Position numbers and translations under genes: made by a program. Under the pieces are notes generated by a model. The model did no database searches, was not told where the DNA came from, and saw only the letters and a list, made by a program, of their open reading frames with translations. From assembly GCA_020073495.1 (NCBI GenBank), contig JAIQFD010000003.1, positions 186,001 through 250,000 of the forward strand: DNA of 64,000 nt. The letters run 5' to 3'. Below are positions 1 to 64,000 of the stretch, one piece after another. Each line of letters opens with the position of its first letter. Positions within the stretch are counted from its first letter, which is position 1. The stretch comes from Terriglobia bacterium. Its GTDB lineage: Bacteria > Acidobacteriota > Terriglobia > Terriglobales > Acidobacteriaceae.

Positions 1-1
1 C

Positions 2-913
2 ACGGGGCTGGCCATCGAGGCCGCCACCTTCCTCGGTTCCAGTCCCATCCGCCGCTACACCGAGGGTTGGACCGACGACTTCCTGCTCCATACCACGGAA
101 AAGGCGGTGAAGTACGCCCGCTCGCTCGGGCTCGAAGTGATGTACGTCACCGAGGACACGACGCGCTGCGATCCCGAGACCGTCAAGCGCCTGTACTCGG
201 CCGCCATCAGCCACGGTGCGCGCGCCATCGTGATCTGCGACACCTGCGGGCACGCCACTCCGACGGGCGTCTTCGCGCTGGTGAAATTCGTGATCGACGA
301 AGTGGTGAAGCCGTCGGGGGAGAAGATCCGGGTGGACTGGCACGGGCACTGCGACCGAGGGCTGGCCGTGGCCAACTCGATGGCGGCACTGGCGGCCGGG
401 GCGGACTGCGTCCACGCCTGCGCCAACGGAATCGGCGAGCGCGTCGGCAACACCCAGATGGACCTGATGCTGGTGAACCTGAAGCTGATGGGCGTGGAGC
501 CCTGGGTCCACCAGGACCTCACCCGGCTGAAGGACTATTGCGAGGCCGTGGCCCGCGCCACCCGCATCCCCATCCCCAAGAATTATCCGGTCGTGGGCGA
601 AGATGCCTTCCGCACCGCCACCGGCGTGCACGCCGCCGCGGTCATCAAGGCGCTCAAGAAGAACGACCGCGAACTGGCCGACACGGTCTACTCCGGAGTC
701 CCGGCGCACTTTTTCGGCATGGAGCAGGTGATCGACATCGGCCCGATGAGCGGCAAGTCGAACATCCTTTACTGGCTGGAGCGGCGCGGAATGCCCGCGA
801 CCGACGAGGTGGTGGAGCGCATCTACCGCCGCGCCAAGGCTTCCGACCGGACCTTGACCGACACCGAAATTCTCGAGTGCTGTCAGAATTCTGCTGTCAG
901 CAGCAGCGACTAG
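2..913 (+). CDS. 2-isopropylmalate / homocitrate synthase family protein (3' part)
   Basis: This is the C-terminal part of an HMGL-like acyltransferase; the reading frame is open from the window edge, so the true start lies upstream. Members condense acetyl-CoA with a 2-oxo acid. The metal and substrate signatures are visible: DTCGHATP, then HGHCDRG followed by an alanine-rich helix, then NGIGERVGN, as in LeuA and homocitrate synthases. The protein ends only about 35 residues after the post-barrel linker GPMSGKSN, so the long LeuA allosteric regulatory domain is absent. Absence of that domain fits homocitrate synthases or short LeuA-like paralogues. The exact substrate cannot be assigned from this fragment, and no pathway partner lies downstream; the next gene is an unrelated regulatory kinase. 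Confidence 0.85.
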   Translation, partial: TGLAIEAATFLGSSPIRRYTEGWTDDFLLHTTEKAVKYARSLGLEVMYVTEDTTRCDPETVKRLYSAAISHGARAIVICDTCGHATPTGVFALVKFVIDEVVKPSGEKIRVDWHGHCDRGLAVANSMAALAAGADCVHACANGIGERVGNTQMDLMLVNLKLMGVEPWVHQDLTRLKDYCEAVARATRIPIPKNYPVVGEDAFRTATGVHAAAVIKALKKNDRELADTVYSGVPAHFFGMEQVIDIGPMSGKSNILYWLERRGMPATDEVVERIYRRAKASDRTLTDTEILECCQNSAVSSSD

Positions 914-931
914 CGCACTACAATCTGCCGA

Positions 932-1375
932 ATGTCAGGTGACAGGAAATCAGGCCCCGCCCCCGAACAGGACTTCCGCATCTGCCTGGAAGAAACCATT
1001 CCCGGCGACGTGGAAGCCATCGCTCCGCTCGTGCAGCGGGTCACCGATATCCTGATCGAGCGCGGAGTCGTTCCCGGGCACGAGGCGGAGATCGCGCTCG
1101 CGCTCCAGGAGGCGCTGGCCAACGCCGTCCGTTACGGCGCGCGGAAGGATCCCGGCAAGAAAGTCCACCTCACGCTCTCCTGCGGCGAAAGGAGGGGCAT
1201 GAAGATCGTGGTGCGGGATCCCGGGACAGGGTTCGATCCGGCCTCCGTCCCCAATCCCGTGTCCGCCGACGGCCTCCTCTCGGACCATGGCCGCGGCCTG
1301 CACATGATCAGGGCCCTGCTCGACAAGGTGCACTGGGAGAAGAACGGCACCGAGATCCACATGACGAAATTCTAG
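932..1375 (+). CDS. RsbW-type anti-sigma factor / serine-threonine kinase (HATPase_c_2)
   Basis: A 147-residue GHKL ATPase domain with the N box EALANAVRYG, the G1 box DPGTGFD and the G2 box DHGRGLHMI. This is the layout of SpoIIAB/RsbW proteins, which bind a sigma factor and phosphorylate a STAS antagonist. The length matches single-domain anti-sigma kinases. No sigma factor is adjacent; a STAS protein is encoded about 15 kb away, but a partnership is only a guess. The start is ATG with no Shine-Dalgarno; a TACAAT hexamer ends 7 bases before it, so the transcript may be leaderless. It begins 18 bases after the preceding gene. Confidence 0.85.
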   Translation: MSGDRKSGPAPEQDFRICLEETIPGDVEAIAPLVQRVTDILIERGVVPGHEAEIALALQEALANAVRYGARKDPGKKVHLTLSCGERRGMKIVVRDPGTGFDPASVPNPVSADGLLSDHGRGLHMIRALLDKVHWEKNGTEIHMTKF

Positions 1376-1459
1376 CCGCTAGCTTCTGGTCGCAAGTCGC
1401 TTGCCAGCGACTAACGACTAGCGACCGGCGACCGTCCCCACGTATCATTCTGTTTTGCC
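1376..1459 (+). other. Spacer with degenerate GCGACTA-type repeats
   Basis: This short spacer is made largely of imperfect repeats of GCGACTA and GTCGCAAG, such as GCGACTAACGACTAGCGACC. It resembles decayed dispersed repeat DNA and encodes nothing recognisable. A TATCAT hexamer near its end (1443-1448) is a possible -10 element for the peptidase gene that follows. Confidence 0.4.
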
Positions 1460-2719
1460 ATGCCTTCCATCCCCAACACCGAATCGGTGGTCGCTCCGAC
1501 GGTGCGCCAGCAGGTGCAGCGGGTTGCGGCGCTGCCCCCCGTCCACGCCGCCTTCGGCTGGTTCCGCACGCATGAGAACGAACTGCGCGACCGCCAGTTG
1601 GAACTGGTGCGCATCCCGGCGCCTCCCTTCGGCGAGGAGGCCCGGGGCGAGTGGCTGCGCGCGCGTTTTGCCGAGATCGGGCTCGACGACGTCCATGTGG
1701 ACGAGGTGGGCAATGTCTTCGGCCTGCTGCCGGGCAGCGACGCGGTGCGGCCGCTGGTGGCGGTCACGGCCCACATCGACACCGTCTTTCCCGCCACCAC
1801 GCTGCTGAACGTGCGGCGCGAGGGCGAGCGTCTCTTCGGCCCCGGCATCTCCGACAACGGCGCGGGCGTGACCGGCCTGATGGCGTTGGCTTCGGCGATG
1901 CAGGCCACCGGCGTGCCGCACGCGGCGGGCGTGCTCTTCATCGGCAACGTGGGCGAGGAGGGCGAGGGAGACCTGCGGGGGATGCGGCACATCTTCTCCC
2001 ACCCGCGCTGGAAGGACGCCATCGGCTACACCGTGGTGCTCGACGGCGCCGCCACCGACACCATCGTCACCCAGGGCCTGGGCAGCCGGCGTTTCGAGGT
2101 CACCATCCACGGCCCGGGCGGGCACTCGTGGAGCGACTTCGGCATGCCCAATCCCATCGCCGTGCTGGCACGCGCCATCGTCAAGCTGACCCAGACCCCG
2201 CTGCCCGCCGAGCCCAAGACCTCCTGCAACGTGGGCGTGATCGGCGGCGGCAGCTCGGTGAACTCCATCCCGGAGAGCGCCTCGATGCGCGTGGACATCC
2301 GCTCGGCGCTGGACGGAAACATCGACCAGGTGGAGCGCGCGCTGCGCGAGGCCGTCGCCTGGTCCATCGCCGAGGCGCACGCCCAAACCCACGACCATCG
2401 CGACCATGTCAGCTACGAGATCAAGCTGATCGGCAACCGCCCCGCGGCCGAGCTCGACCCGGACGCCTACATCCTCCAGGTGATGCGGGCCGTGGATCAG
2501 CATCTGGGCAATATCACGCGCCAGCACCGCGCCTCCACCGATGCCAACATTCCCATGTCGCTGCACAAAGAGGCGATCAGCACCGGCGCGGGCGGCAGCG
2601 GCGGTGGAGCCCACACCGTCCACGAGTGGTACGACCCGGCGCACCGTGAACTGGGGCTCAAGAGGATCCTGCTGGCCGTGCTCACCCTGGCCGGCCTGCC
2701 TGATGCGGAGAAGGGATGA
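1460..2719 (+). CDS. M20-family zinc peptidase (PepT-like)
   Basis: A 419-residue co-catalytic zinc aminoacyl peptidase of clan MH. Metal ligands are visible as H105-x-D107 in TAHIDTVFP, D132 in GISDNGAG and the glutamate pair E166-E167 in NVGEEGEG, followed by the dimerisation domain with GPGGHSW. The last part has the STDANIPMS and GGGAHTVHEWYD signatures, in which the distal histidine binds metal. It probably cleaves small peptides in the cytoplasm; there is no signal peptide. Its stop codon overlaps the start of the amidohydrolase gene (ATGA), so the two are translationally coupled. No Shine-Dalgarno precedes the start; a TATCAT hexamer lies 11 bases upstream. Confidence 0.88.
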   Translation: MPSIPNTESVVAPTVRQQVQRVAALPPVHAAFGWFRTHENELRDRQLELVRIPAPPFGEEARGEWLRARFAEIGLDDVHVDEVGNVFGLLPGSDAVRPLVAVTAHIDTVFPATTLLNVRREGERLFGPGISDNGAGVTGLMALASAMQATGVPHAAGVLFIGNVGEEGEGDLRGMRHIFSHPRWKDAIGYTVVLDGAATDTIVTQGLGSRRFEVTIHGPGGHSWSDFGMPNPIAVLARAIVKLTQTPLPAEPKTSCNVGVIGGGSSVNSIPESASMRVDIRSALDGNIDQVERALREAVAWSIAEAHAQTHDHRDHVSYEIKLIGNRPAAELDPDAYILQVMRAVDQHLGNITRQHRASTDANIPMSLHKEAISTGAGGSGGGAHTVHEWYDPAHRELGLKRILLAVLTLAGLPDAEKG

Positions 2720-4446
2720 GGACTCTTCCTTTTGTCGTTCTTGCATTCACCTTGAGCGCGTTGGCACAAAAAGAAAAGCTGGCGCCGGACACGATCTACG
2801 TGAACGGCAACATCTACACGGGTGTCCGCGCCGACGCTCCCAAGCCCAACACGGAGATTTCCCGAGTGCAGGCGATGGCAGTGAGCGGCGACCGGATCCT
2901 GTCGGTCGGCACGGACTCGGAGATCAAAGCACTCAAAGGGAACAAGACAATAGTCGTCGACCTCGGCGGCCGATTCGTCATGCCCGGCTTCAACGACGCG
3001 CACCTGCATTTTGCCGCCGGAGGGCTGGAGAAGACGCGCGTGAACCTCATCGGCGTCAAGTCGCTGGAGGAGATGAAGCAGCGTATCGCCGAAGCGGCGA
3101 AGCATTACGGTCCCGGCGAGTGGCTCGTGGGACGCGGCTGGGACCAGACGCTTTGGACGTCGCAGAATCTGCCCACGCGCCAGGACCTCGACGAAATCAC
3201 GGGCGGCCACCCAGCGCTGTTTCAACGCGTCGATGGGCACATCGCCATCGTGAATTCGGCGGCCCTGAAGGCGCACGGCGTCACCAAACAGACGCCTGAC
3301 CCGCCGGGTGGCAAGTACGATCGCAACGAGAACGGCGAACTCACCGGCATCATCCGCGAGGCGGCACGCGATGAGTTCATCGCCAAGCTCCCCAAGCCGT
3401 CGCCGGCCCAGCGCCGCCGCGGCATCGAGCGGGCGATGGAGGAAGCGCGCGAGTGGGGCCTCACTTCCGTGCAGGACAGCATCACGGTGGAAGAAGACCC
3501 CGCCGAGTGGGACGACTTCCTCATCTACGAGGACTTGAAACGTGAGGGCAAGCTGACCGTCCGCATCACGCGCTGGCTGCCGTTCCGCGCCCCGCTCGAC
3601 GTGCTGACCAAAGCCCGCGGGCACCATCCCCAGGATGACGCCTGGTTGCACACCGGCATGCTGAAGGCCTATCTGGATGGATCGCTGGGTTCGCGCTCGG
3701 CGGCGCTGCTGGCGCCGTACAGCGACGACCCGAAGAACTCCGGCATCACCCGCATCGACCAGGAGACGCTCAATCAGATGACGGTGGAGCGTGTGAACGC
3801 GGGGTTCCAGGTCGGGTTCCACGCCATCGGCGACCGTGCGGCGCAAATGGCGCTCGATGCCTTTGCCCAGGCGGAGCTGCGCTTCAACTGGCGCAACCAG
3901 AACTTGCCCGAGAAGCGGAGTGGGAACCAGCTGCGGCTCCGCATCGAGCACGCGCAGGTCATCGATCTCTCGCAGATCTCAGAGTTCGCCCAGCTCGGAG
4001 TCATCGCCTCCGTTCAACCCTGCCACCTGCTGACCGACATGCGCTGGGCGGAATCGCGCCTCGGGCCGGAGCGCGCGAAGAGTTCCTATCCCTGGCGCTC
4101 GTTCCTCTCCCAAGGTGTGCGCCTGGCGTTCGGCACTGATTTCGCAGTGGAGCCCATGAATCCCTTCCGCGGCCTGTACGCGGCGGTCACGCGCAAGAGC
4201 GAGGACGGCAGGCAAAGCTACTATCCCGAGCAGGGGCTGACCATCGACGAAGCGATCGCCGCCTATACCTCCGGCTCCGCCTATGCCGATTTCGCCGAGC
4301 GCGACAAGGGCACGCTGACGCCGGGGATGCTGGCCGATTTCATCGTCCTCGACCGCGACATCACCCAAGTCCCGCCGGAAGAGCTCCTCAAGACGCGGGT
4401 GCGGGAGAGCTACGTGGGCGGCATGCGAGTCTTCCCGGCGCGCTGA
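2716..4446 (+). CDS. YtcJ-like metal-dependent amidohydrolase, exported
   Basis: A 576-residue Amidohydro_3 family protein. An N-terminal signal-like stretch (residues 1-17, ending ALAQ) suggests export to the periplasm. The TIM-barrel metal sites are H96-x-H98 in NDAHLHF, H369 in HAIGDRA, IEHAQV after it, and D475 in FGTDFAVEP. A small beta-sandwich at both ends (DTIYVNGNIYTG near the start, ADFIVLDRDI near the end) is usual for the superfamily. The real substrate is unknown in this group; hydrolysis of an N-acyl or ring amide bond is expected. It overlaps the preceding M20 peptidase by four bases, which suggests joint breakdown of peptides or modified amino acids. Confidence 0.88.
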   Translation: MRTLPFVVLAFTLSALAQKEKLAPDTIYVNGNIYTGVRADAPKPNTEISRVQAMAVSGDRILSVGTDSEIKALKGNKTIVVDLGGRFVMPGFNDAHLHFAAGGLEKTRVNLIGVKSLEEMKQRIAEAAKHYGPGEWLVGRGWDQTLWTSQNLPTRQDLDEITGGHPALFQRVDGHIAIVNSAALKAHGVTKQTPDPPGGKYDRNENGELTGIIREAARDEFIAKLPKPSPAQRRRGIERAMEEAREWGLTSVQDSITVEEDPAEWDDFLIYEDLKREGKLTVRITRWLPFRAPLDVLTKARGHHPQDDAWLHTGMLKAYLDGSLGSRSAALLAPYSDDPKNSGITRIDQETLNQMTVERVNAGFQVGFHAIGDRAAQMALDAFAQAELRFNWRNQNLPEKRSGNQLRLRIEHAQVIDLSQISEFAQLGVIASVQPCHLLTDMRWAESRLGPERAKSSYPWRSFLSQGVRLAFGTDFAVEPMNPFRGLYAAVTRKSEDGRQSYYPEQGLTIDEAIAAYTSGSAYADFAERDKGTLTPGMLADFIVLDRDITQVPPEELLKTRVRESYVGGMRVFPAR

Positions 4447-4578
4447 CCAGCGCGGCGCGGCGGCACCGCGGAGATTCGTCACACGACAATGTGTCCGCCG
4501 TCACACAGAGAGGCGCCGGCGCCGCCTAGAATGAATTTGGGGCCGCAAGCTTCCTAATCATTTCAGTGGTGGTGTCAA

Positions 4579-4752
4579 TTGTTTGAAGCAATCATCTGGT
4601 TCATTCTGGTTACAGCTGGTTTCGCAGTCGTCAACCGGCTCTGGATGTGGTTGTTTGTGAAGGTCGAGATGAGCAGGCTGGAAGCCCGCGACGAGTTCGC
4701 GGAAGCCGCCGCAACCATCTACGCCGACTCGCGCGCAGCAAGCACAACCTAA
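4579..4752 (+). CDS. Small single-pass membrane protein, 57 residues
   Basis: A short frame opening with TTG. It encodes a hydrophobic helix (IIWFILVTAGFAVV) followed by NRLWMWLFVK and a charged, alanine-rich C-terminal helix (VEMSRLEARDEFAEAAA). An in-frame stop lies 24 bases upstream and no ATG or GTG start is available, so TTG is the only option; the Shine-Dalgarno is weak. The amphipathic composition is convincing for a small inner-membrane protein, but no family is recognised. It sits alone between the amidohydrolase and a gene on the opposite strand. Confidence 0.45.
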   Translation: MFEAIIWFILVTAGFAVVNRLWMWLFVKVEMSRLEARDEFAEAAATIYADSRAASTT

Positions 4753-4866
4753 GTCCCCATTCGCACAGTTTTTTCACCGGCCGCCCGCGCCGGCGGGAGG
4801 AACGCCGAGTGTGTCCGGAGCGCAGGGGCCGCGGACCTCGGGGTGGCGGGGCCGGTGGGACGCTTC

Positions 4867-5763
4867 TCACTCGTACAGCAGCACGCCGTACAGCACGACC
4901 GTTTCGGTGGATTCGCTGAACTGCACGGTGCCGGAGCCGCCCGTCAGGCGGTTGTTGAATTCTCCCGAGATCCTGTTCGCATCCACTTCATAACTGCCGA
5001 GGAAGTTTCGCTCGCCGGGGCAAAACTGGCCGGACACCTTCAGGACGAAGCTGCTGAGTCCGTCGCCCTTGGTGATGCCCAGGGTCCCGCGGAGAGGGCG
5101 GCAGTCTGCCCGCGCTGCGCCCGGCGGATCGCTCTCGCGCGCCAGACACAATCGAAATGTGCCGGTCCCCAGCAAGCTGCTCTTGATTGTCCCGCTTAGA
5201 TCGATCTGGCACTCAGCATCCGGGACGGGACCCGGGTCCTGGGAGTAGACGGCGACCGCGTGAAATTCCTTCGTCACCTCCCAGGGATCTTTCGGAGCGG
5301 GAGCTTGCCAGTAGTAGACCGCGACGTTGCCGTCCGAGAGCTTCTCGGTCAGCGTCTTGCCGTCCTTGTCAAGCACCCAGCTATCGGTCTCCTTGTAGGT
5401 TTGATATCCGAGGGCATCGAGGACGTGCTGGGTGACAACCACGAGTTTGTCCGCTTTCCAGCGCGCCCGGTAGTACGCTCGCTCGATCCTCGTGGTGTAG
5501 CGGTCCTGCTCCTTGCCGTCGGTGACGAAGACGTCCGTCCCGGTGACCCTGTCGCCGCTGTGGTAGATGAACTTGACCCGCGCTTTCGTCTGTTGGACGA
5601 CCAGAGTGTCGTCCTTCACGTACCGCGCCGTGGTCAAGTCCCGATCGAGCTTCCAGACGCCGGAGAGGTTGGGCGGGGACTTGCTGACCGACAAGGCTGG
5701 CGACACCAACAGCAGCACGGCCAGAACCGCACGTCCAGGAACCCATCGCAGTGTCGACAGCAT
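4867..5763 (-). CDS. Secreted hypothetical protein
   Basis: A 298-residue protein with an N-terminal signal peptide (hydrophobic AVLAVLLLVSPALS within the first 27 residues). The mature part begins PPNLSGVWKLD, a phrase common in secreted lipocalin-like beta-barrel proteins that describe a defined residual. A second half carries paired cysteines (CQIDLSG, RLCLA, DCRPL, FCPGERN) that could form disulfides. The start was chosen because AGGA sits 8 bases before the ATG; the frame stays open much further upstream but overlaps the oxidase gene. No enzymatic motif is seen and the function is unknown. It lies downstream of the alpha-hydroxy-acid oxidase on the same strand. Confidence 0.7.
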   Translation of the reverse strand: MLSTLRWVPGRAVLAVLLLVSPALSVSKSPPNLSGVWKLDRDLTTARYVKDDTLVVQQTKARVKFIYHSGDRVTGTDVFVTDGKEQDRYTTRIERAYYRARWKADKLVVVTQHVLDALGYQTYKETDSWVLDKDGKTLTEKLSDGNVAVYYWQAPAPKDPWEVTKEFHAVAVYSQDPGPVPDAECQIDLSGTIKSSLLGTGTFRLCLARESDPPGAARADCRPLRGTLGITKGDGLSSFVLKVSGQFCPGERNFLGSYEVDANRISGEFNNRLTGGSGTVQFSESTETVVLYGVLLYE

Positions 5764-5834
5764 TGCTGGTCCTGCCCACGAGGAGGAATCGGTGAAGTGT
5801 AACTCAACCGGGGGCCTGGTGCGCGGCTTCGGCC

Positions 5835-7025
5835 TCAATAGCCGGCTGGTGCCAGGGCGGTTGCGTCCAGTTCTTCGAACGAGGTGTGCCCGCTCAGCGC
5901 CAGCGTGAGGTCGGTGTCGGCGAGCAGGTTGAGCAGGACCTCGCGCACGCCCTGTTCTCCGGCGACGGCCAGCCCCCAGATGTAGGGCCGGGCGATGAGC
6001 ACCGCGCTTGCGCCCAGGGCCATGGCCTTCACGACGTCGGCGCCGCGGCGGATGCCGCTGTCGAACAGCACCGGCACGCGGTCCCCGGCCGCCTTGACGA
6101 CCCCAGGCAGGGCGTCGAGTGCGGCGATGGCGCCGTCGACCTGGCGCCCGCCGTGGTTGGAAACCAGGATGCCGTCGGCGCCGTGCTCCAGCGCTTTCCG
6201 AGCGTCGTCCGGATGCAGGATTCCCTTGAGCAGGATGGGCAGGCGCGTGTACTCGCGCAGCTGGTGCAGGTGCTGCCAGGTGAGGTTGGTGTTGGAGAAC
6301 AGCGCGCCCCACAGACGGATCGCGGCCGCGGGGTCTTCCTCCGGCGTCTTGGGCAGGTGCGCGCGGAACACCGGGTCGGTGAAGTAGTTGGCCAGCCCCT
6401 GGCCGAGCAGGAAGGGCAGGTAGGGATATCCGAGGTCGCGCTCGCGCCAGGCCAGCATCGAGGTATCGAGCGTGACCACGACCGCGCCGTAGCCGGAGTT
6501 CTCCGCGCGCTTCACCATGCTGGCCGTCAGCTCTTGGTCCTTGCCCCAGTAGAGCTGGAACCAGCGCGCGCCGGATCCCATCGCCTGCGCCACCTCCTCG
6601 ATGGAGCGCGACGACACCGTGCTGAGCACGAACGGGACCCCCAGCGACGCAGCCGCTCGTCCGCTGGCTACCTCCGCGTCGCGATGCACGATGCCCTGCA
6701 CTCCGACCGGGCCGAGCAGGACCGGGCCGGGAAGCTTGAGCCCCAGCACTTTCACCGAAAGGTCGCGCTGGGAGACGTTGCGCAGCATGCGCGGAACGAT
6801 GCGCCAGCGATAGAAGGCCTCCAGGTTGGCGCGGGCCGTGAGCTCACCGCCGGCGGCGCCCGCGACGTAGTCGTAGGCTTCGGGCTTCAACAGCTCTTTC
6901 GCTTTCTGCTCCAGCCGCGCCAGGGAAACCGGGGTGGCGGGCTGCTGTCCCGTCAAGCCGAGCTGGTAGATCTCCAGTTCGCGGTCCGATCCCGTGATCG
7001 TCCGAGGTGAGGAGGTGCGGTCCAT
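5835..7025 (-). CDS. FMN-dependent alpha-hydroxy acid oxidase (lactate 2-monooxygenase-like)
   Basis: A 396-residue flavin TIM-barrel enzyme that oxidises 2-hydroxy acids to 2-oxo acids. The catalytic motif SNHGGRQVDG (289-298) supplies the active-site His291 and Arg294; K267 in ILLKGIL and DSGIRRG (322-328) bind FMN. The segment PYLPFLLGQGLANYF-TDPVF (201-220), a loop longer than that of glycolate oxidase, recalls lactate 2-monooxygenases. Whether this one releases 2-oxo acid or decarboxylates it cannot be decided from sequence. It is cytoplasmic with no signal peptide. The gene is divergently transcribed from the EamA transporter gene, with 68 bases between the start codons. Confidence 0.88.
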   Translation of the reverse strand: MDRTSSPRTITGSDRELEIYQLGLTGQQPATPVSLARLEQKAKELLKPEAYDYVAGAAGGELTARANLEAFYRWRIVPRMLRNVSQRDLSVKVLGLKLPGPVLLGPVGVQGIVHRDAEVASGRAAASLGVPFVLSTVSSRSIEEVAQAMGSGARWFQLYWGKDQELTASMVKRAENSGYGAVVVTLDTSMLAWRERDLGYPYLPFLLGQGLANYFTDPVFRAHLPKTPEEDPAAAIRLWGALFSNTNLTWQHLHQLREYTRLPILLKGILHPDDARKALEHGADGILVSNHGGRQVDGAIAALDALPGVVKAAGDRVPVLFDSGIRRGADVVKAMALGASAVLIARPYIWGLAVAGEQGVREVLLNLLADTDLTLALSGHTSFEELDATALAPAGY

Positions 7026-7093
7026 GAAGTGCGCGGGATTATACCTTGCCGTGCCCAGGAGCCATGTCCTCCGGCCTCTGGTAATCTCCTCCC

Positions 7094-8023
7094 GTGTCCC
7101 GCTCCGCCAAAGCCCATCTGCTGCTCCTGCTGGCGACGTTCTTCTGGGGAGCGACCTTCGTGCAGATCAAGGACGCGCTGCGCCAGGTCACGCCGCTCAC
7201 TTTCAACGCCATACGCATGATCGTGGGCGCGGTCGCGCTGGTCTTGATCTACCGCAGCCACTTGAAAAAAGTGCCGGTGCAGACGCTGAAGGTGAGTGCC
7301 CTGCTCGGTGCGCTGCTGTGGGCGGGATATTCATTCCAGACCAGAGGCTTGGTGTACACCACGCCGTCGAAGTCGGCGTTCGTGACCGGCGTCTCCATCG
7401 TCCTGGTGCCGGTTTTTCTTGCCTTGTTCTGGCGCCGCACGGTGAACCGCCGGACAGCGCTGGGCGTGGCCCTCTCCATGGTCGGTCTTTACCTTCTGAC
7501 GGTTCCCGCCGCTGGCAGCGCCTTCGGATTCTCGGCCATCAATCGCGGCGACCTGCTTACCCTGGGCTGCGCCGTGGTCTTCGGCTTCCAGATCATCGTC
7601 GTCGGAAGGGTCATGATGCACCACCGCTTCGAGCACATCGGCCCGCTCCAGATCGTGGCCGCAGCCACCCTGATGACCGCCACCGCTCCGTTGATGGAAC
7701 GGCCCGCGATCGTCTGGTCGCCGCGCGTGATCGCCGCCATCCTGGTCACCGGCCTGCTGTGTACGGCCGCGGCATTCACCATCCAGGCCTGGGCGCAGCA
7801 GTTCCTGCCTCCCACTCACACCGCGCTCATCTTTCTCATGGAGCAGGTTTTCGCTTGGATGACCAGTTTCATCGTCCTGCACGAGCGGCTGGGGTACCGC
7901 GCCACTGGAGGCGCGGTGCTGATCCTGGCCGGGATCCTGGTGGCGGAGTTGAAGGGCACAGCAGAAGAGATGAAGGCGGAACTGGGGCCAGAGGTGATTG
8001 GTTCCGAAGAGGGAAATGCCTAG
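7094..8023 (+). CDS. EamA / DMT-superfamily transporter
   Basis: A 309-residue integral membrane protein with ten predicted helices in two EamA repeats. The first begins LLLLLATFFWGATFV with the usual FWG motif, and the second repeats the pattern after FGFSAINRGDLLTLGCAVVFG. Such proteins export amino acids or other small metabolites; the substrate cannot be inferred. The start is GTG and no Shine-Dalgarno is present; TAATCT lies 6 bases before it, so the message may be leaderless. Confidence 0.85.
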   Translation: MSRSAKAHLLLLLATFFWGATFVQIKDALRQVTPLTFNAIRMIVGAVALVLIYRSHLKKVPVQTLKVSALLGALLWAGYSFQTRGLVYTTPSKSAFVTGVSIVLVPVFLALFWRRTVNRRTALGVALSMVGLYLLTVPAAGSAFGFSAINRGDLLTLGCAVVFGFQIIVVGRVMMHHRFEHIGPLQIVAAATLMTATAPLMERPAIVWSPRVIAAILVTGLLCTAAAFTIQAWAQQFLPPTHTALIFLMEQVFAWMTSFIVLHERLGYRATGGAVLILAGILVAELKGTAEEMKAELGPEVIGSEEGNA

Positions 8024-8137
8024 TTCCGGATAACGAATCCTTCCCCATCTGCGTCTAATCCAATTACCAAAGGCTCCACATACATAGTGAGACCAGTCCA
8101 GCAACACACCTACGCAAGACGGGTTCCATCGAGTGGG

Positions 8138-8143
8138 TATAAT
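8138..8143 (+). promoter_or_regulatory. Possible -10 element of the htrA promoter
   Basis: A perfect TATAAT lies 33 bases before the htrA start codon, in a 152-base spacer. No convincing TTGACA is found 16-18 bases upstream, so an activator or an alternative -35 would be needed. A good Shine-Dalgarno (GGAGG) follows at about 8163-8167. Confidence 0.45.
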
Positions 8144-8175
8144 GATGGGTTGGTGTCTTTGCCGGAGGGAAAGTA

Positions 8176-9771
8176 ATGGATCCGCGTTCAAGCGGCTGGT
8201 TTGATCGTTTCAAGTCTCGGGGAATCGCCTCCACACTGCTGGTGGTGGCCACGCTGGCAGTCGGGATATTGATCGGCACCGTGCTCACGCACGGGGTCAA
8301 GGGCAAGGAGAACAAGGGTCTCGGCGGGGACGCGACACAGTTGCAGGTGCCGGCGCCGCAGCAACTCAGCTCGGCGTTCTCCACCATTGCCAAGCAGCTG
8401 GAACCCAGCGTGGTCAACATCAATACCGAATCCACGCTGAAGCCGAACCCGCACACGCGCCCGCGGAGGCGCGGGCAGCCCCAGGGCCCAGGGCAGGAAG
8501 ATCCGTTCCAGGACTTCTTTGACCGCTTCTTCGGAGGCCAGGGCGGTGGCGATGACATGGGCGGCAGCGACCAGGGAATCCGCGAGCGCAGCCTGGGTTC
8601 CGGCGTGATCGTCGATCCCAACGGCTACATCGTCACCAACGAGCACGTGGTGGACAAGGCCGACCGCATCCGGGTGCAGCTGCAGAATGATCCGCCGGGC
8701 GTGACCTACGACGCGAAAGTGGTCGGCAGCGACAAGGAGACCGACCTCGCCGTCCTCAAGATCGAGGCCAAGAGGCCGTTGCCCGCGGCCAAGCTGGGCA
8801 ACTCGGAATCCATGCAGGTGGGCGACTGGGTGCTGGCCATCGGCAGCCCCTTCGGCCTGGAAGAAACCGTGACTGCCGGCATCGTGTCGGCAAAAGGACG
8901 CAACATCGTTCCCCAGCGCCAATTCCAGTCGTTCATCCAGACGGACGCGGCCATCAACCCCGGCAACTCCGGCGGGCCGCTGGTGAACATGAACGGGGAA
9001 GTCATCGGCATCAACACGGCTATCTTCACGCAATCCAGCGGATACCAGGGGGTGGGCTTTGCGCTGCCGTCGAACACGGTGGTGAACGTCTATAACCAGC
9101 TCATCGCGCCGGAGCATCGCGTGACGCGCGGTTCCATCGGCGTACTGTTCAACGCGCAGCCCAACCCGGCGCTGCAGCGCGTGTACGGCGTCAAGAGCGG
9201 CGTCATCATCGCCGAGGTCTCGGCGGGCAGCCCGGCCGACCAGGCGGGCCTGAAAGTGGGCGACGCCATCACCGCGGTGGACGGCAAGGAGATCAAGTCC
9301 GGCGACGATCTGGTCTCCGAGATCGCCAGCCGCAAGCCCGGTACCAAGACCAAGCTCACGTATCTGCGCAACGGGAAGGAAGGCACGGCCACGGTGACCA
9401 TCGCGGACCGCGCCAAGCTCTTCAGTTCGCGCCTGGGCGAGGAAGAGGAAGGCGGCGCAGAATCGCAGCCGACCGAAGCCAAGCTGGGGCTGACAGTGCG
9501 CGCCGTTTCGCCCGAGATGGCCGACCGTCTCGACATTCCCGCGGGCAAGGGCGTGATCGTCTCCGACCTCAAGTCCGGCTCGTTCGGGGATGACCTCGGG
9601 TTCAGCCGCGGCGACGTGATCCTGGAGATCAATCGCCATCCGGTGAACAGCGAGGACGATTTCCGCAAGATCACCGCGCAGTTGAAGAGCGGGCAGGACG
9701 TGGCGTTCCTGGTCCGGCAAGGAAGAGGCCGCAATGCCGGCACCATCTTCCTCAGTGGGACGCTCCCGTAA
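8176..9771 (+). CDS. htrA: HtrA/Deg-family serine protease with two PDZ domains
   Basis: A 531-residue periplasmic quality-control protease. A membrane anchor or uncleaved signal spans residues 17-38. The chymotrypsin-like domain has the catalytic triad H157 (TNEHVVD), D190 (KETDLAVL) and S265 (NPGNSGGPL). Two PDZ domains follow at about 315-405 (SPADQAGLKVGD) and 435-525 (DDLGFSRGDVIL). A Pro/Arg/Gly-rich linker at 88-130 precedes the protease core, as in LA-loop-containing Deg proteins. The start is supported by GGAGG 8 bases upstream. It is monocistronic, and its role in clearing misfolded envelope proteins fits the family. Confidence 0.95.
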   Translation: MDPRSSGWFDRFKSRGIASTLLVVATLAVGILIGTVLTHGVKGKENKGLGGDATQLQVPAPQQLSSAFSTIAKQLEPSVVNINTESTLKPNPHTRPRRRGQPQGPGQEDPFQDFFDRFFGGQGGGDDMGGSDQGIRERSLGSGVIVDPNGYIVTNEHVVDKADRIRVQLQNDPPGVTYDAKVVGSDKETDLAVLKIEAKRPLPAAKLGNSESMQVGDWVLAIGSPFGLEETVTAGIVSAKGRNIVPQRQFQSFIQTDAAINPGNSGGPLVNMNGEVIGINTAIFTQSSGYQGVGFALPSNTVVNVYNQLIAPEHRVTRGSIGVLFNAQPNPALQRVYGVKSGVIIAEVSAGSPADQAGLKVGDAITAVDGKEIKSGDDLVSEIASRKPGTKTKLTYLRNGKEGTATVTIADRAKLFSSRLGEEEEGGAESQPTEAKLGLTVRAVSPEMADRLDIPAGKGVIVSDLKSGSFGDDLGFSRGDVILEINRHPVNSEDDFRKITAQLKSGQDVAFLVRQGRGRNAGTIFLSGTLP

Positions 9772-9915
9772 GTAACCAGAAAAAGCGATCATTTCGCTGG
9801 CGCAGCGGCATCAAAAAATGGGATGATGCCGCAGCGCTGGCTAGAGTAGTCTCTCTTGCCGGCGTGAACGGTTTCAGAGTCCTTCGTCTGGCGAGACCAT
9901 CGTTTGAGGTGCTAT

Positions 9916-10392
9916 TTGAGTTCCCGGAACCGGACGATCAAGAATTCAACAGCGCTGCTGGCGACGCTTGTGCTGTTCGCCAGCCTGGCTTCGGCCAAGA
10001 CCCATAAGAACACTCAGGATCCCTCCAGCAAGACCAAGCACTCCTCTAGAACAAAGACCAAGCACGCGAAATCCAATAAGGTGCGCGGGCAGCGCGCCAT
10101 CGACGAGCCACGCGCGCGGCAGATCCAGCAGGCGCTGGTCCGCGAGCATTACCTCGACGGCGAGCCCAGCGGCCAGTGGGACCAGCGCACCAAGGACGCC
10201 ATGGCGCGCTACCAGGCGGCCAACGGCTGGCAGACCAAGTCGCTGCCGGATTCGCGGGCGCTGATCAAACTCGGCCTCGGGCCCAGCCAGGACAACCTGC
10301 TCAATCCGCAGACCGCCGCGACCGCCACCGCGCCACCGGCAAGCGTGCCGGAATCCGGCGCTGCGGGCGGTCCCTCCGCCTTCCGCCAGTAA
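9916..10392 (+). CDS. Exported peptidoglycan-binding (PG_binding_1) protein
   Basis: A 158-residue protein. A lysine-arginine start and hydrophobic core (STALLATLVLFASLASA) form a signal peptide. A basic Lys/Ser/Thr-rich linker then leads to one peptidoglycan-binding helix bundle (ARQIQQALVREHYLDG, then W-D-QRTKDAMARYQAANGW). The C-terminus is an Ala/Pro-rich tail. TTG at this position was preferred over the in-frame TTG 12 bases earlier because GAGGTG sits 4-6 bases before it. The domain binds cell-wall stems; there is no attached hydrolase domain, so it is likely an anchoring or accessory factor. Confidence 0.72.
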   Translation: MSSRNRTIKNSTALLATLVLFASLASAKTHKNTQDPSSKTKHSSRTKTKHAKSNKVRGQRAIDEPRARQIQQALVREHYLDGEPSGQWDQRTKDAMARYQAANGWQTKSLPDSRALIKLGLGPSQDNLLNPQTAATATAPPASVPESGAAGGPSAFRQ

Positions 10393-10473
10393 CCAGCGAT
10401 CCGCTATTCGAGCAAGCCGCGCACCAAGCGCGGCGTTTGCTTCGGGCCAGTTTGGCGAGCGAAATCTTTCCTC

Positions 10474-10505
10474 TTGACAAGGGATTTTCGTAACCGTATG
10501 GTTAC
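10474..10505 (+). promoter_or_regulatory. Sigma70 promoter overlapped by a palindromic operator (arsR-type gene)
   Basis: TTGACA (10474-10479) and TATGGT (10497-10502) are separated by 17 bases, close to the housekeeping consensus. A perfect inverted repeat GTAACC-GTAT-GGTTAC (10490-10505) straddles the -10 box, and a third GGTTAC half-site occurs at 10525-10530 inside the gene start. Repressor binding here would block RNA polymerase. The ATG begins 8 bases after the -10, so the transcript would start at or next to the start codon. Autoregulation by the encoded ArsR protein is inferred. Confidence 0.75.
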
Positions 10506-10510
10506 ACATT

Positions 10511-10879
10511 ATGCGAAGCCGATCGGTTACGCATTCGCCCGATGCCGCGTTCCACGTCCTCGCCGACCCCACGCGACGGGCCGTGCTCGACCTGCTGCGC
10601 GGCGGCAGCCAGCCGGCGGGGGAGATCGCACGATCGTTCCCCGTGTCGCGCCCGGCGATTTCCAAGCACCTGCGGCTTCTGCGGCGTGCCGGCCTGGTGC
10701 GCGAACATCGCCGCGGACGTCATCGTTTCTACCAGCTCGATGCGGAGCCGCTGAAGGCGGTGGACCGCTGGCTGGAGCAGTACCGCACCTTCTGGGACGC
10801 CAGGCTCTCCGGCCTCAAGGCGTTCGTGGAGTCCGAAACTGCGCGCGACGCGAAGCTGGAACGGAGAAAAAAGAGATAG
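10511..10879 (+). CDS. ArsR-family winged-helix repressor
   Basis: A 122-residue DNA-binding protein of the ArsR/SmtB fold. The first helix is FHVLADPTRRAVLDLL and the recognition helix is VSRPAISKHLRLLRRAGLV, followed by the wing REHRRGRHRFYQL. The cysteine metal-sensing motif (ELCVCDL) of true metalloregulators is absent, so it is a non-metal subgroup member. It lies 57 bases upstream of an SRPBCC/AHSA1 gene. This pairing recurs in many bacteria and the two are presumed to form one autoregulated operon. There is no Shine-Dalgarno; the promoter's -10 box lies 8 bases before the ATG. Confidence 0.9.
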   Translation: MRSRSVTHSPDAAFHVLADPTRRAVLDLLRGGSQPAGEIARSFPVSRPAISKHLRLLRRAGLVREHRRGRHRFYQLDAEPLKAVDRWLEQYRTFWDARLSGLKAFVESETARDAKLERRKKR

Positions 10880-10936
10880 CACAGTCCAACCGCCCGCGAG
10901 GGCGGCCAACCTTCCATCAAGCTACAGGAGGATGCA

Positions 10937-11437
10937 ATGAGCAGTGCGAAGGCGACTCCAGAGCAGGACGCGATCTCCCGCGAGATCGAGATCGCGGCGC
11001 CACCGGAGCGCGTGTTCCAGGCGCTTACCGACCCGAAGCAGCTCTTCGCCTGGTGGGGCAAGGAGCCTTCGGTCGAGTTGTCGGTGTTCGAAATGGAGGC
11101 GCGGACAGGCGGACGCTGGCGCTTCCGCTGCAAACCGGTCGCGGGCGCCGAGCACGGGGCGGTGGGGGAGCAGCTCCGGCGCAACCGCGAACAGGAGTTC
11201 GAAGCCCACGGCGAGGTCCTGGAGTACGATCCCCCGCGCCTGCTGGTCTGGAGCTGGATTGCGAACTGGCATGAGCACTCCGAGCAAAGAACCGTGGTGC
11301 GCTGGGAGCTGTCGGCGACCGCCAGCGGGACCCGGGTGCGCGTGACCCACAGCGGTCTGGCGCAGGAACCCATCGCGCGCAAGGACTACGGCTCCGGCTG
11401 GGCCGGGGTGCTCCAGTTGCTCAAGAATTTTTTCTAG
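10937..11437 (+). CDS. SRPBCC-domain (AHSA1-like) protein
   Basis: A 166-residue START-like helix-grip protein. It opens with the typical ISREIEIAAPPERVFQALTD strand-helix and has WWGKEP and GGRWRFRC in the expected places, ending with a long C-terminal helix (GWAGVLQLLKNFF). Such proteins hold a hydrophobic ligand in a central cavity, but the ligand is not known. It has a strong AGGAGG 8 bases before the ATG. Co-transcription with the ArsR-like repressor just upstream is likely, so its ligand may relate to the signal that repressor senses. Confidence 0.85.
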   Translation: MSSAKATPEQDAISREIEIAAPPERVFQALTDPKQLFAWWGKEPSVELSVFEMEARTGGRWRFRCKPVAGAEHGAVGEQLRRNREQEFEAHGEVLEYDPPRLLVWSWIANWHEHSEQRTVVRWELSATASGTRVRVTHSGLAQEPIARKDYGSGWAGVLQLLKNFF

Positions 11438-11477
11438 CGGGCCCGGTGACGAGCGTTGCCCGCCCCGGAAGCGCGCG

Positions 11478-14400
11478 TCAGTTTCCGGTTGGCGCTGCTT
11501 TGGCTTTGGCGCTGTCGAGGACTCCGCGCACCGTATGCATCAAGGTGTCGGTGGTGAAGGGCTTCTGGAGGAACTTGGTCCCCGGGGTCAGCATGCCGTG
11601 GTGGAGGATGGCCTCGTCGGTGTAGCCCGACATGTAAATCACCTGCATCTCGGCGCGCTGCGGCGCCAGCCGCTGCGCCAGCTCCCGGCCGGACATCTTG
11701 GCCAGCACCACGTCGGTGAGCAGCAGGTGGATGGGGTGCTTGTGGCCCTCGGCGAGCATCACTGCTTCTTCGCCGTGGCGCGCCTCCAGCACCCTGTAGC
11801 CGTTGCGGGTAAGGACCTGGCGGATGAGGGCGCGGACGCCGTCCTCGTCCTCGACCAGCAAGATGGTCTCGCTGCCGCGGTGGGTCTCGTGCTCAGGACC
11901 GCCTGCGCCGGCGGTCTCGGCTTCTTCGGCGACCCGTGGCAGGTACACCTTGAAGGTGGTGCCGCGGCCCAGTTCGCTATACACCCAGATGTATCCGCCG
12001 CTCTGCTTGACGATGCCGTACACGGTCGAGAGCCCGAGCCCCGTGCCTTTGCCCATCTCCTTGGTGGTGAAGAAGGGCTCGAAGATGTGCGACTGGGTCT
12101 CGGAGTCCATGCCGGCGCCGGTGTCGCTGACGGCCAGCATGGCGTAGGGGCCGGCAGCGACGGTAACGTGTTCGCGGGCATAGAAGGTGTCGAGATCGAG
12201 GTTGGCGGTCTCGATGGTGAGCTTGCCGCCGCTGGGCATGGCGTCGCGGGCGTTGACCGCCAGGTTCATGATCACCTGCTCGACCTGCCCGGGATCGGCC
12301 TTGACCCGGCCGAGCTTGGGATCGAGCACGGTGTGGAACTCGATGTCTTCGCCGAGCAGGCGACGCAGCAGCTTGTCCATGTTGGCGACCACGCTGTTGA
12401 GGGCGATGATCTTAGGGGCCAGCACCTGGCGGCGGCTGAAGGCGAGCAACTGGCGGGTGAGCGAGGCGGCGCGGTCGGCGGCTTTCTGGATCTCCTCGAC
12501 CTCGCTGCGCATGGGGTCGTTGGGCTTGAGTTCCTCGAGCATGAGCTCGCCATAGCCTTTGATGACGGTGAGCAGGTTGTTGAAATCGTGGGCGACACCG
12601 CCGGCCAGGCGGCCCACCGCCTCCATCTTCTGCGACTGCAGGAGCTGGAGCTCGAGAGCGGCGCGCTCGGTGATGTCCTCGGCGATCATCTCGAAAGCCA
12701 GGGCCTCGCCGCGCGAATCGCGCACGGTGCGGCCGCTGAGGCGGACGGTAATGGGCGAGCCGTCCTTCCTCTTCCAGCGCACCTGCACCCCCTCGGTGCG
12801 TTCCTTTTTGCGATAGAAGTCGACTTGGCGGAAGCGCTCTTCGGGTTCCCAGTACACGTCGCGTGACAGCTTCAGCGCCACCAGCTCCTCGGCGGAGGAG
12901 TAGCCGAGCATGGAGACCAGCGCGGGATTGACGTCCAGGAAACGGTCTTCGATGGCCGAGGAGCGATAGATGCCGTACACGGCGCTTTGCACCAGGGAGC
13001 GGTAGCGCGACTCGGATTCGCGCAGCCGATCCTCGCTACGCTTCTGCTCGATGGCGCCGGCCACGTGCTGCGAGACGAAAGTGAGGATCTCCTTCTCCTT
13101 CTCGCCGTAGCGCACGTTGGGTTCGTAGGTCTGCACCACGAGAACGCCGAAAGCGCGGTCGCCCCGCTTGAGAGGAACGCCCAGCCAATCGAGCGAGGGC
13201 GCGCCGATGGTCTCGGCGTCGCCGCGAGCGACCAGTTCGTCGAATCTCTCCGGCGTCGCCAGAAGGGGTTCGCCGGTGCGCAGTACGTACTCGGTCAGGC
13301 CCTTGCCCAGCGGCTTGGGCGCCGGCGTGGGGTCCTCCTGGTCCACGAAGTAGGGGAAGCTGAGCAGTTGCGTCTCGCCGTCGTAGAGCGCGATGTAGAA
13401 GTTCTCGGCGTACATGAGCTCGCCGACGATGCGGTGGATGGCGGAGTAGAGTTGACCCAGTTCGCCGGCCTGGCGCGCGGTGTCGGCGATGCGGTAGAGC
13501 GCGGCCTGGAGGGCCTCGGCACGCTTGCGCTTGGTGATGTCCACGGCCGTGGCGAGGATGGCCTGGTGTCCTTCGAACTGGATGACGCCGGCGCTGAAGT
13601 CGAGCCAGCGCGTCTCGCCCGACTTGGCGATGATGGGAAACTCGTAGCGGGCGGGCACATCGTCACCCCGCTGGCGGGCTAGAGTGCGCCGGCGCAGCAG
13701 GTTCATATACTCGGGATGGACCATGTGCCAGGGCCCAAGCTCGAAGAGTTCCGCGCGGCTGTAGCCGGAGATCTGCTCACTGGCGGGGTTGAGGTAGAGA
13801 AACCTGACGCCATCGTGGATGTAGATGGCGATGGCGGCCGTCTCGGCCACAGCGCGAAATTTGCTCTCGCTCTCGCGCAGCGCTTCCTCCGCACGCTTCT
13901 GCTCGGTGATGTCGCGGAAGATGAGGTACATGGCGATCTGGCCGCCGCCCACGCTGATCGGCGTGGCCAGCATGGAGACCCGCACGGGCGATCCGTCGCG
14001 GCGCCGGCGCGTGGTTTCGATGTTCACCGGGTTCCCGCGGCTCAGGGTGTCGAGGATGAAGATGGATTCGGCGCGGCGGTCCTCGGGCACGATCATGGCG
14101 ATGTCCCGCCCGACGCTCTCGCTGGCCGTGAAGCCGAACATCCGCCGAAATTCGCGGTTGACGCGTACGACACGGCGGTCGGTGTCGAGCAGGGCGATGG
14201 CTTCCGGTGCGTTATCGAAAAGCTGCTCCAGGTACGCTTTCTGGATGAGCAGATCTTCCTCGGCGCGCTTGCGCTCGGTGACGTCGAAGCCGGTGGCGAG
14301 GATCGCGGGTGCGCCCTGGAACCGGATCTCGATCGGGGTGAAATCGAGCCAGCGCTCCTGCCCGTCTTTGCGGACGATCTTGAGTTCGTAACGCGCCGGA

Positions 14401-15092
14401 ACGTCGTCGCCGCGCAAGCGAGCCGCGGCGAGCTGGATCACCTGCTCGCGCACGTCCGGAGCGCACAATTTCCAGAAGGGCATGGCCAGGAGCTCCGCGC
14501 GCGTGTAGCCGCTGATCTGCTCGGTGGCGGGGTTCACATAGACGTAGCGGTCGCGCTGCATGATAAAAATGGCGGAGGCAGCGGTCTCGGTGACCGCACG
14601 GAACTTGGATTCGCTCTCCCGCAGGTCCTGCTCGGCGCGCTTGCGGTCGGTGATGTCGCGGGCGGTCCCCTGGACCCCGACGAGCTTACCATCCTGCCGA
14701 ATGAGCCGGGTGCTGACCTCGACCGACAGGCGCTTCCCGCTCTTGGTCCGGATGTCCACTTCGTAGGGCGTGTCGATGACCTCGCCGGCGAGCTTGCGCA
14801 AGGTATAGGAGCGTGCCATCTCCCGGTGCTCGGGGACGACGATGTCCGCCATGTTCATGCGCAGGGCCTCGTCGCGCGTGTAGCCGGTGAGGCGCTCGGC
14901 GGCCTTGTTCACCGAAGTGAAGCTCCCGTTCAGATCCTGGGTGTAGATGATGTCGTTGGCGTTCTCGAGCAGCTCGCGAAGTTGTTCCTCGCCGGTGGTC
15001 GGGCGTCGCTCGGCGCGACGGCGCGCAGCGATGGTGGTTCGTCCAGGCTGCTTGGGAGCCCTGCGCTTCGGTTTCTGTGGTTTCTTTGCCAT
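11478..15092 (-). CDS. Hybrid histidine kinase with five PAS domains, GAF and receiver
   Basis: A soluble 1204-residue sensor without transmembrane segments. The order is a basic N-terminal tail, PAS1 (about 40-150), PAS2 (165-280), PAS3 (290-405), PAS4 (415-530), GAF (545-690), PAS5 (700-820), HisKA with phospho-acceptor His in GGVAHDFNN (near 835), HATPase (about 940-1055, DTGAGMD and GTGLGLSTVYG) and a C-terminal receiver (1075-1195) with acceptor Asp in LLLTDVV. PAS2 and PAS4 are very alike (both contain NPA-EQISGY), so internal duplication is likely. The ATG beginning MAKKPQKPK was chosen; the frame is open 141 bases further upstream. No response regulator is adjacent. Confidence 0.88.
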   Translation of the reverse strand: MAKKPQKPKRRAPKQPGRTTIAARRRAERRPTTGEEQLRELLENANDIIYTQDLNGSFTSVNKAAERLTGYTRDEALRMNMADIVVPEHREMARSYTLRKLAGEVIDTPYEVDIRTKSGKRLSVEVSTRLIRQDGKLVGVQGTARDITDRKRAEQDLRESESKFRAVTETAASAIFIMQRDRYVYVNPATEQISGYTRAELLAMPFWKLCAPDVREQVIQLAAARLRGDDVPARYELKIVRKDGQERWLDFTPIEIRFQGAPAILATGFDVTERKRAEEDLLIQKAYLEQLFDNAPEAIALLDTDRRVVRVNREFRRMFGFTASESVGRDIAMIVPEDRRAESIFILDTLSRGNPVNIETTRRRRDGSPVRVSMLATPISVGGGQIAMYLIFRDITEQKRAEEALRESESKFRAVAETAAIAIYIHDGVRFLYLNPASEQISGYSRAELFELGPWHMVHPEYMNLLRRRTLARQRGDDVPARYEFPIIAKSGETRWLDFSAGVIQFEGHQAILATAVDITKRKRAEALQAALYRIADTARQAGELGQLYSAIHRIVGELMYAENFYIALYDGETQLLSFPYFVDQEDPTPAPKPLGKGLTEYVLRTGEPLLATPERFDELVARGDAETIGAPSLDWLGVPLKRGDRAFGVLVVQTYEPNVRYGEKEKEILTFVSQHVAGAIEQKRSEDRLRESESRYRSLVQSAVYGIYRSSAIEDRFLDVNPALVSMLGYSSAEELVALKLSRDVYWEPEERFRQVDFYRKKERTEGVQVRWKRKDGSPITVRLSGRTVRDSRGEALAFEMIAEDITERAALELQLLQSQKMEAVGRLAGGVAHDFNNLLTVIKGYGELMLEELKPNDPMRSEVEEIQKAADRAASLTRQLLAFSRRQVLAPKIIALNSVVANMDKLLRRLLGEDIEFHTVLDPKLGRVKADPGQVEQVIMNLAVNARDAMPSGGKLTIETANLDLDTFYAREHVTVAAGPYAMLAVSDTGAGMDSETQSHIFEPFFTTKEMGKGTGLGLSTVYGIVKQSGGYIWVYSELGRGTTFKVYLPRVAEEAETAGAGGPEHETHRGSETILLVEDEDGVRALIRQVLTRNGYRVLEARHGEEAVMLAEGHKHPIHLLLTDVVLAKMSGRELAQRLAPQRAEMQVIYMSGYTDEAILHHGMLTPGTKFLQKPFTTDTLMHTVRGVLDSAKAKAAPTGN

Positions 15093-15295
15093 CCCATCGG
15101 CGGAGCATCGGAACGCGGAGCAGCGTACCGACTCACGTTTTCTGAGGGAGGTTTTCTTATATCGCACTTCGCGGACGCGGCCAAACAGAAATCGAGGCGC
15201 GGGGAACCGGCCGTGCATGAACCGCGGCGTCATCTTGTGAGAACGCGAAACGCCCCGCTTCGACCGCCTTCCCCGCCCATGTTATCCTGCGCCCG

Positions 15296-15559
15296 ATGGC
15301 AGACGACTCCAAAAATCGCCGCAGCGTGGCGAGGCAAGTCACGCAAGGCACCGTGTTGCTGCGCGACGAGAAAAACCCATCGCTCCGGATCCTGGCGCAA
15401 CTCATCAATGTCACCGAGAGCGGTTTTAGCGTAAGCCACTATCACAGAGGCTTCACGCTCGACCAGGTGGTCAAATTCCAGGAATGGTTCCGCGCCAGAG
15501 TCATCTGGAACCGCGAGATCGACGACCACGTGGAAACGGGCTTCCTGATAATGAAGTAA
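15296..15559 (+). CDS. PilZ-like small protein
   Basis: An 87-residue protein that matches a minimal PilZ fold: an RSVAR motif (R-x3-R) near residues 9-13, then NVTESGF, which corresponds to the (D/N)-x-S-x2-G motif with Thr in place of Ser, and a final beta strand ending HVETGFLI. PilZ domains bind cyclic di-GMP and modulate motility or secretion. The Ser-to-Thr change is conservative but the assignment remains tentative. The start has no Shine-Dalgarno; TATCCT lies 7 bases before the ATG, as at several other genes here. It is divergent from the sensor kinase gene, and a type IV pilus cluster lies 25 kb downstream. Confidence 0.6.
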   Translation: MADDSKNRRSVARQVTQGTVLLRDEKNPSLRILAQLINVTESGFSVSHYHRGFTLDQVVKFQEWFRARVIWNREIDDHVETGFLIMK

Positions 15560-15837
15560 GCAGCCGAGCCGGCCTTCTCGATCGGCGGGCGCGCGCTGCT
15601 CTTCTGCTGCGCCCCGGCGGGCGTCATCAGCACAAAGGACGACATCAGGATCGATATCAACAACTGCCGTGCACCCCACGCTTCCATGGGAGCCTATCCG
15701 ACCTATCTCTCGCCGGGACCTCAAGATCCCGGCCGTCGCACATTGTAAGCTCCGGGCCGGTCGAGGGTCCCGCACGCTTGTGCTCAGGGCCTGACAGAGA
15801 TACGCTGTGCCGCACACAGGTTCGGTTGGGGGTGGTT
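15560..15837. other. Spacer between the PilZ-like and STAS genes
   Basis: No gene is firmly supported here. The minus strand carries a frame (15442-15687) whose first 26 codons look like a signal peptide (LLISILMSSFVLMTPAGAQQ). It runs antisense into the PilZ-like gene, so it may be the remnant of an exported protein. Confidence 0.4.
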
Positions 15838-16209
15838 ATGGCTCTGGAAGTGAAGGCCCGAAAGCTCCGGGACGTGACCGTCGTTCAGTGCGCGGGGCGG
15901 CTGGTTTTCGGAGATGAGACGACGCTGCTGCGCACCGAGGTCAAGGAACTCCTGACGAAGAACCCGCGCATTGTGCTGGACTTCGGCGAAGTGCGTGATA
16001 TAGACAGCGGAGGTGTCGGCACCCTGGTGGGTTTGTACACGTCCGCCACGGCAGCGGGCGGGGGATTGAAGCTGGCGCGCGGCAACAAGAAGGTGCTGCA
16101 AACACTGAGCATCACCCGTCTACTGGACATCATCCGCGTCTATGACCGGGTAGAAGACGCCATTGCGGCGTTCGGGAGCGAACCAGCGCGTGCTGCACAA
16201 GCTTCTTAG
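15838..16209 (+). CDS. STAS-domain anti-sigma factor antagonist
   Basis: A 123-residue SpoIIAA/RsbV-like protein. The central motif DIDSGGVGTLVGLY carries the serine that partner kinases phosphorylate. The surrounding pattern (VVQCAGRLVFGDE at the first strand, RIVLDFGEV before the motif) is typical, and the C-terminus is a short alanine-rich tail. It would release a sigma factor by binding its anti-sigma kinase. Such a kinase is encoded near the left edge of the window, but pairing is not shown. ATG is preceded by GGGGGTGG at a suitable distance; the frame extends 354 bases upstream without coding character. Confidence 0.85.
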   Translation: MALEVKARKLRDVTVVQCAGRLVFGDETTLLRTEVKELLTKNPRIVLDFGEVRDIDSGGVGTLVGLYTSATAAGGGLKLARGNKKVLQTLSITRLLDIIRVYDRVEDAIAAFGSEPARAAQAS

Positions 16210-16267
16210 AGAAGCACCGGCGCCCAAACGTGATACCACCCAAGAGCACAGTCCCAACGGAAATGCC

Positions 16268-17026
16268 TCACAGAGAGCGGCTGCGCCGGGGTTTTGCGCT
16301 GGTCGGCCGCGGCCAGTAGGGTACCGCCTCGCCCCCGATAATGGCACGCGGGTTGTCGTCCACCAGGGCGCGGGCCACATCCTGACCGCAGAGCTTCGCC
16401 GCGGCCTCGCGTCCGGCAGAAAGCACGGGCGGGCGCCGCACCGGGTCGTGCCCATCGCTGGCCAGAACATGCACGGCATCGTGCTCCAGCAGCCACGACG
16501 CGGTCTTGTGCGCCGATTCGCCCCACTTGCCGGTCAGCGACGATGCCGTCACTTGCACCAGACAACCTAGCTCCAGCAGCTTGAGGATGAGATCGGTATC
16601 CCGCTGCATCAGCAGGTTGCGCTCGGGATGAGTCACGATGGGGATCACTCCGGCGCTTGTCAGGCGCACGAGCGCGTCGCGCATCGGCAGGGAGAGTGCA
16701 AAGTCGCTGAACTCGACCAGCAGGTACTGGGAATTGCCGATAGTGAATCGGGTCGGGTCGGCCAGCGCCGCGCTCACGTTCTCGTAGGAAAAATGAAAGT
16801 CGCAGCCCAGCGTCAGCATGGGCCACTCGCCGGCGATGGTCTGGAGCTTGGTCAGTTTGGCACGCAGCGCCGCGCGGTCGTAGACGAACTCGTCGTTGGC
16901 GTGCGGTGTGGCCACGATGTGGGTGACTCCGTCGGCGGCGGCGATGCGGCACATCTCGGCCGAGACTTCCCAGTCCTTGGGGCCGTCGTCAACCGCGGGG
17001 AGGATGTGGCAGTGGATGTCAACCAC
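16268..17026 (-). CDS. PHP-domain tyrosine phosphatase (CpsB/YwqE-like)
   Basis: A 252-residue metal-dependent phosphoesterase. Metal ligands appear at the very start (DIHCHILPAVDDGP), then ATPHAND, LGCDFHFS, THPERN and ASDGHDP, the ordered set of CpsB-type phosphatases. These dephosphorylate bacterial tyrosine kinases that control capsule or exopolysaccharide polymerisation. GTG was chosen because the next upstream options overlap the aminotransferase gene; no clear Shine-Dalgarno is present. It follows the aminotransferase gene by 43 bases on the same strand. A polysaccharide enzyme of the CapD type lies 3.4 kb away, but no Wzc-type kinase is seen. Confidence 0.85.
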   Translation of the reverse strand: MVDIHCHILPAVDDGPKDWEVSAEMCRIAAADGVTHIVATPHANDEFVYDRAALRAKLTKLQTIAGEWPMLTLGCDFHFSYENVSAALADPTRFTIGNSQYLLVEFSDFALSLPMRDALVRLTSAGVIPIVTHPERNLLMQRDTDLILKLLELGCLVQVTASSLTGKWGESAHKTASWLLEHDAVHVLASDGHDPVRRPPVLSAGREAAAKLCGQDVARALVDDNPRAIIGGEAVPYWPRPTSAKPRRSRSL

Positions 17027-17069
17027 GCGCCAATTTAAACACAGAGGACGACAATGGCGCGGGGGAAAC

Positions 17070-18284
17070 CTAGTTGCCGTACCGCTCGCGCAGGAAGTCC
17101 GCGATGGACTGGTAGGCACGCGTGAGCGTCGGCTCATCGGGCAGGAAGACGACCCGGCAGTGCTTGGTCCCCGGCTTCTGGCCGAAGCCGCTGCCGTGGA
17201 CGACCAGCACGTGCTTCTGGACCAGCAGGTCCTTCACGAAATCCAGATCATCGTCGGGGATGTCGAGCTTGGGATAGGCGTAGAAAGTCCCCTTGGGCGC
17301 GACGCAGCTCACGCGCGGGGTCGAGTTCGCCCACTTCACCGTGAGGTCGCGGCGGCGGCGCAATTTCGCATTCATCTCCGGCACGTGCGTCTGCGGGCCC
17401 TCAAGCGCCGGCTTGACGGCGTACTGCGTGGGATGGTTCGAGCACAGGCGCGCGCGCAACAGCTTGTGGATGGCTTCGATGTAGGGCTTGATCGCCGCCG
17501 CGTCGCCGGTCGCGATGCCCCAGCCCACGCGCCAGCCGGGCGCTAGGTACGGTTTTGAGAGCCCGCTGAAGGTGATGACCGGAAGGTCGGGCGCGAGGGT
17601 GGCCAGCGAGATGTGCTTGCAGTCGTCGTCGAGGATGAGCTTGTCGTAGATCTCGTCGGCAAAGATGACCAGGTTGTGCTTGCGGGCGAGGTCCGCAACG
17701 GCTTCCAGCGTCTTGCGGGAACAGACCGCGCCGGTCGGATTGTTCGGATTGATCACCACGATGGCGCGCGTGCGCTTGGTGATCTTGCGGGCCATCTCCT
17801 CGACGTCGGGCTCCCAGCCCTTGTCTTCATCGAGGAAATAGGGGTTTGGCGGCGAATCGAGCTTAGCCAGCACAGCGGAATAGAGGGGATACTCGGGGCT
17901 GGGCGCGAGAACATCTTCGCCGGGGTTCACCAGCGCGGTAAGGCAAGCCTCGACCGCTTCGCTCACTCCGGCAGTGACGAACACGCTCTGGATGTTCTTG
18001 AAACCGTGATGCTCGGCGTCGTTGCGGATCGAGACCAGCGCTTCGTCCACGCCCAGCGATGGGGCGTAGCCGTTGTGGCCGTCGCGCATCGCCTTCTCGA
18101 CCGCCGCGATCATGTGCGGCGGGGTAGCGAAGTCGAACTTGAGCGGGTCGCCGATGTTCAGCGGGAGGATCTTGTGGCCTTTGCGGGCGACTTCGTCGGC
18201 CAGCACGGCCAGGTCGCGGATGGCGTAGCGCACGTTCTCCATGCGCAGGGCGGCGATGATCTCGTGGACGGAAGCGGTAGCCAT
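17070..18284 (-). CDS. Class I/II PLP-dependent aminotransferase (AlaA-like)
   Basis: A 404-residue fold-type I aminotransferase. The PLP lysine lies near residue 243 in SGLSKPYLAPGWRVGW, with NPNNPTGAV before it and a DE pair in ADEIYDKL. The N-terminus VRYAIRDLAVLADEV is like the alanine aminotransferase AlaA and broad-specificity aspartate aminotransferases. It likely moves the amino group between an amino acid and 2-oxoglutarate; exact substrates are not predictable. It is cytoplasmic. A CpsB-like phosphatase gene follows in the same direction. Confidence 0.9.
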   Translation of the reverse strand: MATASVHEIIAALRMENVRYAIRDLAVLADEVARKGHKILPLNIGDPLKFDFATPPHMIAAVEKAMRDGHNGYAPSLGVDEALVSIRNDAEHHGFKNIQSVFVTAGVSEAVEACLTALVNPGEDVLAPSPEYPLYSAVLAKLDSPPNPYFLDEDKGWEPDVEEMARKITKRTRAIVVINPNNPTGAVCSRKTLEAVADLARKHNLVIFADEIYDKLILDDDCKHISLATLAPDLPVITFSGLSKPYLAPGWRVGWGIATGDAAAIKPYIEAIHKLLRARLCSNHPTQYAVKPALEGPQTHVPEMNAKLRRRRDLTVKWANSTPRVSCVAPKGTFYAYPKLDIPDDDLDFVKDLLVQKHVLVVHGSGFGQKPGTKHCRVVFLPDEPTLTRAYQSIADFLRERYGN

Positions 18285-18331
18285 GAGTGCCTCAATGAGT
18301 ACAGACGATTGTACAAGCGGCCGGGGAAAAC

Positions 18332-18362
18332 CTCACCACTGAGGGCACAGAGGTCACACAAA
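18332..18362. repeat. Degenerate CACAGAG-type dispersed repeat
   Basis: The sequence CTCACCACTGAGGGCACAG-AGGTCACAC is a diverged copy of the CACCACAGAGACACAGAG motif that recurs at about 34.4, 40.03 and 55.95 kb. It lies in the spacer between two convergently arranged transcription units' ends and starts, and encodes nothing. Confidence 0.5.
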
Positions 18363-18375
18363 GGTTACAAAGGGG

Positions 18376-18397
18376 AGCCCCGCCAATCGGCGGGGCT
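18376..18397 (-). terminator. Rho-independent-like terminator after the aldehyde dehydrogenase gene
   Basis: AGCCCCGCC-AATC-GGCGGGGCT is a perfect 9-bp GC-rich stem with a 4-base loop, 24 bases past the aldehyde dehydrogenase stop. On the minus strand it is followed by CCCCTTTG, a weak T tract, so termination efficiency is uncertain. Confidence 0.65.
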
Positions 18398-18404
18398 TCT
18401 GGGT

Positions 18405-18425
18405 ACTGAGTACCGAGTACTCAGT
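18405..18425. repeat. Perfect palindrome of the GTACTGAGTACC repeat type
   Basis: ACTGAGTAC-CGA-GTACTCAGT forms a 9-bp stem with a 3-base loop, reaching into the aldehyde dehydrogenase stop codon. The same 16-base core (AGTACTCGGTACTCAG on the other strand) recurs at 57756-57771 downstream of another gene, so it is a dispersed intergenic element. Confidence 0.65.
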
Positions 18426-19959
18426 CCGGCCGATCGATCTGCGCTTTCTGCAGCTTGTCGGAGTAATCCACGTACACCGACTTCCACTCGGTGTAGAAGT
18501 CGATGGCGCCGATGCCGCCCTCGCGGTGCCCGTTGCCGGTCGCCTTGGTGCCGCCGAAGGGCAGGTGCACCTCGGCGCCGATGGTGGGCGCGTTGATGTA
18601 GGTGATGCCGGCGTACAGGTCGCGCATGGCCTTGAAGGCGTTGTTCACGTTCTTGGTGTAGATGGCCGACGACAAGCCGTACTCGATGTCGTTGGCGATA
18701 TCAATGGCGTCGTCGAGGTCGTTGCAGGGGATGATCGAGACCACGGGGCCGAAGATCTCCTCCTGCGCGATGCGCATCTTGCGGTTCACGTCGCCGAACA
18801 CGGTCGGCTCGACGAACCATCCGTACTTGTAGTCGCCCGAGTCCAAGCGATGTCCGCCGCAGAGCAGCTTGGCGCCTTCGTTCCTGCCGATCTCGATGTA
18901 CTGAAGATCGGTCTCCATCTGCGACTTATTGACGGCCGGGCCCATCTCGACCGACTCGTCGAGGCCGTTACCGACCTTCAGGTGCCGGGCGCGTTCCACG
19001 TACTTCTCGACAAATTCGCGGTAGATGCCCTTCTGCACGATGATCCGGCTGGTGGCGGTGCAGCGCTGCCCGGTGGTGCCGAAGCCGCCCCACAGGCCGC
19101 CGTCGATGGCCAGGTCGAGGTTGGCGTCGTCGAGCACGATCATCGGGTTCTTGCCGCCGAGCTCGAGCGAACAATGCTTAAAGCTCTTGGCGCACGAGGT
19201 GCCCACGATGCGTCCCACGTCGGTCGAACCGGTCAGCGAGACGGCGCGGATGTCGGGGTGCTCGGTCATCGGGTTGCCGATCTTCGATCCGAAGCCGCTG
19301 ACGATGTTGACCACGCCCTTGGGCACGCCGGCATCGGTCAGTGCCGACACGAAGTTGAAGACCGAGAGAGGGGTGTCCTGCGCCGGCTTGATGAGGCAGC
19401 AATTGCCGGCCACGATGGCGGGAAAGAGCTTCCACGAAGGGATCGCCATGGGGAAGTTCCACGGCGTGATCATGGCGCAGACGCCGATGGGCTGGCGGAT
19501 GGCCATGGCGAACTTGTTGGGCAGCTCCGAAGGGACGGTCGGGCCGAACATGCGGCGCCCCTCGCCGGCCATGTAGTAGCCGGTGTCGATGGCTTCCTGC
19601 ACGTCGCCGCGGGTCTCCTTGATGATCTTGCCCATCTCCCGCGTCATGTCGCGCGCGAACTGCTCCTTGCGCTGCTCCAGGATGCGCGAGGCCGTGTACA
19701 AAATCTCGGCTCGACGGGGCGCGGGCACAAGGCGCCATTTCTTAAACGCGGTCTTGGCGGCTTCCACCGCGGCTTCGACGTCCGCCTTGCCGGATTTCTG
19801 GAAGATGCCGACCACCTCGCGGGTGTCGGCGGGATTGATGTTTTCGAAAGTTTCGCCGGTGGAAGCCTCTACCCACTCACCGTCGATGAAGTTCTTGTGA
19901 ACCTTGGGGCTGGTATTGCGCTCCGAGCCTGCCGCAACACCGATCGTATCGGTAGCCAT
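18421..19959 (-). CDS. NAD(P)+-dependent aldehyde dehydrogenase
   Basis: A 512-residue class I aldehyde dehydrogenase. The catalytic cysteine is near residue 299 in GQRCTATS and the general base glutamate near 264 in LELGGKNP; the cofactor loop is [10 protein letters not shown]. The wording around the cysteine ([14 protein letters not shown]) resembles 2,5-dioxovalerate (alpha-ketoglutaric semialdehyde) dehydrogenases of sugar-acid breakdown, but no other genes of that route are nearby, so the substrate stays open. The gene is monocistronic with a terminator just after it. Confidence 0.92.
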
Positions 19960-20079
19960 AAGTGCGTCTCCTTCCGGATATCCGAACTGTTCATACTATC
20001 GTCCGGGCAGAAATACAGGCAAGGGTGGGAGCAACGGCCGCCGTCGAGACTTGGAAATCGAAGAGCGAACGATCGTTCG

Positions 20080-20319
20080 CTAATCGAGCACTTCTTCAAC
20101 CAGGAGCAGCCAGAAGAGGAAAGTCGCGAGGGTGACCACGACGGCGGCCAAGACCTGCTTCCACTGCGTGCGCCGGCGAGGGAGCCGCCAGCGCCAGTGC
20201 GCGCCCAGCGAATCCTTCCAATCGTGAACCTGCGAAGCAGGCTTGCGCGATCGCCGCAGCAGGATCGGACCCGGCCGCTTCTCATGATTCGGTTCGGGGG
20301 TGGGCAGTGGGCTGGCCAC
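20080..20319 (-). CDS. Small tail-anchored membrane protein, 79 residues
   Basis: A basic, proline-rich N-terminal region (KRPGPILLRRSRKP) and a Trp-rich section are followed by a clear C-terminal hydrophobic helix (VLAAVVVTLATFLFWLLLVEEVL). That is the outline of a tail-anchored membrane protein. The start is GTG without a Shine-Dalgarno, so the N-terminus is unsure. It lies between the CapD-type gene and the aldehyde dehydrogenase gene on the same strand. No family is recognised. Confidence 0.42.
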   Translation of the reverse strand: MASPLPTPEPNHEKRPGPILLRRSRKPASQVHDWKDSLGAHWRWRLPRRRTQWKQVLAAVVVTLATFLFWLLLVEEVLD

Positions 20320-20450
20320 GCGCAGATGGAGTGCATCGCGGCTGCCAATCCCGAGACATTCATGGGACGTGAGTTAGACGCGCTCCGGGTCGGCCCGCGC
20401 TCTCCGTTTCGGGAATATGTTTCGGATGAGGAATCGGTGCGGCGACCCGG

Positions 20451-22409
20451 CTAAACGGTGGCGGCCTTCGCCGGTTTGCGGAAGCCGATGGGCATGGCCT
20501 CCAGCAGAGCGCGGACGCTTTTCTCGTCGTGCGCGATCGCCGAGGCTTCCAGCCGCTCCAGAGCTTCCTCGAAGGCCCCCGGCGCCTGACGCGCTTCGAT
20601 GGCCATGACGCGCGGGAATTCGGTCGAGATCACGCTCGCTTCATCCGCCCACAGCTTTTCGGAAAGCTTTTCCCCCGGCCGCGCGCCAACGAAGCGGATC
20701 TCGACGTCTTTGTCCGGGCGCAGACCCGACATCTCCACCAACTTGCGCGCCAGGGCTGTGATCTTCACCGGGTCGCCCATATCCAGCATATAAATCTCGC
20801 CGTTGGAGCCCAAGGTTGCGGCCTGAAGCACCAGTTGCACGGCCTCGGGGATGGTCATGAAGTAGCGCGTCATCTCCGGGTCGGTGATGGTGAGCGGCTG
20901 GCCGGCGGCGATCTGGCGAAGGAAGATGGGAACCACGCTGCCGCGGCTGCCGACCACGTTGCCAAAGCGCACGCAGGCCATGCGGGTGTCGCCGCGGCGC
21001 CGGCCGATCCGGGTGGCGTGCGACTTCACCAGCAGCTCGGCCACGCGCTTGGTGGCCCCCATGATGCTGGTGGGTTGCACCGCCTTGTCTGTGGAGATCA
21101 TGAGGAAGCGCTCGGCGTGGTAGCCGATGGCGGTCTCGGCCACCTCGCGCGTGCCGAAGACATTGTTCAGCACCGCTTCGCAGCAGTTCTCCTCCATCAC
21201 CGGGACGTGCTTGTACGCCGCGGCGTGCAGCACCACGTGCGGGCGGTACCGTTCGAAGATGCGCTGCAAGCGGACGCGATCGCGGATGTCACCGACCAGC
21301 GGGAACAACTGCGCCTTGAGGTCCACGCGCCCCTTCAGTTCGCCGTGGATCTCGAAGATCGAGTTCTCGTCCTGGTCGAGCAGGATGATAGAGGCCACGG
21401 GCAGGCCGGCCACCTGCCGCGCCAGCTCCGCCCCGATCGATCCCCCGGCGCCGGTGATGAGCACGACGCGGCTGCGGAAGGCGTCCACCACGTTGGGATG
21501 AGGCTCGGCGAGAACGCTGCGGTCCTGGAGAACGTCTTCCGGACGGGGCGAAGCGGAGACGCGCACGTCGCCCTTCAGCACATTGGCGGCGGAGGGCAGC
21601 AGGCGCACATCGACCCCGAACTCGGTGGCGGTGGCCACCATGTCGCCGATGGAATGGAGGCCGGCATCGGCGATCATCACCAAGTCGACCGCGCCGCCGG
21701 CGAGCAGACGCCCCAGCGCGGCGGGTTCGTCGAGCACCCAAGAGCCGCCGATCCGCAGCCCATGCAGCTTGGAGTCGGGGGCAAGCAGGCCGACCACCGA
21801 GATCTCAGGGTGGGCCGTGATGTGGCGCAGCGCCGCCGGAAGCGAGTCCTCGGTTCCGACGATCAGGGCCCTCAGACGCGGCCCGCCACCGCGTGCAGCC
21901 TCGAAGCTTAGCCGCCGCAAGGCCCGCATCCCCGCGGCCAGTCCGACGAACATCAGGTACTCGATGGTGATCACGCTCACCGGCACCTGCGCCACCCAGA
22001 GCGACCGCCAAAGGCTGTAGCGGATCAGGGCCAGGAATATGGTCGGCGGCATGGCCGTCACCGCCAGAACGATGCCGTCGTGCATATTGAAGTAGCGCCA
22101 GATTCGGTCGTATCCGCCCAGCGCCCACATCAGAGCGGGCCGGATCACCGGCAGGACCAGCATCCACGCCCACATCACGCTGCGGTGACCTGCTGGGACC
22201 GCACTGTCGAAGCGTAATTGGTAGGCCAGGTACAGGGATGTAGCGCAGACGGCGGCGTCGAGCGTGAATTGGGTAGTGTGGCTGAAGACGCTGCGCGGAA
22301 GCGAATCGACTATGGCCTGGATTCGGGAAGCTGCCGCCCGCTCCAGACGGGACATCCGGCTGGGCCGATCCTCTGCCGAATTCGCCAGCGGAGTCTCGGG
22401 GGCGCCCAT
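20451..22409 (-). CDS. CapD/WbpM-type nucleotide-sugar dehydratase/epimerase, membrane anchored
   Basis: A 652-residue polysaccharide biosynthesis enzyme. Four hydrophobic helices occupy roughly residues 45-165. A first Rossmann-like domain (LRALIVGTEDS) is followed by the catalytic SDR domain starting LITGAGGSIGAEL near 318. The active-site region reads MISTDKAVQPTSIMGATKR, with Met in place of the usual SDR tyrosine four residues before Lys. That substitution is known for the long WbpM/PglF group, which act as UDP-GlcNAc 4,6-dehydratases. The product would feed capsule, O-antigen or glycan assembly. CAGGAAA lies 7 bases before the ATG. No glycosyltransferases adjoin it. Confidence 0.92.
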   Translation of the reverse strand: MGAPETPLANSAEDRPSRMSRLERAAASRIQAIVDSLPRSVFSHTTQFTLDAAVCATSLYLAYQLRFDSAVPAGHRSVMWAWMLVLPVIRPALMWALGGYDRIWRYFNMHDGIVLAVTAMPPTIFLALIRYSLWRSLWVAQVPVSVITIEYLMFVGLAAGMRALRRLSFEAARGGGPRLRALIVGTEDSLPAALRHITAHPEISVVGLLAPDSKLHGLRIGGSWVLDEPAALGRLLAGGAVDLVMIADAGLHSIGDMVATATEFGVDVRLLPSAANVLKGDVRVSASPRPEDVLQDRSVLAEPHPNVVDAFRSRVVLITGAGGSIGAELARQVAGLPVASIILLDQDENSIFEIHGELKGRVDLKAQLFPLVGDIRDRVRLQRIFERYRPHVVLHAAAYKHVPVMEENCCEAVLNNVFGTREVAETAIGYHAERFLMISTDKAVQPTSIMGATKRVAELLVKSHATRIGRRRGDTRMACVRFGNVVGSRGSVVPIFLRQIAAGQPLTITDPEMTRYFMTIPEAVQLVLQAATLGSNGEIYMLDMGDPVKITALARKLVEMSGLRPDKDVEIRFVGARPGEKLSEKLWADEASVISTEFPRVMAIEARQAPGAFEEALERLEASAIAHDEKSVRALLEAMPIGFRKPAKAATV

Positions 22410-22683
22410 TTATTTCCTGCTCCGTCCCAACCCGCTGGCTACGGATCCGTCAGGGCGATCAAGCCCAGACTGCAGGGCGGAACTCGAAACTATTAAGATC
22501 TGCCAACCGACTCTACACATCTCTAGTGCCCGGAGTCTTACATACCCCTTGCCGGCTTCGCAAGTGACCGAGGTGTAAGAGTCCTTGTCACTTTTTGTCC
22601 CGAGAACCATCTAAGGGAAGAGTACTCCGATCGGGGAAGTGGGTTATGGTTATGCGTCTTGTAAAGGGTGTCTGGGCGCACAC

Positions 22684-22932
22684 ATGAAACATGACAGGTG
22701 CGAAATCTGGAAGCAGTTCACATTGGTGCTCCTCCTGTTTGTCGCGGGCGTGGCGACTGCGGCAGTGGACAAAGCCGCCCGCGAGGGTGGCAACTGGGCT
22801 CCGCCTGATGTCGACCAGGCGGTCCCGCCTGCGAAGACGCAAAGACCAAGGGGCTCACTCAGCGTTGACGCCGTTCGTTTCTCTTCCGGCAGCCGTCCCG
22901 GCTCGAGGCGCAATGGGCCCTTTCTCTCGTGA
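22684..22932 (+). CDS. Small exported or membrane hypothetical protein, 82 residues
   Basis: The N-terminus has a charged start and a hydrophobic stretch (FTLVLLLFVAGVATAA) that reads as a signal peptide. The remainder (NWAPPDVDQAVPPAK, then a Ser/Arg/Gly-rich tail) is low in structure. No Shine-Dalgarno is evident and an earlier in-frame start 45 bases upstream is possible. It precedes the FecR-domain gene by about 100 bases on the same strand. No homologous family is recognised. Confidence 0.4.
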   Translation: MKHDRCEIWKQFTLVLLLFVAGVATAAVDKAAREGGNWAPPDVDQAVPPAKTQRPRGSLSVDAVRFSSGSRPGSRRNGPFLS

Positions 22933-23038
22933 CACGAGTGTTTATCAGATAGAGAACTACTCCCCGTGTTATGTACCTATTTGCGACTATGCGGCCTTAA
23001 TGGTACTCTGCGCGTAAGCTGCTGTTTCCTGGTCTACG

Positions 23039-24328
23039 ATGCCTGTGCCGCGACACAAAGTATCCGGCGTTCAAATCTCGTGGACGGTCATTACCTATCG
23101 CTCGGTCGCAATCATAATCGTGGCCGTTGCGGTGATCGCCTTCTGCATCGCCTTCATCACCTTTCCGGAGCCCACCAAGGGGGCGGTGCATAGCGCCAAT
23201 GGATACTTCACCATGTTCATGGAGAAGGTCGGGCTGAAGATCGCGGAGAACGTCAGGACCCCTGCCGGCCCGAAGCAAGCGCATTTCACGGCCATCGACG
23301 GCACCGTCCGGGTGAAAAAGGTGAACAGCAATACCTGGGTGAACGGCGACTACAGCTTGCCCCTGGAGAAGGGTGACGTGGTGCAGACCGCCTCCGAGGG
23401 CATGGCCAAGGTGGTTTTCGCGGATGGCACCAATTACACCGTCAAGCAGGATTCGCTGATCGTCATCGAGGACAACTCGACCAACGCGGCACAGCAGACC
23501 AGTGTGGCCGTGCAGGTGACGACGGGCACGGTGGATCTGACCACCGCCACCTATTCGCAAGGATCGAAGTCGGCGGTGATCGTGGCCGGAGCCACCGCCA
23601 CCCTGGCGCCGGAATCGACCGCCCAGGTCCGCAATGACCCGCGCGCCGACCAGCTCGAGATCCTGGTCAAGAAGGGCAGTGGCGAAGTGAGGCGCGGCGA
23701 CGAAGTGGTACGCCTGACCGATTTCGAGAAGGTCGAGTTCAAAGCCGAGTCGCCGAAGATGGAGAAGACCAAGGAGATCGGCCCGCCGACCCTGATCGCC
23801 CCGGCCAACATGATGCCCATCTTCGTCACCCCGGGCGGCGCCAAGCCCGTGGCTTTTTCCTGGACCCCGGTCCCGAACACGCGCGGGTACCACCTGCGGG
23901 TGTCGCGCAACCCCTTCTTCTCGTCGCTGGTGTTCGACAAACGCGTCACCAACACCGACGCGCAGGTTTCGGGAATGTCGGAAGGCGCGTACTACTGGAG
24001 CGTGCAGTCGGTGGACGACCAGGGCAAGGACTCGGTGGAAAGCGAGAAGAACCGCTTCACCATCATTCCCAAGGGAGCACAGGATGTCGCCCTGGCGCTG
24101 GAACTGGACACGTTCGTGCAGCACGGGCATGTGATCGAGGTGCGGGGCAAGACCGAGCCCAGCGCCCGCGTCATGGTCAACGGTGAGGAGGTCCCGTTCA
24201 TCGCTACGGATGGCACCTTCCACTACTTCACACCGCCGATGCCCAACGGGGAGAACGTGATCACCATCACCGCGCAGAACTCCAAGGGCGGCGTGAACAC
24301 GCAGCAGAAGAAGATCGTCATCCAGTAG
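23039..24328 (+). CDS. Membrane-anchored FecR-domain protein with FN3-like and Ig-like modules
   Basis: A 429-residue protein. One transmembrane helix (residues 22-42, IIIVAVAVIAFCIAFI) is followed by a large extracytoplasmic part. A FecR domain covers about 82-205 (GTVRVKKVN, LPLEKGDVVQTASEGMAKV, FADGTNYTV). An FN3-like module follows at about 275-345 (FSWTPVPNTRGYHLRVS), and a C-terminal Ig-like sandwich at about 365-429 (ENVITITAQNSKGGV). FecR usually transduces iron-siderophore signals to an ECF sigma factor; here no sigma factor or TonB receptor adjoins it. Its position just upstream of mreB suggests an envelope role instead. Confidence 0.8.
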   Translation: MPVPRHKVSGVQISWTVITYRSVAIIIVAVAVIAFCIAFITFPEPTKGAVHSANGYFTMFMEKVGLKIAENVRTPAGPKQAHFTAIDGTVRVKKVNSNTWVNGDYSLPLEKGDVVQTASEGMAKVVFADGTNYTVKQDSLIVIEDNSTNAAQQTSVAVQVTTGTVDLTTATYSQGSKSAVIVAGATATLAPESTAQVRNDPRADQLEILVKKGSGEVRRGDEVVRLTDFEKVEFKAESPKMEKTKEIGPPTLIAPANMMPIFVTPGGAKPVAFSWTPVPNTRGYHLRVSRNPFFSSLVFDKRVTNTDAQVSGMSEGAYYWSVQSVDDQGKDSVESEKNRFTIIPKGAQDVALALELDTFVQHGHVIEVRGKTEPSARVMVNGEEVPFIATDGTFHYFTPPMPNGENVITITAQNSKGGVNTQQKKIVIQ

Positions 24329-24347
24329 GAGCGCAGCCGCCCGGCCC

Positions 24348-24399
24348 GGACCCGGCGGGGAGAGGCATCCGGCTTGCGAGGATGGGCCCGCCGGGGTCC
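24348..24399 (+). terminator. GC-rich hairpin after the FecR-domain gene
   Basis: GGACCCGGCGGG (24348-24359) pairs with CCCGCCGGGGTCC (24387-24399) with one bulged base, enclosing a loop that itself can fold (CATCC with GGATG). No T tract follows, so it may act as a factor-dependent terminator or an RNA-stability element rather than a classical terminator. A TACAAT hexamer at 24429-24434 is a possible mreB promoter element. Confidence 0.45.
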
Positions 24400-24518
24400 C
24401 CGGTAACCTCCCGACGCTACTCTTCGACTACAATGACGACAGCAACTCCGGGGTGGCCTCGGTGTGCACCAACCTTGGTAACTGGACAAAGAACTAGCCA
24501 AGAGAGAGAAGTAGGTTT

Positions 24519-25580
24519 ATGTCATCGAACGGTTTCCACTCGTCCTCCCGAATGACCAGAATCCGGTCGCTGTTCAGCATGTTTTCCAGCGATCTGGCCA
24601 TCGACCTGGGCACAGCGAACACCCTGGTCTATGCCAAGGGGAAGGGCATCGTCGTCAACGAGCCTTCGATCGTCGCCATCAACAAGAACACGGGCGAGGT
24701 GGAGGCGGTGGGCAAAGAGGCCAAGGAGATGCTGGGGCGCACGCCGGGCAACATCGTGGCCATCAAGCCCATGAAGGACGGGGTAATCGCCGACTTCAAG
24801 GTCACCGAGAAGATGCTGAACTATTTCATCCAGAAGGCGCACAACCGCAAGATGCTGGTGCACCCGCGCATCGTCATCGGGGTGCCTTCGGAGATCACGC
24901 AGGTGGAGAAGCGAGCGGTCATGGACTCCGCCTACCGCGCCAAGGCGAGCGAGGTCCACCTCGTCGAGCAGGCGATGGTGGCCGCCATCGGAGCTGGACT
25001 GCCGATCACCGAGCCCAGCGGCAACATGGTGGTGGACATCGGCGGCGGCACCACCGACATCGCCGTCATTTCTCTCAGCGGCATTGTGTACTCGCGCTCC
25101 GTCCGTATGGCCGGCAACCAGATGGACGAAGCGATCATGAATTACCTCAAGCGCAAGTACAACCTGCTGATCGGCGAGCGCACCGCGGAGCAGATTAAGA
25201 TCGAGATCGGCAGCGCCTACCCCCTGGACAAGCCGCTCACCATGGAGATCAAGGGCCGCAACCTCATTGAGGGCGTGCCCAAGACCATCACCGTCGATGA
25301 CAGCGAGATCCGCGAAGCGCTCAGCGAATGCGTCAGCACCATCATGAACGCCATCCGCGTGGCCCTGGAACGTACGCCGCCCGAGCTCTCGGCCGACATC
25401 AGCGATCGCGGCATCGTGCTCACCGGCGGGGGCGCGTTGCTGAAGAACCTGGATAAGCGCATCCGCGAGGAGACCGGACTGCCGGTTTCGATCGCCGACG
25501 ATCCGCTGGCCAGCGTGGTGTTAGGCACGGGCAAGATGCTGAGCGATTTCAAGCTGCTGCGGAAGATCTCGATCGAGTAG
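24519..25580 (+). CDS. mreB: Rod shape-determining protein MreB
   Basis: A 353-residue bacterial actin. The phosphate-1 loop [14 protein letters not shown], the central [13 protein letters not shown] and the adenosine site LTGGGALL are intact. A short N-terminal extension ([21 protein letters not shown]) could be the amphipathic membrane-binding helix. MreB filaments direct lateral wall synthesis together with MreC, MreD, RodA and PBP2, all encoded next in the same order. A purine-rich GAGAGAAGTAGG precedes the ATG. Confidence 0.97.
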
Positions 25581-25625
25581 TCCGATAGAGACGCCGGTAA
25601 GGGTGTCTCGACAGAAAATTTCCCC

Positions 25626-25652
25626 AGCCCGGCCGCGCAACATGGCCGGGCT
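25626..25652 (+). other. Stem-loop between mreB and mreC
   Basis: AGCCCGGCC pairs perfectly with GGCCGGGCT (9 bp, 9-base loop). It lies 45 bases after the mreB stop and is followed by CTTC rather than a T tract. It could tune mreB relative to downstream genes by processing or partial termination. Its presence argues that mreC starts after it. Confidence 0.6.
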
Positions 25653-25662
25653 TCTAAGCGCG

Positions 25663-26706
25663 ATGGAGAACGTTTTAACCCGGTACCGCAACACGACCAT
25701 CCTGGTCGCGGTCCTCTTCGCGCAGATCATCGGCTTGGCGGTACAGGTCAAGCGTCCCACCGAGGCCGGTCCGATGCGGCTGATCCGCTACTGGGTGGTG
25801 AGCGCCATCACTCCTCTGGAACGTGCCGTGGTCAGCACCGGGCACGGCTTCCGGAGCCTGTGGAGCGACTACCTTTACCTGCGAGGCGTGCGTTTGGAGA
25901 ACCGCGCCCTCAAGGAACAGATCGACCGCATGCGCATCGAGGAGGTGCGCCTCAAGCAGGACGCCGACCAGGCCCGGCGGCTGCAGGCGCTGCTCGCGTT
26001 CAAGGAACAATTCATCTCGCAGACGGTGGCGGCGCAAGTGATCGGCTCCAGCGGCAGCGAGCTTTCGCGCGTGCTGTACATCGACAAGGGTTCGGCCGAC
26101 GGCATCCAGTCCGACATGGCGGTCATCACTCCCGACGGCATCATCGGCAAGGTGCTGCGCGTCTACCACAACTCCTCGCAGGTGCTGGAGATCAGCGACC
26201 AGTCGAGCGGCGTGGGCGCCATCCTCGAGAAGTCCCGTCTGCAGGGGATCCTGAAGGGGGCCGGCTCGGGGGAAGTCTCGCTGCAATACGTGATGAGCGA
26301 CGAGAAAGTCGAGCCCGGTGAGCGCGTGCTGACCAGCGGCGGCGATCGCATCTTCCCCAAAGGCCTGCCCATCGGCACCGTGACCGCCGCGACTCCGGGG
26401 CGCGACCTGTTCCTCAGCATTCGCGTGCAGCCGGCGGCCAACCTCGGCAGACTGGAGGAGGTGCTGGTCATCACCAAGATCGTGGAGAAGGAACCGGAAG
26501 CGCCGGAGCCCTCGGGTCCGGTGCGCGCCGCCGATATCCTGGCCCAGCGCCTGCCCACGGTGCAGAAGAAGGAAGAACCGGCGGCTGCCACGACCACGGC
26601 GGCCTCGCAGAACACGGCGGCCGCCGCCAAGCCCAGGATCGAATCGCCGAAACCCGTGCCGCCGCCGCAAGCCGTGCCCCAGAACAACGAGGGGACACCG
26701 CGGTGA
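25663..26706 (+). CDS. mreC: Rod shape-determining protein MreC
   Basis: A 347-residue periplasmic elongasome scaffold. A membrane helix lies at residues 11-27 (ILVAVLFAQIIGLAV), then a coiled coil (about 70-110, LYLRGVRLENRALKEQIDRM) and the beta-barrel domains with RVLYIDKGSADGI, GIIGKVL and LTSGGDRIFPKGLPIG. A Pro/Ala-rich tail of about 60 residues is added at the C-terminus. The ATG at MENVLTRYRN was preferred; a GTG 60 bases earlier is in frame but lies ahead of a strong stem-loop. It overlaps mreD by four bases. Confidence 0.93.
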   Translation: MENVLTRYRNTTILVAVLFAQIIGLAVQVKRPTEAGPMRLIRYWVVSAITPLERAVVSTGHGFRSLWSDYLYLRGVRLENRALKEQIDRMRIEEVRLKQDADQARRLQALLAFKEQFISQTVAAQVIGSSGSELSRVLYIDKGSADGIQSDMAVITPDGIIGKVLRVYHNSSQVLEISDQSSGVGAILEKSRLQGILKGAGSGEVSLQYVMSDEKVEPGERVLTSGGDRIFPKGLPIGTVTAATPGRDLFLSIRVQPAANLGRLEEVLVITKIVEKEPEAPEPSGPVRAADILAQRLPTVQKKEEPAAATTTAASQNTAAAAKPRIESPKPVPPPQAVPQNNEGTPR

Positions 26707-27227
26707 ACGTGGCCATCACCTACACCTCCCGAGAAGAGATCGAGGTCTATCGCTTCAGCCTGGTTGCGACCGTGCTGATTCCCCTGCTGGCCATCCTGGC
26801 CCAGGTTTTTCTCCCGGTGAAGTTGCGCTTCTTTTCGGTCTTCGACCTGCCCCTTCTGGTGACGCTGTTCTTCGCTGTGGCGCGGCGCAGCCAGGTCAGC
26901 GGGCTGATGACCGGCGCCATCATCGGCCTGCTCCAGGACGCCTTGACCCACCAGCCCCTAGGGCTCTACGGCATCGCGAAGACAGTTGTTGGATATGCCG
27001 CGTCGTCACTCGGGGTTAAAATCGACGTGGAGAATCCGGGGTCGAGGCTATTGATCGGTTTCGGGTTCTACTGGGTGCATCAGGCGGTGTATTTCCTGGT
27101 GGCGCGCAACATCGGAGGCCTCAGCCTGGAGTGGCGCTGGTTGCATACATTCGGCGCGGCGCTGGCCAACGGACTGTTCGCCATCGTAATGTTCGCCATT
27201 TTGGACCGCTACAAGCAGCGCGCGTGA
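26703..27227 (+). CDS. mreD: Rod shape-determining protein MreD
   Basis: A 174-residue membrane protein with five to six predicted helices and the family's LRFFSVFDLPLLVTLFFA and QDALTHQPLGLYGIAKT signatures. It links MreC to RodA/PBP2 in the cell-elongation complex. GTG overlaps the last four bases of mreC, so translation is probably coupled. The short cytoplasmic ends are basic. The next gene, mrdA, follows after a 139-base spacer with a stem-loop. Confidence 0.9.
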   Translation: MNVAITYTSREEIEVYRFSLVATVLIPLLAILAQVFLPVKLRFFSVFDLPLLVTLFFAVARRSQVSGLMTGAIIGLLQDALTHQPLGLYGIAKTVVGYAASSLGVKIDVENPGSRLLIGFGFYWVHQAVYFLVARNIGGLSLEWRWLHTFGAALANGLFAIVMFAILDRYKQRA

Positions 27228-27255
27228 GGGGATCTGCGATTTGCGTTTTCTGATT

Positions 27256-27289
27256 TGTGATTGGCGGGCCATAGCGATCGCCAATCACA
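27256..27289 (+). terminator. Stem-loop between mreD and mrdA
   Basis: TGTGATTGGCG (27256-27266) pairs with CGCCAATCACA (27279-27289) across a 12-base loop. It sits 29 bases past mreD and 78 bases before mrdA. Lacking a T tract, it is more likely an attenuator, repeat-type or RNA-processing element than a full terminator. Confidence 0.5.
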
Positions 27290-27366
27290 GATCGCTAGAG
27301 TTGCTGCTGCATCGAATGAGAAGTAGAGACCGGCTGTAGCCAGCCGTTCTGAGTACCGGGTTCCTG

Positions 27367-29415
27367 ATGTTCAATCGCGACGAACGAATCCCGCTCGGAA
27401 AACTGACCTTCGTTCAGTATGTCATCCTGGCCATCTTTCTGGCCCTGGGGTTCCGCCTGGCGCGTCTCGAGGTCGGCGACAGTGAGAGGTACTCGACTCT
27501 GGCGGAGCGCAACCGCGTTCGCACCATCCCCATCCTCGCTCCGCGCGGCAAGATCCTGGATCGCGAGGGCCGCATCATCGTCGATAACTATCCCTCGTTC
27601 TCCGCGCTGCTGCTGCGCGACCAGCTGAAGGACATCAACGCCGACCTGGAGAAGATCTCTGCCGGCCTGCACATGCCGTTGCCGGAGATCAGGGAGCGGC
27701 TGAAAAAGTTCGCCTACGCGCCGCAATACCAGCCCATCGTTCTCAAGGACGACATCACGCCGGCGGAGCTGGCCTTCATCGAGTCGCACCGCAACGAACT
27801 GCCCGAGCTGGAGACCATCATGGTGCACCGCCGCCTGTATCCCAGGAACGGCTTCATGGCGCACGTGATCGGGTACGTGGGGGAAGTCAGCGAGGAGATG
27901 CTGAACCAGCCGGCCTATGAGCTGTATGCACCCGGCGACGTCGTGGGCCGGTCGGGCATCGAGCAGGCCTACAACGACATCCTGATGGGCAAAGACGGCT
28001 CGCGCCGCGCCCTGGTGAACAGCCGTGGCAAGGAAGTGGGCCGCCTCAGCGAGACCCCTGCGGTCCCGGGCAGGCAGCTCAAGCTCACCATCGACCTCGA
28101 CCTGCAGATCGCGGCCGAGGAGACTCTGGGTGCCAGCGCCAAGAACGGCGCCATCGTCGCCATGGATCCTCACACCGGGGAAGTGCTGGCCATGGTAAGC
28201 CGGCCCACTTTTGATCCCAACGACTTCGCCGTGCGCATCACCAAGGACGAATGGAACCGGTTGATCACCGATGAAGGCAAGCCGCTTATGAACAAGGCCA
28301 CCCAGGCGCAGCTCGCCCCGGGATCCACGTTCAAGATCATCATGGCGTTCGCCGGCCTGCAGGAGGGGATCGCGCAGACCTTGAAGATCAACTGTGCCGG
28401 CGGTGCCGTCTTCTACGGCCGCTTCTTCAATTGCTGGGTCAAAGCCGAGCATCGCGTCCACGGCGCGGTCGAGATCCAGAAGGCGATCTTCCAGTCGTGC
28501 GACGTCTTCTTCTACACCCTCGCGGAAAGGCTGGGCATCGGCAGGATCGCGCAGCACGCCACCGAGCTCGGCTTGGGCAAGAGAACGGGGATCGACCTGC
28601 CGCAGGAAGTCTCGGGCGTGATGCCTTCGGAAGAATGGAAGATCAGGAACTTCAAGCAGAAGTGGTACGCAGGAGAAACCATTTCAGTGGGCATCGGCCA
28701 GGGCGCGGTCGCGGTCACGCCGGTGCAACTGATGCGCGCCGTCGGCGGCATCGCCATGGGCGGCGAACTGAAGCGCCCCCACGTCGCCAACCCGACCGAC
28801 CTCCCGCCCGGCTTCAAGCAGATCGGCAGCGACCAGCCGGATACCGTGAAGGTGCAGTTCGATCCGCAGAACTGGGAGACGATCACCGACGCGATGGCGC
28901 TGGTCACTCAGCCGGGTGGCACCGCGGCGGCTTCGCACCTGCAGGGCGTCGATTTTGCTGGTAAGACCGGCAGTGCACAAACCATGAGCAACGCGGCGGC
29001 GCAGCGGCTCGGCCACAGCCGCTCGGTGAACGACACCGGCTGGTTCGTCGGCTTCGAGCCGCGCCGCAACCCCAACATCATCGTCGTGGTGCTGATGGAA
29101 GAAGGCCAGCACGGGTCCCTGGCTGCGCACCTTGCCGCATCGGTCATCAAGGCTTTCGTGGACAAGCAGAACAAGCGGAACGTCAAAATGGCGCGCAACG
29201 GCGGCGCCGTCGAAGTCGCCGGCTTCTGGAACCAGCCGACGGACGAAGGCGAGGACGGGTTACAGGCTGCCCGCTTCCCCGTCAAGCTCGGCGGTTCCAC
29301 GAAAACGGTGAAGTCGGCGCCCGGGCTGGAAGACGCTGCCGGCGCCGTTGCCGATCGCGCCCGCAGATTCCAACTCGACAAGCCGGCGGCCTTCGTGGCG
29401 GGAGGCAGACGCTAG
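27367..29415 (+). CDS. mrdA: Penicillin-binding protein 2 (elongasome transpeptidase)
   Basis: A 682-residue class B PBP. One membrane anchor (about 16-34) is followed by the non-penicillin-binding region (YPRNGFMAHVIGYVGE). The transpeptidase motifs are S320-T-F-K323 in PGSTFKI, S377-C-D and K533-T-G-S. It crosslinks nascent peptidoglycan during elongation, with RodA as glycosyltransferase. A roughly 70-residue hydrophilic tail (from about 612) is longer than in enterobacterial PBP2. The following rodA gene begins at the very next base after its stop. Confidence 0.95.
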   Translation: MFNRDERIPLGKLTFVQYVILAIFLALGFRLARLEVGDSERYSTLAERNRVRTIPILAPRGKILDREGRIIVDNYPSFSALLLRDQLKDINADLEKISAGLHMPLPEIRERLKKFAYAPQYQPIVLKDDITPAELAFIESHRNELPELETIMVHRRLYPRNGFMAHVIGYVGEVSEEMLNQPAYELYAPGDVVGRSGIEQAYNDILMGKDGSRRALVNSRGKEVGRLSETPAVPGRQLKLTIDLDLQIAAEETLGASAKNGAIVAMDPHTGEVLAMVSRPTFDPNDFAVRITKDEWNRLITDEGKPLMNKATQAQLAPGSTFKIIMAFAGLQEGIAQTLKINCAGGAVFYGRFFNCWVKAEHRVHGAVEIQKAIFQSCDVFFYTLAERLGIGRIAQHATELGLGKRTGIDLPQEVSGVMPSEEWKIRNFKQKWYAGETISVGIGQGAVAVTPVQLMRAVGGIAMGGELKRPHVANPTDLPPGFKQIGSDQPDTVKVQFDPQNWETITDAMALVTQPGGTAAASHLQGVDFAGKTGSAQTMSNAAAQRLGHSRSVNDTGWFVGFEPRRNPNIIVVVLMEEGQHGSLAAHLAASVIKAFVDKQNKRNVKMARNGGAVEVAGFWNQPTDEGEDGLQAARFPVKLGGSTKTVKSAPGLEDAAGAVADRARRFQLDKPAAFVAGGRR

Positions 29416-30510
29416 ATGGCGCGCTTCTTTTCCGTCCGCGACTTCGACTGGGTGCTGCTGGTCTTCGTGCTCGTCATCTGCGCGCTGGGGATCATGGAGA
29501 TCTACAGTGCGACCTACACCACCAAGTTCGCAGGGGTGCACGTCAAGCAGGTGTACTGGGTCCTGGCCGGGCTGGCGGTGATGTTCCTGATGAGCCTCGT
29601 CGACTACCACGCTCTGCTCGACAGCGTGCATTGGTTCTACATCGCCGCCATCGTATCGCTGGTGGCCGTGCTCATCTTGGGCAAGAAGTACTTGGGCGCG
29701 CGGCGCTGGATCCAGTTGCCGGGCGGCCAGCACTTCCAGCCCTCGGAGTGGGTGAAGCTCATCCTGATCGTCGCCATCGCCAAGTACTTCGCCGATTCCA
29801 AGAGCGAGGAAGCTTCTCTGGCCGACATCGCGAAGGCCGGGGCGATCGTTGCCCTGCCCATGCTCCTGGTCCTGAAGCAGCCGGACCTGGGCACCGCGCT
29901 CACCTACGTGCCCGTGGCCATCATGGGGCTGTTTCTGGGCGGCATTCGCTACCGCCATGCGGCCGTCATCGTGCTGGTCGGGGCAATGATGCTGCCGCTG
30001 GTCTGGCATTACGGCCTGAAGCCCTACCAGAAGGAGCGCCTGGTCAGCTTTATGCAACCTGAGGCCGACCCACAAGGCTCTGGGTACCAGATCCAGCAAT
30101 CCCTGATCGCCGTCGGCTCCGGGGGTGTCTGGGGCAAGGGAGCCACTAAGGGCTCACAAACACAGGGGTTATTCCTCCCCGTGCCGCACACCGACTTTAT
30201 CTTTTCGGCATTTTGCGAGGAGCACGGATTTGTAGGTGCGTTACTCCTGCTGCTGCTATACTTTGTAGTGCTGATGCGTTTGGTCCACAACGCGCAGACA
30301 GCGCCTGACCGCGCTGGCGCGTTCGTGGTCATGGGCGTGGTAGCGGTTTTGACCTTTCATGTCCTGGTGAACATCGGCATGGTGGTCGGTTTCATGCCGG
30401 TCACCGGTATTCCGCTGCCGTTACTGAGTTACGGTGGCTCATCGGTTCTGTTCACGTTTCTGGCGCTGGGTATGGTGATGAACATCCGGATGCGCCGTTT
30501 CGTGAACTGA
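29416..30510 (+). CDS. rodA: Peptidoglycan glycosyltransferase RodA
   Basis: A 364-residue SEDS-family protein with about ten membrane helices. Diagnostic segments include GARRWIQLPG, QPSEWVKL, LKQPDLGTALTYVP with the catalytic aspartate, QSLIAVGSGGVWGKG, and PHTDFIFSAFCEEHGFVG. It polymerises lipid II in complex with PBP2. Its start abuts the mrdA stop with no spacer, indicating coupled expression, and it ends the mreBCD-mrdA-rodA cluster. Confidence 0.95.
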   Translation: MARFFSVRDFDWVLLVFVLVICALGIMEIYSATYTTKFAGVHVKQVYWVLAGLAVMFLMSLVDYHALLDSVHWFYIAAIVSLVAVLILGKKYLGARRWIQLPGGQHFQPSEWVKLILIVAIAKYFADSKSEEASLADIAKAGAIVALPMLLVLKQPDLGTALTYVPVAIMGLFLGGIRYRHAAVIVLVGAMMLPLVWHYGLKPYQKERLVSFMQPEADPQGSGYQIQQSLIAVGSGGVWGKGATKGSQTQGLFLPVPHTDFIFSAFCEEHGFVGALLLLLLYFVVLMRLVHNAQTAPDRAGAFVVMGVVAVLTFHVLVNIGMVVGFMPVTGIPLPLLSYGGSSVLFTFLALGMVMNIRMRRFVN

Positions 30511-30917
30511 AAACAGCAAGTCGGCGCATTTGTTTGCGCGTAAGTCGCGCCGCCGCAAGGCGGCAGGCAGTACCAAGATTCGCTCGCCCTCGCGACAGAA
30601 AAAAAGAGGGCATCGGCCGGCCGCGAATGAAGGGCCGGAGAGAATTGAAAGAGAGAGCAGCGCCCGGTACGGGTAACGACCCCGTCGCCTGAGCTCTGGA
30701 GGAGAGCCAGTCGGCTGCGAGGTCACAAGTTCCGGTAAGGCGCGCACAGGTGGACAAGATTCCGACGCAACGCCAAAGAATCCCACTTACCCTGGATGAC
30801 GGGAGGCCGCCCTGCGACCGCGCAGGGGGCCGCCGTCTGCTTCTCGTTTCCCTCCTCTCCGCTCTGTCTCGCCGCCGGTAAGCCGCGCTTCCGAAACGAA
30901 GCCGGCAGGGAGACAGC
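30511..30917 (+). other. Long non-coding leader upstream of the RNase E/G gene
   Basis: These 407 bases hold no supported gene. Several good hairpins are visible: GCCGCC-GCAA-GGCGGC with a GNRA loop (30549-30564), ACGGG/CCCGT (about 30669-30685), AGCC-AGTC-GGCT, and CCCTGCG-ACCG-CGCAGGG (30810-30827) that is extended by GGCC/GGCC. A purine-rich stretch at 30600-30660 is notable. The pattern suggests a structured 5' untranslated region, perhaps used in RNase E autoregulation as known for E. coli rne. No known riboswitch, 6S or RNase P signature was recognised. Confidence 0.5.
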
Positions 30918-33644
30918 ATGTCGAAAGAACTATTCGTCTCTTCGACGCCACATGAGACCAAAGTGGCGATCGTCGAAGAAGACCAGCTGGCAGAAATCTA
31001 TTTCGAGCGTGAGAACGAGTACACGCTCGCCGGATCCGTTTACAAGGGCAAGGTCACGCGCGTGCTTCCGGGCATGCAGTCGGCGTTCGTGGACGTCGGC
31101 CTGGAGCGCGACGCTTTCCTGTACGTCACCGACTTCCTGGAAGAGCAGGAAGACCAGGAAGAGTTCGAGCGCATCGTCACGGAGGCGCAAGACGAGGCGG
31201 GGCACGGGCCGCGCCCGGTAGAGACCATGCCCAGCTCCGCTACGATCCTCCCGCCTGCCGAGCCGGTGGAGTCAAAGGCGCACATCGAAGCCGAAGCCAG
31301 GCCGGCGCAGCCTCAACCGCAACACGAACGCCAGGATGGCAACGACCGCAACGGCGGGCGCTGGCGCAACCGTCGCCGCCGCGGTCGCCGCGGCGGGCGC
31401 GGCATCCCCGATTCCAAGTTCGTGCCCGAGGAGCAGCGAACGGAGCCGGTAGCAGAGCGCGAGGGGGAAGCGCCGCCTCGTCCTCAGCCCCCAGCGCGGC
31501 CGCAGCCGCCACGGTTTGGCCCTCCCGCTGGGTTTCAGCCGATCATTCTGCCCGGCGAGTCCATCTCAAAGTACAGGAACCTTCAGCCCCAGCCGCCTAC
31601 CGCGGCCGGTGAGACCGAGCGAGAGGCTGAGTCGCCGGCGGCGCAGCCCGAATCCATCCCCGAGACCTTCGAGCACAAGCGCAGCGCTGCTCAGGCGGAA
31701 GCCGCCCAGCATGCGCCGGAGACCGATTCAACCGTTAGCGCGACGCACCACGACGAGCCGATGGCCTTCGGCGCGGCTGCCGTTACGGAGCCTCACCGCG
31801 AAGAGCGCGGAGAGCACCATGTCGAGCCGCAGCTCGCCAACCAGGCCGAAGAAAGATTCGACCGGATGAACGTCGCCTCGGTTTTCGGCGGTGAAGCGGC
31901 CGAGGAGGAAACGTCCGAGACGGCCGAGACTCCCGAGCCGGCCCGCGCTGAAGTCCGCGGCGAAGAGCCGCGCCCGGCCGCTTTCACGCCCGGACACGGC
32001 GTCATCGAGGAAGAGGAGATCGAAGAAGAAGAGGCGGATCCCCGCAGTTTCGCCGAAGATTTTGAAGACGCCGACTACGAGGAACTCGAAGAAGAGACGC
32101 TGGAACGCGAAGGCGGCCAGCCGCACAACGCTGCGACCGTGGACATCGGCGAAGAAGTGAAACTACACACCGCCGAGTCGTTGGCCGAGGGCGAGTACGA
32201 GGAGAATGGCGAAGAGGCCGAGGGCGAGGAAGAAGAGTTCGAGGAAGCGGAAGCCGGGGTCTCCGCCGAAGGCGCCGAGCAGGAGGAAGAAGGCGCGCGC
32301 GCCGAATTGCGCGCTCCCACCGGCACCGCCGGCTACCAGCAGCGCACCACCGAGCGGCCCGGCTTCGACCGCCGTCGCGGGAGAGGACGCCGCGGCGGAA
32401 AACGCATGGGCGGCGGACCTCGCCGCAACATCCAGCGCGGCCCGCAGCCGCAGATCAGCGAGCTGCTCAAGGAAGGCCAGGAGATCCTGGTGCAGATCGC
32501 CAAGGAACCCATCGGCAAGAAGGGCGCGCGCATCACCAGCCACATCGCATTGCCGGGACGCTACCTGGTCTTCATGCCGACCGTGAACCACATCGGCGTC
32601 TCGCGCAAGATCGCCTCCGACGAGGAGCGGCAGCGCCTGAAGCGGATTCTTCAATCCGAACACCAGGGCCCGGGCGGCTTCATCGTGCGCACCGCGGCCG
32701 CGGGCGCCAGCGAAGACGATCTGCGTGCCGACGTGCGCTTCCTCATCAACCTGTGGACGGAGATCCGCCACCGTGCCGACGATGCCAAGGCGCCGGCGCT
32801 GATCTACCACGACCTCAACCTGGTAGAGCGCATCCTGCGCGACCAGGTCACGCAGAACTTCTCCCAGATCTGGGTGGACTCGGAGCAGGAGTACGAGCGC
32901 GTGCTGCGCTTCGCCAACCGCTTCCAGCCCGCCCTGGTGCGCCGCGTCAAGTTGTACAGTAAAAGCACGCCGCTGTTCGAGCAGGTGAACATCCAGGACG
33001 AACTCAACAAGGCCCTGAAGTCGAAGGTGTGGCTGAAGTCGGGCGGCTCCATCGTCATCAACCAGACCGAGGCGCTGGTGGCCATCGACATCAACACCGG
33101 CAAGTACGTGGGCCGGACGGCACGCCTCGAAGACACCATCGTCAAGACCAACGTCGACGCCATCAAGGAGATCGTGCGGCAGATCCGGCTGCGCGACTTG
33201 GGCGGCATCATCGTCATCGACTTCATTGACATGGACGAGCGCCGCAACCGGCAGAAGGTCATGCAGGCCCTCGAAGAAGAACTGCGCCACGACCGCGCGC
33301 CCTCGAAGGTGCTCCAGTTCAACGATTTCGGACTGGTCGCCATCACCCGCAAGCGGGTCAAGCAGTCGCTGGAGCGCACCCTCGGCCAGCCCTGCACCTA
33401 CTGCACGGGCACGGGCCTGATCAAGTCGGTCAGCACCATCTGCAACGAGATCTATGTGGAGATGCGCAAGATCTCGAAGCAACTGGAGCGCTCCGACGTG
33501 CTCCTGCGCGTCAATCCCGAGGTGGCCAAGGCTCTCAAAGCCAACAACGCAAAGTGGGTCGCGGAACTCGAGGAACTGACCGGACGCACGGTGATCGTGA
33601 AGAGCGATGCGCTGATCCACCAGGAGCAGTTCGACATCAATTGA
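30918..33644 (+). CDS. rne: Ribonuclease E/G with a long insertion in the S1 domain
   Basis: A 908-residue endoribonuclease of the RNase E/G family, acting in mRNA decay and rRNA processing. The S1 domain begins at about residue 36 (GSVYKGKVTRVLPGMQSAFVDVG) but is interrupted after VTDFLEEQ by about 430 residues rich in Glu, Pro, Ala and Arg. It resumes at ISELLKEGQEILVQI near 512. Catalytic Asp724 (DINTG) and Asp768 (VIDFIDMD) and the Zn-link C826-x2-C829 are present. The insertion has two Arg/Gly patches (RNRRRRGRRGGRG near 155, RRGRGRRGGKR near 490) flanking an acidic core, a likely disordered RNA-binding or scaffolding region. ATG is preceded by GGCAGGGAG. Confidence 0.93.
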   Translation: MSKELFVSSTPHETKVAIVEEDQLAEIYFERENEYTLAGSVYKGKVTRVLPGMQSAFVDVGLERDAFLYVTDFLEEQEDQEEFERIVTEAQDEAGHGPRPVETMPSSATILPPAEPVESKAHIEAEARPAQPQPQHERQDGNDRNGGRWRNRRRRGRRGGRGIPDSKFVPEEQRTEPVAEREGEAPPRPQPPARPQPPRFGPPAGFQPIILPGESISKYRNLQPQPPTAAGETEREAESPAAQPESIPETFEHKRSAAQAEAAQHAPETDSTVSATHHDEPMAFGAAAVTEPHREERGEHHVEPQLANQAEERFDRMNVASVFGGEAAEEETSETAETPEPARAEVRGEEPRPAAFTPGHGVIEEEEIEEEEADPRSFAEDFEDADYEELEEETLEREGGQPHNAATVDIGEEVKLHTAESLAEGEYEENGEEAEGEEEEFEEAEAGVSAEGAEQEEEGARAELRAPTGTAGYQQRTTERPGFDRRRGRGRRGGKRMGGGPRRNIQRGPQPQISELLKEGQEILVQIAKEPIGKKGARITSHIALPGRYLVFMPTVNHIGVSRKIASDEERQRLKRILQSEHQGPGGFIVRTAAAGASEDDLRADVRFLINLWTEIRHRADDAKAPALIYHDLNLVERILRDQVTQNFSQIWVDSEQEYERVLRFANRFQPALVRRVKLYSKSTPLFEQVNIQDELNKALKSKVWLKSGGSIVINQTEALVAIDINTGKYVGRTARLEDTIVKTNVDAIKEIVRQIRLRDLGGIIVIDFIDMDERRNRQKVMQALEEELRHDRAPSKVLQFNDFGLVAITRKRVKQSLERTLGQPCTYCTGTGLIKSVSTICNEIYVEMRKISKQLERSDVLLRVNPEVAKALKANNAKWVAELEELTGRTVIVKSDALIHQEQFDIN

Positions 33645-33717
33645 CCGCGCTTGGCGGGCGTGAGCGAGGTGAGGCGCGCAGCGCCGAACCGAGTGGGAGC
33701 CCGCCGCGGTCATCCCG

Positions 33718-33740
33718 ACCCTGAGCGGGGCGAAGGGGAG
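33718..33740. repeat. CCCTGAGCG/GCGAAGGG dispersed repeat
   Basis: CGACCCTGAGCGGGGCGAAG-GGG belongs to the same family, in opposite orientation, as the CCTTCGGCTACGCTCAGGG copy at 34501 and the CCTTCGGCTTCGCTCAGGG copy at 39877. It is non-coding and lies between converging genes. Confidence 0.55.
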
Positions 33741-33772
33741 GGATCTCGCAGTATCAAACCTGCTTCAGATCG

Positions 33773-33794
33773 AGCCGCGGAACCATCCGCGGCT
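33773..33794. terminator. Terminator hairpin between convergent RNase E/G and LOG genes
   Basis: AGCCGCGGA-ACCA-TCCGCGGCT is a perfect 9-bp stem followed on the plus strand by TTATC. It lies between the ends of two convergent genes, directly beside the stop codon of the minus-strand gene, and may serve both. The T tract is short. Confidence 0.6.
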
Positions 33795-34376
33795 TTATCG
33801 TTCTGCTCGGTCGATCCATTTTTCGACCGGCTTCGGCTTCCATGCGGCGAGCGCTTCGAGAAGGTCCTCTGGCGTCCGCGATTCCAGCACCAGGGCGCGG
33901 TTCAGTGGATGGAGGAAGTGCTCTTGGACCGCGTGATCGAAGAGCGCGACCAGCGGATCGAAGTAGCCCTCGACGTTGAGCAGGCCGCAGGGCTTCTTGT
34001 GGATGCCCAGTTGTGACCAGGTGACCGCCTCGCAGAACTCCTCGAAGGTGCCGAAGCCGCCGGGCAGCGCAATGAAAGCGTCGGAGAGGTCGGCCATAAG
34101 CTGCTTGCGCTCGTGCATGGACTCGACGATGTGAAGTTTCGTGAGGCCCTTGTGCGCCACTTCGCGCGCCACCAGCGCGTGAGGGATCACGCCCATCACT
34201 TCGCCGCCGCCGTCGAGCACGGTGTCGGCGAGCACGCCCATCAGGCCGATGTTCCCGCCGCCGTAGACGAGTCCGATCCTGCGCGCCACCAGTGCGCGCC
34301 CCAGTTGTTCGGCAGCCTGACGGTAGGCAGCCCTGGCGCCGAGGTTGGAACCGCAGAAGACGCAGATGCGTTTCAC
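33795..34376 (-). CDS. LOG-family nucleoside 5'-monophosphate phosphoribohydrolase
   Basis: A 193-residue Rossmann protein of the TIGR00730/LOG type. The phosphoribohydrolase motifs GGGNIGLMG, MHERK and PGGFGTFEE are complete. The enzyme cleaves the N-glycosidic bond of (cytokinin-type) nucleotides to free base and ribose 5-phosphate. GTG at VKRICVFCGS was chosen because the in-frame codons further upstream lie in dispersed repeat DNA. TACAAT precedes this GTG by 6 bases and no Shine-Dalgarno is seen. It is convergent with the RNase gene and marks the left border of the accessory region. Confidence 0.88.
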   Translation of the reverse strand: MKRICVFCGSNLGARAAYRQAAEQLGRALVARRIGLVYGGGNIGLMGVLADTVLDGGGEVMGVIPHALVAREVAHKGLTKLHIVESMHERKQLMADLSDAFIALPGGFGTFEEFCEAVTWSQLGIHKKPCGLLNVEGYFDPLVALFDHAVQEHFLHPLNRALVLESRTPEDLLEALAAWKPKPVEKWIDRAER

Positions 34377-34394
34377 GGCGACATTGTAAAGGCT

Positions 34395-34421
34395 CACCAC
34401 AGAGACACAGAGCGCACAGAG
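34395..34421 (+). repeat. Left copy of a 27-bp perfect inverted repeat (CACAGAG type)
   Basis: The 27 bases starting CACCACAGAGACACAGAG are exactly reverse-complementary to 40029-40055. The two copies bracket the methyltransferase-helicase-endonuclease genes. The motif is itself part of a dispersed low-complexity repeat family, seen also near 18.3 and 55.95 kb, so it is not proof of a mobile element. Confidence 0.75.
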
Positions 34422-34472
34422 GAGGTCGGGGGCCCCTACCCCCTGGGGGGATCAGTCGAAACAAAGGACTTG

Positions 34473-34495
34473 GCTCCTGATATCAAGGGGATCAG
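34473..34495 (+). repeat. 23-bp direct repeat, copy 1
   Basis: This begins GCTCCTGATATCAAGG and ends GGATCAG. An identical copy starts exactly 100 bases downstream. The core TGATATCA is a palindrome. Confidence 0.75.
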
Positions 34496-34572
34496 TAGAC
34501 CCTTCGGCTACGCTCAGGGTCTCGGCGGCGGACTCCCGGCTGCGCCTCACGCCCGCCAAACGCCTCGACTTA

Positions 34573-34595
34573 GCTCCTGATATCAAGGGGATCAG
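34573..34595 (+). repeat. 23-bp direct repeat, copy 2
   Basis: Identical to the copy at 34473-34495. The intervening 77 bases contain the CCTTCGGCTACGCTCAGGG element. Confidence 0.75.
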
Positions 34596-35020
34596 GAGGG
34601 GCGACAGATACAGGCCCCCTCCCCCTCCCCTGCGATATGTCGAAATAAAGGGGTTACGCGCGGGGATATGTCGATATGTCATTTGAAAGAACTTAAGGGC
34701 GCGGCGAGCACGCCAGGGCGGACGATGGGCCCGCTACATCCAGAGTAGCAAATCGAAGGATTGTGGACGGTGGGGTCAAGAATCGTTTGTGCAGGAGAAT
34801 CAATGGGTTGCGGCGCCGATAAATAAAGTTCTTGACATAGCTTAAAGCTATACAAATCCAGATTCCGCGCGTGTCTTTGTTTTCAGTAAGTTGCGGCGGG
34901 GAAAAAGACTCACCGCAAGAAACGCGGAGATACCCACCCACCGCAAACCGCGTTGGTTGGGCCACCCGCCCGACGAAAGACCTATTCGAGAGCGCAAAAT
35001 CGTGCTAATAATCGAGCAAA

Positions 35021-36043
35021 ATGCGACGGCTGAAGGCAATCGATTTGTTCGCTGGATGCGGCGGGCTAACCCTTGGTCTGAAACGCGCGGGTTTTCGCGT
35101 GGTCGGCGCCGTAGAAATCGACAAGACGGCCGCCGACACGTACGCGAAGAATCATCCCGAGGTGCGACTCTGGACTGACGACATAAAGAAGATCACCACG
35201 GCCGAGGTGCGCAGGAAACTTAACCTTAAGGCGGGCCAACTCGATCTCCTCGCCGGCTGCCCCCCGTGCCAGGGCTTTTCTTCGATGCGGAGGCTTAACG
35301 GAGGCCGTATCGTGCGCGACCGAAAGAATGCACTCATTCTCGATTTTCTCCGCATGGTTCGAGGCCTTTGTCCCAAGGCTGTAATGCTGGAAAACGTGCC
35401 GCATCTCGCGCACAGTCGTAGGTTTGCTCGATTCTGCCGGCAGCTTCGCCAGCTCGGCTACAACGTAGACTACGCCGTGCTGGACGCAGCGGATTATGGA
35501 GTGCCACAACGCAGACGGCGTGTGATCTGCTTCGGACTGCGGAGCGGAGAAGTGGATTTCGCCAGTCCCTCCCGCGGTGACAAAACAGTTGTAGACGCTA
35601 TCGGGCATCTTCCCTTGCCAAGGCGAAGCCATGACCCAATCCATAATGTTGCTGAACACCGCAGCAAGCAGGTGCGTGACATGATTCGCAGGATACCCAA
35701 GAATGGCGGCAGCCGCTCCGATCTGGGAGCGAAAGCCCAGCTTAGGTGTCACCGCGACTGCGACGGGTTTAAAGATGTGTACGGCAGGATGGCATGGCGA
35801 AGTATCGCCCCGACAATCACGACCGGATGCTTTAACCCTTCTAAGGGGAGATTTTTGCACCCGTCTCAAAACCGTTGCATCACTATGCGCGAGGCGGCCC
35901 TACTACAAACATTCCCACGCCGCTATTACTTTCCTGCCGACGCTGGGAAGGTGAAGCTCGCCGTACTCATCGGGAACGCTCTACCACCGGAATTCATCAG
36001 GAGACATGCGGTCCAGCTCAAAAAGTCGCTGACGCGCAGGTAA
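35021..36043 (+). CDS. dcm: DNA (cytosine-5) methyltransferase
   Basis: A 340-residue C5 methyltransferase with motifs in the standard order: I (DLFAGCGGLTLGL), IV with catalytic Cys83 (GCPPCQGFS), VI (LENV), VIII (PQRRRRV), IX (RSIAPTITT) and X (GNALPP). The target-recognition segment between VIII and IX is about 90 residues, so it reads a short site that cannot be predicted. Its TAA overlaps the next ATG (TAATG), coupling it to the helicase-nuclease gene. Base composition and codon use are less GC-biased than in flanking genes, suggesting acquisition by transfer. No cognate restriction endonuclease of a classical type is adjacent. TAATAAT lies 8 bases before the ATG. Confidence 0.95.
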   Translation: MRRLKAIDLFAGCGGLTLGLKRAGFRVVGAVEIDKTAADTYAKNHPEVRLWTDDIKKITTAEVRRKLNLKAGQLDLLAGCPPCQGFSSMRRLNGGRIVRDRKNALILDFLRMVRGLCPKAVMLENVPHLAHSRRFARFCRQLRQLGYNVDYAVLDAADYGVPQRRRRVICFGLRSGEVDFASPSRGDKTVVDAIGHLPLPRRSHDPIHNVAEHRSKQVRDMIRRIPKNGGSRSDLGAKAQLRCHRDCDGFKDVYGRMAWRSIAPTITTGCFNPSKGRFLHPSQNRCITMREAALLQTFPRRYYFPADAGKVKLAVLIGNALPPEFIRRHAVQLKKSLTRR

Positions 36044-38922
36044 TGCCAATTACCTACACCCCCGAGCAACTCAACGCCATCGGCCACCGGGGCGGCAATT
36101 TGCTCATAATTGCTTGTGCTGGATCCGGCAAAACAGAAGTGATTTCCCGTCGTATTGCTCAACTCGTCCAAGAGGGAGCAGACCGTCGCTCGATCGTGGC
36201 GTTTACTTTCACTGAGAAAGCCGCCGCAGCGCTCAAAGCTCGAATTCGAAAGCACCTTGAGGAGCTACTTCCCGCTGACCCTTCGCTCGGTGACATGTAC
36301 GTCGGCACTATTCACAGTTTCTGCTTGCAGGTCCTGAAAGAGCTGGACCCTAGTTACAGAAATTTCGAAGTCATTGATGAAGTTCGCCAAGCGGCACTCA
36401 TTTGTACGCACTTCAACGACGCCAATGGTCGCGGCCTCGGCTTGGACCACCTGCGGCACCTCGTTCGAACCAACGGCTTCTTCGACACAATTCGAGCGTT
36501 TACACGGTCGTTGACCGCAATCCACCTCGAATCCATTGATATCCGCCATTTGGGGGACGCGCATCTCCGGGAAGCCGTCGAGCGCTACAACAACCTTACG
36601 CGGCAGCGGCCGAACTACTACTTAGATTTCGACGGGATTATCGATGAAGCTGTCCGCAAACTCCGGACGGACCCTGAAGCGCTTCGCACAGCGAACAACA
36701 GATTCAAGCACGTTGTCGTCGATGAGTACCAAGACATTGACCCTAGGCAGGAAGAGCTGATTACCCTGCTGTCTCGACGTGCCGATTCGCTCTGCGTGGT
36801 TGGTGACGACGACCAATCCATTTACGGGTGGCGCGGTGCCGATATCACCAACATTCTGAATTTCCATCGGAGACATGCCCCGGTCCGTCGCATTCAGCTG
36901 GTCGACAACTTTCGGTCAACCCACGCAGTTGTCGAGGTCGCGAACGCTGCCGTGCGGCGGTTGGGAACCCGGCTCGATAAGGCGATGGTAGCCCGACACT
37001 GGGAACGGCAAGGGCAGGACGACATCCTAGTGGAAACAATGGCAGAACACGGCGACGTGCATCGGCAGACCTTTGCAACCGAAGCCGAAGAGGCGGGGTA
37101 CGTAGCAGATCGCATCCTCGCACATCGCGGCTCCGCCCTTGGTTCCGGCGAGCACGCCCGGGGCCTTGATTGGGGAGACATGGCAATTCTCCTCCGGAGT
37201 GTCCGAACGTCTGCGCACACCTTTGTTGAAGAGTTGAGTCGCCGCCGAATTCCACATGTGGTGAAGGGGACAGCGGGACTGTTTGACCACCGTGAGGTCC
37301 AGTTGGTCCAGGCCGTCTTCTGTTTCCTTGCTGGAATGGATTTTTCCCGGCGGAGCGACGGAAACTTCGTCCAGCTGGATGAACGACAAACAAGAGAGTT
37401 CATCCGAACGACACTCGAGGCCATGCGGGACGAGGGCGACGCACCTAACTCGGATTCCGCCCGCTTTCTTGAGTGGCTCGCTGCCCGGCGCAGGTTGTTA
37501 CAACAAGCCGCGCTTCCGCGAGACCGCCGGCCGGCACGTGTTGCTCGCCGAATATATCCACAAACCATCTTCCACGAAATGTTGGAGGCGCTGGGGACAA
37601 ACAGGGGGCCCACCGCGTGGCCGGATCAGATTTTGTTCAATCTTGGAAGATTTAGCAATCTGTTGACGCAGTACGAAGCAGTCCACCAATGGGTTACGCC
37701 AGGACTTCTATTCGGCTTGAACATTTTCTTGAATGGATGGGCATCTGGGACCGCCGACGAAGGAGGTCAAGACGATCCAACAGTGGTCAATGCGATACAG
37801 ATTCTGACCATCCACGCCGCCAAGGGACTTGAATGGCCGGTTGTGTTCATACCCAGCGTTTGCTCCCGGAGATTTCCGAGTTCGATGCGGACTCGCGGCA
37901 CGGAGGTCCTCCTTAACCCCGCCGAATACAATGCGCAACGCTACATTGGGGGCGACGATGGTGAGAGGCGCTTGTGGTATGTCGCTTTGACGAGGTGCCA
38001 AAAGTTTCTCCACGTCACATCCGTGGATCGCCGAAACTGCCGGCCTACGGAATTTCACCGAGAAATTCGCCACGATTACGTGAGAGACGACGGCGTTGAT
38101 CCTTCTGCCCCGCGACCTGTTCTTCCGCCCCGCCGACCCATCGAAACGGAATATCTGCCGACGAGCTACTCCGACCTGAACTATTTCTGGGAATGCCCCT
38201 TCGACTATCGGTTGCGTAAGTTAATGGGCTTTGGTCCGACAATCGGACAAGAGTTCGGTTACGGCGAGCAGATTCACAATTTGTTGGCTGCTATTCATGA
38301 ACGCGCGCGTACTGGGCCTGTGACGCGCGAGTGGGTTGAACAGTTGGTAGATACGCGCTTTAACTTGCGCTATACGAGAGATGAGCCTCTGGATCGCATG
38401 CGCGACGCCGCGAAGCGAACCCTCGTCGGTTACGTAACGCAATTTCCGGACGTGGCGAACCTTGTCTTTGAAGCTGAAAAGCCATTCGAATTCATGCTAG
38501 AAGATGCTCTGGTGACCGGCACAATCGACTTGCTCGAACGAGTCGAGGGTGCTGCAGGCGAACGCGTACCGGTCGGCGTCGTGGATTTCAAGACAGGTCT
38601 ACCTGACGATCCCGACGACCTCCAAGCTCGTATTGAAACCGTTGATCGCCAGCTTCGTTTGTACGCTATTGCCGTTCGGAGGGCTCTCAATTTAGACCCA
38701 AGACGAGCCGTTGCACACTTCATGTCCCCGGATCGGCAGCATGTACGCCAAGAAATTGATATAACCGAGCCGCGACTGGAAGACATCCGCCAGCAAGTGC
38801 GAGATGCAGTTATACAGATCAAGGCTGGAAATTTTCCCCGCAGACCTTGTGCTCGGGATCGATGCCCGACCTGCGATTTCCAGCGCATCTGTCCTGGGCG
38901 AGAACGAGGCCCTCATGCCTGA
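36043..38922 (+). CDS. UvrD/Rep-type helicase fused to a 4Fe-4S PD-(D/E)XK nuclease
   Basis: A 959-residue SF1A helicase-nuclease. Helicase motifs: Q (YTPEQLNAI), I (ACAGSGKT, K30), Ia (FTFTEKAAAALK), II (D227-E-Y-Q-D), III (GDDDQSIYGWRG, about 254-265), IV (NFRS), V (TIHAAKGLEW, 589-598) and VI (YVALTR, 646-651). The C-terminal nuclease has H745, D829 (GTIDLL), D848-x-K850 (VVDFKTG) and QLRLYAIAV. Cys718 (ECPFDYR) with C941-x2-C944-x5-C950 matches the AddB/Cas4 iron-sulfur cluster pattern. It should unwind and cut DNA. The combination resembles AddAB or a defence nuclease in one chain. It overlaps dcm by one base and vsr by eight. Confidence 0.93.
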   Translation: MPITYTPEQLNAIGHRGGNLLIIACAGSGKTEVISRRIAQLVQEGADRRSIVAFTFTEKAAAALKARIRKHLEELLPADPSLGDMYVGTIHSFCLQVLKELDPSYRNFEVIDEVRQAALICTHFNDANGRGLGLDHLRHLVRTNGFFDTIRAFTRSLTAIHLESIDIRHLGDAHLREAVERYNNLTRQRPNYYLDFDGIIDEAVRKLRTDPEALRTANNRFKHVVVDEYQDIDPRQEELITLLSRRADSLCVVGDDDQSIYGWRGADITNILNFHRRHAPVRRIQLVDNFRSTHAVVEVANAAVRRLGTRLDKAMVARHWERQGQDDILVETMAEHGDVHRQTFATEAEEAGYVADRILAHRGSALGSGEHARGLDWGDMAILLRSVRTSAHTFVEELSRRRIPHVVKGTAGLFDHREVQLVQAVFCFLAGMDFSRRSDGNFVQLDERQTREFIRTTLEAMRDEGDAPNSDSARFLEWLAARRRLLQQAALPRDRRPARVARRIYPQTIFHEMLEALGTNRGPTAWPDQILFNLGRFSNLLTQYEAVHQWVTPGLLFGLNIFLNGWASGTADEGGQDDPTVVNAIQILTIHAAKGLEWPVVFIPSVCSRRFPSSMRTRGTEVLLNPAEYNAQRYIGGDDGERRLWYVALTRCQKFLHVTSVDRRNCRPTEFHREIRHDYVRDDGVDPSAPRPVLPPRRPIETEYLPTSYSDLNYFWECPFDYRLRKLMGFGPTIGQEFGYGEQIHNLLAAIHERARTGPVTREWVEQLVDTRFNLRYTRDEPLDRMRDAAKRTLVGYVTQFPDVANLVFEAEKPFEFMLEDALVTGTIDLLERVEGAAGERVPVGVVDFKTGLPDDPDDLQARIETVDRQLRLYAIAVRRALNLDPRRAVAHFMSPDRQHVRQEIDITEPRLEDIRQQVRDAVIQIKAGNFPRRPCARDRCPTCDFQRICPGRERGPHA

Positions 38923-39325
38923 CAACCTCACCAAAGCCCAGCGCAGCCACTGCATGTCACGGGTCCGCACGGCAGAAACTGACATCGAGAACGCCGTCGC
39001 TTCGGTTGTTCGAGGGCTGAAACTGCGGTTCCGCCGGAACGACAGTCGCCTTCCAGGAAAGCCCGACATCGTTGTCCCTGCTCATAGGCTTGCGATTTTT
39101 GTCGACGGCGATTTTTGGCATGGCTACCGGTTTCCGCAATGGTGTCACAAGGTTTCGCCCTTCTGGAGAACGAAAATAGCCCGCAACCGCAGGCGCGACC
39201 AGCGGAATTTTGCGAAGTTGCGACGGTTAGGCTGGCGTCCCGTCCGGATTTGGCAGCACGACATCGAAGCGGGGTCGGAAACTGTAGCGAAGAAACTTCG
39301 TGTCAGGCTGTATTCCACCACTTGA
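38915..39325 (+). CDS. vsr: Vsr-like endonuclease
   Basis: A 136-residue protein of the very-short-patch-repair endonuclease fold. It keeps the metal-binding Asp51 in LPGKPDIVV and the FWH triad (67-69), then KIARNRRRDQRN and LGWRPVRIW. Compared with E. coli Vsr as I remember it, His64 is Asp, and the zinc ligands Cys66, His71 and Cys73 are Asp, Tyr and Phe, so the structural zinc site looks lost. Classical Vsr nicks T:G mismatches that arise at Dcm sites. The altered active site leaves open a restriction role instead. Its first eight bases overlap the helicase-nuclease gene, so the three genes form one operon with dcm. Confidence 0.87.
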   Translation: MPDNLTKAQRSHCMSRVRTAETDIENAVASVVRGLKLRFRRNDSRLPGKPDIVVPAHRLAIFVDGDFWHGYRFPQWCHKVSPFWRTKIARNRRRDQRNFAKLRRLGWRPVRIWQHDIEAGSETVAKKLRVRLYSTT

Positions 39326-39480
39326 CCTCACAGCGAGCTGCGAGGCACGTCACCTGTCAAGACGTACGCGCGTCAAGAATCAGGCCTTAGCTTAGGATTG
39401 GCGGTAGTGTTCTGCCGTCCCTACGGGACTCGGGATCTATTTCGGACCTGTACCCCGGGCTTGCGCCCGGGGCTAAATTC

Positions 39481-39572
39481 TTACGCCCGCTAAAGCGGGC
39501 TCTTCCTCTGAAATGAAACGTCTACCCCGGGCTTGCGCCCGGGGCTAAATTCTTACGCCCGCAAGGCGGGCT
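39481..39572 (+). repeat. 92-bp perfect direct repeat, copy 1
   Basis: This block starts TTACGCCCGCTAAAGCGGGC and ends CAAGGCGGGCT; as read by eye every base matches the copy 161 bases downstream. It contains one full 40-base TACCCCGGGC unit. Perfect identity implies a recent duplication or ongoing gene conversion. Confidence 0.8.
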
Positions 39573-39611
39573 CCTCAGCGGCTAAAGCCGGTACTAATTT
39601 GGATGGGGAAA

Positions 39612-39637
39612 GCGGCACTGAAGTGCCGCACTACCTC
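39612..39637 (+). repeat. GCGGCACTGAAGTGCCGC palindrome, copy 1
   Basis: An 8-bp stem with a two-base GA centre, followed by ACTACCTC. The same 26 bases recur at 39965-39990. Confidence 0.75.
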
Positions 39638-39641
39638 ATCG

Positions 39642-39733
39642 TTACGCCCGCTAAAGCGGGCTCTTCCTCTGAAATGAAACGTCTACCCCGGGCTTGCGCC
39701 CGGGGCTAAATTCTTACGCCCGCAAGGCGGGCT
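39642..39733 (+). repeat. 92-bp perfect direct repeat, copy 2
   Basis: Second copy of the block at 39481-39572. It is followed by GTGCCTCGG instead of CCTCAGCGG, marking the end of the duplicated segment. Confidence 0.8.
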
Positions 39734-39964
39734 GTGCCTCGGATGAATGCTCCGCCCCTTGTTCGCGGACTGAAGTCCGCGAATCCCGGATCGCGGAGCG
39801 AGTCAGGGCTAAAGTCCTGACCTACCGAGCGCGGGCCTACCGCCCGGGGCTCCGTTCTTATGCCCGCTAGAGCGGCCCTTCGGCTTCGCTCAGGGCTCGG
39901 CTCCTGGGGAGCCTCGGCTTCATACCTCAGCGGCTAAAGCCGGGGGATTTTGGGAACGCGGCAC

Positions 39965-39990
39965 GCGGCACTGAAGTGCCGCACTACCTC
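39965..39990 (+). repeat. GCGGCACTGAAGTGCCGC palindrome, copy 2
   Basis: Identical to 39612-39637. It is preceded in both cases by a CAGCGGCTAAAGCCGG unit (39576-39591 and 39928-39943), so a composite of two palindromes has been copied. Confidence 0.75.
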
Positions 39991-40028
39991 CGCGTGCTCG
40001 ATGCGGAAGCGCAATTGATCGCCTCGTT

Positions 40029-40055
40029 CTCTGTGCGCTCTGTGTCTCTGTGGTG
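40029..40055 (-). repeat. Right copy of the 27-bp inverted repeat
   Basis: Reverse complement of 34395-34421. A further diverged copy of the same motif family (TTCTCTGCGCTCTCGGCG and following) is at about 40098-40125, as if two repeat copies stood side by side. Confidence 0.75.
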
Positions 40056-40521
40056 GGCCCTTTCTCCCTCCGCGTGCATTCGCGCGGCCAATGGATTTCT
40101 CTGCGCTCTCGGCGTTCTCGGCGGTGAAAAATGATCGATGACAGCCGAGGGCGGCTGTCCCACACACTCCCACACGGTCAGGTCCGGTTGCCAGCGCCTC
40201 AGGCCCCTTAGTTACTCCTCCGACAATTTTTGTACCCGATGCATCAACACCACTACCCCTAGTGGTCAATCCTTCGGAACGCCACGAAATATGGGCACTT
40301 AGGGCGAGTGAATACCCATTCAGAGCGGTAGATATCCAAGAAAACCGGAAGAAACGGGAAAGACTTCCTTGACACTACCGGCAGTGACACTGCTATAACT
40401 CGCACCGCAGACGTTTCCCCCCGAGAAAGCAGAGGATCTCTTCCTCACAGGGCCCGGCCGTTCGGAGGCCGCCCCGCAAGAAACGCGGGCAGTTTGATCT
40501 GTGGAAAGGGCACAAGCAGCT
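40056..40521. other. Non-coding region upstream of the HTH-pilM operon
   Basis: No gene is supported. It contains a diverged CTCTG-type repeat, a GACAGCC/GGCTGTC hairpin (40140-40159), and the promoter described separately. The stretch 40430-40500 (CCCGAGAAAGC, CCCGGCCGTTCGGAGGCC, CCCCGCAAGAAACGCGGG) can form small hairpins and would be the transcript leader of about 115 bases. Confidence 0.5.
40369..40399 (+). promoter_or_regulatory. Sigma70-type promoter of the HTH-pilMNOPQ operon
   Basis: TTGACA (40369-40374) and TATAAC (40394-40399) are separated by 19 bases, longer than ideal, but the -10 carries an upstream TGC, the extended -10 motif that can compensate. The direct word GACACT occurs at both the -35 and 10 bases before the -10. 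The promoter lies about 120 bases before the first gene. Confidence 0.6.
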
Positions 40522-40755
40522 ATGGCCGATTCGAGAGAAGTAATGAATATTCGGCAAGCTTCGCAGTATTTGGGCGTGAGTCCGGACACGCTTTACAAGT
40601 ACGTGTACGAGGAAAAGATTCCTGCCTTCAAGCTGGGGAACCGTTGGAAATTCAAGAAGACCATCCTGGACCAGTGGATGGAGCGGAAAAGCACGCTCGG
40701 CGAAGGCCGAGGCAAGAAGAAACCCAAGGCCGCGCGGGCAGCCGCGGGTCACTAA
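40522..40755 (+). CDS. Excisionase-type helix-turn-helix protein
   Basis: A 77-residue MerR-like winged helix of the HTH_17/excisionase class: MNIRQASQYLGVSPDTLYKYV, then IPAFKLGNRWKFKKTILDQWM, ending in a basic Lys/Arg/Ala tail. Despite its name the fold is widely used for small regulators. It sits 10 bases before pilM and is likely in the same transcript, which makes it a candidate regulator of the pilus operon rather than part of a phage. ATG was preferred over the in-frame GTG 21 bases earlier because GGAAAGGG lies between them, though its distance (12 bases) is long. Confidence 0.82.
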   Translation: MADSREVMNIRQASQYLGVSPDTLYKYVYEEKIPAFKLGNRWKFKKTILDQWMERKSTLGEGRGKKKPKAARAAAGH

Positions 40756-40765
40756 GGCGGGTCGC

Positions 40766-41815
40766 ATGGGTCTATTCGGTGGAGCGAAAACGATCGTGGG
40801 CCTGGACATCGGCTCGAGCAGCATCAAGGCAGTCGAGCTGAAGAGGGCCAAAGGGGAGATCCAGGTGGTGCACGTGGGCTTCGAGCCGCTGGGGTCCGAC
40901 ATCGTGGTGGACTCGATGATCGTGGACTCGGGCAGCGTGTCCAGCGCCATCTCCAAGATCTTCAACGACAACAAGATCACCTCTAAGGCGGTGGCCACCT
41001 CGGTGAGCGGCCACTCGGTGATCGTGAAGAAGATCGCCATGCAGTCAATGTCGGACCAGGAGCTGGCCGAGAGCATCAACACGGAAGCGGCGCAGCACAT
41101 CCCCTTCGACATCGCCGACGTGAACATCGACTACCAGATCCTGAGCGAGGACACGACCGGCCCGCAGATGGACGTGCTGCTGGTGGCGGTGAAGAAAGAC
41201 AAGATCCTGAACTACACGAACGTGCTGTCGCTGGCGGGGAAGACCCCAGCCATCGTGGACATCGACGCGTTCGCCTTGCAGAACTGCTACGAGTTCAACT
41301 ATGACCCGGCGCCCGGCTCGACCGTGGCCCTGCTCAACATCGGCGCCAGCGTCATGAACATCAACATCGTGAAGGGCACGATGCCGCTGTTCACCCGCGA
41401 CGTCTCGGTGGGCGGCAACCAGTACACCGATTCGCTGCAGAAGGAACTCGACCTCAGCTTCGACGACGCCGAGAACCTGAAGCTCGGCCAGAAGGTCGGT
41501 ACCGTCAGCGAAGACGCCAAGATGCCCATCCTGCAACAGGTGACCGAGATCATCGTGCTGGAGATCCAGAAGACCTTCGACTTCTTCCGCGCGACGGCGA
41601 GCGGAGAGCACATTGAGCGGATCTTCCTGGCGGGCGGGTCCTCGGTGGTGCCGGGGCTGATGGAGGCCCTGCGCCAGGAGTTCTCCTTGCCGGTGGAGAT
41701 CCTCAATCCCTTCCAGAAGATCAACCCTGGCGGGGCATCGGAATTGATCGAGAAAAACGCGGGACAACTCGCGGTGGCAGTGGGATTGGCCCTCAGGAGC
41801 TTTGAAACCCTATGA
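40766..41815 (+). CDS. pilM: Type IV pilus assembly protein PilM
   Basis: A 349-residue actin-like ATPase. The phosphate loop GLDIGSSSIKAVEL, ALLNIGASVMNINIVK and LAGGSSVVPGLMEAL are the family hallmarks. PilM binds the cytoplasmic N-terminus of PilN and links the inner-membrane PilNO complex to the motor ATPases. The stop overlaps the pilN start (ATGA), indicating coupling. Confidence 0.95.
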   Translation: MGLFGGAKTIVGLDIGSSSIKAVELKRAKGEIQVVHVGFEPLGSDIVVDSMIVDSGSVSSAISKIFNDNKITSKAVATSVSGHSVIVKKIAMQSMSDQELAESINTEAAQHIPFDIADVNIDYQILSEDTTGPQMDVLLVAVKKDKILNYTNVLSLAGKTPAIVDIDAFALQNCYEFNYDPAPGSTVALLNIGASVMNINIVKGTMPLFTRDVSVGGNQYTDSLQKELDLSFDDAENLKLGQKVGTVSEDAKMPILQQVTEIIVLEIQKTFDFFRATASGEHIERIFLAGGSSVVPGLMEALRQEFSLPVEILNPFQKINPGGASELIEKNAGQLAVAVGLALRSFETL

Positions 41816-42387
41816 TCCGCATAAACCTGCTCGGAGTACCGAAGCCGAAAAAGGGCAAGCGTGCGGCCGTTCCGACCATGGCCGGCGAAGGGCCGAATCC
41901 GTTGTTGGTCGGCGTGGTGTTACTGCTGATAGCGGCGGTGGCCATGGGCGGCTGGTGGTGGAAACTGGATAACGACGCCAAAGCCATCGCCAAGCGGATG
42001 GAAGAGGCCAACCGCAAGTACCAGGCGCTGCAAGTGACCAAGACGAGGTACGAGGACCGGCAGAGGCAGGCCGAAGCGTACCAGCGCCGGATCAAGGTGA
42101 TCGACGACCTGCGCGCAGCCCAGGCGGGTCCGGTCGAACTGCTGACCATGATCGGCGATACGGTCAACGCCACCGATGGCGTGTGGTTGGACAAGATGAT
42201 CGATTCGGGCACCAGCATCGACATCCAGGGCACGGCCTTGAGCGTCCACGGGGTGGCCAATCTGATAGAGAACCTGCAGAAGTCGGGCAAGTTCAAGTCG
42301 GTGGAGATCAAGGAAACCTACCAGGACAGCCAGGCCAAGGACATGCAGGCGTTCCTATTCACGCTCAGCTGCGAGAAAAAATCGTAA
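41812..42387 (+). CDS. pilN: Type IV pilus assembly protein PilN
   Basis: A 191-residue bitopic membrane protein. The conserved INLLGVPKPKKGK at the N-terminus is the PilM-binding segment. A membrane helix follows at about 27-44 (PLLVGVVLLLIAAVAMGGW), then a coiled coil and a ferredoxin-like domain (GDTVNATDGVWLDKMID). It pairs with PilO in the alignment complex. Overlap with pilM by four bases supports one operon. Confidence 0.93.
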   Translation: MIRINLLGVPKPKKGKRAAVPTMAGEGPNPLLVGVVLLLIAAVAMGGWWWKLDNDAKAIAKRMEEANRKYQALQVTKTRYEDRQRQAEAYQRRIKVIDDLRAAQAGPVELLTMIGDTVNATDGVWLDKMIDSGTSIDIQGTALSVHGVANLIENLQKSGKFKSVEIKETYQDSQAKDMQAFLFTLSCEKKS

Positions 42388-42402
42388 GGCGGGACGGTAT
42401 CT

Positions 42403-43035
42403 ATGGCGAGCTTCAGAGATTTACCGGCAAAAGCACAGATGGGGATCATCTTCGGCGTGGTGGTAGCGCTCTGCGCGGTCTTCTATTTCCTGGTCCTGAA
42501 GGACCAGATGGCAAAGAACGAGAAGGACCTGAAGACGGCCCAGGACAAAGAAGCCGAGGTCAAGAAGCTGGAGCCCTACCAGGCAAAACTGGAGGATCTG
42601 AACCGGCAGATCGCGAGCCTGCAACTGCAGCTTGAGATCCAGAAGAAGATCGTGCCCGACGAGAAGGAAGCGGACAAGTTCTTGAAGATGGTGCAGGACA
42701 CAGCCGCGGCGGCGGGCATCGAGATCCGTCGCTACGCGCAGGAGAGCGGCAACACCAAGGAGTTCTACACCGAAGTGCCGTTTAGCCTCGATCTGGACGG
42801 CCCGTACTACTCGTTGCTGAATTTCTTCGAGCGGGTAGGCAAGTTGGAACGCATCATCAACATCGGCAACCTGAAGCTGAGCACGGTGAAGAAGCCGGCC
42901 GACGCGGGCGTGAAGGGACAGTACGCATACGCACCGAGTGAGAGCGTGGTAGCAACCTGCAAGGCGGTCACGTTCTTCAGCCATGAGGGTCCACCGCCCG
43001 CTCCGGCCAAGCCCGGTGCGCCGGCCAAGAGGTAG
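42403..43035 (+). CDS. pilO: Type IV pilus assembly protein PilO
   Basis: A 210-residue inner-membrane protein. After a short cytoplasmic FRDLPAKAQ comes one helix (about 12-29, IIFGVVVALCAVFYFLVL), a lysine-rich coiled coil and a periplasmic ferredoxin-like domain (EVPFSLDLDGPYYSLLNFFERVGKLERI). The family SLDLDG and FFE-VG-LERI wording is clear. It forms heterodimers with PilN and contacts PilP. It begins 15 bases after pilN. Confidence 0.93.
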   Translation: MASFRDLPAKAQMGIIFGVVVALCAVFYFLVLKDQMAKNEKDLKTAQDKEAEVKKLEPYQAKLEDLNRQIASLQLQLEIQKKIVPDEKEADKFLKMVQDTAAAAGIEIRRYAQESGNTKEFYTEVPFSLDLDGPYYSLLNFFERVGKLERIINIGNLKLSTVKKPADAGVKGQYAYAPSESVVATCKAVTFFSHEGPPPAPAKPGAPAKR

Positions 43036-43047
43036 TTGAGGATGACC

Positions 43048-43665
43048 ATGAAGGCGATGAAAACGATCCTGGCATTGATGGTGGCGGCGGGCGTGGCATT
43101 CGCGCAGGCCCCGGCCACGAACAAGCCGAAGGCACCGGCCAGCCAGACAGTGGCGGGCCAGGCGGCGGCCGCGCCGGCCCAGAAGCCGGCGGCCAAGGCA
43201 CCCGCAGCGGCGGCCAAGGCTCCCGCGAAGCCGGCCAAGGCTCCGGCAGCGGCGGCCAAGGCACCCGCACCCAAGAAGCCAGTGGCGAAGGCAGCCGCGC
43301 CGGCCCAGAAGCCGGAGACCACCCCGGCGGCCCACAAGCCGGCCGGCAAACGCGATCCCTTCGTCAGCCCCGTGGTGCGCGCCAGTGGCGGCGGTCCGGG
43401 AGCCGTGTGCGCCACCGGCAAACGCTGCCTGGTGATCAGCGAAATGGTGTTGCGCGGCGTCATCAAGACGCCGAGTGGGATGATCGCGGTTGTGTCCAAC
43501 CAGGCCAATCGCGCCTACTTCCTGAAGGAGAACGACCCGGTGTTTAACGGCGCGGTGGTCAAGATCACCGTCGATTCGGTCGTCTTCAAGGAGAACACGG
43601 TCGACAACGTCGGACGCGAAACCACTCGGGAAGTAGTCAAGCGGGTGAGCGCACCGACGGTGTAG
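43048..43665 (+). CDS. pilP: Type IV pilus assembly protein PilP
   Basis: A 205-residue exported protein. A signal peptide (LALMVAAGVAFA) is followed by about 85 residues of Lys/Pro/Ala repeats (APAAAAKAPAKPAK and variants), long enough to span the periplasm. The folded domain starts at KRDPFVSPVV and has LVISEMVLRGVIKTPSG, AYFLKENDPVFNGAVV. PilP links PilNO to the PilQ secretin. No lipobox cysteine is seen, so it seems soluble rather than a lipoprotein. The third in-frame start was chosen because GAGG lies 6 bases before it. Confidence 0.9.
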   Translation: MKAMKTILALMVAAGVAFAQAPATNKPKAPASQTVAGQAAAAPAQKPAAKAPAAAAKAPAKPAKAPAAAAKAPAPKKPVAKAAAPAQKPETTPAAHKPAGKRDPFVSPVVRASGGGPGAVCATGKRCLVISEMVLRGVIKTPSGMIAVVSNQANRAYFLKENDPVFNGAVVKITVDSVVFKENTVDNVGRETTREVVKRVSAPTV

Positions 43666-43825
43666 CGAGTTTTGTCAGGAGTGCAGTAGCAGTCCAAGAG
43701 GTTGGGCCGAACCCAAGGGAGTTCAGGTTTCCGCCTCCGGCGGGACAAGGGCTAATTCTTTAGCGGCGGGGTTAAGGGACGCCGCTGCACGCGACGGACA
43801 TGTCCGGAACGTGAGGAGCGACGAG
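43666..43825 (+). other. Spacer between pilP and pilQ
   Basis: A 160-base gap, unusual inside this otherwise tight operon. It contains GGCGGGGTTAAGGGACGCCGC, able to form a weak hairpin, and a GAGGAG Shine-Dalgarno just before pilQ. No promoter of good quality is seen. Confidence 0.4.
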
Positions 43826-46252
43826 ATGAGGCTAAAGCAATTGCTGGGTATTCTCTTGCTGCCAGTCGTGCTGGGCACGATCGCGGCTGCTGCCGTATCG
43901 CATTTGACCGGTGTAGACGTTGCCCCCCAGGACAACGCCACCACGGTCACCATCCAGGCGAGCGGTGTCTTCACGCACACGGAATATCGGCCGTCCGACA
44001 ACTTGCTGCTGGTGGATCTGGCGGGAGTGTCGGCGGGACGCATGGAAGGGAAGATGCAGGCGCTGAAGACGCCGGGCGTCACTTCCTACCGCGTCCTTGG
44101 GTTCAAGGGAGCGGGCGGCACCGACGTCGCGCGCGTGGAACTGACCCTTGCGCCGGATGCCGGGGTGCATATCAGCGAGTCGGGCCAGGCGCTAGTGGTC
44201 AAGATCACCACGCCGGCCACGACTGCGAGCGCGGCCCCGGCCCCGGCGGCAAAGTCCGCGGCTGAACCGGCTGCCAAGCCCGCCGAGAGTCATGCGGCGG
44301 CGGCTCGCTCCACGGGCCACCCGGTGGTCATCCAGAACGTCGCCATCGCCCGCAGCAAGTCCGGGATCAACGTCGAGATCGTAGGCACGGGCTCGATGAC
44401 CCCGAAAGCGATGAAGCTGACGGCCCCGGACCGCGTGGTCATCGACGTCGCCAATGCCGTACCACTGCGCAAACGCGACATCGCCGTCAACAGCGGCGAT
44501 GTGAAGAGCGTGCGCGTGGCGCGCTTCCAGGTGGATCCGCCGGTGACGCGCGTGGTGGTGGACCTGGCGACGGCCAAGGATTTTGAGATCGTCCCCGCAG
44601 GCCGCAAGCTCACCGTGAAGCTGCGCCCAGCCGCCGAGGTGGCGCAGCCCGCTCCAGCTCCGGCACCGGCCGCGACGCCTGCCGCCAGCGAGCTGGCCAG
44701 CGCCGCTCCGGCCACCCAGCCTGCCGCATCGCCCACCCAGCAGGGCGCCACGGCGCAGAACTTCGTGGTGGTCGAGCCGCAGTACCAGCCGAAGACCGAC
44801 GCCGCCGACACCAAGCCGGCCGAGATGAAGCCGCCAAGCCGCGCCGAAGTTGCCGCGGCCAAGTTCACCCCGCCGCAACAGGATGTACCCCTGGTCAACG
44901 TGCCGCAGCCCAGCGCCGCGCTGATGCCGTCCTCGGCTGCCATCCACGCGGCCGTGCAACAGCAGGCGGCGATGCCGGCTCAACAGCCTTCTTCCACCCG
45001 TCCCAAGTTCAGCGGCGAACCGATCTCGGTCAACCTGAAGGACGTGGACCTGAAGGACTTTTTCCGCCTGATCCACGAGATCAGCGGTCTGAACATCGTG
45101 CTGGATCCCAATGTCAAAGGCACGCTGACGCTGGTGCTCGACAACGTGCCGTGGGACCAGGCGCTCGACATCGTGTTGAAGAACAACGGCCTGGAGAAGG
45201 AAATCGACGGCAACGTCCTGCGCATTGCCACGCTGGATACCATGCGCAAGGAAGCCGATGCGCAGCGCGCGCAGGTCGAAGCCCGCGCCCTGGCCGATCC
45301 CAAGATCACCGTCACCCGCGTCCTGAGCTATGCGCATTCCAAGGACGTGGTCCCGGTGATCAAGAAGTTCCTCTCCCAGCGCGGCGAGATCATCTCGGAT
45401 GACCGCATCAACGCGCTGATCATCCAGGACATCCCCAGCGTGTTCCCCGCGGTGGACCGCCTGCTGGCGCAACTCGACCGCAAGACGCCGGAAGTGGAGA
45501 TCGAGGCCCGCGTGGTCGCGGCCACGCGCAACTTCGCGCGTGACATCGGCACGCAGATGGGCTTCGGGTGGGGCAATAGCGTGTCAGCCGTGGGTGGCGC
45601 GGGCTCGGCGGGAACCAGTCCGCTCACTCTTACCGGCTTGACGCCGCTGTACCTCACCAACGCGGGCGGCTCGATCCCGCTCTTCTCGAATCTCCCCGCG
45701 GTGAACACGAGCAGCGGCCTCTCCTTCATCAACTTCAACAACGTCTACCGTCTGGATGCCATCCTGACCATGTCGGAGGAACGCGGCCTGCTGAAGATCC
45801 TCTCCCGCCCGCGGGTCGTGACCCAGAACAACATCACGGCCGTGGTGAAGCAGGGCGTCCGCATCCCGGTAGTGACCCTGGCACAGTTGGGCGGTCCGCC
45901 GACCACGACTTACGTGGACGCGTTCCTCCGCCTGACCGTGACCCCGCAGATCACCGCGGAGAACACCATCTTCCTGAACCTCGACGTGGAAAACACCACG
46001 CCAGACTTCAGCCATCAGGTACAAGGCAACCCGACGCTGCTTACGCAACAGGCGGTCACGCAGGTGCTGGTCAGCGACGGCGGCACGGTGGTGATCGGCG
46101 GCGTCATCCAGACGCAAAACTCGGTCACGATCCAGCAAGTGCCGCTGCTGGGCAGCATCCCCGGCCTGGGCAACCTGTTCAAGCGCCGCGCGGTGTCGAC
46201 CTCGACGCAGGAGTTGATCTTCTTCATCACCCCGAAGATCATCCAGACCTAA
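43826..46252 (+). CDS. pilQ: Type IV pilus secretin PilQ
   Basis: An 808-residue outer-membrane secretin. A signal peptide is followed by two AMIN-type peptidoglycan-binding domains (about 30-130 and 165-270), a Pro/Ala/Gln linker (270-390), the STN domain (ISVNLKDVDLKDFFRLIHEIS, near 400), an N1 domain (VTRVLSYAHSKDVVPVIKKFL) and the secretin core ending VPLLGSIPGLGNLFK and ELIFFITPKI. It forms the gated pore through which the pilus passes. ATG is preceded by GAGGAG with a 7-base gap. A strong terminator follows. Confidence 0.95.
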   Translation: MRLKQLLGILLLPVVLGTIAAAAVSHLTGVDVAPQDNATTVTIQASGVFTHTEYRPSDNLLLVDLAGVSAGRMEGKMQALKTPGVTSYRVLGFKGAGGTDVARVELTLAPDAGVHISESGQALVVKITTPATTASAAPAPAAKSAAEPAAKPAESHAAAARSTGHPVVIQNVAIARSKSGINVEIVGTGSMTPKAMKLTAPDRVVIDVANAVPLRKRDIAVNSGDVKSVRVARFQVDPPVTRVVVDLATAKDFEIVPAGRKLTVKLRPAAEVAQPAPAPAPAATPAASELASAAPATQPAASPTQQGATAQNFVVVEPQYQPKTDAADTKPAEMKPPSRAEVAAAKFTPPQQDVPLVNVPQPSAALMPSSAAIHAAVQQQAAMPAQQPSSTRPKFSGEPISVNLKDVDLKDFFRLIHEISGLNIVLDPNVKGTLTLVLDNVPWDQALDIVLKNNGLEKEIDGNVLRIATLDTMRKEADAQRAQVEARALADPKITVTRVLSYAHSKDVVPVIKKFLSQRGEIISDDRINALIIQDIPSVFPAVDRLLAQLDRKTPEVEIEARVVAATRNFARDIGTQMGFGWGNSVSAVGGAGSAGTSPLTLTGLTPLYLTNAGGSIPLFSNLPAVNTSSGLSFINFNNVYRLDAILTMSEERGLLKILSRPRVVTQNNITAVVKQGVRIPVVTLAQLGGPPTTTYVDAFLRLTVTPQITAENTIFLNLDVENTTPDFSHQVQGNPTLLTQQAVTQVLVSDGGTVVIGGVIQTQNSVTIQQVPLLGSIPGLGNLFKRRAVSTSTQELIFFITPKIIQT

Positions 46253-46282
46253 CTTGCTCACAGGACTTGGCTTGGCGGTCCG

Positions 46283-46309
46283 GCCCCCGCTAACCAGCGG
46301 GGGCTTTTT
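46283..46309 (+). terminator. Rho-independent terminator after pilQ
   Basis: GCCCCCGCT-AACC-AGCGGGGGC followed by TTTTT is a perfect 9-bp GC stem with a classical T tract, 30 bases past the pilQ stop. It ends the pilus operon. Confidence 0.92.
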
Positions 46310-46380
46310 CATTGTTGAAAGATGATCGTAGCCTGGGGCCGGGACCGGCGATGGGCAACCATTTACAATCAATGTTTCGC

Positions 46381-47454
46381 ATGGACCACCGCGCGCGCCA
46401 GAAACGTTTCGCCGTAACCGTTGCCCAGGCCAAAGTCGATGCCTTCCTTGTCACCCACTTGCCCAATGTCCGCTATCTCTGTGGCTTCACGGGGACTGCC
46501 GGCGTTCTGGTGCATGCTGGGGGCCGGTACGCATTCTTTACGGACGGTCGTTACATCGAGCAGGCCCGGCGCGAAGTGCAGGGTGCCCGTGTAGTGATCG
46601 CGCAGAAAGCCGCACTGGCGGCGGCTGCCGAGTGGCTCTCCCGCCGCCGCGCCCAGACGCTGGGGGTGGAGGCTGAGCACCTGACACTCTCCGCCCGTGC
46701 CAGCTTGGCCAAGATGCTCCGTTCCACGCGGCTGCGGCCGACGGTCGGCTTGGTTGAGCGCCTTCGTATGGGCAAGGATGCCGAGGAATTGAGCCTGATC
46801 CGCCGAGCGGTCCGCTTGGGCTCCAGTCTTTTCGGCGTGGCACGAGCGGCCATACGTCCCGGAGCGACGGAGTCCGATGTTGCCGCCGAGTTGGAATACC
46901 GCGCACGCCGCTCCGGGGCGGAGGGCATGGCCTTCGAAACCATCGTCGCGGCAGGGCTCCATTCGGCCTTGCCGCATTGGCGCGCTTCCTCGCAACCCAT
47001 TCCAAACACAGGATTTGTGGTTCTCGACTTCGGTGTTATACTCTCCGGCTATTGTTCCGACATGACGCGTACTCTGTGGGTGGGCAAGCCCGACCGCAAG
47101 GCGCGCGCCATGTACCAGGCCGTGCTCGAGGCCCAGTTGGCAGCCATTCAGGCGGTCCGGTCGGGGACGACGGTCGGCGACGTGGATCGCGCTGCCCGGG
47201 GCGTGCTGAAGCGGGCCGGGCTGGCACGCTATTTCACCCACTCGACGGGACACGGAGTGGGGCTGGAGATCCACGAGGCTCCGCGCCTGGCCCAGGGCCA
47301 GAGCGAAGTCCTGCAGCCGGGTATGGTGGTGACCATTGAGCCCGGCGTCTATATCCCGGGAAGGGGTGGCGTCCGCATCGAGGACATGGTGGCCGTGACC
47401 GAAAGCGGCTGCGAGGTGCTGACCCCCACGACGAAGGAGTTCATCTCAATATAG
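46381..47454 (+). CDS. M24-family Xaa-Pro aminopeptidase
   Basis: A 357-residue metallopeptidase. The N-terminal creatinase-like domain (VDAFLVTHLPNVRYLCGFTGT) precedes the pita-bread catalytic domain with dinuclear metal ligands in DFGVILSGYCSDMTRT, STGHGVGLEIHE, TIEPGVYIPG and RIEDMV. It removes N-terminal residues before proline. The ATG at MDHRARQK was chosen because TACAAT lies 11 bases before it, giving a near-leaderless message; an ATG 9 bases earlier is only 2 bases from that hexamer. Confidence 0.9.
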   Translation: MDHRARQKRFAVTVAQAKVDAFLVTHLPNVRYLCGFTGTAGVLVHAGGRYAFFTDGRYIEQARREVQGARVVIAQKAALAAAAEWLSRRRAQTLGVEAEHLTLSARASLAKMLRSTRLRPTVGLVERLRMGKDAEELSLIRRAVRLGSSLFGVARAAIRPGATESDVAAELEYRARRSGAEGMAFETIVAAGLHSALPHWRASSQPIPNTGFVVLDFGVILSGYCSDMTRTLWVGKPDRKARAMYQAVLEAQLAAIQAVRSGTTVGDVDRAARGVLKRAGLARYFTHSTGHGVGLEIHEAPRLAQGQSEVLQPGMVVTIEPGVYIPGRGGVRIEDMVAVTESGCEVLTPTTKEFISI

Positions 47455-47526
47455 GACGCGGCCGGAGTGACCGTGCCATGGCGGTCGCGCCACACGACGC
47501 ATCACGGACCCATCCAGACTCATACG

Positions 47527-48006
47527 ATGAATCAAAAAGAGCTGAAGGAACTCATCGAGTTCTTAATCGAGAAAGACATCGCCGAATTCGAGCTGGAGCG
47601 TGGCGATGTCAAGGTGCGGATCAAGCGCGCGGCCGATGTGGTTGCCGCTCCCGTTGCGGCGGAGCCGGTCACTCACATGACTCCCGCCCCGCGCCAGGCG
47701 GCCACAGCGGCCGCGGCCACGCCGGCGCCGCCCGGGCCAGCCAAGGAAGCCCCCAGCGAGGAGGGGCTACACATCGTCAAGTCGCCCATCGTGGGAACGT
47801 TCTACGAGGCGCCCTCGCCCGGAGCTCCGCCCTTCGTCAAGGTCGGCGACCAGGTGCAGGCTGGGCAGGTGCTGTGCATCGTGGAGGCCATGAAGCTGAT
47901 GAACGAGATCGAGGCCGATGCCTCCGGCGAGATCGTCAAGAAGATGGTGCAGAACGGGCAGCCGGTTGAATACGCGCAGCCTCTATTCGCCATCCGCACG
48001 GCGTAG
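47527..48006 (+). CDS. accB: Biotin carboxyl carrier protein of acetyl-CoA carboxylase
   Basis: A 159-residue BCCP. The N-terminal dimerisation helix ([23 protein letters not shown]) is followed by an Ala/Pro linker and a biotinyl domain with [13 protein letters not shown] and the biotinylated Lys123 in EAMKLMN. It carries carboxybiotin between AccC and AccAD in fatty acid synthesis. ATG at MNQKEL is the family-typical start. The accC gene follows after 18 bases. Confidence 0.95.
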
Positions 48007-48024
48007 AGGTCCCCGCTCTTGCCC

Positions 48025-49380
48025 ATGTTCAAGAAGATCCTGATCGCGAACCGAGGGGAGATCGCCCTGCGGGTCATCTGCGCCTGCAAGGAGCTGGGCA
48101 TCAAGTCGGTCGCGGTGTACAGCGAGGCCGACCGGAACTCACTGCACGTGCGCTTCGCCGATGAGGCCATCTGCATCGGCCCGCCCAAGTCGAGCGAGAG
48201 TTACCTCAACATCCCCGCGGTGATCAGCGCCGCCGAGATCACCAACGTAGATGCCATCCATCCCGGTTACGGCCTGCTCAGCGAGAACGCCAACTTCGCT
48301 GAGGTCTGCGAGACCTCCGACATCGCCTTCATCGGCCCGCCGCCTGAGATCACGCGCCTGATGGGTGAAAAGGAGAAGGCGCGCAACACCATGAAGAAGA
48401 TCGGGGTGCCCATCCTCCCCGGCAGCGAGGGCGTGGTCGGCAGCGGCGCCGAGGCGCTGGAGTGGGCGCGCCAGGTCGGCTTCCCGGTGATCGTGAAGGC
48501 GTCGGCAGGCGGAGGCGGGCGCGGCATGCGCGTGATCCGCACCGAACAGGAGCTGCCCAACCTGTTCCACGCCGCGCAGTCGGAGGCGGCCGCGGCCTTC
48601 GGCAACGGCGATCTCTACATGGAAAAATACGTCGAGCATCCGCGCCACATCGAGTTCCAGATCCTGGCCGACAAGTACCGCAACGTCGTCAGCCTGGGGG
48701 AGCGCGAGTGCACCATCCAGCGGCGCCACCAGAAGCTGCTGGAAGAATCACCCTCGGTGAAGATGACGCCGCTGCTTCGCCAGCAGATCGGCGACACGCT
48801 GTGCTCCGCACTGGCGGAGATCGGCTATGAAAACGCAGGCACCGTCGAGTTCCTCATGGACGAGGACGGCAGCCTGTACTTCATCGAGATGAACACCCGG
48901 ATCCAGGTCGAGCACCCCGTGACCGAGATGACCACCGATGTGGACCTGGTGAAGAGCCAGATCCTGCTGGCTGCGGGCGACCGCCTGGAGGACGTCTTGC
49001 AGGTCCCGGTGGTGCACCGCGGACACGCCATCGAGTGCCGCATCAACGCGGAGCATCCGGAGAGCTTCACGCCCTCGCCCGGCACTATCACCACGTGGAA
49101 TCCACCGGGCGGGACGGGGGTGCGGGTGGACAGCGCCCAATACTCCGAGGGCGTCGTCCCGCCCTACTACGATTCCCTCATCGCCAAGCTGGTGGCCCGC
49201 GGCAAGGACCGCGAAGAGGCCATCTCGCGCATGGCTCGCGCATTGGAGATGTTCATCGTCGAGGGCATCCAGACCTCCATTCCGCTGCACCGCAAGATCC
49301 TGGCTGACCCCGATTTCCGGGCCGGGAAGTTCGACACCAAGTTCATGGAACGCTTCATGCCGAGGAAGAACAACCCTTGA
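48025..49380 (+). CDS. accC: Biotin carboxylase subunit of acetyl-CoA carboxylase
   Basis: A 451-residue ATP-grasp enzyme beginning [18 protein letters not shown]. The glycine-rich nucleotide loop [14 protein letters not shown], the [12 protein letters not shown] segment, metal ligands around [14 protein letters not shown] and the C-terminal domain [13 protein letters not shown] are intact. It carboxylates the biotin on AccB using bicarbonate and ATP. Length and order (accB-accC) are standard. The last codons overlap thiE. Confidence 0.96.
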
Positions 49381-50060
49381 TCGGTCCGCGGGAAACCTGG
49401 GGGCAGGAGACAGGAGGCCTCAGGCACAGGCCGAGAATCGTTCTGCCCAGGTTGTATGCCATCGTGGACTTCGGGTGCTTTGCCGGGACAGAAAATGTCA
49501 CCGCCGAACTCGTTCGCTTCACAGATGAGCTGCTCGCGGGTGGGGCCACTCTGATCCAGTACAGGAATAAGCAGGGCGACGCGCGGGAGATGCTGGCCCA
49601 GGCTCGCGAACTCCGTCGAGTGTGCGGCACGAAAGCCAGGCTGATCATGAACGATCGGGCGGACCTTTGCCTGGCCGCCGCGTACGAAGGCGTGCACGTC
49701 GGGCAGGAAGATCTGTCGCCAGAGGGCGCGCGAGCCATCGTCGGAGATCGGCTCTGGGTGGGCGTTTCCACGCATTCGATTGAGCAGCTCAGGGCCGCCG
49801 ATCGCAGCCCGTCGGACTACCTCGCGATCGGCCCCGTCTTCGCCACGTCCAGCAAGGAACACCCGGACCCGGTGGTGGGGCTGGAGGGCGTCAAAGCGGC
49901 GCGGGCCGCCACCCGTACGCCGCTGGTGGCTATCGGGGGCATCACCCAAGCGAGTTGCCGCTCGGTCATCGACGCCGGCGCCGACGCGGTGGCGGTCATC
50001 TCGGACCTGCTCCAGTCGCCGCGCAAATCGGTGGAAGAATTTCTTCGCATCTTAGGTTAG
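49377..50060 (+). CDS. thiE: Thiamine-phosphate synthase
   Basis: A TIM-barrel enzyme that joins HMP-PP and the thiazole phosphate to form thiamine phosphate. Diagnostic segments are [48 protein letters not shown] and LVAIGGIT. The TTG that overlaps the accC stop (TTGA) gives a 227-residue protein with about 22 extra N-terminal residues; an internal TTG at LYAIVDF would give the usual length. No thiamine riboswitch is visible, so expression presumably follows accBC. Confidence 0.88.
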
Positions 50061-50104
50061 AGTCTTCCGACTGCGGCACGTCCACGCGCTCAGGAAAGCG
50101 GACC

Positions 50105-51631
50105 GTGAGTACAGAAACGAACGTGGCCCCCATTCCGACGCAAGATCAGGAACTGGTCAAGGGGTTGGGACTGACCAGCGCCACCACCCTGGTCATGGGA
50201 TCCATGATCGGCTCCGGGGTGTTCATCGTTGCGGCTGACATCGCCCGACAGGTGGACTCTCCCGGCCTGCTGATTGCTGCCTGGCTGGTGACCGGCTTCA
50301 TGACCATCACCGCGGCGCTGGCCTACGGGGAGCTCGCGGCCATGATGCCCAAGGCCGGCGGGCAGTACGTCTACCTGCGCGAGGCGCTGGGGCCGCTGTG
50401 GGGGTTCCTGTACGGCTGGACGCTGTTCCTCGTCATCCAGACCGGCACCATCGCGGCGGTTGGGGTGGCATTCGGCAAGTTCCTCGGCGTCTTCTTTCCT
50501 TCCGTCTCTTCGACGAACTGGATCCTCCACTTTTGGAAGGCGCCGCCGATCCATATCGGCCCCATGGTGCTGGGCAACATGGACGTGGGGCTAAACACCC
50601 AGAACCTGGTAGCCATCGCCATCATCTGGCTGCTGACCGTCGTAAACGTGTTCGGAGTGAAGACCGGCGCAATGGTGCAGAACGTTTTCACCATCACCAA
50701 GGTGTTCTCGCTGGCGCTGCTGATCGTTGTGGGCTTCATGGTTGGCCGGAATCCGGCGGCGGTTGCGGCCAACTTCAATCATTTCTGGGCCGTCGGCCCG
50801 GGCCACGCCGATCTCGGCATCGTCTCCGGGTTCCTGCTGGTGGCCACACTCATCTCCGTGGCGCAGGTGGGCTCGTTGTTCTCCGCCGACGCCTGGAACA
50901 ACGTGACCTTCACCGCCGGGGAAGTGAAGAACCCAAAGCGCGACCTGCCGCTGTCGCTGGCGCTCGGCACCGGCGTCGTGATCCTGCTGTACGTGCTGGC
51001 GAATTACGTGTACGTGAACGTACTGCCGTTGCATGGTGTCCCCAACGGCGCCACGGTGATGGCGCGTGGCATCCAGTACGCCACCGAGGACCGCGTGGGC
51101 ACGGCGGTGATGCAGGTGATGTTCGGAGCCACAGGCGCGGCCATCATGGCCATCGCCATCATGGTCTCCACCTTCGGCTGCAACAATGGCCTTATCCTCT
51201 CGGGCGCGCGCGTCTACTACGCCATGGCCAAGGATGGTCTCTTCTTTCACTCGGTAGGACGCGTCCACCCCGTCTACCGCACCCCGGTCACTTCCCTGAT
51301 GGTGCAGGCCGGCTGGACCTCGATCCTGTGTCTCTCCGGGACGTACGGCCAGTTGCTGGACTACATCGTCTTCGCCGTGCTGGTTTTCTACATTTTGACC
51401 ATCGTCGGCTTGTTCGTCCTACGGCGGACCCAGCCCAACGCCGAGCGCCCCTACCGCGCCATCGGCTACCCGGTGCTGCCCGCGATCTACATCTGCATGG
51501 CTTTGTTTATCGATATCGTGCTGTTACGCTACAAACCGCAATACACTTGGCCGGGGCTGATCATCGTGCTTCTGGGTATCCCGGTCTATTTCCTCTGGTC
51601 GAGCCGCGGGACGCGCGCAGTTCGCGCCTGA
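50105..51631 (+). CDS. APC-superfamily amino acid permease
   Basis: A 508-residue transporter with twelve to thirteen membrane helices. The first helix holds the substrate-binding GSMIGSGVFIV motif, followed by AALAYGELAAMMPKAGGQYVYLREALG. It likely imports amino acids by proton symport. GTG was chosen with AGGAAAGCGG upstream; the frame is open through the end of thiE, but those codons lack membrane character. A second, only distantly similar APC permease gene begins 19 bases after its stop. Confidence 0.9.
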   Translation: MSTETNVAPIPTQDQELVKGLGLTSATTLVMGSMIGSGVFIVAADIARQVDSPGLLIAAWLVTGFMTITAALAYGELAAMMPKAGGQYVYLREALGPLWGFLYGWTLFLVIQTGTIAAVGVAFGKFLGVFFPSVSSTNWILHFWKAPPIHIGPMVLGNMDVGLNTQNLVAIAIIWLLTVVNVFGVKTGAMVQNVFTITKVFSLALLIVVGFMVGRNPAAVAANFNHFWAVGPGHADLGIVSGFLLVATLISVAQVGSLFSADAWNNVTFTAGEVKNPKRDLPLSLALGTGVVILLYVLANYVYVNVLPLHGVPNGATVMARGIQYATEDRVGTAVMQVMFGATGAAIMAIAIMVSTFGCNNGLILSGARVYYAMAKDGLFFHSVGRVHPVYRTPVTSLMVQAGWTSILCLSGTYGQLLDYIVFAVLVFYILTIVGLFVLRRTQPNAERPYRAIGYPVLPAIYICMALFIDIVLLRYKPQYTWPGLIIVLLGIPVYFLWSSRGTRAVRA

Positions 51632-51650
51632 TGGCAAGGAGAGACACTGA

Positions 51651-53231
51651 ATGGCGAATCTGCTTGCGACCAAGCCGCTGAACGTACTCATGGCGGAATC
51701 GCAGGAGACGGGCGAACACAGCCTGAAACGGGCTCTGGGCGCACTCAACCTGATCATGCTGGGCATCGGCGCCATTATCGGCGCCGGCATCTTCGTACTG
51801 ACCGGCGCGGCCGCCGCGCAGTATGCCGGACCCGCGATTGTGTTTTCGTACGTGCTGGCGGGTGTGGCCTGCGCCTTTGCTGGGCTGTGCTACGCCGAAT
51901 TCGCCGCCCTGATCCCCATCGCCGGGTCTGCATATACCTATGGGTACGCGACGTTGGGCGAGATCTTCGCCTGGATCATCGGCTGGGACCTGATCCTGGA
52001 GTATGCGTTCGGGGCGGCCACGGTTGCCTCCGGGTGGAGCAGCACGCTGGTGGCATTCCTCCAGGACTACAACATCAAACTGCCGCCGCAGATCTGCGAC
52101 ACGCCCGGCTCGATCTGGGTGCTCTACCAGGACCGATGGGCGCCGTTGAACACACTCAAGCCCGTGCTGGATGCGGCTAACATCGATTGGCACACGCTGC
52201 CGCACGCGACGGCGGCTTTCAACCTGCTGGCATTTTTGGCGATCGCCGCCGTGACCACGATCCTGGTGATCGGCATCAAGGAGTCGGCGAACTTCAACAC
52301 CGGTGTGGTCTTTGTGAAGCTATTTGCGGTGCTTACGTTCATCGCGGTCGCCGCGGCCTACGTCCTCAAGCACCCGGATACGGCAACGGCGAATTGGCAT
52401 CCCTTCATTCCGCCGAATCAAGGGGTCTTCGGAAAATACGGTTGGTCGGGGATCGCACGAGCAGCCGGAGTCGTGTTCTTCGCCTACATCGGATTCGACG
52501 CGGTTTCGACGGCCGCGCAGGAGGCGAAGAATCCCAAACGGGACATGCCCATCGGCATCCTGGGATCGCTGGGGATCTGCACTTTTCTCTACATCCTGGT
52601 TTCCTGGTTGCTGACCGGGCTGATGCATTATGACCGGCTGAACGTGGGCGCGCCAGTGTCGCTGGCCATCCATGAGACCGGCGTGAAATGGGGCAGCTAC
52701 GTGGTCAACGCGGGCGCGCTCGCCGGCCTGAGCACGGTGATGCTGGTGATGTTGCTCGGCCAATCGCGCGTCTTCTATTCGATGTCGCGTGACGGGCTGC
52801 TGTGGAAGTGGGCGGGTGAGATCCATCCGCGCTTTCGCACGCCGTGGAAGTCGTCGATCATCGTGGGTCTTTTCGTCGCCATCTTCGCATCGCTCATCCC
52901 GATCGGCGTCCTGGGCGAACTCGTCAGCATCGGGACGCTGCTTGCGTTCGTGATCGTGTCTGCCGGCGTGTGGGTGCTGCGCCGCCGCCGCCCCGACCTG
53001 CCGCGTCCCTTCCGGACGCCTTGGGTGCCGTTCACGCCCATCATGGCGATCGTTGTCTCGTTCCTGATGATGGCCGCTCTGCCAAAAGACACCTGGATCC
53101 GGTTGGTCGTATGGCTGATCATCGGCATGGTCATCTATTTCGGTTATGGCCGACATCACAGCCGCGTGCAGCGCGGCGAGTATGAGGTTTCTGCGGCGCC
53201 CAACGGCGCGACCACCGAGACGGCCGACTAG
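51651..53231 (+). CDS. APC-superfamily permease, cationic amino acid transporter-like
   Basis: A 526-residue protein with about twelve helices. GIGAIIGAGIFVLTG forms the unwound helix-1 binding site, and AGLCYAEFAALIPIAGSAYTYGYATLGE resembles CAT/YfnA-type transporters. FFAYIGFDAVSTAAQEAKNPKRDMPIGI is the usual helix-6 region. An ATG follows AAGGAGAG, a strong Shine-Dalgarno. It shares a probable operon with the permease just upstream and ends at a terminator. Confidence 0.92.
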   Translation: MANLLATKPLNVLMAESQETGEHSLKRALGALNLIMLGIGAIIGAGIFVLTGAAAAQYAGPAIVFSYVLAGVACAFAGLCYAEFAALIPIAGSAYTYGYATLGEIFAWIIGWDLILEYAFGAATVASGWSSTLVAFLQDYNIKLPPQICDTPGSIWVLYQDRWAPLNTLKPVLDAANIDWHTLPHATAAFNLLAFLAIAAVTTILVIGIKESANFNTGVVFVKLFAVLTFIAVAAAYVLKHPDTATANWHPFIPPNQGVFGKYGWSGIARAAGVVFFAYIGFDAVSTAAQEAKNPKRDMPIGILGSLGICTFLYILVSWLLTGLMHYDRLNVGAPVSLAIHETGVKWGSYVVNAGALAGLSTVMLVMLLGQSRVFYSMSRDGLLWKWAGEIHPRFRTPWKSSIIVGLFVAIFASLIPIGVLGELVSIGTLLAFVIVSAGVWVLRRRRPDLPRPFRTPWVPFTPIMAIVVSFLMMAALPKDTWIRLVVWLIIGMVIYFGYGRHHSRVQRGEYEVSAAPNGATTETAD

Positions 53232-53242
53232 CGTATCGCTTC

Positions 53243-53276
53243 CGGCCCCCCGCTTCTTGCGCGGAGGGCCGTTTTT
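53243..53276 (+). terminator. Rho-independent terminator after the permease genes
   Basis: CGGCCCCCCGC pairs with GCGGAGGGCCG (one mismatch) across a 7-base loop and is followed by TTTTTATT. It lies 12 bases past the stop of the second permease gene. Confidence 0.88.
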
Positions 53277-53346
53277 ATTGGCCCGCTCCTGTCCCGTCAC
53301 TGTCCTGCTGAGCGCCGCTGGCATACAATCGCCCGTTCTCACGAAC

Positions 53347-54351
53347 ATGCGAGCCCTGCGCAACTTCAAGGTCCTGGTGGCCGCCATCCTCGTCCTGATG
53401 GTGATCGGGATGACCGGCTTCCATCTCATCGAGGGGTGGACGTGGTTCGACGGCTTCTACATGGTGCTGACCACGTTCACCACGATCGGCTACCAGGAAG
53501 TGCACCCGCTCTCGCACACAGGGCGGATCTTCAATGTCTTCCTCATCATCTGCGGCGTGGGACTGGTGTTCCTGATCATCGGGACCCTTACCCAGGCTTT
53601 GTTAGAATTCGAGCTCGGCAACCTTTACGGAAGGCGAAAAATGGAGCGCGAGATCGCAAAGCTTTCCGGCCATTACATCCTGTGCGGCGCGGGGCGCGTG
53701 GGACGCAGCGCGGCACGCGCACTGGCGCGCGAGCCGGCGCCCTTCGTCATCATCGAGAACAACCAGGCCAAGCTCCCGCAGCTGGACCCGGGCTGGCTGA
53801 CCATCCTCGGCGACGCCACCCAGGAGAAGGTGCTGCGCGACGCCAACATCGCACAGGCGCGAGGGCTGGTGGCCGCGACCACGACCGACGCCACCAACAT
53901 TTACATCGTCCTGACCGCGCGTACCATCTGTCCCGGGCTGCGGATCATCGCCCGCGCCAGCGAAGAGGACGCGGAGAAGCACCTGCTGAAGGCAGGCGCG
54001 GATTCGGTCATCTCGCCCTATTCCTTCGCCGGACACCGCATCGCGCAGTCGTTCCTGCGGCCGGCGGTGCTCGATTTTCTCGACATCGCCACGGCACGCC
54101 AGGGCCATCTCGGCCTGGAGATCGAGGAGGTCTTCATCGATCCGGCGTCCTCCGTAGCGGGCACGACCATCGGCAGTTCGAAGCTCCGGCAGGAAATGGG
54201 CGTGATCGTGCTCGCCATCAAGCGCAATGCGGGCATGGTATTCAACCCTGCGCCGGACGACCGCATCGAGCCTGGCGACTACCTCATCGCCATGGGCGAG
54301 CCCAACAGCCTGCGCCGTCTGGAAGAAACGGCGCGTGCCGCGCGAGGCTGA
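53347..54351 (+). CDS. Two-TM potassium channel with RCK/TrkA domains
   Basis: A 334-residue Kch-type channel. Two membrane helices (about 7-25 and 62-86) flank a pore loop with the filter TIGYQE (46-51), where the usual TVGYGD has Gln for the second Gly. An RCK_N domain follows with the Rossmann motif GAGRVGR (114-120) and GDATQEKVL, then RCK_C (about 245-330). It should gate K+ in response to a nucleotide or ion ligand. TACAAT lies 17 bases before the ATG and no Shine-Dalgarno is seen. Only seven bases separate it from the next gene. Confidence 0.9.
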   Translation: MRALRNFKVLVAAILVLMVIGMTGFHLIEGWTWFDGFYMVLTTFTTIGYQEVHPLSHTGRIFNVFLIICGVGLVFLIIGTLTQALLEFELGNLYGRRKMEREIAKLSGHYILCGAGRVGRSAARALAREPAPFVIIENNQAKLPQLDPGWLTILGDATQEKVLRDANIAQARGLVAATTTDATNIYIVLTARTICPGLRIIARASEEDAEKHLLKAGADSVISPYSFAGHRIAQSFLRPAVLDFLDIATARQGHLGLEIEEVFIDPASSVAGTTIGSSKLRQEMGVIVLAIKRNAGMVFNPAPDDRIEPGDYLIAMGEPNSLRRLEETARAARG

Positions 54352-54358
54352 TCTCACA

Positions 54359-55939
54359 ATGAAGATCGTCACCGCCGCCGAAATGCGCGAGATCGACCGC
54401 GTCACCAGCGAGCGCCACGGCGTCCCCTCGCTCACCCTGATGGAGAACGCGGGCGCCGCGGTAGCGGAGTTCGTGCTCGGGCGCTATCCGCAGGCGAACC
54501 GGATCGGCATCGTGTGCGGCAGGGGAAACAACGGCGGAGACGGCTTCGTCGCGGCGCGAAAGCTGCGGGAGGCGGGCAGGGCAGTGACGGTCATCCTGCT
54601 TGCCGACCCGTCCGAACTCAAGGGCGACGCGGCGGAGATGTTCCAGCGCATGGGCCACTCGCCACTGGTCATCAAGTCGGTGGGCGAGTTCCGATCCGAG
54701 GCGGCGCGCAAGGCGCTCGCCGGCGACATTCTGATCGACGCGATCCTGGGCACGGGCTTCCGCCCTCCGGTGACCGAACTCTATGCCGACGCGATCCATG
54801 CGCTGAACGCGACGGGCCTGCCCGTGGTAGCCGTCGATATTCCGTCGGGTGCGGACGCGGATGCAATGGCGCCCCCCGCGGAGAAAGACCTCGTAGCCCG
54901 CGCCGACGCGGTGGTGACCTTCACCGCCCCTCGTCCCGCGCACATCTTCGCTAACCTGACCGCCGGCCCGATCGTTTGCTCGCGGATCGGCTCCCCCGAC
55001 CAGGCCATCGCGTCCCAACTCAAGCTGGAGGTGGTGACCGCGGGCGACGTCGCGCGCTTTGCCGAGCGGCGCGATCCCGAAGCGCACAAGGGCAGCTTTG
55101 GACATGTGCTGGTGGTCGGCGGTTCGACCGGCAAGGCGGGAGCGGCGGCGATGGCGGGCATGGCGGCACTGCGCTCCGGCGCCGGGCTGGTGACGGTCGC
55201 CACAGCGAAATCGGTGCTGCCCACTGTGGCGGGCTTTGCGCCGGAGATCATGACCGAGCCGCTGGCCGAGACGGAAACCGGAGCCATCTCCATGCGCGCC
55301 CTCGAGTACGGCCGGTTCGACGCCCTCGTCGAGGGCAAAACTGTCATCGCCCTCGGCCCCGGCTTCTCCCGCCACACTGAGGCGGCGCAGTTCGCACGCT
55401 CCGTCTTCGACCTGCATTACCTGCCGCTGGTCATCGACGCCGACGGGCTGAACGCCTTTGAGGGCTGCCCGGCCAAGCTCGACGGCCACCGCCGGCCCCT
55501 GGTGCTCACGCCGCATCCCGGCGAAATGGCCCGTCTGACGGGGCTTTCCACGCGTGACATCCAGAAGGACCGCGTCGCCATTGCGCGCAAGTTCGCCCTG
55601 GAGCGGCACGCGATCGTGGTGTTGAAGGGCCACCGCACGGTCATCGCGCAGCCGGACGGCCCGACCTGGATCAACCCTACCGGCAACCCCGGCATGGCCT
55701 CCGGCGGCACCGGCGACGTGCTCACCGGGATGATCTCCGGCTTCATCGCGCAGAACCCAAAAGACATCCTGGGCGCTGTGCTTGCGGGTGTCTTTCTTCA
55801 CGGGCTAGGGGGGGACATCGCGCGCAACCTGGTGGGCGAGCAATCGCTGGTGGCGACCGACATCCTGGCCATGTTGCCCCTGGCCTTCGACCGCGTGCGC
55901 CAGCGGGCAAAGGAAAAATTCGTTCTGATCTCCGAATAA
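54359..55939 (+). CDS. nnr: Bifunctional NAD(P)H-hydrate epimerase / ADP-dependent dehydratase
   Basis: A 526-residue repair enzyme for damaged NAD(P)HX. The N-terminal YjeF_N epimerase has TAAEMREID, LMENAGAAV and CGRGNNGGDGFVAARKL. The C-terminal ribokinase-like dehydratase (from about 235) has GSFGHVLVVGGSTGKAGAA, TPHPGEMARLTG and NPGMASGGTGDVLTGMISG. Fusion of the two activities is common in bacteria. The gene begins seven bases after the K+ channel gene, and tsaE follows after a repeat-containing spacer, an order often seen around nnr-tsaE. Confidence 0.95.
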   Translation: MKIVTAAEMREIDRVTSERHGVPSLTLMENAGAAVAEFVLGRYPQANRIGIVCGRGNNGGDGFVAARKLREAGRAVTVILLADPSELKGDAAEMFQRMGHSPLVIKSVGEFRSEAARKALAGDILIDAILGTGFRPPVTELYADAIHALNATGLPVVAVDIPSGADADAMAPPAEKDLVARADAVVTFTAPRPAHIFANLTAGPIVCSRIGSPDQAIASQLKLEVVTAGDVARFAERRDPEAHKGSFGHVLVVGGSTGKAGAAAMAGMAALRSGAGLVTVATAKSVLPTVAGFAPEIMTEPLAETETGAISMRALEYGRFDALVEGKTVIALGPGFSRHTEAAQFARSVFDLHYLPLVIDADGLNAFEGCPAKLDGHRRPLVLTPHPGEMARLTGLSTRDIQKDRVAIARKFALERHAIVVLKGHRTVIAQPDGPTWINPTGNPGMASGGTGDVLTGMISGFIAQNPKDILGAVLAGVFLHGLGGDIARNLVGEQSLVATDILAMLPLAFDRVRQRAKEKFVLISE

Positions 55940-55948
55940 GACCATTTC

Positions 55949-56020
55949 ACCGCAGAGCACGCAGAGAACGCCCAGGAAATGAAAACGAAAAATCTCTCCG
56001 TTCTCTGCGTTCTCTGCGGT
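55949..56020. repeat. Long imperfect inverted repeat of the GCAGAGAACG type
   Basis: ACCGCAGAGCACGCAGAG-AACG (55949-55970) pairs with CGTTCTCTGCGTTCTCTG-CGGT (55999-56020) with a single mismatch over 22 bases and a 28-base loop. It lies in the spacer before tsaE. It belongs to the same degenerate CAGAG repeat family as the copies at 34.4 and 40.03 kb. Confidence 0.8.
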
Positions 56021-56035
56021 TAATCTTCTTACTTG

Positions 56036-56458
56036 ATGGAATTCACGACACATTCGGCGGAGGAGACGACTGCTCTAGGGCGGACGCTGGCCGAGCACAT
56101 GAAACCGCCCAAGATGACGCTGCTGCGCGGCGACTTGGGTGCGGGCAAGACCACGCTCATCAAGGGCATCGTGGAGGGATTCAAGGCCGCCGAACAGGAA
56201 GACGTCACCAGCCCGACCTTCACCCTCATCCGCGAGTACCGCGGCCCGGGAGTCACGGTCTATCACATCGATCTTTACCGCGTGGACACGCAGCACGAAC
56301 TAGAGACATTGGGGATCGACGATCTTTTCGCCGACGATGCCGTCCTGCTGATCGAGTGGGGGGACAAGTTCGAGCGCTTTAGGCGCGAGTGTGACGTGGA
56401 GATCGCGATCGAACGCACGGGCGACAACTCGCGACGCATCACCCTCACGCCGCGCTGA
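56036..56458 (+). CDS. tsaE: tRNA t6A biosynthesis ATPase TsaE
   Basis: A 140-residue P-loop ATPase with LLRGDLGAGKTTLIKGI, the TSPTFTLIREY switch, YHIDLYR and LIEWGDKF. It works with TsaB and TsaD to make N6-threonylcarbamoyladenosine in tRNA. ATG directly follows an in-frame TTG, so either could serve; the repeat-derived spacer just upstream has no clear Shine-Dalgarno. The next gene is convergent and begins at the base after its stop. Confidence 0.93.
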   Translation: MEFTTHSAEETTALGRTLAEHMKPPKMTLLRGDLGAGKTTLIKGIVEGFKAAEQEDVTSPTFTLIREYRGPGVTVYHIDLYRVDTQHELETLGIDDLFADDAVLLIEWGDKFERFRRECDVEIAIERTGDNSRRITLTPR

Positions 56459-56926
56459 CTACTTGCTCTGCGCCATCGCCGCCGCGCGCCGCTGCAACTC
56501 GTCGTCAGCCACATCTTCTTTATGCGTGGCGATGTACCACGTGTGCCCGAACGGGTCCTCGACGCCCCCGATTCGATCCCCGTAAAACTGGTCGGCCACC
56601 GCACGTTTCAGCTTGGCGCCGGCCGCGACCGCTTGCTCGACGACCCGGTCCACATCGGGGACGTACACCAGGAAATTGACCGGCGAGCCGCCGATCGTCT
56701 CCGGGCTGCGCGCGCCCATCTCAGGATACTCGTCAGCCAGACAGACGCGCGATTCGCCGATCTGGATCTCAGCATGCCCGATCTTGCCGCCCGTGCCGGC
56801 GATGCGCATCAACTCCTTCGCCCCAAATGCCCTCCGGTAGAAGTCGATTGCCCGCGCCGCGTCACGCACGATGAGGTACGGTGTGACCGTGTGATAGCCC
56901 TCAGGTTTGTAATTCACTGTTGCCAT
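56459..56926 (-). CDS. VOC-superfamily (PhnB/glyoxalase-like) protein
   Basis: A 155-residue protein with the paired beta-alpha-beta-beta-beta modules of the vicinal oxygen chelate fold. It opens GYHTVTPYLIVRDAARAIDFYRRAFGA and continues with HAEIQIGESRVCLADE, then VPDVDRVVEQAVAAGAKL and EDPFGHTWYIATH. Such proteins bind metals and small molecules; many are called PhnB-like or bleomycin-resistance-like without tested activity. It lies 15 bases upstream of... the 3' side of fabI on the same strand, so the two may be co-transcribed with fabI first. Confidence 0.82.
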   Translation of the reverse strand: MATVNYKPEGYHTVTPYLIVRDAARAIDFYRRAFGAKELMRIAGTGGKIGHAEIQIGESRVCLADEYPEMGARSPETIGGSPVNFLVYVPDVDRVVEQAVAAGAKLKRAVADQFYGDRIGGVEDPFGHTWYIATHKEDVADDELQRRAAAMAQSK

Positions 56927-56940
56927 TGCAACCCCCACAA

Positions 56941-57708
56941 TCAGAAGCCCATGATGTTGTAGCCGCAGTCCACGTAGATGACTTCGCCGGTGATGGCGGC
57001 GGCGCCGTCGGAGGCCAGGAAGGCGGCAGTCTCCCCAACCTCCAGAGGATCGACATTTCGTTTCAGGGGAGCGCGCTCGGCGTGCGACTTCAGCATCTCG
57101 CCCAGGCCCGAAATCCCGCGCGCAGCAAGGGTCTTGATCGGTCCCGCCGAGATGGCGTTCACCCGGATCTTCTTCGGGCCGAGGTCGTTCGCCAGGTAGC
57201 GCACGGTCGCTTCCAACGCCGCCTTGGCCACGCCCATCACGTTGTAATGAGGGACGACCTTTTCGGCTCCGTAGTAGGTCAGGGTGATGATGCTGCCGCC
57301 GTCTTCCATGAGGGGCAGGGCGGCGCGCGCGACCGCGATCAGAGAGTACACGCTGATGTCGTGCGCCACGCGGAAGCCCTCGCGGCTGGTATTGATGAAG
57401 TCGCCCTTCAGTTCCTCGGCGGGCGCATAGGCCACCGAGTGCACCAGCGTGTGCAGCTTGCCGTAGCGCGACTTCAACTGCTCGAACAGGCGGATGATCT
57501 CTTCATCCTTGGAGACGTCGCACATGAACGCTTCGGCGCCAGGCAGTGACTGGATGAGGTCCTTGGCTTCCTGCTCCAGGCGCTCGTTCTGATAGGTGAT
57601 GGCGAGCTTGGCGCCCGCCGCCTGGAGCTTCTGCGCGATCGCCCAGGCGATCGAGCGCTTGTTGGCGACGCCGAAAACCACGGCCGTACGTCCTTCCAAG
57701 CTGGACAT
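56941..57708 (-). CDS. fabI: Enoyl-ACP reductase FabI
   Basis: A 255-residue short-chain dehydrogenase. The modified cofactor motif [13 protein letters not shown] and the Y-x6-K active site (YNVMGVAK) are typical of NADH-dependent FabI, as is [11 protein letters not shown]. It performs the last step of each fatty acid elongation cycle and is the target of triclosan-type inhibitors. ACAGGAGA lies 4 bases before the ATG, which fixes the start; the frame stays open 27 bases further upstream. A VOC-family gene follows. Confidence 0.96.
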
Positions 57709-57755
57709 GCGTTCTCCTGTAAAACCGAAGAGCATACCAGAATGAAGAAGTACTC

Positions 57756-57771
57756 AGTACTCGGTACTCAG
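57756..57771. repeat. Second copy of the AGTACTCGGTACTCAG repeat
   Basis: This 16-base core is the reverse complement of 18406-18421. It lies between fabI and the MFS gene. A partial relative (TTCTGAGTACCGGG) is seen near 27347. Confidence 0.6.
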
Positions 57772-57775
57772 CGCC

Positions 57776-59083
57776 TTAGGCTTCGGCCGACTCGGCGACA
57801 GAATCGGATGGGATCTTCGCCGGCGCAGCGACCGGCCAACCGGCGGTCAGCGCGGCGACGGCGTACATGAGCCCGATGATGGCGAACCCCAGGGCCAGCG
57901 AGATATGGTGCGCCACCGCACCCACGGTCAGGCTGGTGACCAGTTGCAGCAGCGTGCCCAGAAAGTAGAACGTGTTCTGCACCCGTCCCATGAAGTGCTT
58001 GGGGACCATCTCCATCATGCTGGAGGAGATGCCGACGCCGCCAACGCCGCGCCCCGAGCCCATCACGATGTAACAGAGGACCGCGATGGGAAGCACGCGA
58101 GAGTAAGGCGCAAGCGTGAGGCTGCACGCCAGCAGTGCCATAGCCCAGGCCACAGCGCGGCGGCCGCGCAGCCAGCGGATGACCGATGGGACGTACAGCG
58201 CGCTGCTAACGGCCCCGATCGCCCATCCCGCATTCAGCCAGCCATAGCCCTTCGCCCCCGCGTGCAGGATGCGGTCGCTGAGCGGCGCGGTAGCCACGCC
58301 CTGGGTCAGCATGCCGGCAATGAACAACGCCCACGAGATCCCCAGCAGCACGATGTACCGCCTCCCGCGCAAGTAGAGGATGCCCTCGTGCAGTTCGTGC
58401 AGGAAGTGTCTCCAGGATCCCTGGGCGACATCCGGGGGCAGCTCGCGCTGGACCGCCACGACGACTCTGCCCTTGCGCACGGCGAAGTAGCACAGCAGGG
58501 AAACGACGTAGGTGGTGACGTCGATGGCCAGCACGCCGCCCAGGTGGATGTGCTCATACACGAATCCGACCAGCGCGCCGGCGATCATCCAGCCGCCTTG
58601 CAGGCCGGCCAGCAGCATGGTGTTGGCGCCCACGAATTCGGATTCGGGAGCCAGCTCCTGGATCAGGGCAGTGATGGTGGGCCAGAACATCCAGAACCCG
58701 GCGGCCACCAGCATGCCCATGGCGTACAGATGCCACAGCTGGACCCGGTGAGTGAACGCCAGCACCGCCACCACGGCGATGACCAGGCCGCGGCCGGCGT
58801 CGAGCAGCATCACCAGCCGTCGCCTGTCCTCGCGGTCGATGATAACGCCGGTGAAGGGAAGCATGAGCATGGCCGGGATGGTCTGCAATACGACCAGCGC
58901 GCCCAGGCTCATCTCCGAATGAGTCGCCTGGAGGATGAACCAGGTGACCGCGGCGGTGTTCATCCCGCTGCCGATCATGGAGACCAGGTTGGCGGCGAAT
59001 ATGAGCTTCAGCCCGCGATGTTGCAGAACACGGCGCATCTGAACCAAATCTACTCGAAAATTCTGCCGGGAGAAACCTGACAT
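57776..59083 (-). CDS. MFS transporter
   Basis: A 435-residue membrane protein with twelve predicted helices. It opens LKLIFAANLVSMIGSGMNTAAVTWFIL, has the loop-2 region IIDREDRRRLVMLLDAGR, and a second half beginning RYIVLLGISWALFIAG. The arrangement is like the EntS/DrrB-type drug and siderophore exporters of the family (MFS_3). The substrate is unknown. The start is uncertain: ATG at MSGFSRQ is used here, while MRRVLQ 15 codons later is also reasonable. The gene stands alone and is divergent from the next gene. Confidence 0.87.
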   Translation of the reverse strand: MSGFSRQNFRVDLVQMRRVLQHRGLKLIFAANLVSMIGSGMNTAAVTWFILQATHSEMSLGALVVLQTIPAMLMLPFTGVIIDREDRRRLVMLLDAGRGLVIAVVAVLAFTHRVQLWHLYAMGMLVAAGFWMFWPTITALIQELAPESEFVGANTMLLAGLQGGWMIAGALVGFVYEHIHLGGVLAIDVTTYVVSLLCYFAVRKGRVVVAVQRELPPDVAQGSWRHFLHELHEGILYLRGRRYIVLLGISWALFIAGMLTQGVATAPLSDRILHAGAKGYGWLNAGWAIGAVSSALYVPSVIRWLRGRRAVAWAMALLACSLTLAPYSRVLPIAVLCYIVMGSGRGVGGVGISSSMMEMVPKHFMGRVQNTFYFLGTLLQLVTSLTVGAVAHHISLALGFAIIGLMYAVAALTAGWPVAAPAKIPSDSVAESAEA

Positions 59084-59182
59084 TGGACGTTGGGACCTGT
59101 CCTTCGGATAGGCGGACAGGGTCTGATTCCTGCCGGCAAGATCAGGAATCATCCGATAATACTTGGAGGAACGGGGGCGAAC

Positions 59183-59806
59183 GTGAACGCGGGAACGGCC
59201 AAGGGACACATCGCATGCGCCGTCGTCTGCGCCAGCGCACTGTGCGCCGCGGCCGCGCCTCCCCGCCTGCCCATGCCCACCGCCTTTCACGAGGGGGCGG
59301 CTGTTACCGTAGAAATCGAGCGACCGGCCAGGGGCCAGCGCACGCTGGAGTTCGGACCGTGGCAGCTCGGGATCTATCCCCGCAATGAGCGCCCGCGCGA
59401 CCGCCGGCTCAACCTGTACGTCGTCATCCCAGGGAAGCAGCACCACGCCGACGGATGGGACGACTACGACCACAACATGATCGTCAATGCCATTCCCGTG
59501 GGCGACGATCTGGTGGAGTGGGACGTGTACTGGGTGCTAGTGCTTGATCCGCACATGGGGCAGGACTTCCGCAGCGAACGCGACCTGCTGCTGGCGGCGC
59601 AGGAGCGCTTCACCCCGGGCGACCTCTTTGAGTTCGACGACGTCCCCTCCAATGCCGTGCTTCGAGACTACCTGCACATCGACTCGCTCGCCGGGTTGGA
59701 GCGCTACCGCTATCAGGACGGCACCCTGCCCCGGATCCTGGTCTTGCCCGCCGGTTGCGTCGTGCGGATGAAAGTGGCGCCGCCCGCCGCCGCAGCGGGC
59801 AAGTAA
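59183..59806 (+). CDS. Exported hypothetical protein
   Basis: A 207-residue protein with a signal peptide (IACAVVCASALCAAAA). The mature part has AAVTVEIERPARGQR, LGIYPRNERPRDRRLNLYVVIPGKQHHADGW written as a compact beta-rich domain, and LVEWDVYWVLVLDPH. No family is recognised. GTG is supported by GGGGG 5-6 bases upstream. A GATAAT hexamer at about 59154 is a possible -10. Confidence 0.65.
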   Translation: MNAGTAKGHIACAVVCASALCAAAAPPRLPMPTAFHEGAAVTVEIERPARGQRTLEFGPWQLGIYPRNERPRDRRLNLYVVIPGKQHHADGWDDYDHNMIVNAIPVGDDLVEWDVYWVLVLDPHMGQDFRSERDLLLAAQERFTPGDLFEFDDVPSNAVLRDYLHIDSLAGLERYRYQDGTLPRILVLPAGCVVRMKVAPPAAAAGK

Positions 59807-59949
59807 GTCCTCGCGGCTCCCTCCGGGCTCGTTTCCAGCGCGTCGATCTGAACACCCCAGTGACTTCACACGTTGCGCCGGGCCTGTGTTGGTACTACGA
59901 TTCGGCTGGACCACGGTACAGCGGACCGATCCCTTCACCGAGGTGGGCG

Positions 59950-61080
59950 ATGAAAGTGAATCTTCTGCCAGCCTTATTGCTGTTTCTCCTCACCATCCCT
60001 GCCCAGGCGCAGATCCAGAGCATCCTCATTCCGGCCGGAACGCCCGAGGACCAGGCCATCCAGACGATCACGAAGGAGCCCGACGAAGCCAAGCGGCTGA
60101 CGATGTGGGAGGAATTCGTGGCCACGTACGCAACGAACCCGGCGGCGGTTGCCTACGGCAATTCGCAGATCGCGCAGTATTACCTGTCCGCCACCCAGCC
60201 GGACAAGGCGATGGCGTACGGCGACAAGGCCATGTCCGCCGTGCCCAATAATCTCGAGATCATCATGTCGCAGACCGTGGCAGCGCAACAATCGAAGGAC
60301 GGCGCCAAGATCCTGCACTACGCGGGGCTGGGTGGAAAAGCGATCGACGGCATCAAGAAAACGCCGCCGCCGCAGGGCGTCGCCGCGGTAGACTGGGCGG
60401 CCGCGCGCGACGCGCAGCGCCAGCAGGTGCAGCAACAGTACGAGTTCTTCGAAGGCGCCGCCTACAATGCTGTCGCGATGGAGCAGGATCCAACGACACG
60501 CGTGCGCTTCGCGGGGGAGTACACGGAATCCTTCCCCGGCGGCCACTACGCCGATCAGGTGCACCAGTTGGCCATTACTTCACTGCTCCAGCTCAAGGAT
60601 TTCGCAGGTGTCTCGAAGTACGGTGAAAAGGCGCTTTTGGCCAATCCCGACAATGTAGCCACGCTCTCGTTGCTGGCGTTTGCGCTGGCAGAAGACCCAT
60701 CTCCGAAGAATCCGTATCTCAGTAAAGCTATGGAGCATGCGCGCAAGGCGATCGAGCTGGGCAACGCCGACGCGCCGGATACGGACCGTGCGATCAAGCT
60801 CTCTGTCGGGCTGGCGCATGAAGCTCTCGGCTACGCGATGATGAAACAGGAGAAGACGGCGGCAGCGATCCCCGAGTTCAAGAGTGCCAACGCGCTACTC
60901 AAGGATGATCCCGGCTCGCATGAAAGGGTGCTCTTCCGAACGGGCTACGCCTATGCCAAGCTGAAGCGATACCCGGAAGCACGCGAGGCGCTGAATCAAG
61001 CCATTGCCATGAAGGGTCCGTACGAGAAAATGGCTAAGGAAACGTTGGCGATAGTGAATGCACCGGGCAAGGCACACTGA
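59950..61080 (+). CDS. Exported TPR-like repeat protein
   Basis: A 376-residue protein. A signal peptide (LLPALLLFLLTIPAQA) leads into helical repeats of the TPR kind: SQIAQYYLSATQPDKAMAYGDKAMSAVPNNLEII, KYGEKALLANPDNVATLSLLAFAL, and LFRTGYAYAKLKRYPEAREALNQAI, each near 34 residues. Such proteins scaffold periplasmic complexes. GAGGTGGG precedes the ATG with proper spacing. The partner is unknown, and the next gene is an outer-membrane OmpA-like protein. Confidence 0.82.
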   Translation: MKVNLLPALLLFLLTIPAQAQIQSILIPAGTPEDQAIQTITKEPDEAKRLTMWEEFVATYATNPAAVAYGNSQIAQYYLSATQPDKAMAYGDKAMSAVPNNLEIIMSQTVAAQQSKDGAKILHYAGLGGKAIDGIKKTPPPQGVAAVDWAAARDAQRQQVQQQYEFFEGAAYNAVAMEQDPTTRVRFAGEYTESFPGGHYADQVHQLAITSLLQLKDFAGVSKYGEKALLANPDNVATLSLLAFALAEDPSPKNPYLSKAMEHARKAIELGNADAPDTDRAIKLSVGLAHEALGYAMMKQEKTAAAIPEFKSANALLKDDPGSHERVLFRTGYAYAKLKRYPEAREALNQAIAMKGPYEKMAKETLAIVNAPGKAH

Positions 61081-61479
61081 TCCGGCGAGAAGATGAACGT
61101 CATCCGGGGCCCGGACCCCGCCCCCGGATCCTTTGCGCCGCCGGCTCTTGCCGGCCGGCTCACGTCTTCGGCCAACGGTGTGATCGGCTTGCCGGGCTTG
61201 CACCTTTCCTCAATCGCTTCCAGCTCGACGCAGGGTTCGCTGCTCACTTCCAGCGCCCGCGACGTACACCTGGATAGCGGCACGCAGATGGTTCTGCGTA
61301 TTTTCGGTTCGATCCGGTAGCTCGTAGTAAATCGGTGCCGTGTCCTTTCGCTCCGGCCGCATAGCTGTTACAATCCGGGGTTTGCGGTCGGAGCTTTTGC
61401 TGCTTCTGCTCCGTCTGTCCGGCCATTTCTTCCGCGGTACGACTCTTTAAGGTTGTCTGAAAATCCGGAGGGAGCACCA
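61081..61479. other. Intergenic region upstream of the OmpA-like gene
   Basis: These 399 bases have no convincing gene. Short frames exist on both strands (plus 61093-61320; minus 60996-61283, which overlaps the preceding gene), but neither has a recognisable domain or Shine-Dalgarno. GCCGGCTCTTGCCGGCCGGC can form hairpins. TACAAT at 61369-61374 is a possible -10 for the OmpA-like gene, giving a leader near 100 bases. Confidence 0.45.
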
Positions 61480-63015
61480 ATGTCATTCCGTCGAATCCTT
61501 TTTGCACTCTTGGCGACTGTGCTGCTAGCAGGCTTGGCAGTCGCGCAGGACCAGACGCCGCCCAAGGTAGAGATTTTTGCTGGGTACTCATTCCTTCATG
61601 TTGGGGATGTCAACGCCCCCGACAACAACATCGACGCCGGTTGGGGAACGAGCGTCACCTATAACTTCCATCCCCACGTGGGCATTAGCGGCGATTTCGG
61701 AGGCCACTACTCGGACACATCGAATATCGGCACGATCATGTTCGGGCCGAAATTCACTCTGTACAACGGGGAAGTCGCGCGCCCGTTCGTGCACGCCCTG
61801 TTTGGACTGGCGCGTGTCTCTCCCAGCGGCCTCGGGACCGATAACACATTCGGCGTGGCCCTCGGCGGGGGCCTGGACCTGAAGGTACACCGCAACGTCG
61901 CCATTCGCGTGATCGAGGTAGATTGGATGCACGCCAACCCCGAATTCCTCGGGGTTTCGGAAGACATTAATGCGGCTCGCATCCGCGCCGGTCTGGTGTT
62001 CCTGCTGGGTGGCGGCCCGCCTCCCGCTCCGCCGACCGCATCCTGCTCCGTTCAGCCCTCGGAGGTGTTTGCCGGTGAGCCGGTGCGCGCCACGGTCACT
62101 CCCGGCGGATTCAACCCCAAGCACACAGTCGACATCAACTGGACAGCGACCGGCAACGCGAAGGTCGCGGGCAAGGAAACGGCCAGCGTCGATACCAAGG
62201 GCCTGAACCCCGGCGCCTACACCCTGACGGCGAACGTTACCGACCCAAAGGACAAGAAGGCGACCGCGAGCTGCAACACCTCCTTTCGAGTGAAGGAGCG
62301 TCCGAAGAACCCGCCGCAGGTTTCCTGCTCCGCGAATCCGGCGACGGTGCAGTCGGGGACGCCCTCGACCATCACCTGCTCGTGCAGCAGCCCGGACAAC
62401 AGCGCCGATTACCCGGTGTCAGCCAGCATCACAAACTGGTCGGCCAGCGCGGGCAAGGCGATGGGCAGCGGCAACAGCGCGACGCTGGACACCGCGGGCG
62501 CGCCTGCGGGCCCGATCTCGGTCAGCGCGACCTGCACCGACAGCCGCGGCCTGAGCAGCAATGGCACGGCCAACGTGTCGGTGGAGAACCCGCCACCACC
62601 ACCGCAGGCCAGCAAGCTGAACGAGTGCACCTACACCAACAAGGCCAAGCCGGCGCGCGTGGATAACGCCTGCAAGGCCGCCTTGGACGACTACGCGCTT
62701 CGCTTGCAGCGTGATGCCGATGCCAAGGGCGTCATCGTGGGCAACAAGGGCGCCAAGGAAAAGGCCAAGAACCTGCCCGGTCAGCGTGCCGCCAACGTCA
62801 AGGAGTACATGGCGAAGGAGAAGGGCATCGATCCGGCACGGCTCGAGACCCGTTCCGGCAGCGCGGACTCCGCGACCACCGAACAGTGGATCGTGCCTGC
62901 GGGCGCTACCTTCAATGCGCCTGGAACCCAGCCTGTGGCCGAGAAAGCGACCCCGGCGAAGCCTGCGAAGAAGGCTGCCAAGAAGCCTGCTGCGGAGGCT
63001 CCCAAGAAGCAGTAA
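61480..63015 (+). CDS. OmpA-family outer-membrane protein with Ig-like modules
   Basis: A 511-residue surface protein. After a signal peptide (LFALLATVLLAGLAVA), a beta-barrel domain occupies about 28-180 (KVEIFAGYSFLHV to RIRAGLVFLLGGG). Two Ig-like modules follow, each opening with a cysteine phrase (SCSVQPSEVFAGEPV; SCSANPATVQSGTP). A proline hinge leads to an OmpA-like peptidoglycan-binding domain (about 375-475, KNLPGQRAANVKEYMAKEKGI). The tail is Lys/Ala/Pro-rich. It would tether the outer membrane to the wall while presenting Ig-like modules. GGAGGGAG precedes the ATG. Confidence 0.85.
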   Translation: MSFRRILFALLATVLLAGLAVAQDQTPPKVEIFAGYSFLHVGDVNAPDNNIDAGWGTSVTYNFHPHVGISGDFGGHYSDTSNIGTIMFGPKFTLYNGEVARPFVHALFGLARVSPSGLGTDNTFGVALGGGLDLKVHRNVAIRVIEVDWMHANPEFLGVSEDINAARIRAGLVFLLGGGPPPAPPTASCSVQPSEVFAGEPVRATVTPGGFNPKHTVDINWTATGNAKVAGKETASVDTKGLNPGAYTLTANVTDPKDKKATASCNTSFRVKERPKNPPQVSCSANPATVQSGTPSTITCSCSSPDNSADYPVSASITNWSASAGKAMGSGNSATLDTAGAPAGPISVSATCTDSRGLSSNGTANVSVENPPPPPQASKLNECTYTNKAKPARVDNACKAALDDYALRLQRDADAKGVIVGNKGAKEKAKNLPGQRAANVKEYMAKEKGIDPARLETRSGSADSATTEQWIVPAGATFNAPGTQPVAEKATPAKPAKKAAKKPAAEAPKKQ

Positions 63016-63029
63016 GTCTTTTGTTTTGC

Positions 63030-63068
63030 GGCCGGTGGGACCTATCCCACCGGCCATTCTTCTTTCGG
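63030..63068 (+). terminator. Rho-independent terminator after the OmpA-like gene
   Basis: GGCCGGTGGGA-CCTA-TCCCACCGGCC is a perfect 11-bp stem, followed by ATTCTTCTTTC. It lies 14 bases past the stop codon. Confidence 0.88.
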
Positions 63069-63161
63069 CCTTCGGTAACTTGCCGGCGAGAGCGGGCGGA
63101 GGCAAAGTTAGGCCTCGGCTCGAGGCGAAATCTCACTACTCTGGCCGGAAGGGACCTTGAT

Positions 63162-64000
63162 ATGATTCACAGGTTTCCCATGCGGTGGCGAACGCACATG
63201 GCGGTTGCAGTCCTGCTGGCGCTGGCGGTGTCCTGCGTCCAGGCGGCGAACTGGCGTGCCCTGGGTCCCGACGGGGGCGACGTCCGCAGCCTGACCTACG
63301 ACCCCCGCAACCCTGACCGGATCATCCTGGGGACCAGTTCGGGCAAGCTGTTCGTCTCCACCGACAACGGCAGGAGCTGGTCGCGATTCGCACAGCTAGG
63401 CGGCGGCGACGATCTCGTCCTCGACCACGTCGTCTTCGATTCGGCGCGTCCGGGCACGATGTACGTGGCCGCATGGAGCGTCGAGACCAGCGAGCGCGGC
63501 GAGCTGTTCCGCTCACGCGATGACGGGCGCACCTGGGAAACGATTCCGGCCATGCACGGGAAGAGCATCCGGGCCTTCGCCCTCGCCGCCGGACATCCGG
63601 AGACCATGGTCGCGGGCGCGCTCGACGGCGTGTACCGCAGTGAAGACGCGGGCCAGACCTGGCGCAAGATCACGCCCGAGCACCACGCCGAGCTGAAGAA
63701 TTTTGAATCGGTCGCGATCGATCCGGCCGATCCCAAGGTCATCTACGCCGGCACCTGGCACCTGCCGTGGAAAACCACTAACGGCGGCGCCACCTGGACC
63801 AACATCAAGAAGGGCATCATCGACGACTCCGACGTGTTCTCCATCATCATCGATCCAAACCAGCCGTCGGTCGTGTATGCCAGCGCCTGCTCGGGCATCT
63901 ACAAGAGCGAAAACGCCGGCGACCTGTTTCACAAGATCCAGGGCATCCCCTTCTCGGCGCGGCGCACACGCGTGCTCAAGCAGGACCCGAACGACCGCAA
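63162..64000 (+). CDS. Exported Asp-box (BNR/VPS10-like) repeat protein, 3' end missing
   Basis: The first 279 codons of a protein cut by the window edge. A signal peptide (AVAVLLALAVSCVQAA) is followed by beta-propeller blades marked by Asp-box motifs: STDNGRSW, SRDDGRTW, SEDAGQTW, TTNGGATW and a degenerate SENAGDLF. Each is preceded by a strand with an Asp-Pro turn (YDPRNPDRIILG, IDPADPKVIYAG, IDPNQPSVVYAS). Sortilin-like and sialidase-like propellers share this pattern without implying enzyme activity. GGAAGGG lies 9 bases before the ATG. Confidence 0.88.
   Translation, partial: MIHRFPMRWRTHMAVAVLLALAVSCVQAANWRALGPDGGDVRSLTYDPRNPDRIILGTSSGKLFVSTDNGRSWSRFAQLGGGDDLVLDHVVFDSARPGTMYVAAWSVETSERGELFRSRDDGRTWETIPAMHGKSIRAFALAAGHPETMVAGALDGVYRSEDAGQTWRKITPEHHAELKNFESVAIDPADPKVIYAGTWHLPWKTTNGGATWTNIKKGIIDDSDVFSIIIDPNQPSVVYASACSGIYKSENAGDLFHKIQGIPFSARRTRVLKQDPNDR

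What the first reader, a model, noticed from the sequence alone, without database searches (positions are those of the whole stretch)
35021..39325. Three-gene dcm - helicase/FeS-nuclease - vsr operon, a candidate undescribed defence system
Seen: a C5 methyltransferase, a 959-residue UvrD-type helicase fused to an AddB/Cas4-like nuclease, and a Vsr-like endonuclease overlap end to end (TAATG, then an 8-base overlap). Their composition is less GC-rich than the neighbours and they lie between repeat DNA. Known: Dcm-Vsr pairs exist, and helicase-nuclease proteins act in anti-phage systems. Inference: the methyltransferase marks self DNA while the helicase-nuclease, with the Vsr-like protein as a possible nicking or mismatch-targeting enzyme, degrades unmarked DNA. 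I do not recall a named system with exactly this trio, but I cannot search.
Basis: partly seen in the sequence, partly recalled or inferred. Interest (0 to 1): 0.88.

Follow-up and report, generated by a model that had tools for sequence, protein, structure and literature searches.

The report
Methylase, helicase-nuclease, Vsr defence operon
A three-gene bacterial operon that probably marks the cell's own DNA with a methyl group and destroys DNA lacking the mark; the trio was already predicted as a defence system in 2017 but I found no test of it, and its methylase appears to keep one DNA target while being paired with several unrelated destroyer proteins across many phyla.

Summary
In detail: dcm (35021-36043), a 959-residue UvrD helicase fused to a Cas4/RecB-type nuclease with four conserved cysteines (36043-38922) and a Vsr-fold gene (38915-39325) overlap as described. 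"Undescribed" is not right: Hudaiberdiev et al. 2017 (PMC5704561, section 8 read) report UvrD-Cas4 next to Dcm, several with Vsr, as a predicted defence component. I found no experimental test. What I add: of 80 genome loci fetched with the Dcm, 31 have UvrD-Cas4 (at least 900 nt) and 22 have this gene order, in at least 11 phyla. The listed catalytic residues of the helicase-nuclease are intact in 32 of 32. Within this Dcm group the target-recognition region is more conserved (0.72) than the catalytic core (0.56), whatever the partner: UvrD-Cas4, GHKL-ATPase, Z1, TOPRIM-type ATPase or kinase-AAA; sister groups with another target region exist. So one mark seems shared by at least five effectors. 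Vsr occurs in 14 of 15 amply flanked UvrD-Cas4 loci but 8 of 27 others (not shown independent of phylogeny). Most likely restriction-modification-like, Vsr nicking unmarked DNA and the helicase-nuclease degrading it; Vsr as plain T:G repair remains possible.

The parts
35021..36043 (+). dcm: C5-cytosine DNA methyltransferase, 340 aa; catalytic PPCQ, ENV and QRRR motifs; target-recognition region about residues 226-284
   Evidence: (TIGR00675 176.1 bits, cut-off 100.65)
36043..38922 (+). uvrD-cas4: SF1A helicase (residues about 1-690) fused to a PD-(D/E)XK (RecB/AddB/Cas4-type) nuclease with four conserved cysteines (718, 941, 944, 950; iron-sulphur site inferred), 959 aa
   Evidence: (25 listed catalytic and cysteine columns 32 of 32)
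38915..39325 (+). vsr: Vsr-fold endonuclease, 136 aa; E25, D51, H69, D95 kept; E. coli H64 is D here, and two zinc-ligand Cys positions (recalled) are D66 and H115
   Evidence: (TIGR00632 114.7 bits, cut-off 97.85)
34388..40173 (.). probable extent of the acquired stretch: homology to the same-genus genome G396 stops at 34388 and resumes at 40174
   Evidence: G396 breaks into contigs inside, so no clean empty site was seen
34388..34421 (.). left arm of a 34-nt inverted repeat (94% complementary to 40029-40062)
   Evidence: 16-base core occurs 3 times exactly in the 3.7 Mb genome, twice here
40029..40062 (.). right arm of the same inverted repeat
39409..39995 (.). intergenic GC-rich repeat units downstream of vsr, two of them identical over 92 nt

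Best explanation
A self-contained restriction-modification-like defence operon. Dcm methylates one fixed C5-cytosine target on the cell's DNA (inferred from intact motifs and a conserved target-recognition region; the motif itself is unknown). Incoming DNA lacks the mark. The Vsr-fold nuclease, the only other trio member with a site-directed precedent, nicks such DNA at or near the target (inferred). The UvrD-Cas4 protein loads at the nick, unwinds 3'-5' and degrades the DNA with its Fe-S nuclease, in the manner of AdnAB/AddAB (motor and nuclease motifs shown; loading and polarity inferred from the family). The module moves horizontally, and Dcms of the same group work with other effectors elsewhere.
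For: Operon overlaps. Same order in 22 of 80 loci; UvrD-Cas4 above 150 bits in 32 of 80 genome loci against 0 of 43 viral loci with distant Dcms (a different collection). Listed helicase, nuclease and Cys columns 32 of 32. Dcm-linked UvrD-Cas4s form one starred set (95, 36 rows, one of which has Vsr but no close Dcm) apart from type III-linked ones (quick tree with long-branch warnings). Vsr within 6 kb of Dcm in 14 of 15 UvrD-Cas4 loci against 8 of 27 others with ample flanks, Fisher p 7.5e-5. Distance correlations in 29 trio loci: UvrD-Cas4 with Vsr given Dcm 0.36, UvrD-Cas4 with Dcm given Vsr 0.10. Other partners of the Dcm group are defence-type genes by PADLOC/Pfam. Patchy: Dcm at 1e-40 in 2 of 31 relatives, the window's included, not in the same-genus genome. 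Vsr-type domains predicted active occur in the ARMADA defence helicases (PMC12458937, passages).
Against: Vsr follows Dcm more closely than it follows UvrD-Cas4 (partial 0.54 against 0.36), and 20 of 50 loci without UvrD-Cas4 also have Vsr, as expected of a mismatch-repair guard. The phylogeny-aware test of the Vsr link had only 4 usable pairs. L040 has Dcm and UvrD-Cas4 with no Vsr found in 10 kb either side. F67, W68, W84 and M14, the counterparts of residues I recall as the E. coli T:G wedge, are kept in 49-50 of 50. No expression, cleavage, methylome or plaque data. The window's trio is not in a defence island.
Confidence: 0.48

Rival explanations
1. Same defence reading, but Vsr is only a guard: it repairs T:G mismatches made by deamination of the Dcm-methylated cytosines, as in E. 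coli, and UvrD-Cas4 finds unmarked DNA by another cue (a complex with Dcm, free ends, or host nucleases).
For: Vsr distance follows Dcm best (0.54 partial); Vsr also sits beside Dcm with GHKL, Z1, kinase or TOPRIM partners; E25, D51, H69, F67, W68 kept in 49-50 of 50; V.NgoAXIII and V.Nme18VIP, also with D at the H64 position, recognise T:G mismatches in vitro according to PMC12907096.
Against: Vsr is missing from 19 of 27 amply flanked Dcm loci without UvrD-Cas4 but from 1 of 15 with it; a deamination guard should be needed equally by all. UvrD-Cas4 has no recognisable DNA-sequence-reading domain in the Pfam scan.
Confidence: 0.3
2. Not defence but repair: Dcm makes 5mC, Vsr nicks T:G, and UvrD-Cas4 is a dedicated excision helicase-nuclease for a long-patch version of very short patch repair.
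For: All three activities fit a repair pathway; [quoted passage not shown] VSP repair uses a helicase after the nick (PMC12907096 passages).
Against: Patchy presence, partner swapping for BREX, GHKL and kinase modules, and UvrD-Cas4 relatives beside type III restriction genes.
Confidence: 0.1
3. Addiction-type selfish element: Vsr plus UvrD-Cas4 harm cells that lose Dcm, so the operon persists like a post-segregational killing RM system, with defence secondary.
For: In Caulobacter, loss of the cytosine methylase ScmA induces an SOS response that strictly depends on the Vsr-like VsrA (PMC12907096, Discussion read). The trio is patchy and looks horizontally acquired.
Against: In that paper scmA and vsrA are unlinked, VsrA over-expression did not worsen the damage, and the authors favour rare double cutting at T:G mismatches; compatible with, rather than opposed to, defence.
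Confidence: 0.08

Closest known systems
UvrD-Cas4 / Dcm / Vsr loci of Hudaiberdiev et al. 2017 (PMC5704561; abstract, section 8 and Fig. 6 legend read)
   Same: UvrD helicase fused to a pfam12705 Cas4-like nuclease, next to Dcm, several with Vsr; called components of multiple microbial defence systems
   Different: Nothing in gene content. I add order counts, active-site conservation, a Dcm-linked clade of the helicase-nuclease, and the conserved target-recognition region. Their sequences were not compared with the window's.
MORC/paraMORC restriction systems of Iyer et al. 2008 (PMC2292703, passages read)
   Same: DNA methylases (mostly cytosine) plus Vsr plus ATP-driven motor and nuclease; helicases proposed to unwind from nicks; high lateral mobility
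   Different: Their motors are GHKL ATPases with superfamily II helicases; here a superfamily I helicase-nuclease. A GHKL ATPase occurs with the same Dcm group in 24 of 80 loci; whether it is one of their families was not tested.
E. coli Dcm-Vsr (very short patch repair)
   Same: Methylase with a Vsr-fold gene; fold match to 1cw0, E 3.6e-10
   Different: A helicase-nuclease gene lies between them; H64 and two zinc-ligand cysteines (recalled) of E. coli Vsr are replaced
AdnAB / AddAB / RecBCD helicase-nucleases
   Same: UvrD-type motor and RecB-type nuclease; PDB matches to UvrD, AddA, AdnB and RecB
   Different: One polypeptide with no partner subunit in the operon; rare in the own phylum
Caulobacter ScmA / VsrA (PMC12907096, passages and Discussion read)
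   Same: C5 methylase with a Vsr-like protein carrying D at the H64 position; loss of methylation causes Vsr-dependent damage
   Different: Genes unlinked; ScmA's and VsrA's sequences were not compared here
ARMADA (YprA helicase) defence systems (PMC12458937, passages read)
   Same: A helicase joined to a Vsr-type nuclease in a defence system tested against phages
   Different: Superfamily II YprA helicase with fused Vsr domain; no Dcm-UvrD-Cas4 trio in the passages seen

Membership tests
UvrD-Cas4 / Dcm / Vsr context of Hudaiberdiev 2017 | UvrD-like SF1 helicase fused to a pfam12705 nuclease | tested here: met
   PF00580, PF13361 and PF12705 (PDDEXK_1) in one 959-aa protein
UvrD-Cas4 / Dcm / Vsr context of Hudaiberdiev 2017 | Neighbouring dcm and (in several) vsr | tested here: met
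UvrD-Cas4 / Dcm / Vsr context of Hudaiberdiev 2017 | Same monophyletic UvrD-Cas4 branch as the published loci | not tested
C5 DNA methyltransferase (Dcm superfamily) | TIGR00675 above cut-off; catalytic motifs | tested here: met
   176.1 against 100.65 bits; C80, P82, C83, E124, N125, V126, Q163, R165, R167 83 of 83, P81 82 of 83
C5 DNA methyltransferase (Dcm superfamily) | CCWGG as target | not testable with these tools
   no methylome; the target motif is unknown
Vsr mismatch endonuclease | TIGR00632 above cut-off and Vsr fold | tested here: met
   114.7 against 97.85 bits; model pLDDT 91.7, best PDB match 1cw0
Vsr mismatch endonuclease | E. coli catalytic set E25, D51, H64, H69, D97 (named in PMC12907096) | tested here: not met
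   E25, D51, H69 and D95 (= D97) kept; position 64 is D here (D 33, H 13, N 2, E 1, Q 1 of 50). Other D-type Vsr proteins are called functional in PMC12907096
Vsr mismatch endonuclease | Zinc-ligand cysteines of E. coli Vsr (positions recalled) | tested here: not met
   positions 66 and 115 are D and H in the window (alignment, counts)
Vsr mismatch endonuclease | T:G mismatch nicking | not testable with these tools
   needs an enzyme assay
AdnAB / AddAB / RecBCD | UvrD motor plus RecB-type nuclease with H, D, DxK, QxxxY and four cysteines | tested here: met
   these columns 32 of 32
AdnAB / AddAB / RecBCD | Equivalog score (AddA TIGR02785, RecB TIGR00609) | tested here: not met
   173.2 against 707.65 and 136.2 against 696.05 bits
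AdnAB / AddAB / RecBCD | Second subunit encoded alongside | tested here: not met
   adjacent genes are dcm, vsr, a LOG-family gene and an HTH gene
Classical type II restriction-modification | A separate site-specific restriction endonuclease beside the methylase | tested here: inconclusive
   only the Vsr-fold protein could play this part; no other nuclease of that kind among the genes scanned
BREX | pglZ and brxL beside the methylase | tested here: not met
   not among the window's nine scanned neighbours, although 9 of 80 loci have PglZ and 11 of 80 BrxL near this Dcm

The most novel reading that the evidence does not exclude
One methylation mark serves as a shared self-label for a whole set of unrelated defence effectors. 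This Dcm group recognises a single DNA sequence in bacteria and archaea of many phyla (target-recognition region frozen while the rest diverges), and at least five effector types (UvrD-Cas4, GHKL-ATPase, Z1 protein, TOPRIM-type ATPase, kinase-AAA) attack DNA lacking that one mark, so that effectors are interchangeable between species without changing the mark. Ordinary RM systems diversify their target; this group would have standardised it.
Probability: 0.35. Interest if true: 0.75.

Novelty: new member of a known kind. Interest (0 to 1): 0.45.

Why it matters
It turns a published but, as far as I could find, untested prediction into a compact three-gene, 4.3-kb test case: one clone, three gene removals and one methylome would show whether UvrD-Cas4 proteins are restriction effectors and whether Vsr-fold proteins can attack as well as repair. 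If the conserved target region means a shared mark, one motif determined in one species would predict self-marking in many genomes and explain how unrelated effectors swap places beside the same methylase.

Tried and rejected
Rejected: 'undescribed system' (in print). Rejected as unsupported: a housekeeping AddAB/AdnAB-type repair gene (equivalog scores far below cut-off; rare in the own phylum). DISARM and Druantia were considered because the methylase scores against DruM and DrmMII models, but it matches 63 PADLOC models in all, as a generic C5 methylase would, and none of the nine scanned neighbours matched a model of either (the HTH gene gave a weak mads_1 hit only).

Led nowhere: plasmid search with the helicase-nuclease (no match at 1e-60); naming the methylation target from the literature (PMC7988955 and PMC8936443 passages: no link to this group shown); PMC9122126 on P2 hotspots (no occurrence of five methylase or GHKL terms); phylogeny-aware test of Vsr with UvrD-Cas4 (only 4 independent pairs); a clean empty site (the same-genus genome breaks into contigs there).

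Biases and results that temper the reading: the 80 loci are the best 80 of 413 relatives by similarity, and one of the two search patterns lay in the Dcm target region. I repeated the conservation test on 37 viral-contig Dcms found with two catalytic-region patterns, but these 37 were themselves divided from the rest by a whole-length score (440 bits, chosen after seeing the list). So sister groups with another target region exist; none of those 10 loci has UvrD-Cas4. I lowered the probability of the novel case from 0.4 to 0.35 for this. The window's own target region is less typical: 0.64 against the viral close set, core 0.53. The limit of about 550 bits for the own-phylum count (8 of 392) was chosen afterwards, and that search scored at most two candidates per genome. 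Rows dropped: for the Vsr Fisher test, 38 of 80 loci with short flanks (all 80: 26/4 against 20/30, p 5e-5), with UvrD-Cas4 counted only above 2000 nt, so that L049 with a fragment counts as 'without'; one distant-Dcm row over 500 aa was left out (42 of 43 kept) and pairs over 80% identical were skipped. Pair and locus counts treat related sequences as independent.

Full report
WHAT IS THERE. Three plus-strand genes overlap end to end: dcm 35021-36043, uvrD-cas4 36043-38922 and vsr 38915-39325. The TAATG junction and the 8-base overlap are as described. Pfam and NCBIfam identify a C5 methyltransferase, a UvrD helicase with a C-terminal PD-(D/E)XK nuclease, and a Vsr protein above its curated cut-off. 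The G+C content is 0.557-0.579 per kb over the operon. Nine neighbours were scanned: a penicillin-binding protein, RodA/FtsW, RNase E/G, a LOG-family protein, a helix-turn-helix protein, PilM, PilN, PilO and a secretin; only the HTH protein gave a (weak) PADLOC hit. So the trio stands alone among housekeeping genes.

HOW IT GOT THERE. Of 31 relatives searched, only the window's genome and G406 have this Dcm at 1e-40; the same-genus genome G396 (listed as 100% complete) does not. The homology of the flanks to G396 stops at 34388 and resumes at 40174, although G396 breaks into contigs in between. A 34-nt inverted repeat lies at both edges; its 16-base core occurs three times in the genome, two of them here. 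G406 carries the same trio in the same order (L239), and so does G296 (L223); G073 has Vsr-Dcm with an opposed, split UvrD-Cas4.

HOW COMMON IS THE TRIO. A scan of one genome per species with the Dcm alignment gave 413 relatives, of which the best 80 were kept, at 51-62% identity. In these, UvrD-Cas4 matches above 150 bits occur in 32 of 80, one of them a 771-nt fragment (L049); 31 of 80 have at least 900 nt of it, and 22 of 80 have Dcm, UvrD-Cas4, Vsr in that order on one strand. Of those 22, 20 have a phylum by record title, 11 phyla in all. The Dcm loci as a whole fall into 23 phylum-rank groups (77 of 80 assigned), two archaeal records among them (L027, L076). In viral contigs, 4 of 37 close Dcms have UvrD-Cas4 in the locus and 0 of 43 distant ones. 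The reverse view: in 392 genomes of the window's phylum (at most two candidates scored per genome), 8 have a UvrD-Cas4 above about 550 bits (limit chosen afterwards); 3 of these 8 have Dcm and Vsr, the window's included, and two of the other five lie near a contig end. Of eight UvrD-Cas4 loci without a close Dcm that I looked at, L221, L222, L005 and L010 lie beside type III restriction genes, L007 beside a TmtA-like ATPase, L003 beside Vsr; L225 has only a weak HNH neighbour and L224 was not scanned.

THE METHYLASE AND ITS PARTNERS. Clustering of neighbours within 7 kb in the 80 loci, with one representative of each cluster identified by Pfam and PADLOC, gives: Vsr 48 loci; UvrD-Cas4 30; a GHKL ATPase 24; a TOPRIM-type ATPase (PADLOC HEC-04, AriA-like) 12; BrxL 11 and PglZ 9, with a PglX identified in one; a CARF6-STK-AAA kinase protein 9 and a thymidine-phosphorylase-like protein 9; Z1 6. 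On a quick Dcm tree with many weak forks (39 of 80 open), UvrD-Cas4 presence needs at least 16 changes over 56 rows and partner class 38 over 83. By contrast, all 35 Dcm-linked UvrD-Cas4s in the tree fall with one Vsr-only row into a single starred set (long-branch warnings; the window's protein is itself a long branch). In E. coli Z247 a Dcm found by DNA similarity to viral locus L103 and an ATP-binding protein sit between replication endonuclease and portal genes of a P2-type prophage.

A CONSERVED TARGET REGION. Over the 83 Dcms, mean pairwise identity is 0.56 in the catalytic part (5-170) and 0.72 in the target-recognition region (226-284). It is 0.55 against 0.72 among 37 viral close Dcms, and 0.53 against 0.64 between the window and those 37. 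In 42 distant Dcms it is the other way round, 0.39 against 0.33. All ten pairings of five partner classes give 0.67-0.75 in the target region. A motif across it is present in 82 of 83, 35 of 37 and 0 of 42. Against this: among 47 viral Dcms with a core at least 50% identical to a genome-locus Dcm, 10 have a target region of only 0.43-0.52 and the other 37 one of 0.64 or more. The picture is thus a group with one target region, sharply set off from sister groups with another, and inside the group the partner changes while the target region does not. The simplest reading is one DNA target for the group; the motif itself is unknown, and selection of the loci by similarity favours this picture.

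ACTIVE SITES. In 32 UvrD-Cas4 proteins the 25 listed helicase, nuclease and cysteine columns are invariant. The model (pLDDT 80.5) matches UvrD, AddA, AdnB and RecB (the VIA rows cover mainly residues 1-689). In 50 Vsr proteins E25, D51, W68, H69, W84, K87, R94 and D95 are invariant; position 64 is D in 33 and H in 13; the Cys positions vary. The Vsr model (pLDDT 91.7) matches E. coli Vsr 1cw0 at E 3.6e-10.

WHAT VSR DOES. For an attacking part: Vsr is present in 14 of 15 amply flanked loci with UvrD-Cas4 and in 8 of 27 without (p 7.5e-5; with all 80 loci 26 of 30 and 20 of 50, p 5e-5). UvrD-Cas4 has no DNA-reading domain in Pfam, and UvrD-type motors need a nick or end (established knowledge). 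Vsr-type nuclease domains predicted active belong to ARMADA defence helicases (PMC12458937). For a guard: Vsr divergence follows Dcm best (partial 0.54, against 0.36 with UvrD-Cas4; UvrD-Cas4 with Dcm 0.10), Vsr also accompanies other partners, and the aromatic wedge residues are kept (their role is recalled). The phylogeny-aware test had four pairs, with Vsr going the same way in 1.3 and the other way in 0.2 on average: no verdict. In Caulobacter, a Vsr-like protein with the same D causes SOS induction only when the cytosine methylase is missing; the authors suggest double cutting at T:G mismatches.

PRIOR ART. Hudaiberdiev et al. 2017 (PMC5704561; abstract and section 8 read) report UvrD-Cas4 with Dcm and, in several loci, Vsr, and conclude that these fusions are components of multiple defence systems. 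Iyer et al. 2008 (PMC2292703, passages) describe methylases and Vsr with MORC ATPases and propose unwinding from nicks. 'UvrD-Cas4' as a term was found in that one 2017 paper only, and Vsr with UvrD and Cas4 in that one only. In these searches (listings, with passages of the papers named) I saw no experimental test of the trio and no statement that the target region of this Dcm is conserved across partners; subscription papers and most preprints are outside the library.

VERDICT. It is a new member of a published but apparently untested kind. The conserved target region with swappable effectors is the part a specialist might find surprising.

Noticed in passing
34388-34421 and 40029-40062: A 34-nt inverted repeat brackets the operon and its downstream repeats; its core has 3 exact copies in the genome, 2 of them here, and homology to the same-genus genome stops at its left arm.
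   Followed up: partly
39481-39572 and 39642-39733: Two identical 92-nt intergenic units, with related shorter units from 39409 to 39995, GC-rich and rich in short inverted repeats.
   Followed up: no
L030:11097-14978, L043:2721-3932 and related loci: A CARF6-STK-AAA protein (PADLOC) and a thymidine-phosphorylase-like protein (weak Pfam hit, below cut-off), each beside this Dcm in 9 of 80 loci and together in 8: a possible signalling or nucleotide-depleting effector pair.
   Followed up: no
L025, L039, L040, L048, L051, L068, L075, L096: PglZ and BrxL lie upstream of Dcm and UvrD-Cas4 (with Vsr in all but L040); PglX was identified in L040. The trio may also serve as an add-on to BREX, giving one locus two methylases of different kinds.
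   Followed up: partly
L180:8001-11046 (E. coli Z247): A Dcm (found by DNA similarity to viral locus L103) plus an ATP-binding protein gene between replication endonuclease and portal genes of a P2-type prophage.
   Followed up: partly
L138-L148 (viral contigs): Sister group of Dcms with a similar catalytic core (about 0.5 identical) but another target-recognition region (0.43-0.52); several have Vsr and none has UvrD-Cas4 in the locus.
   Followed up: partly
L226:9415-12371: In G073 the UvrD-Cas4 gene is split into two overlapping frames and lies on the opposite strand from intact-looking vsr and dcm: a possible decaying effector with the mark kept.
   Followed up: no
L076:251-4198: A contig titled as a nanoarchaeon carries Dcm with an opposed UvrD-Cas4 and no Vsr found.
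   Followed up: no
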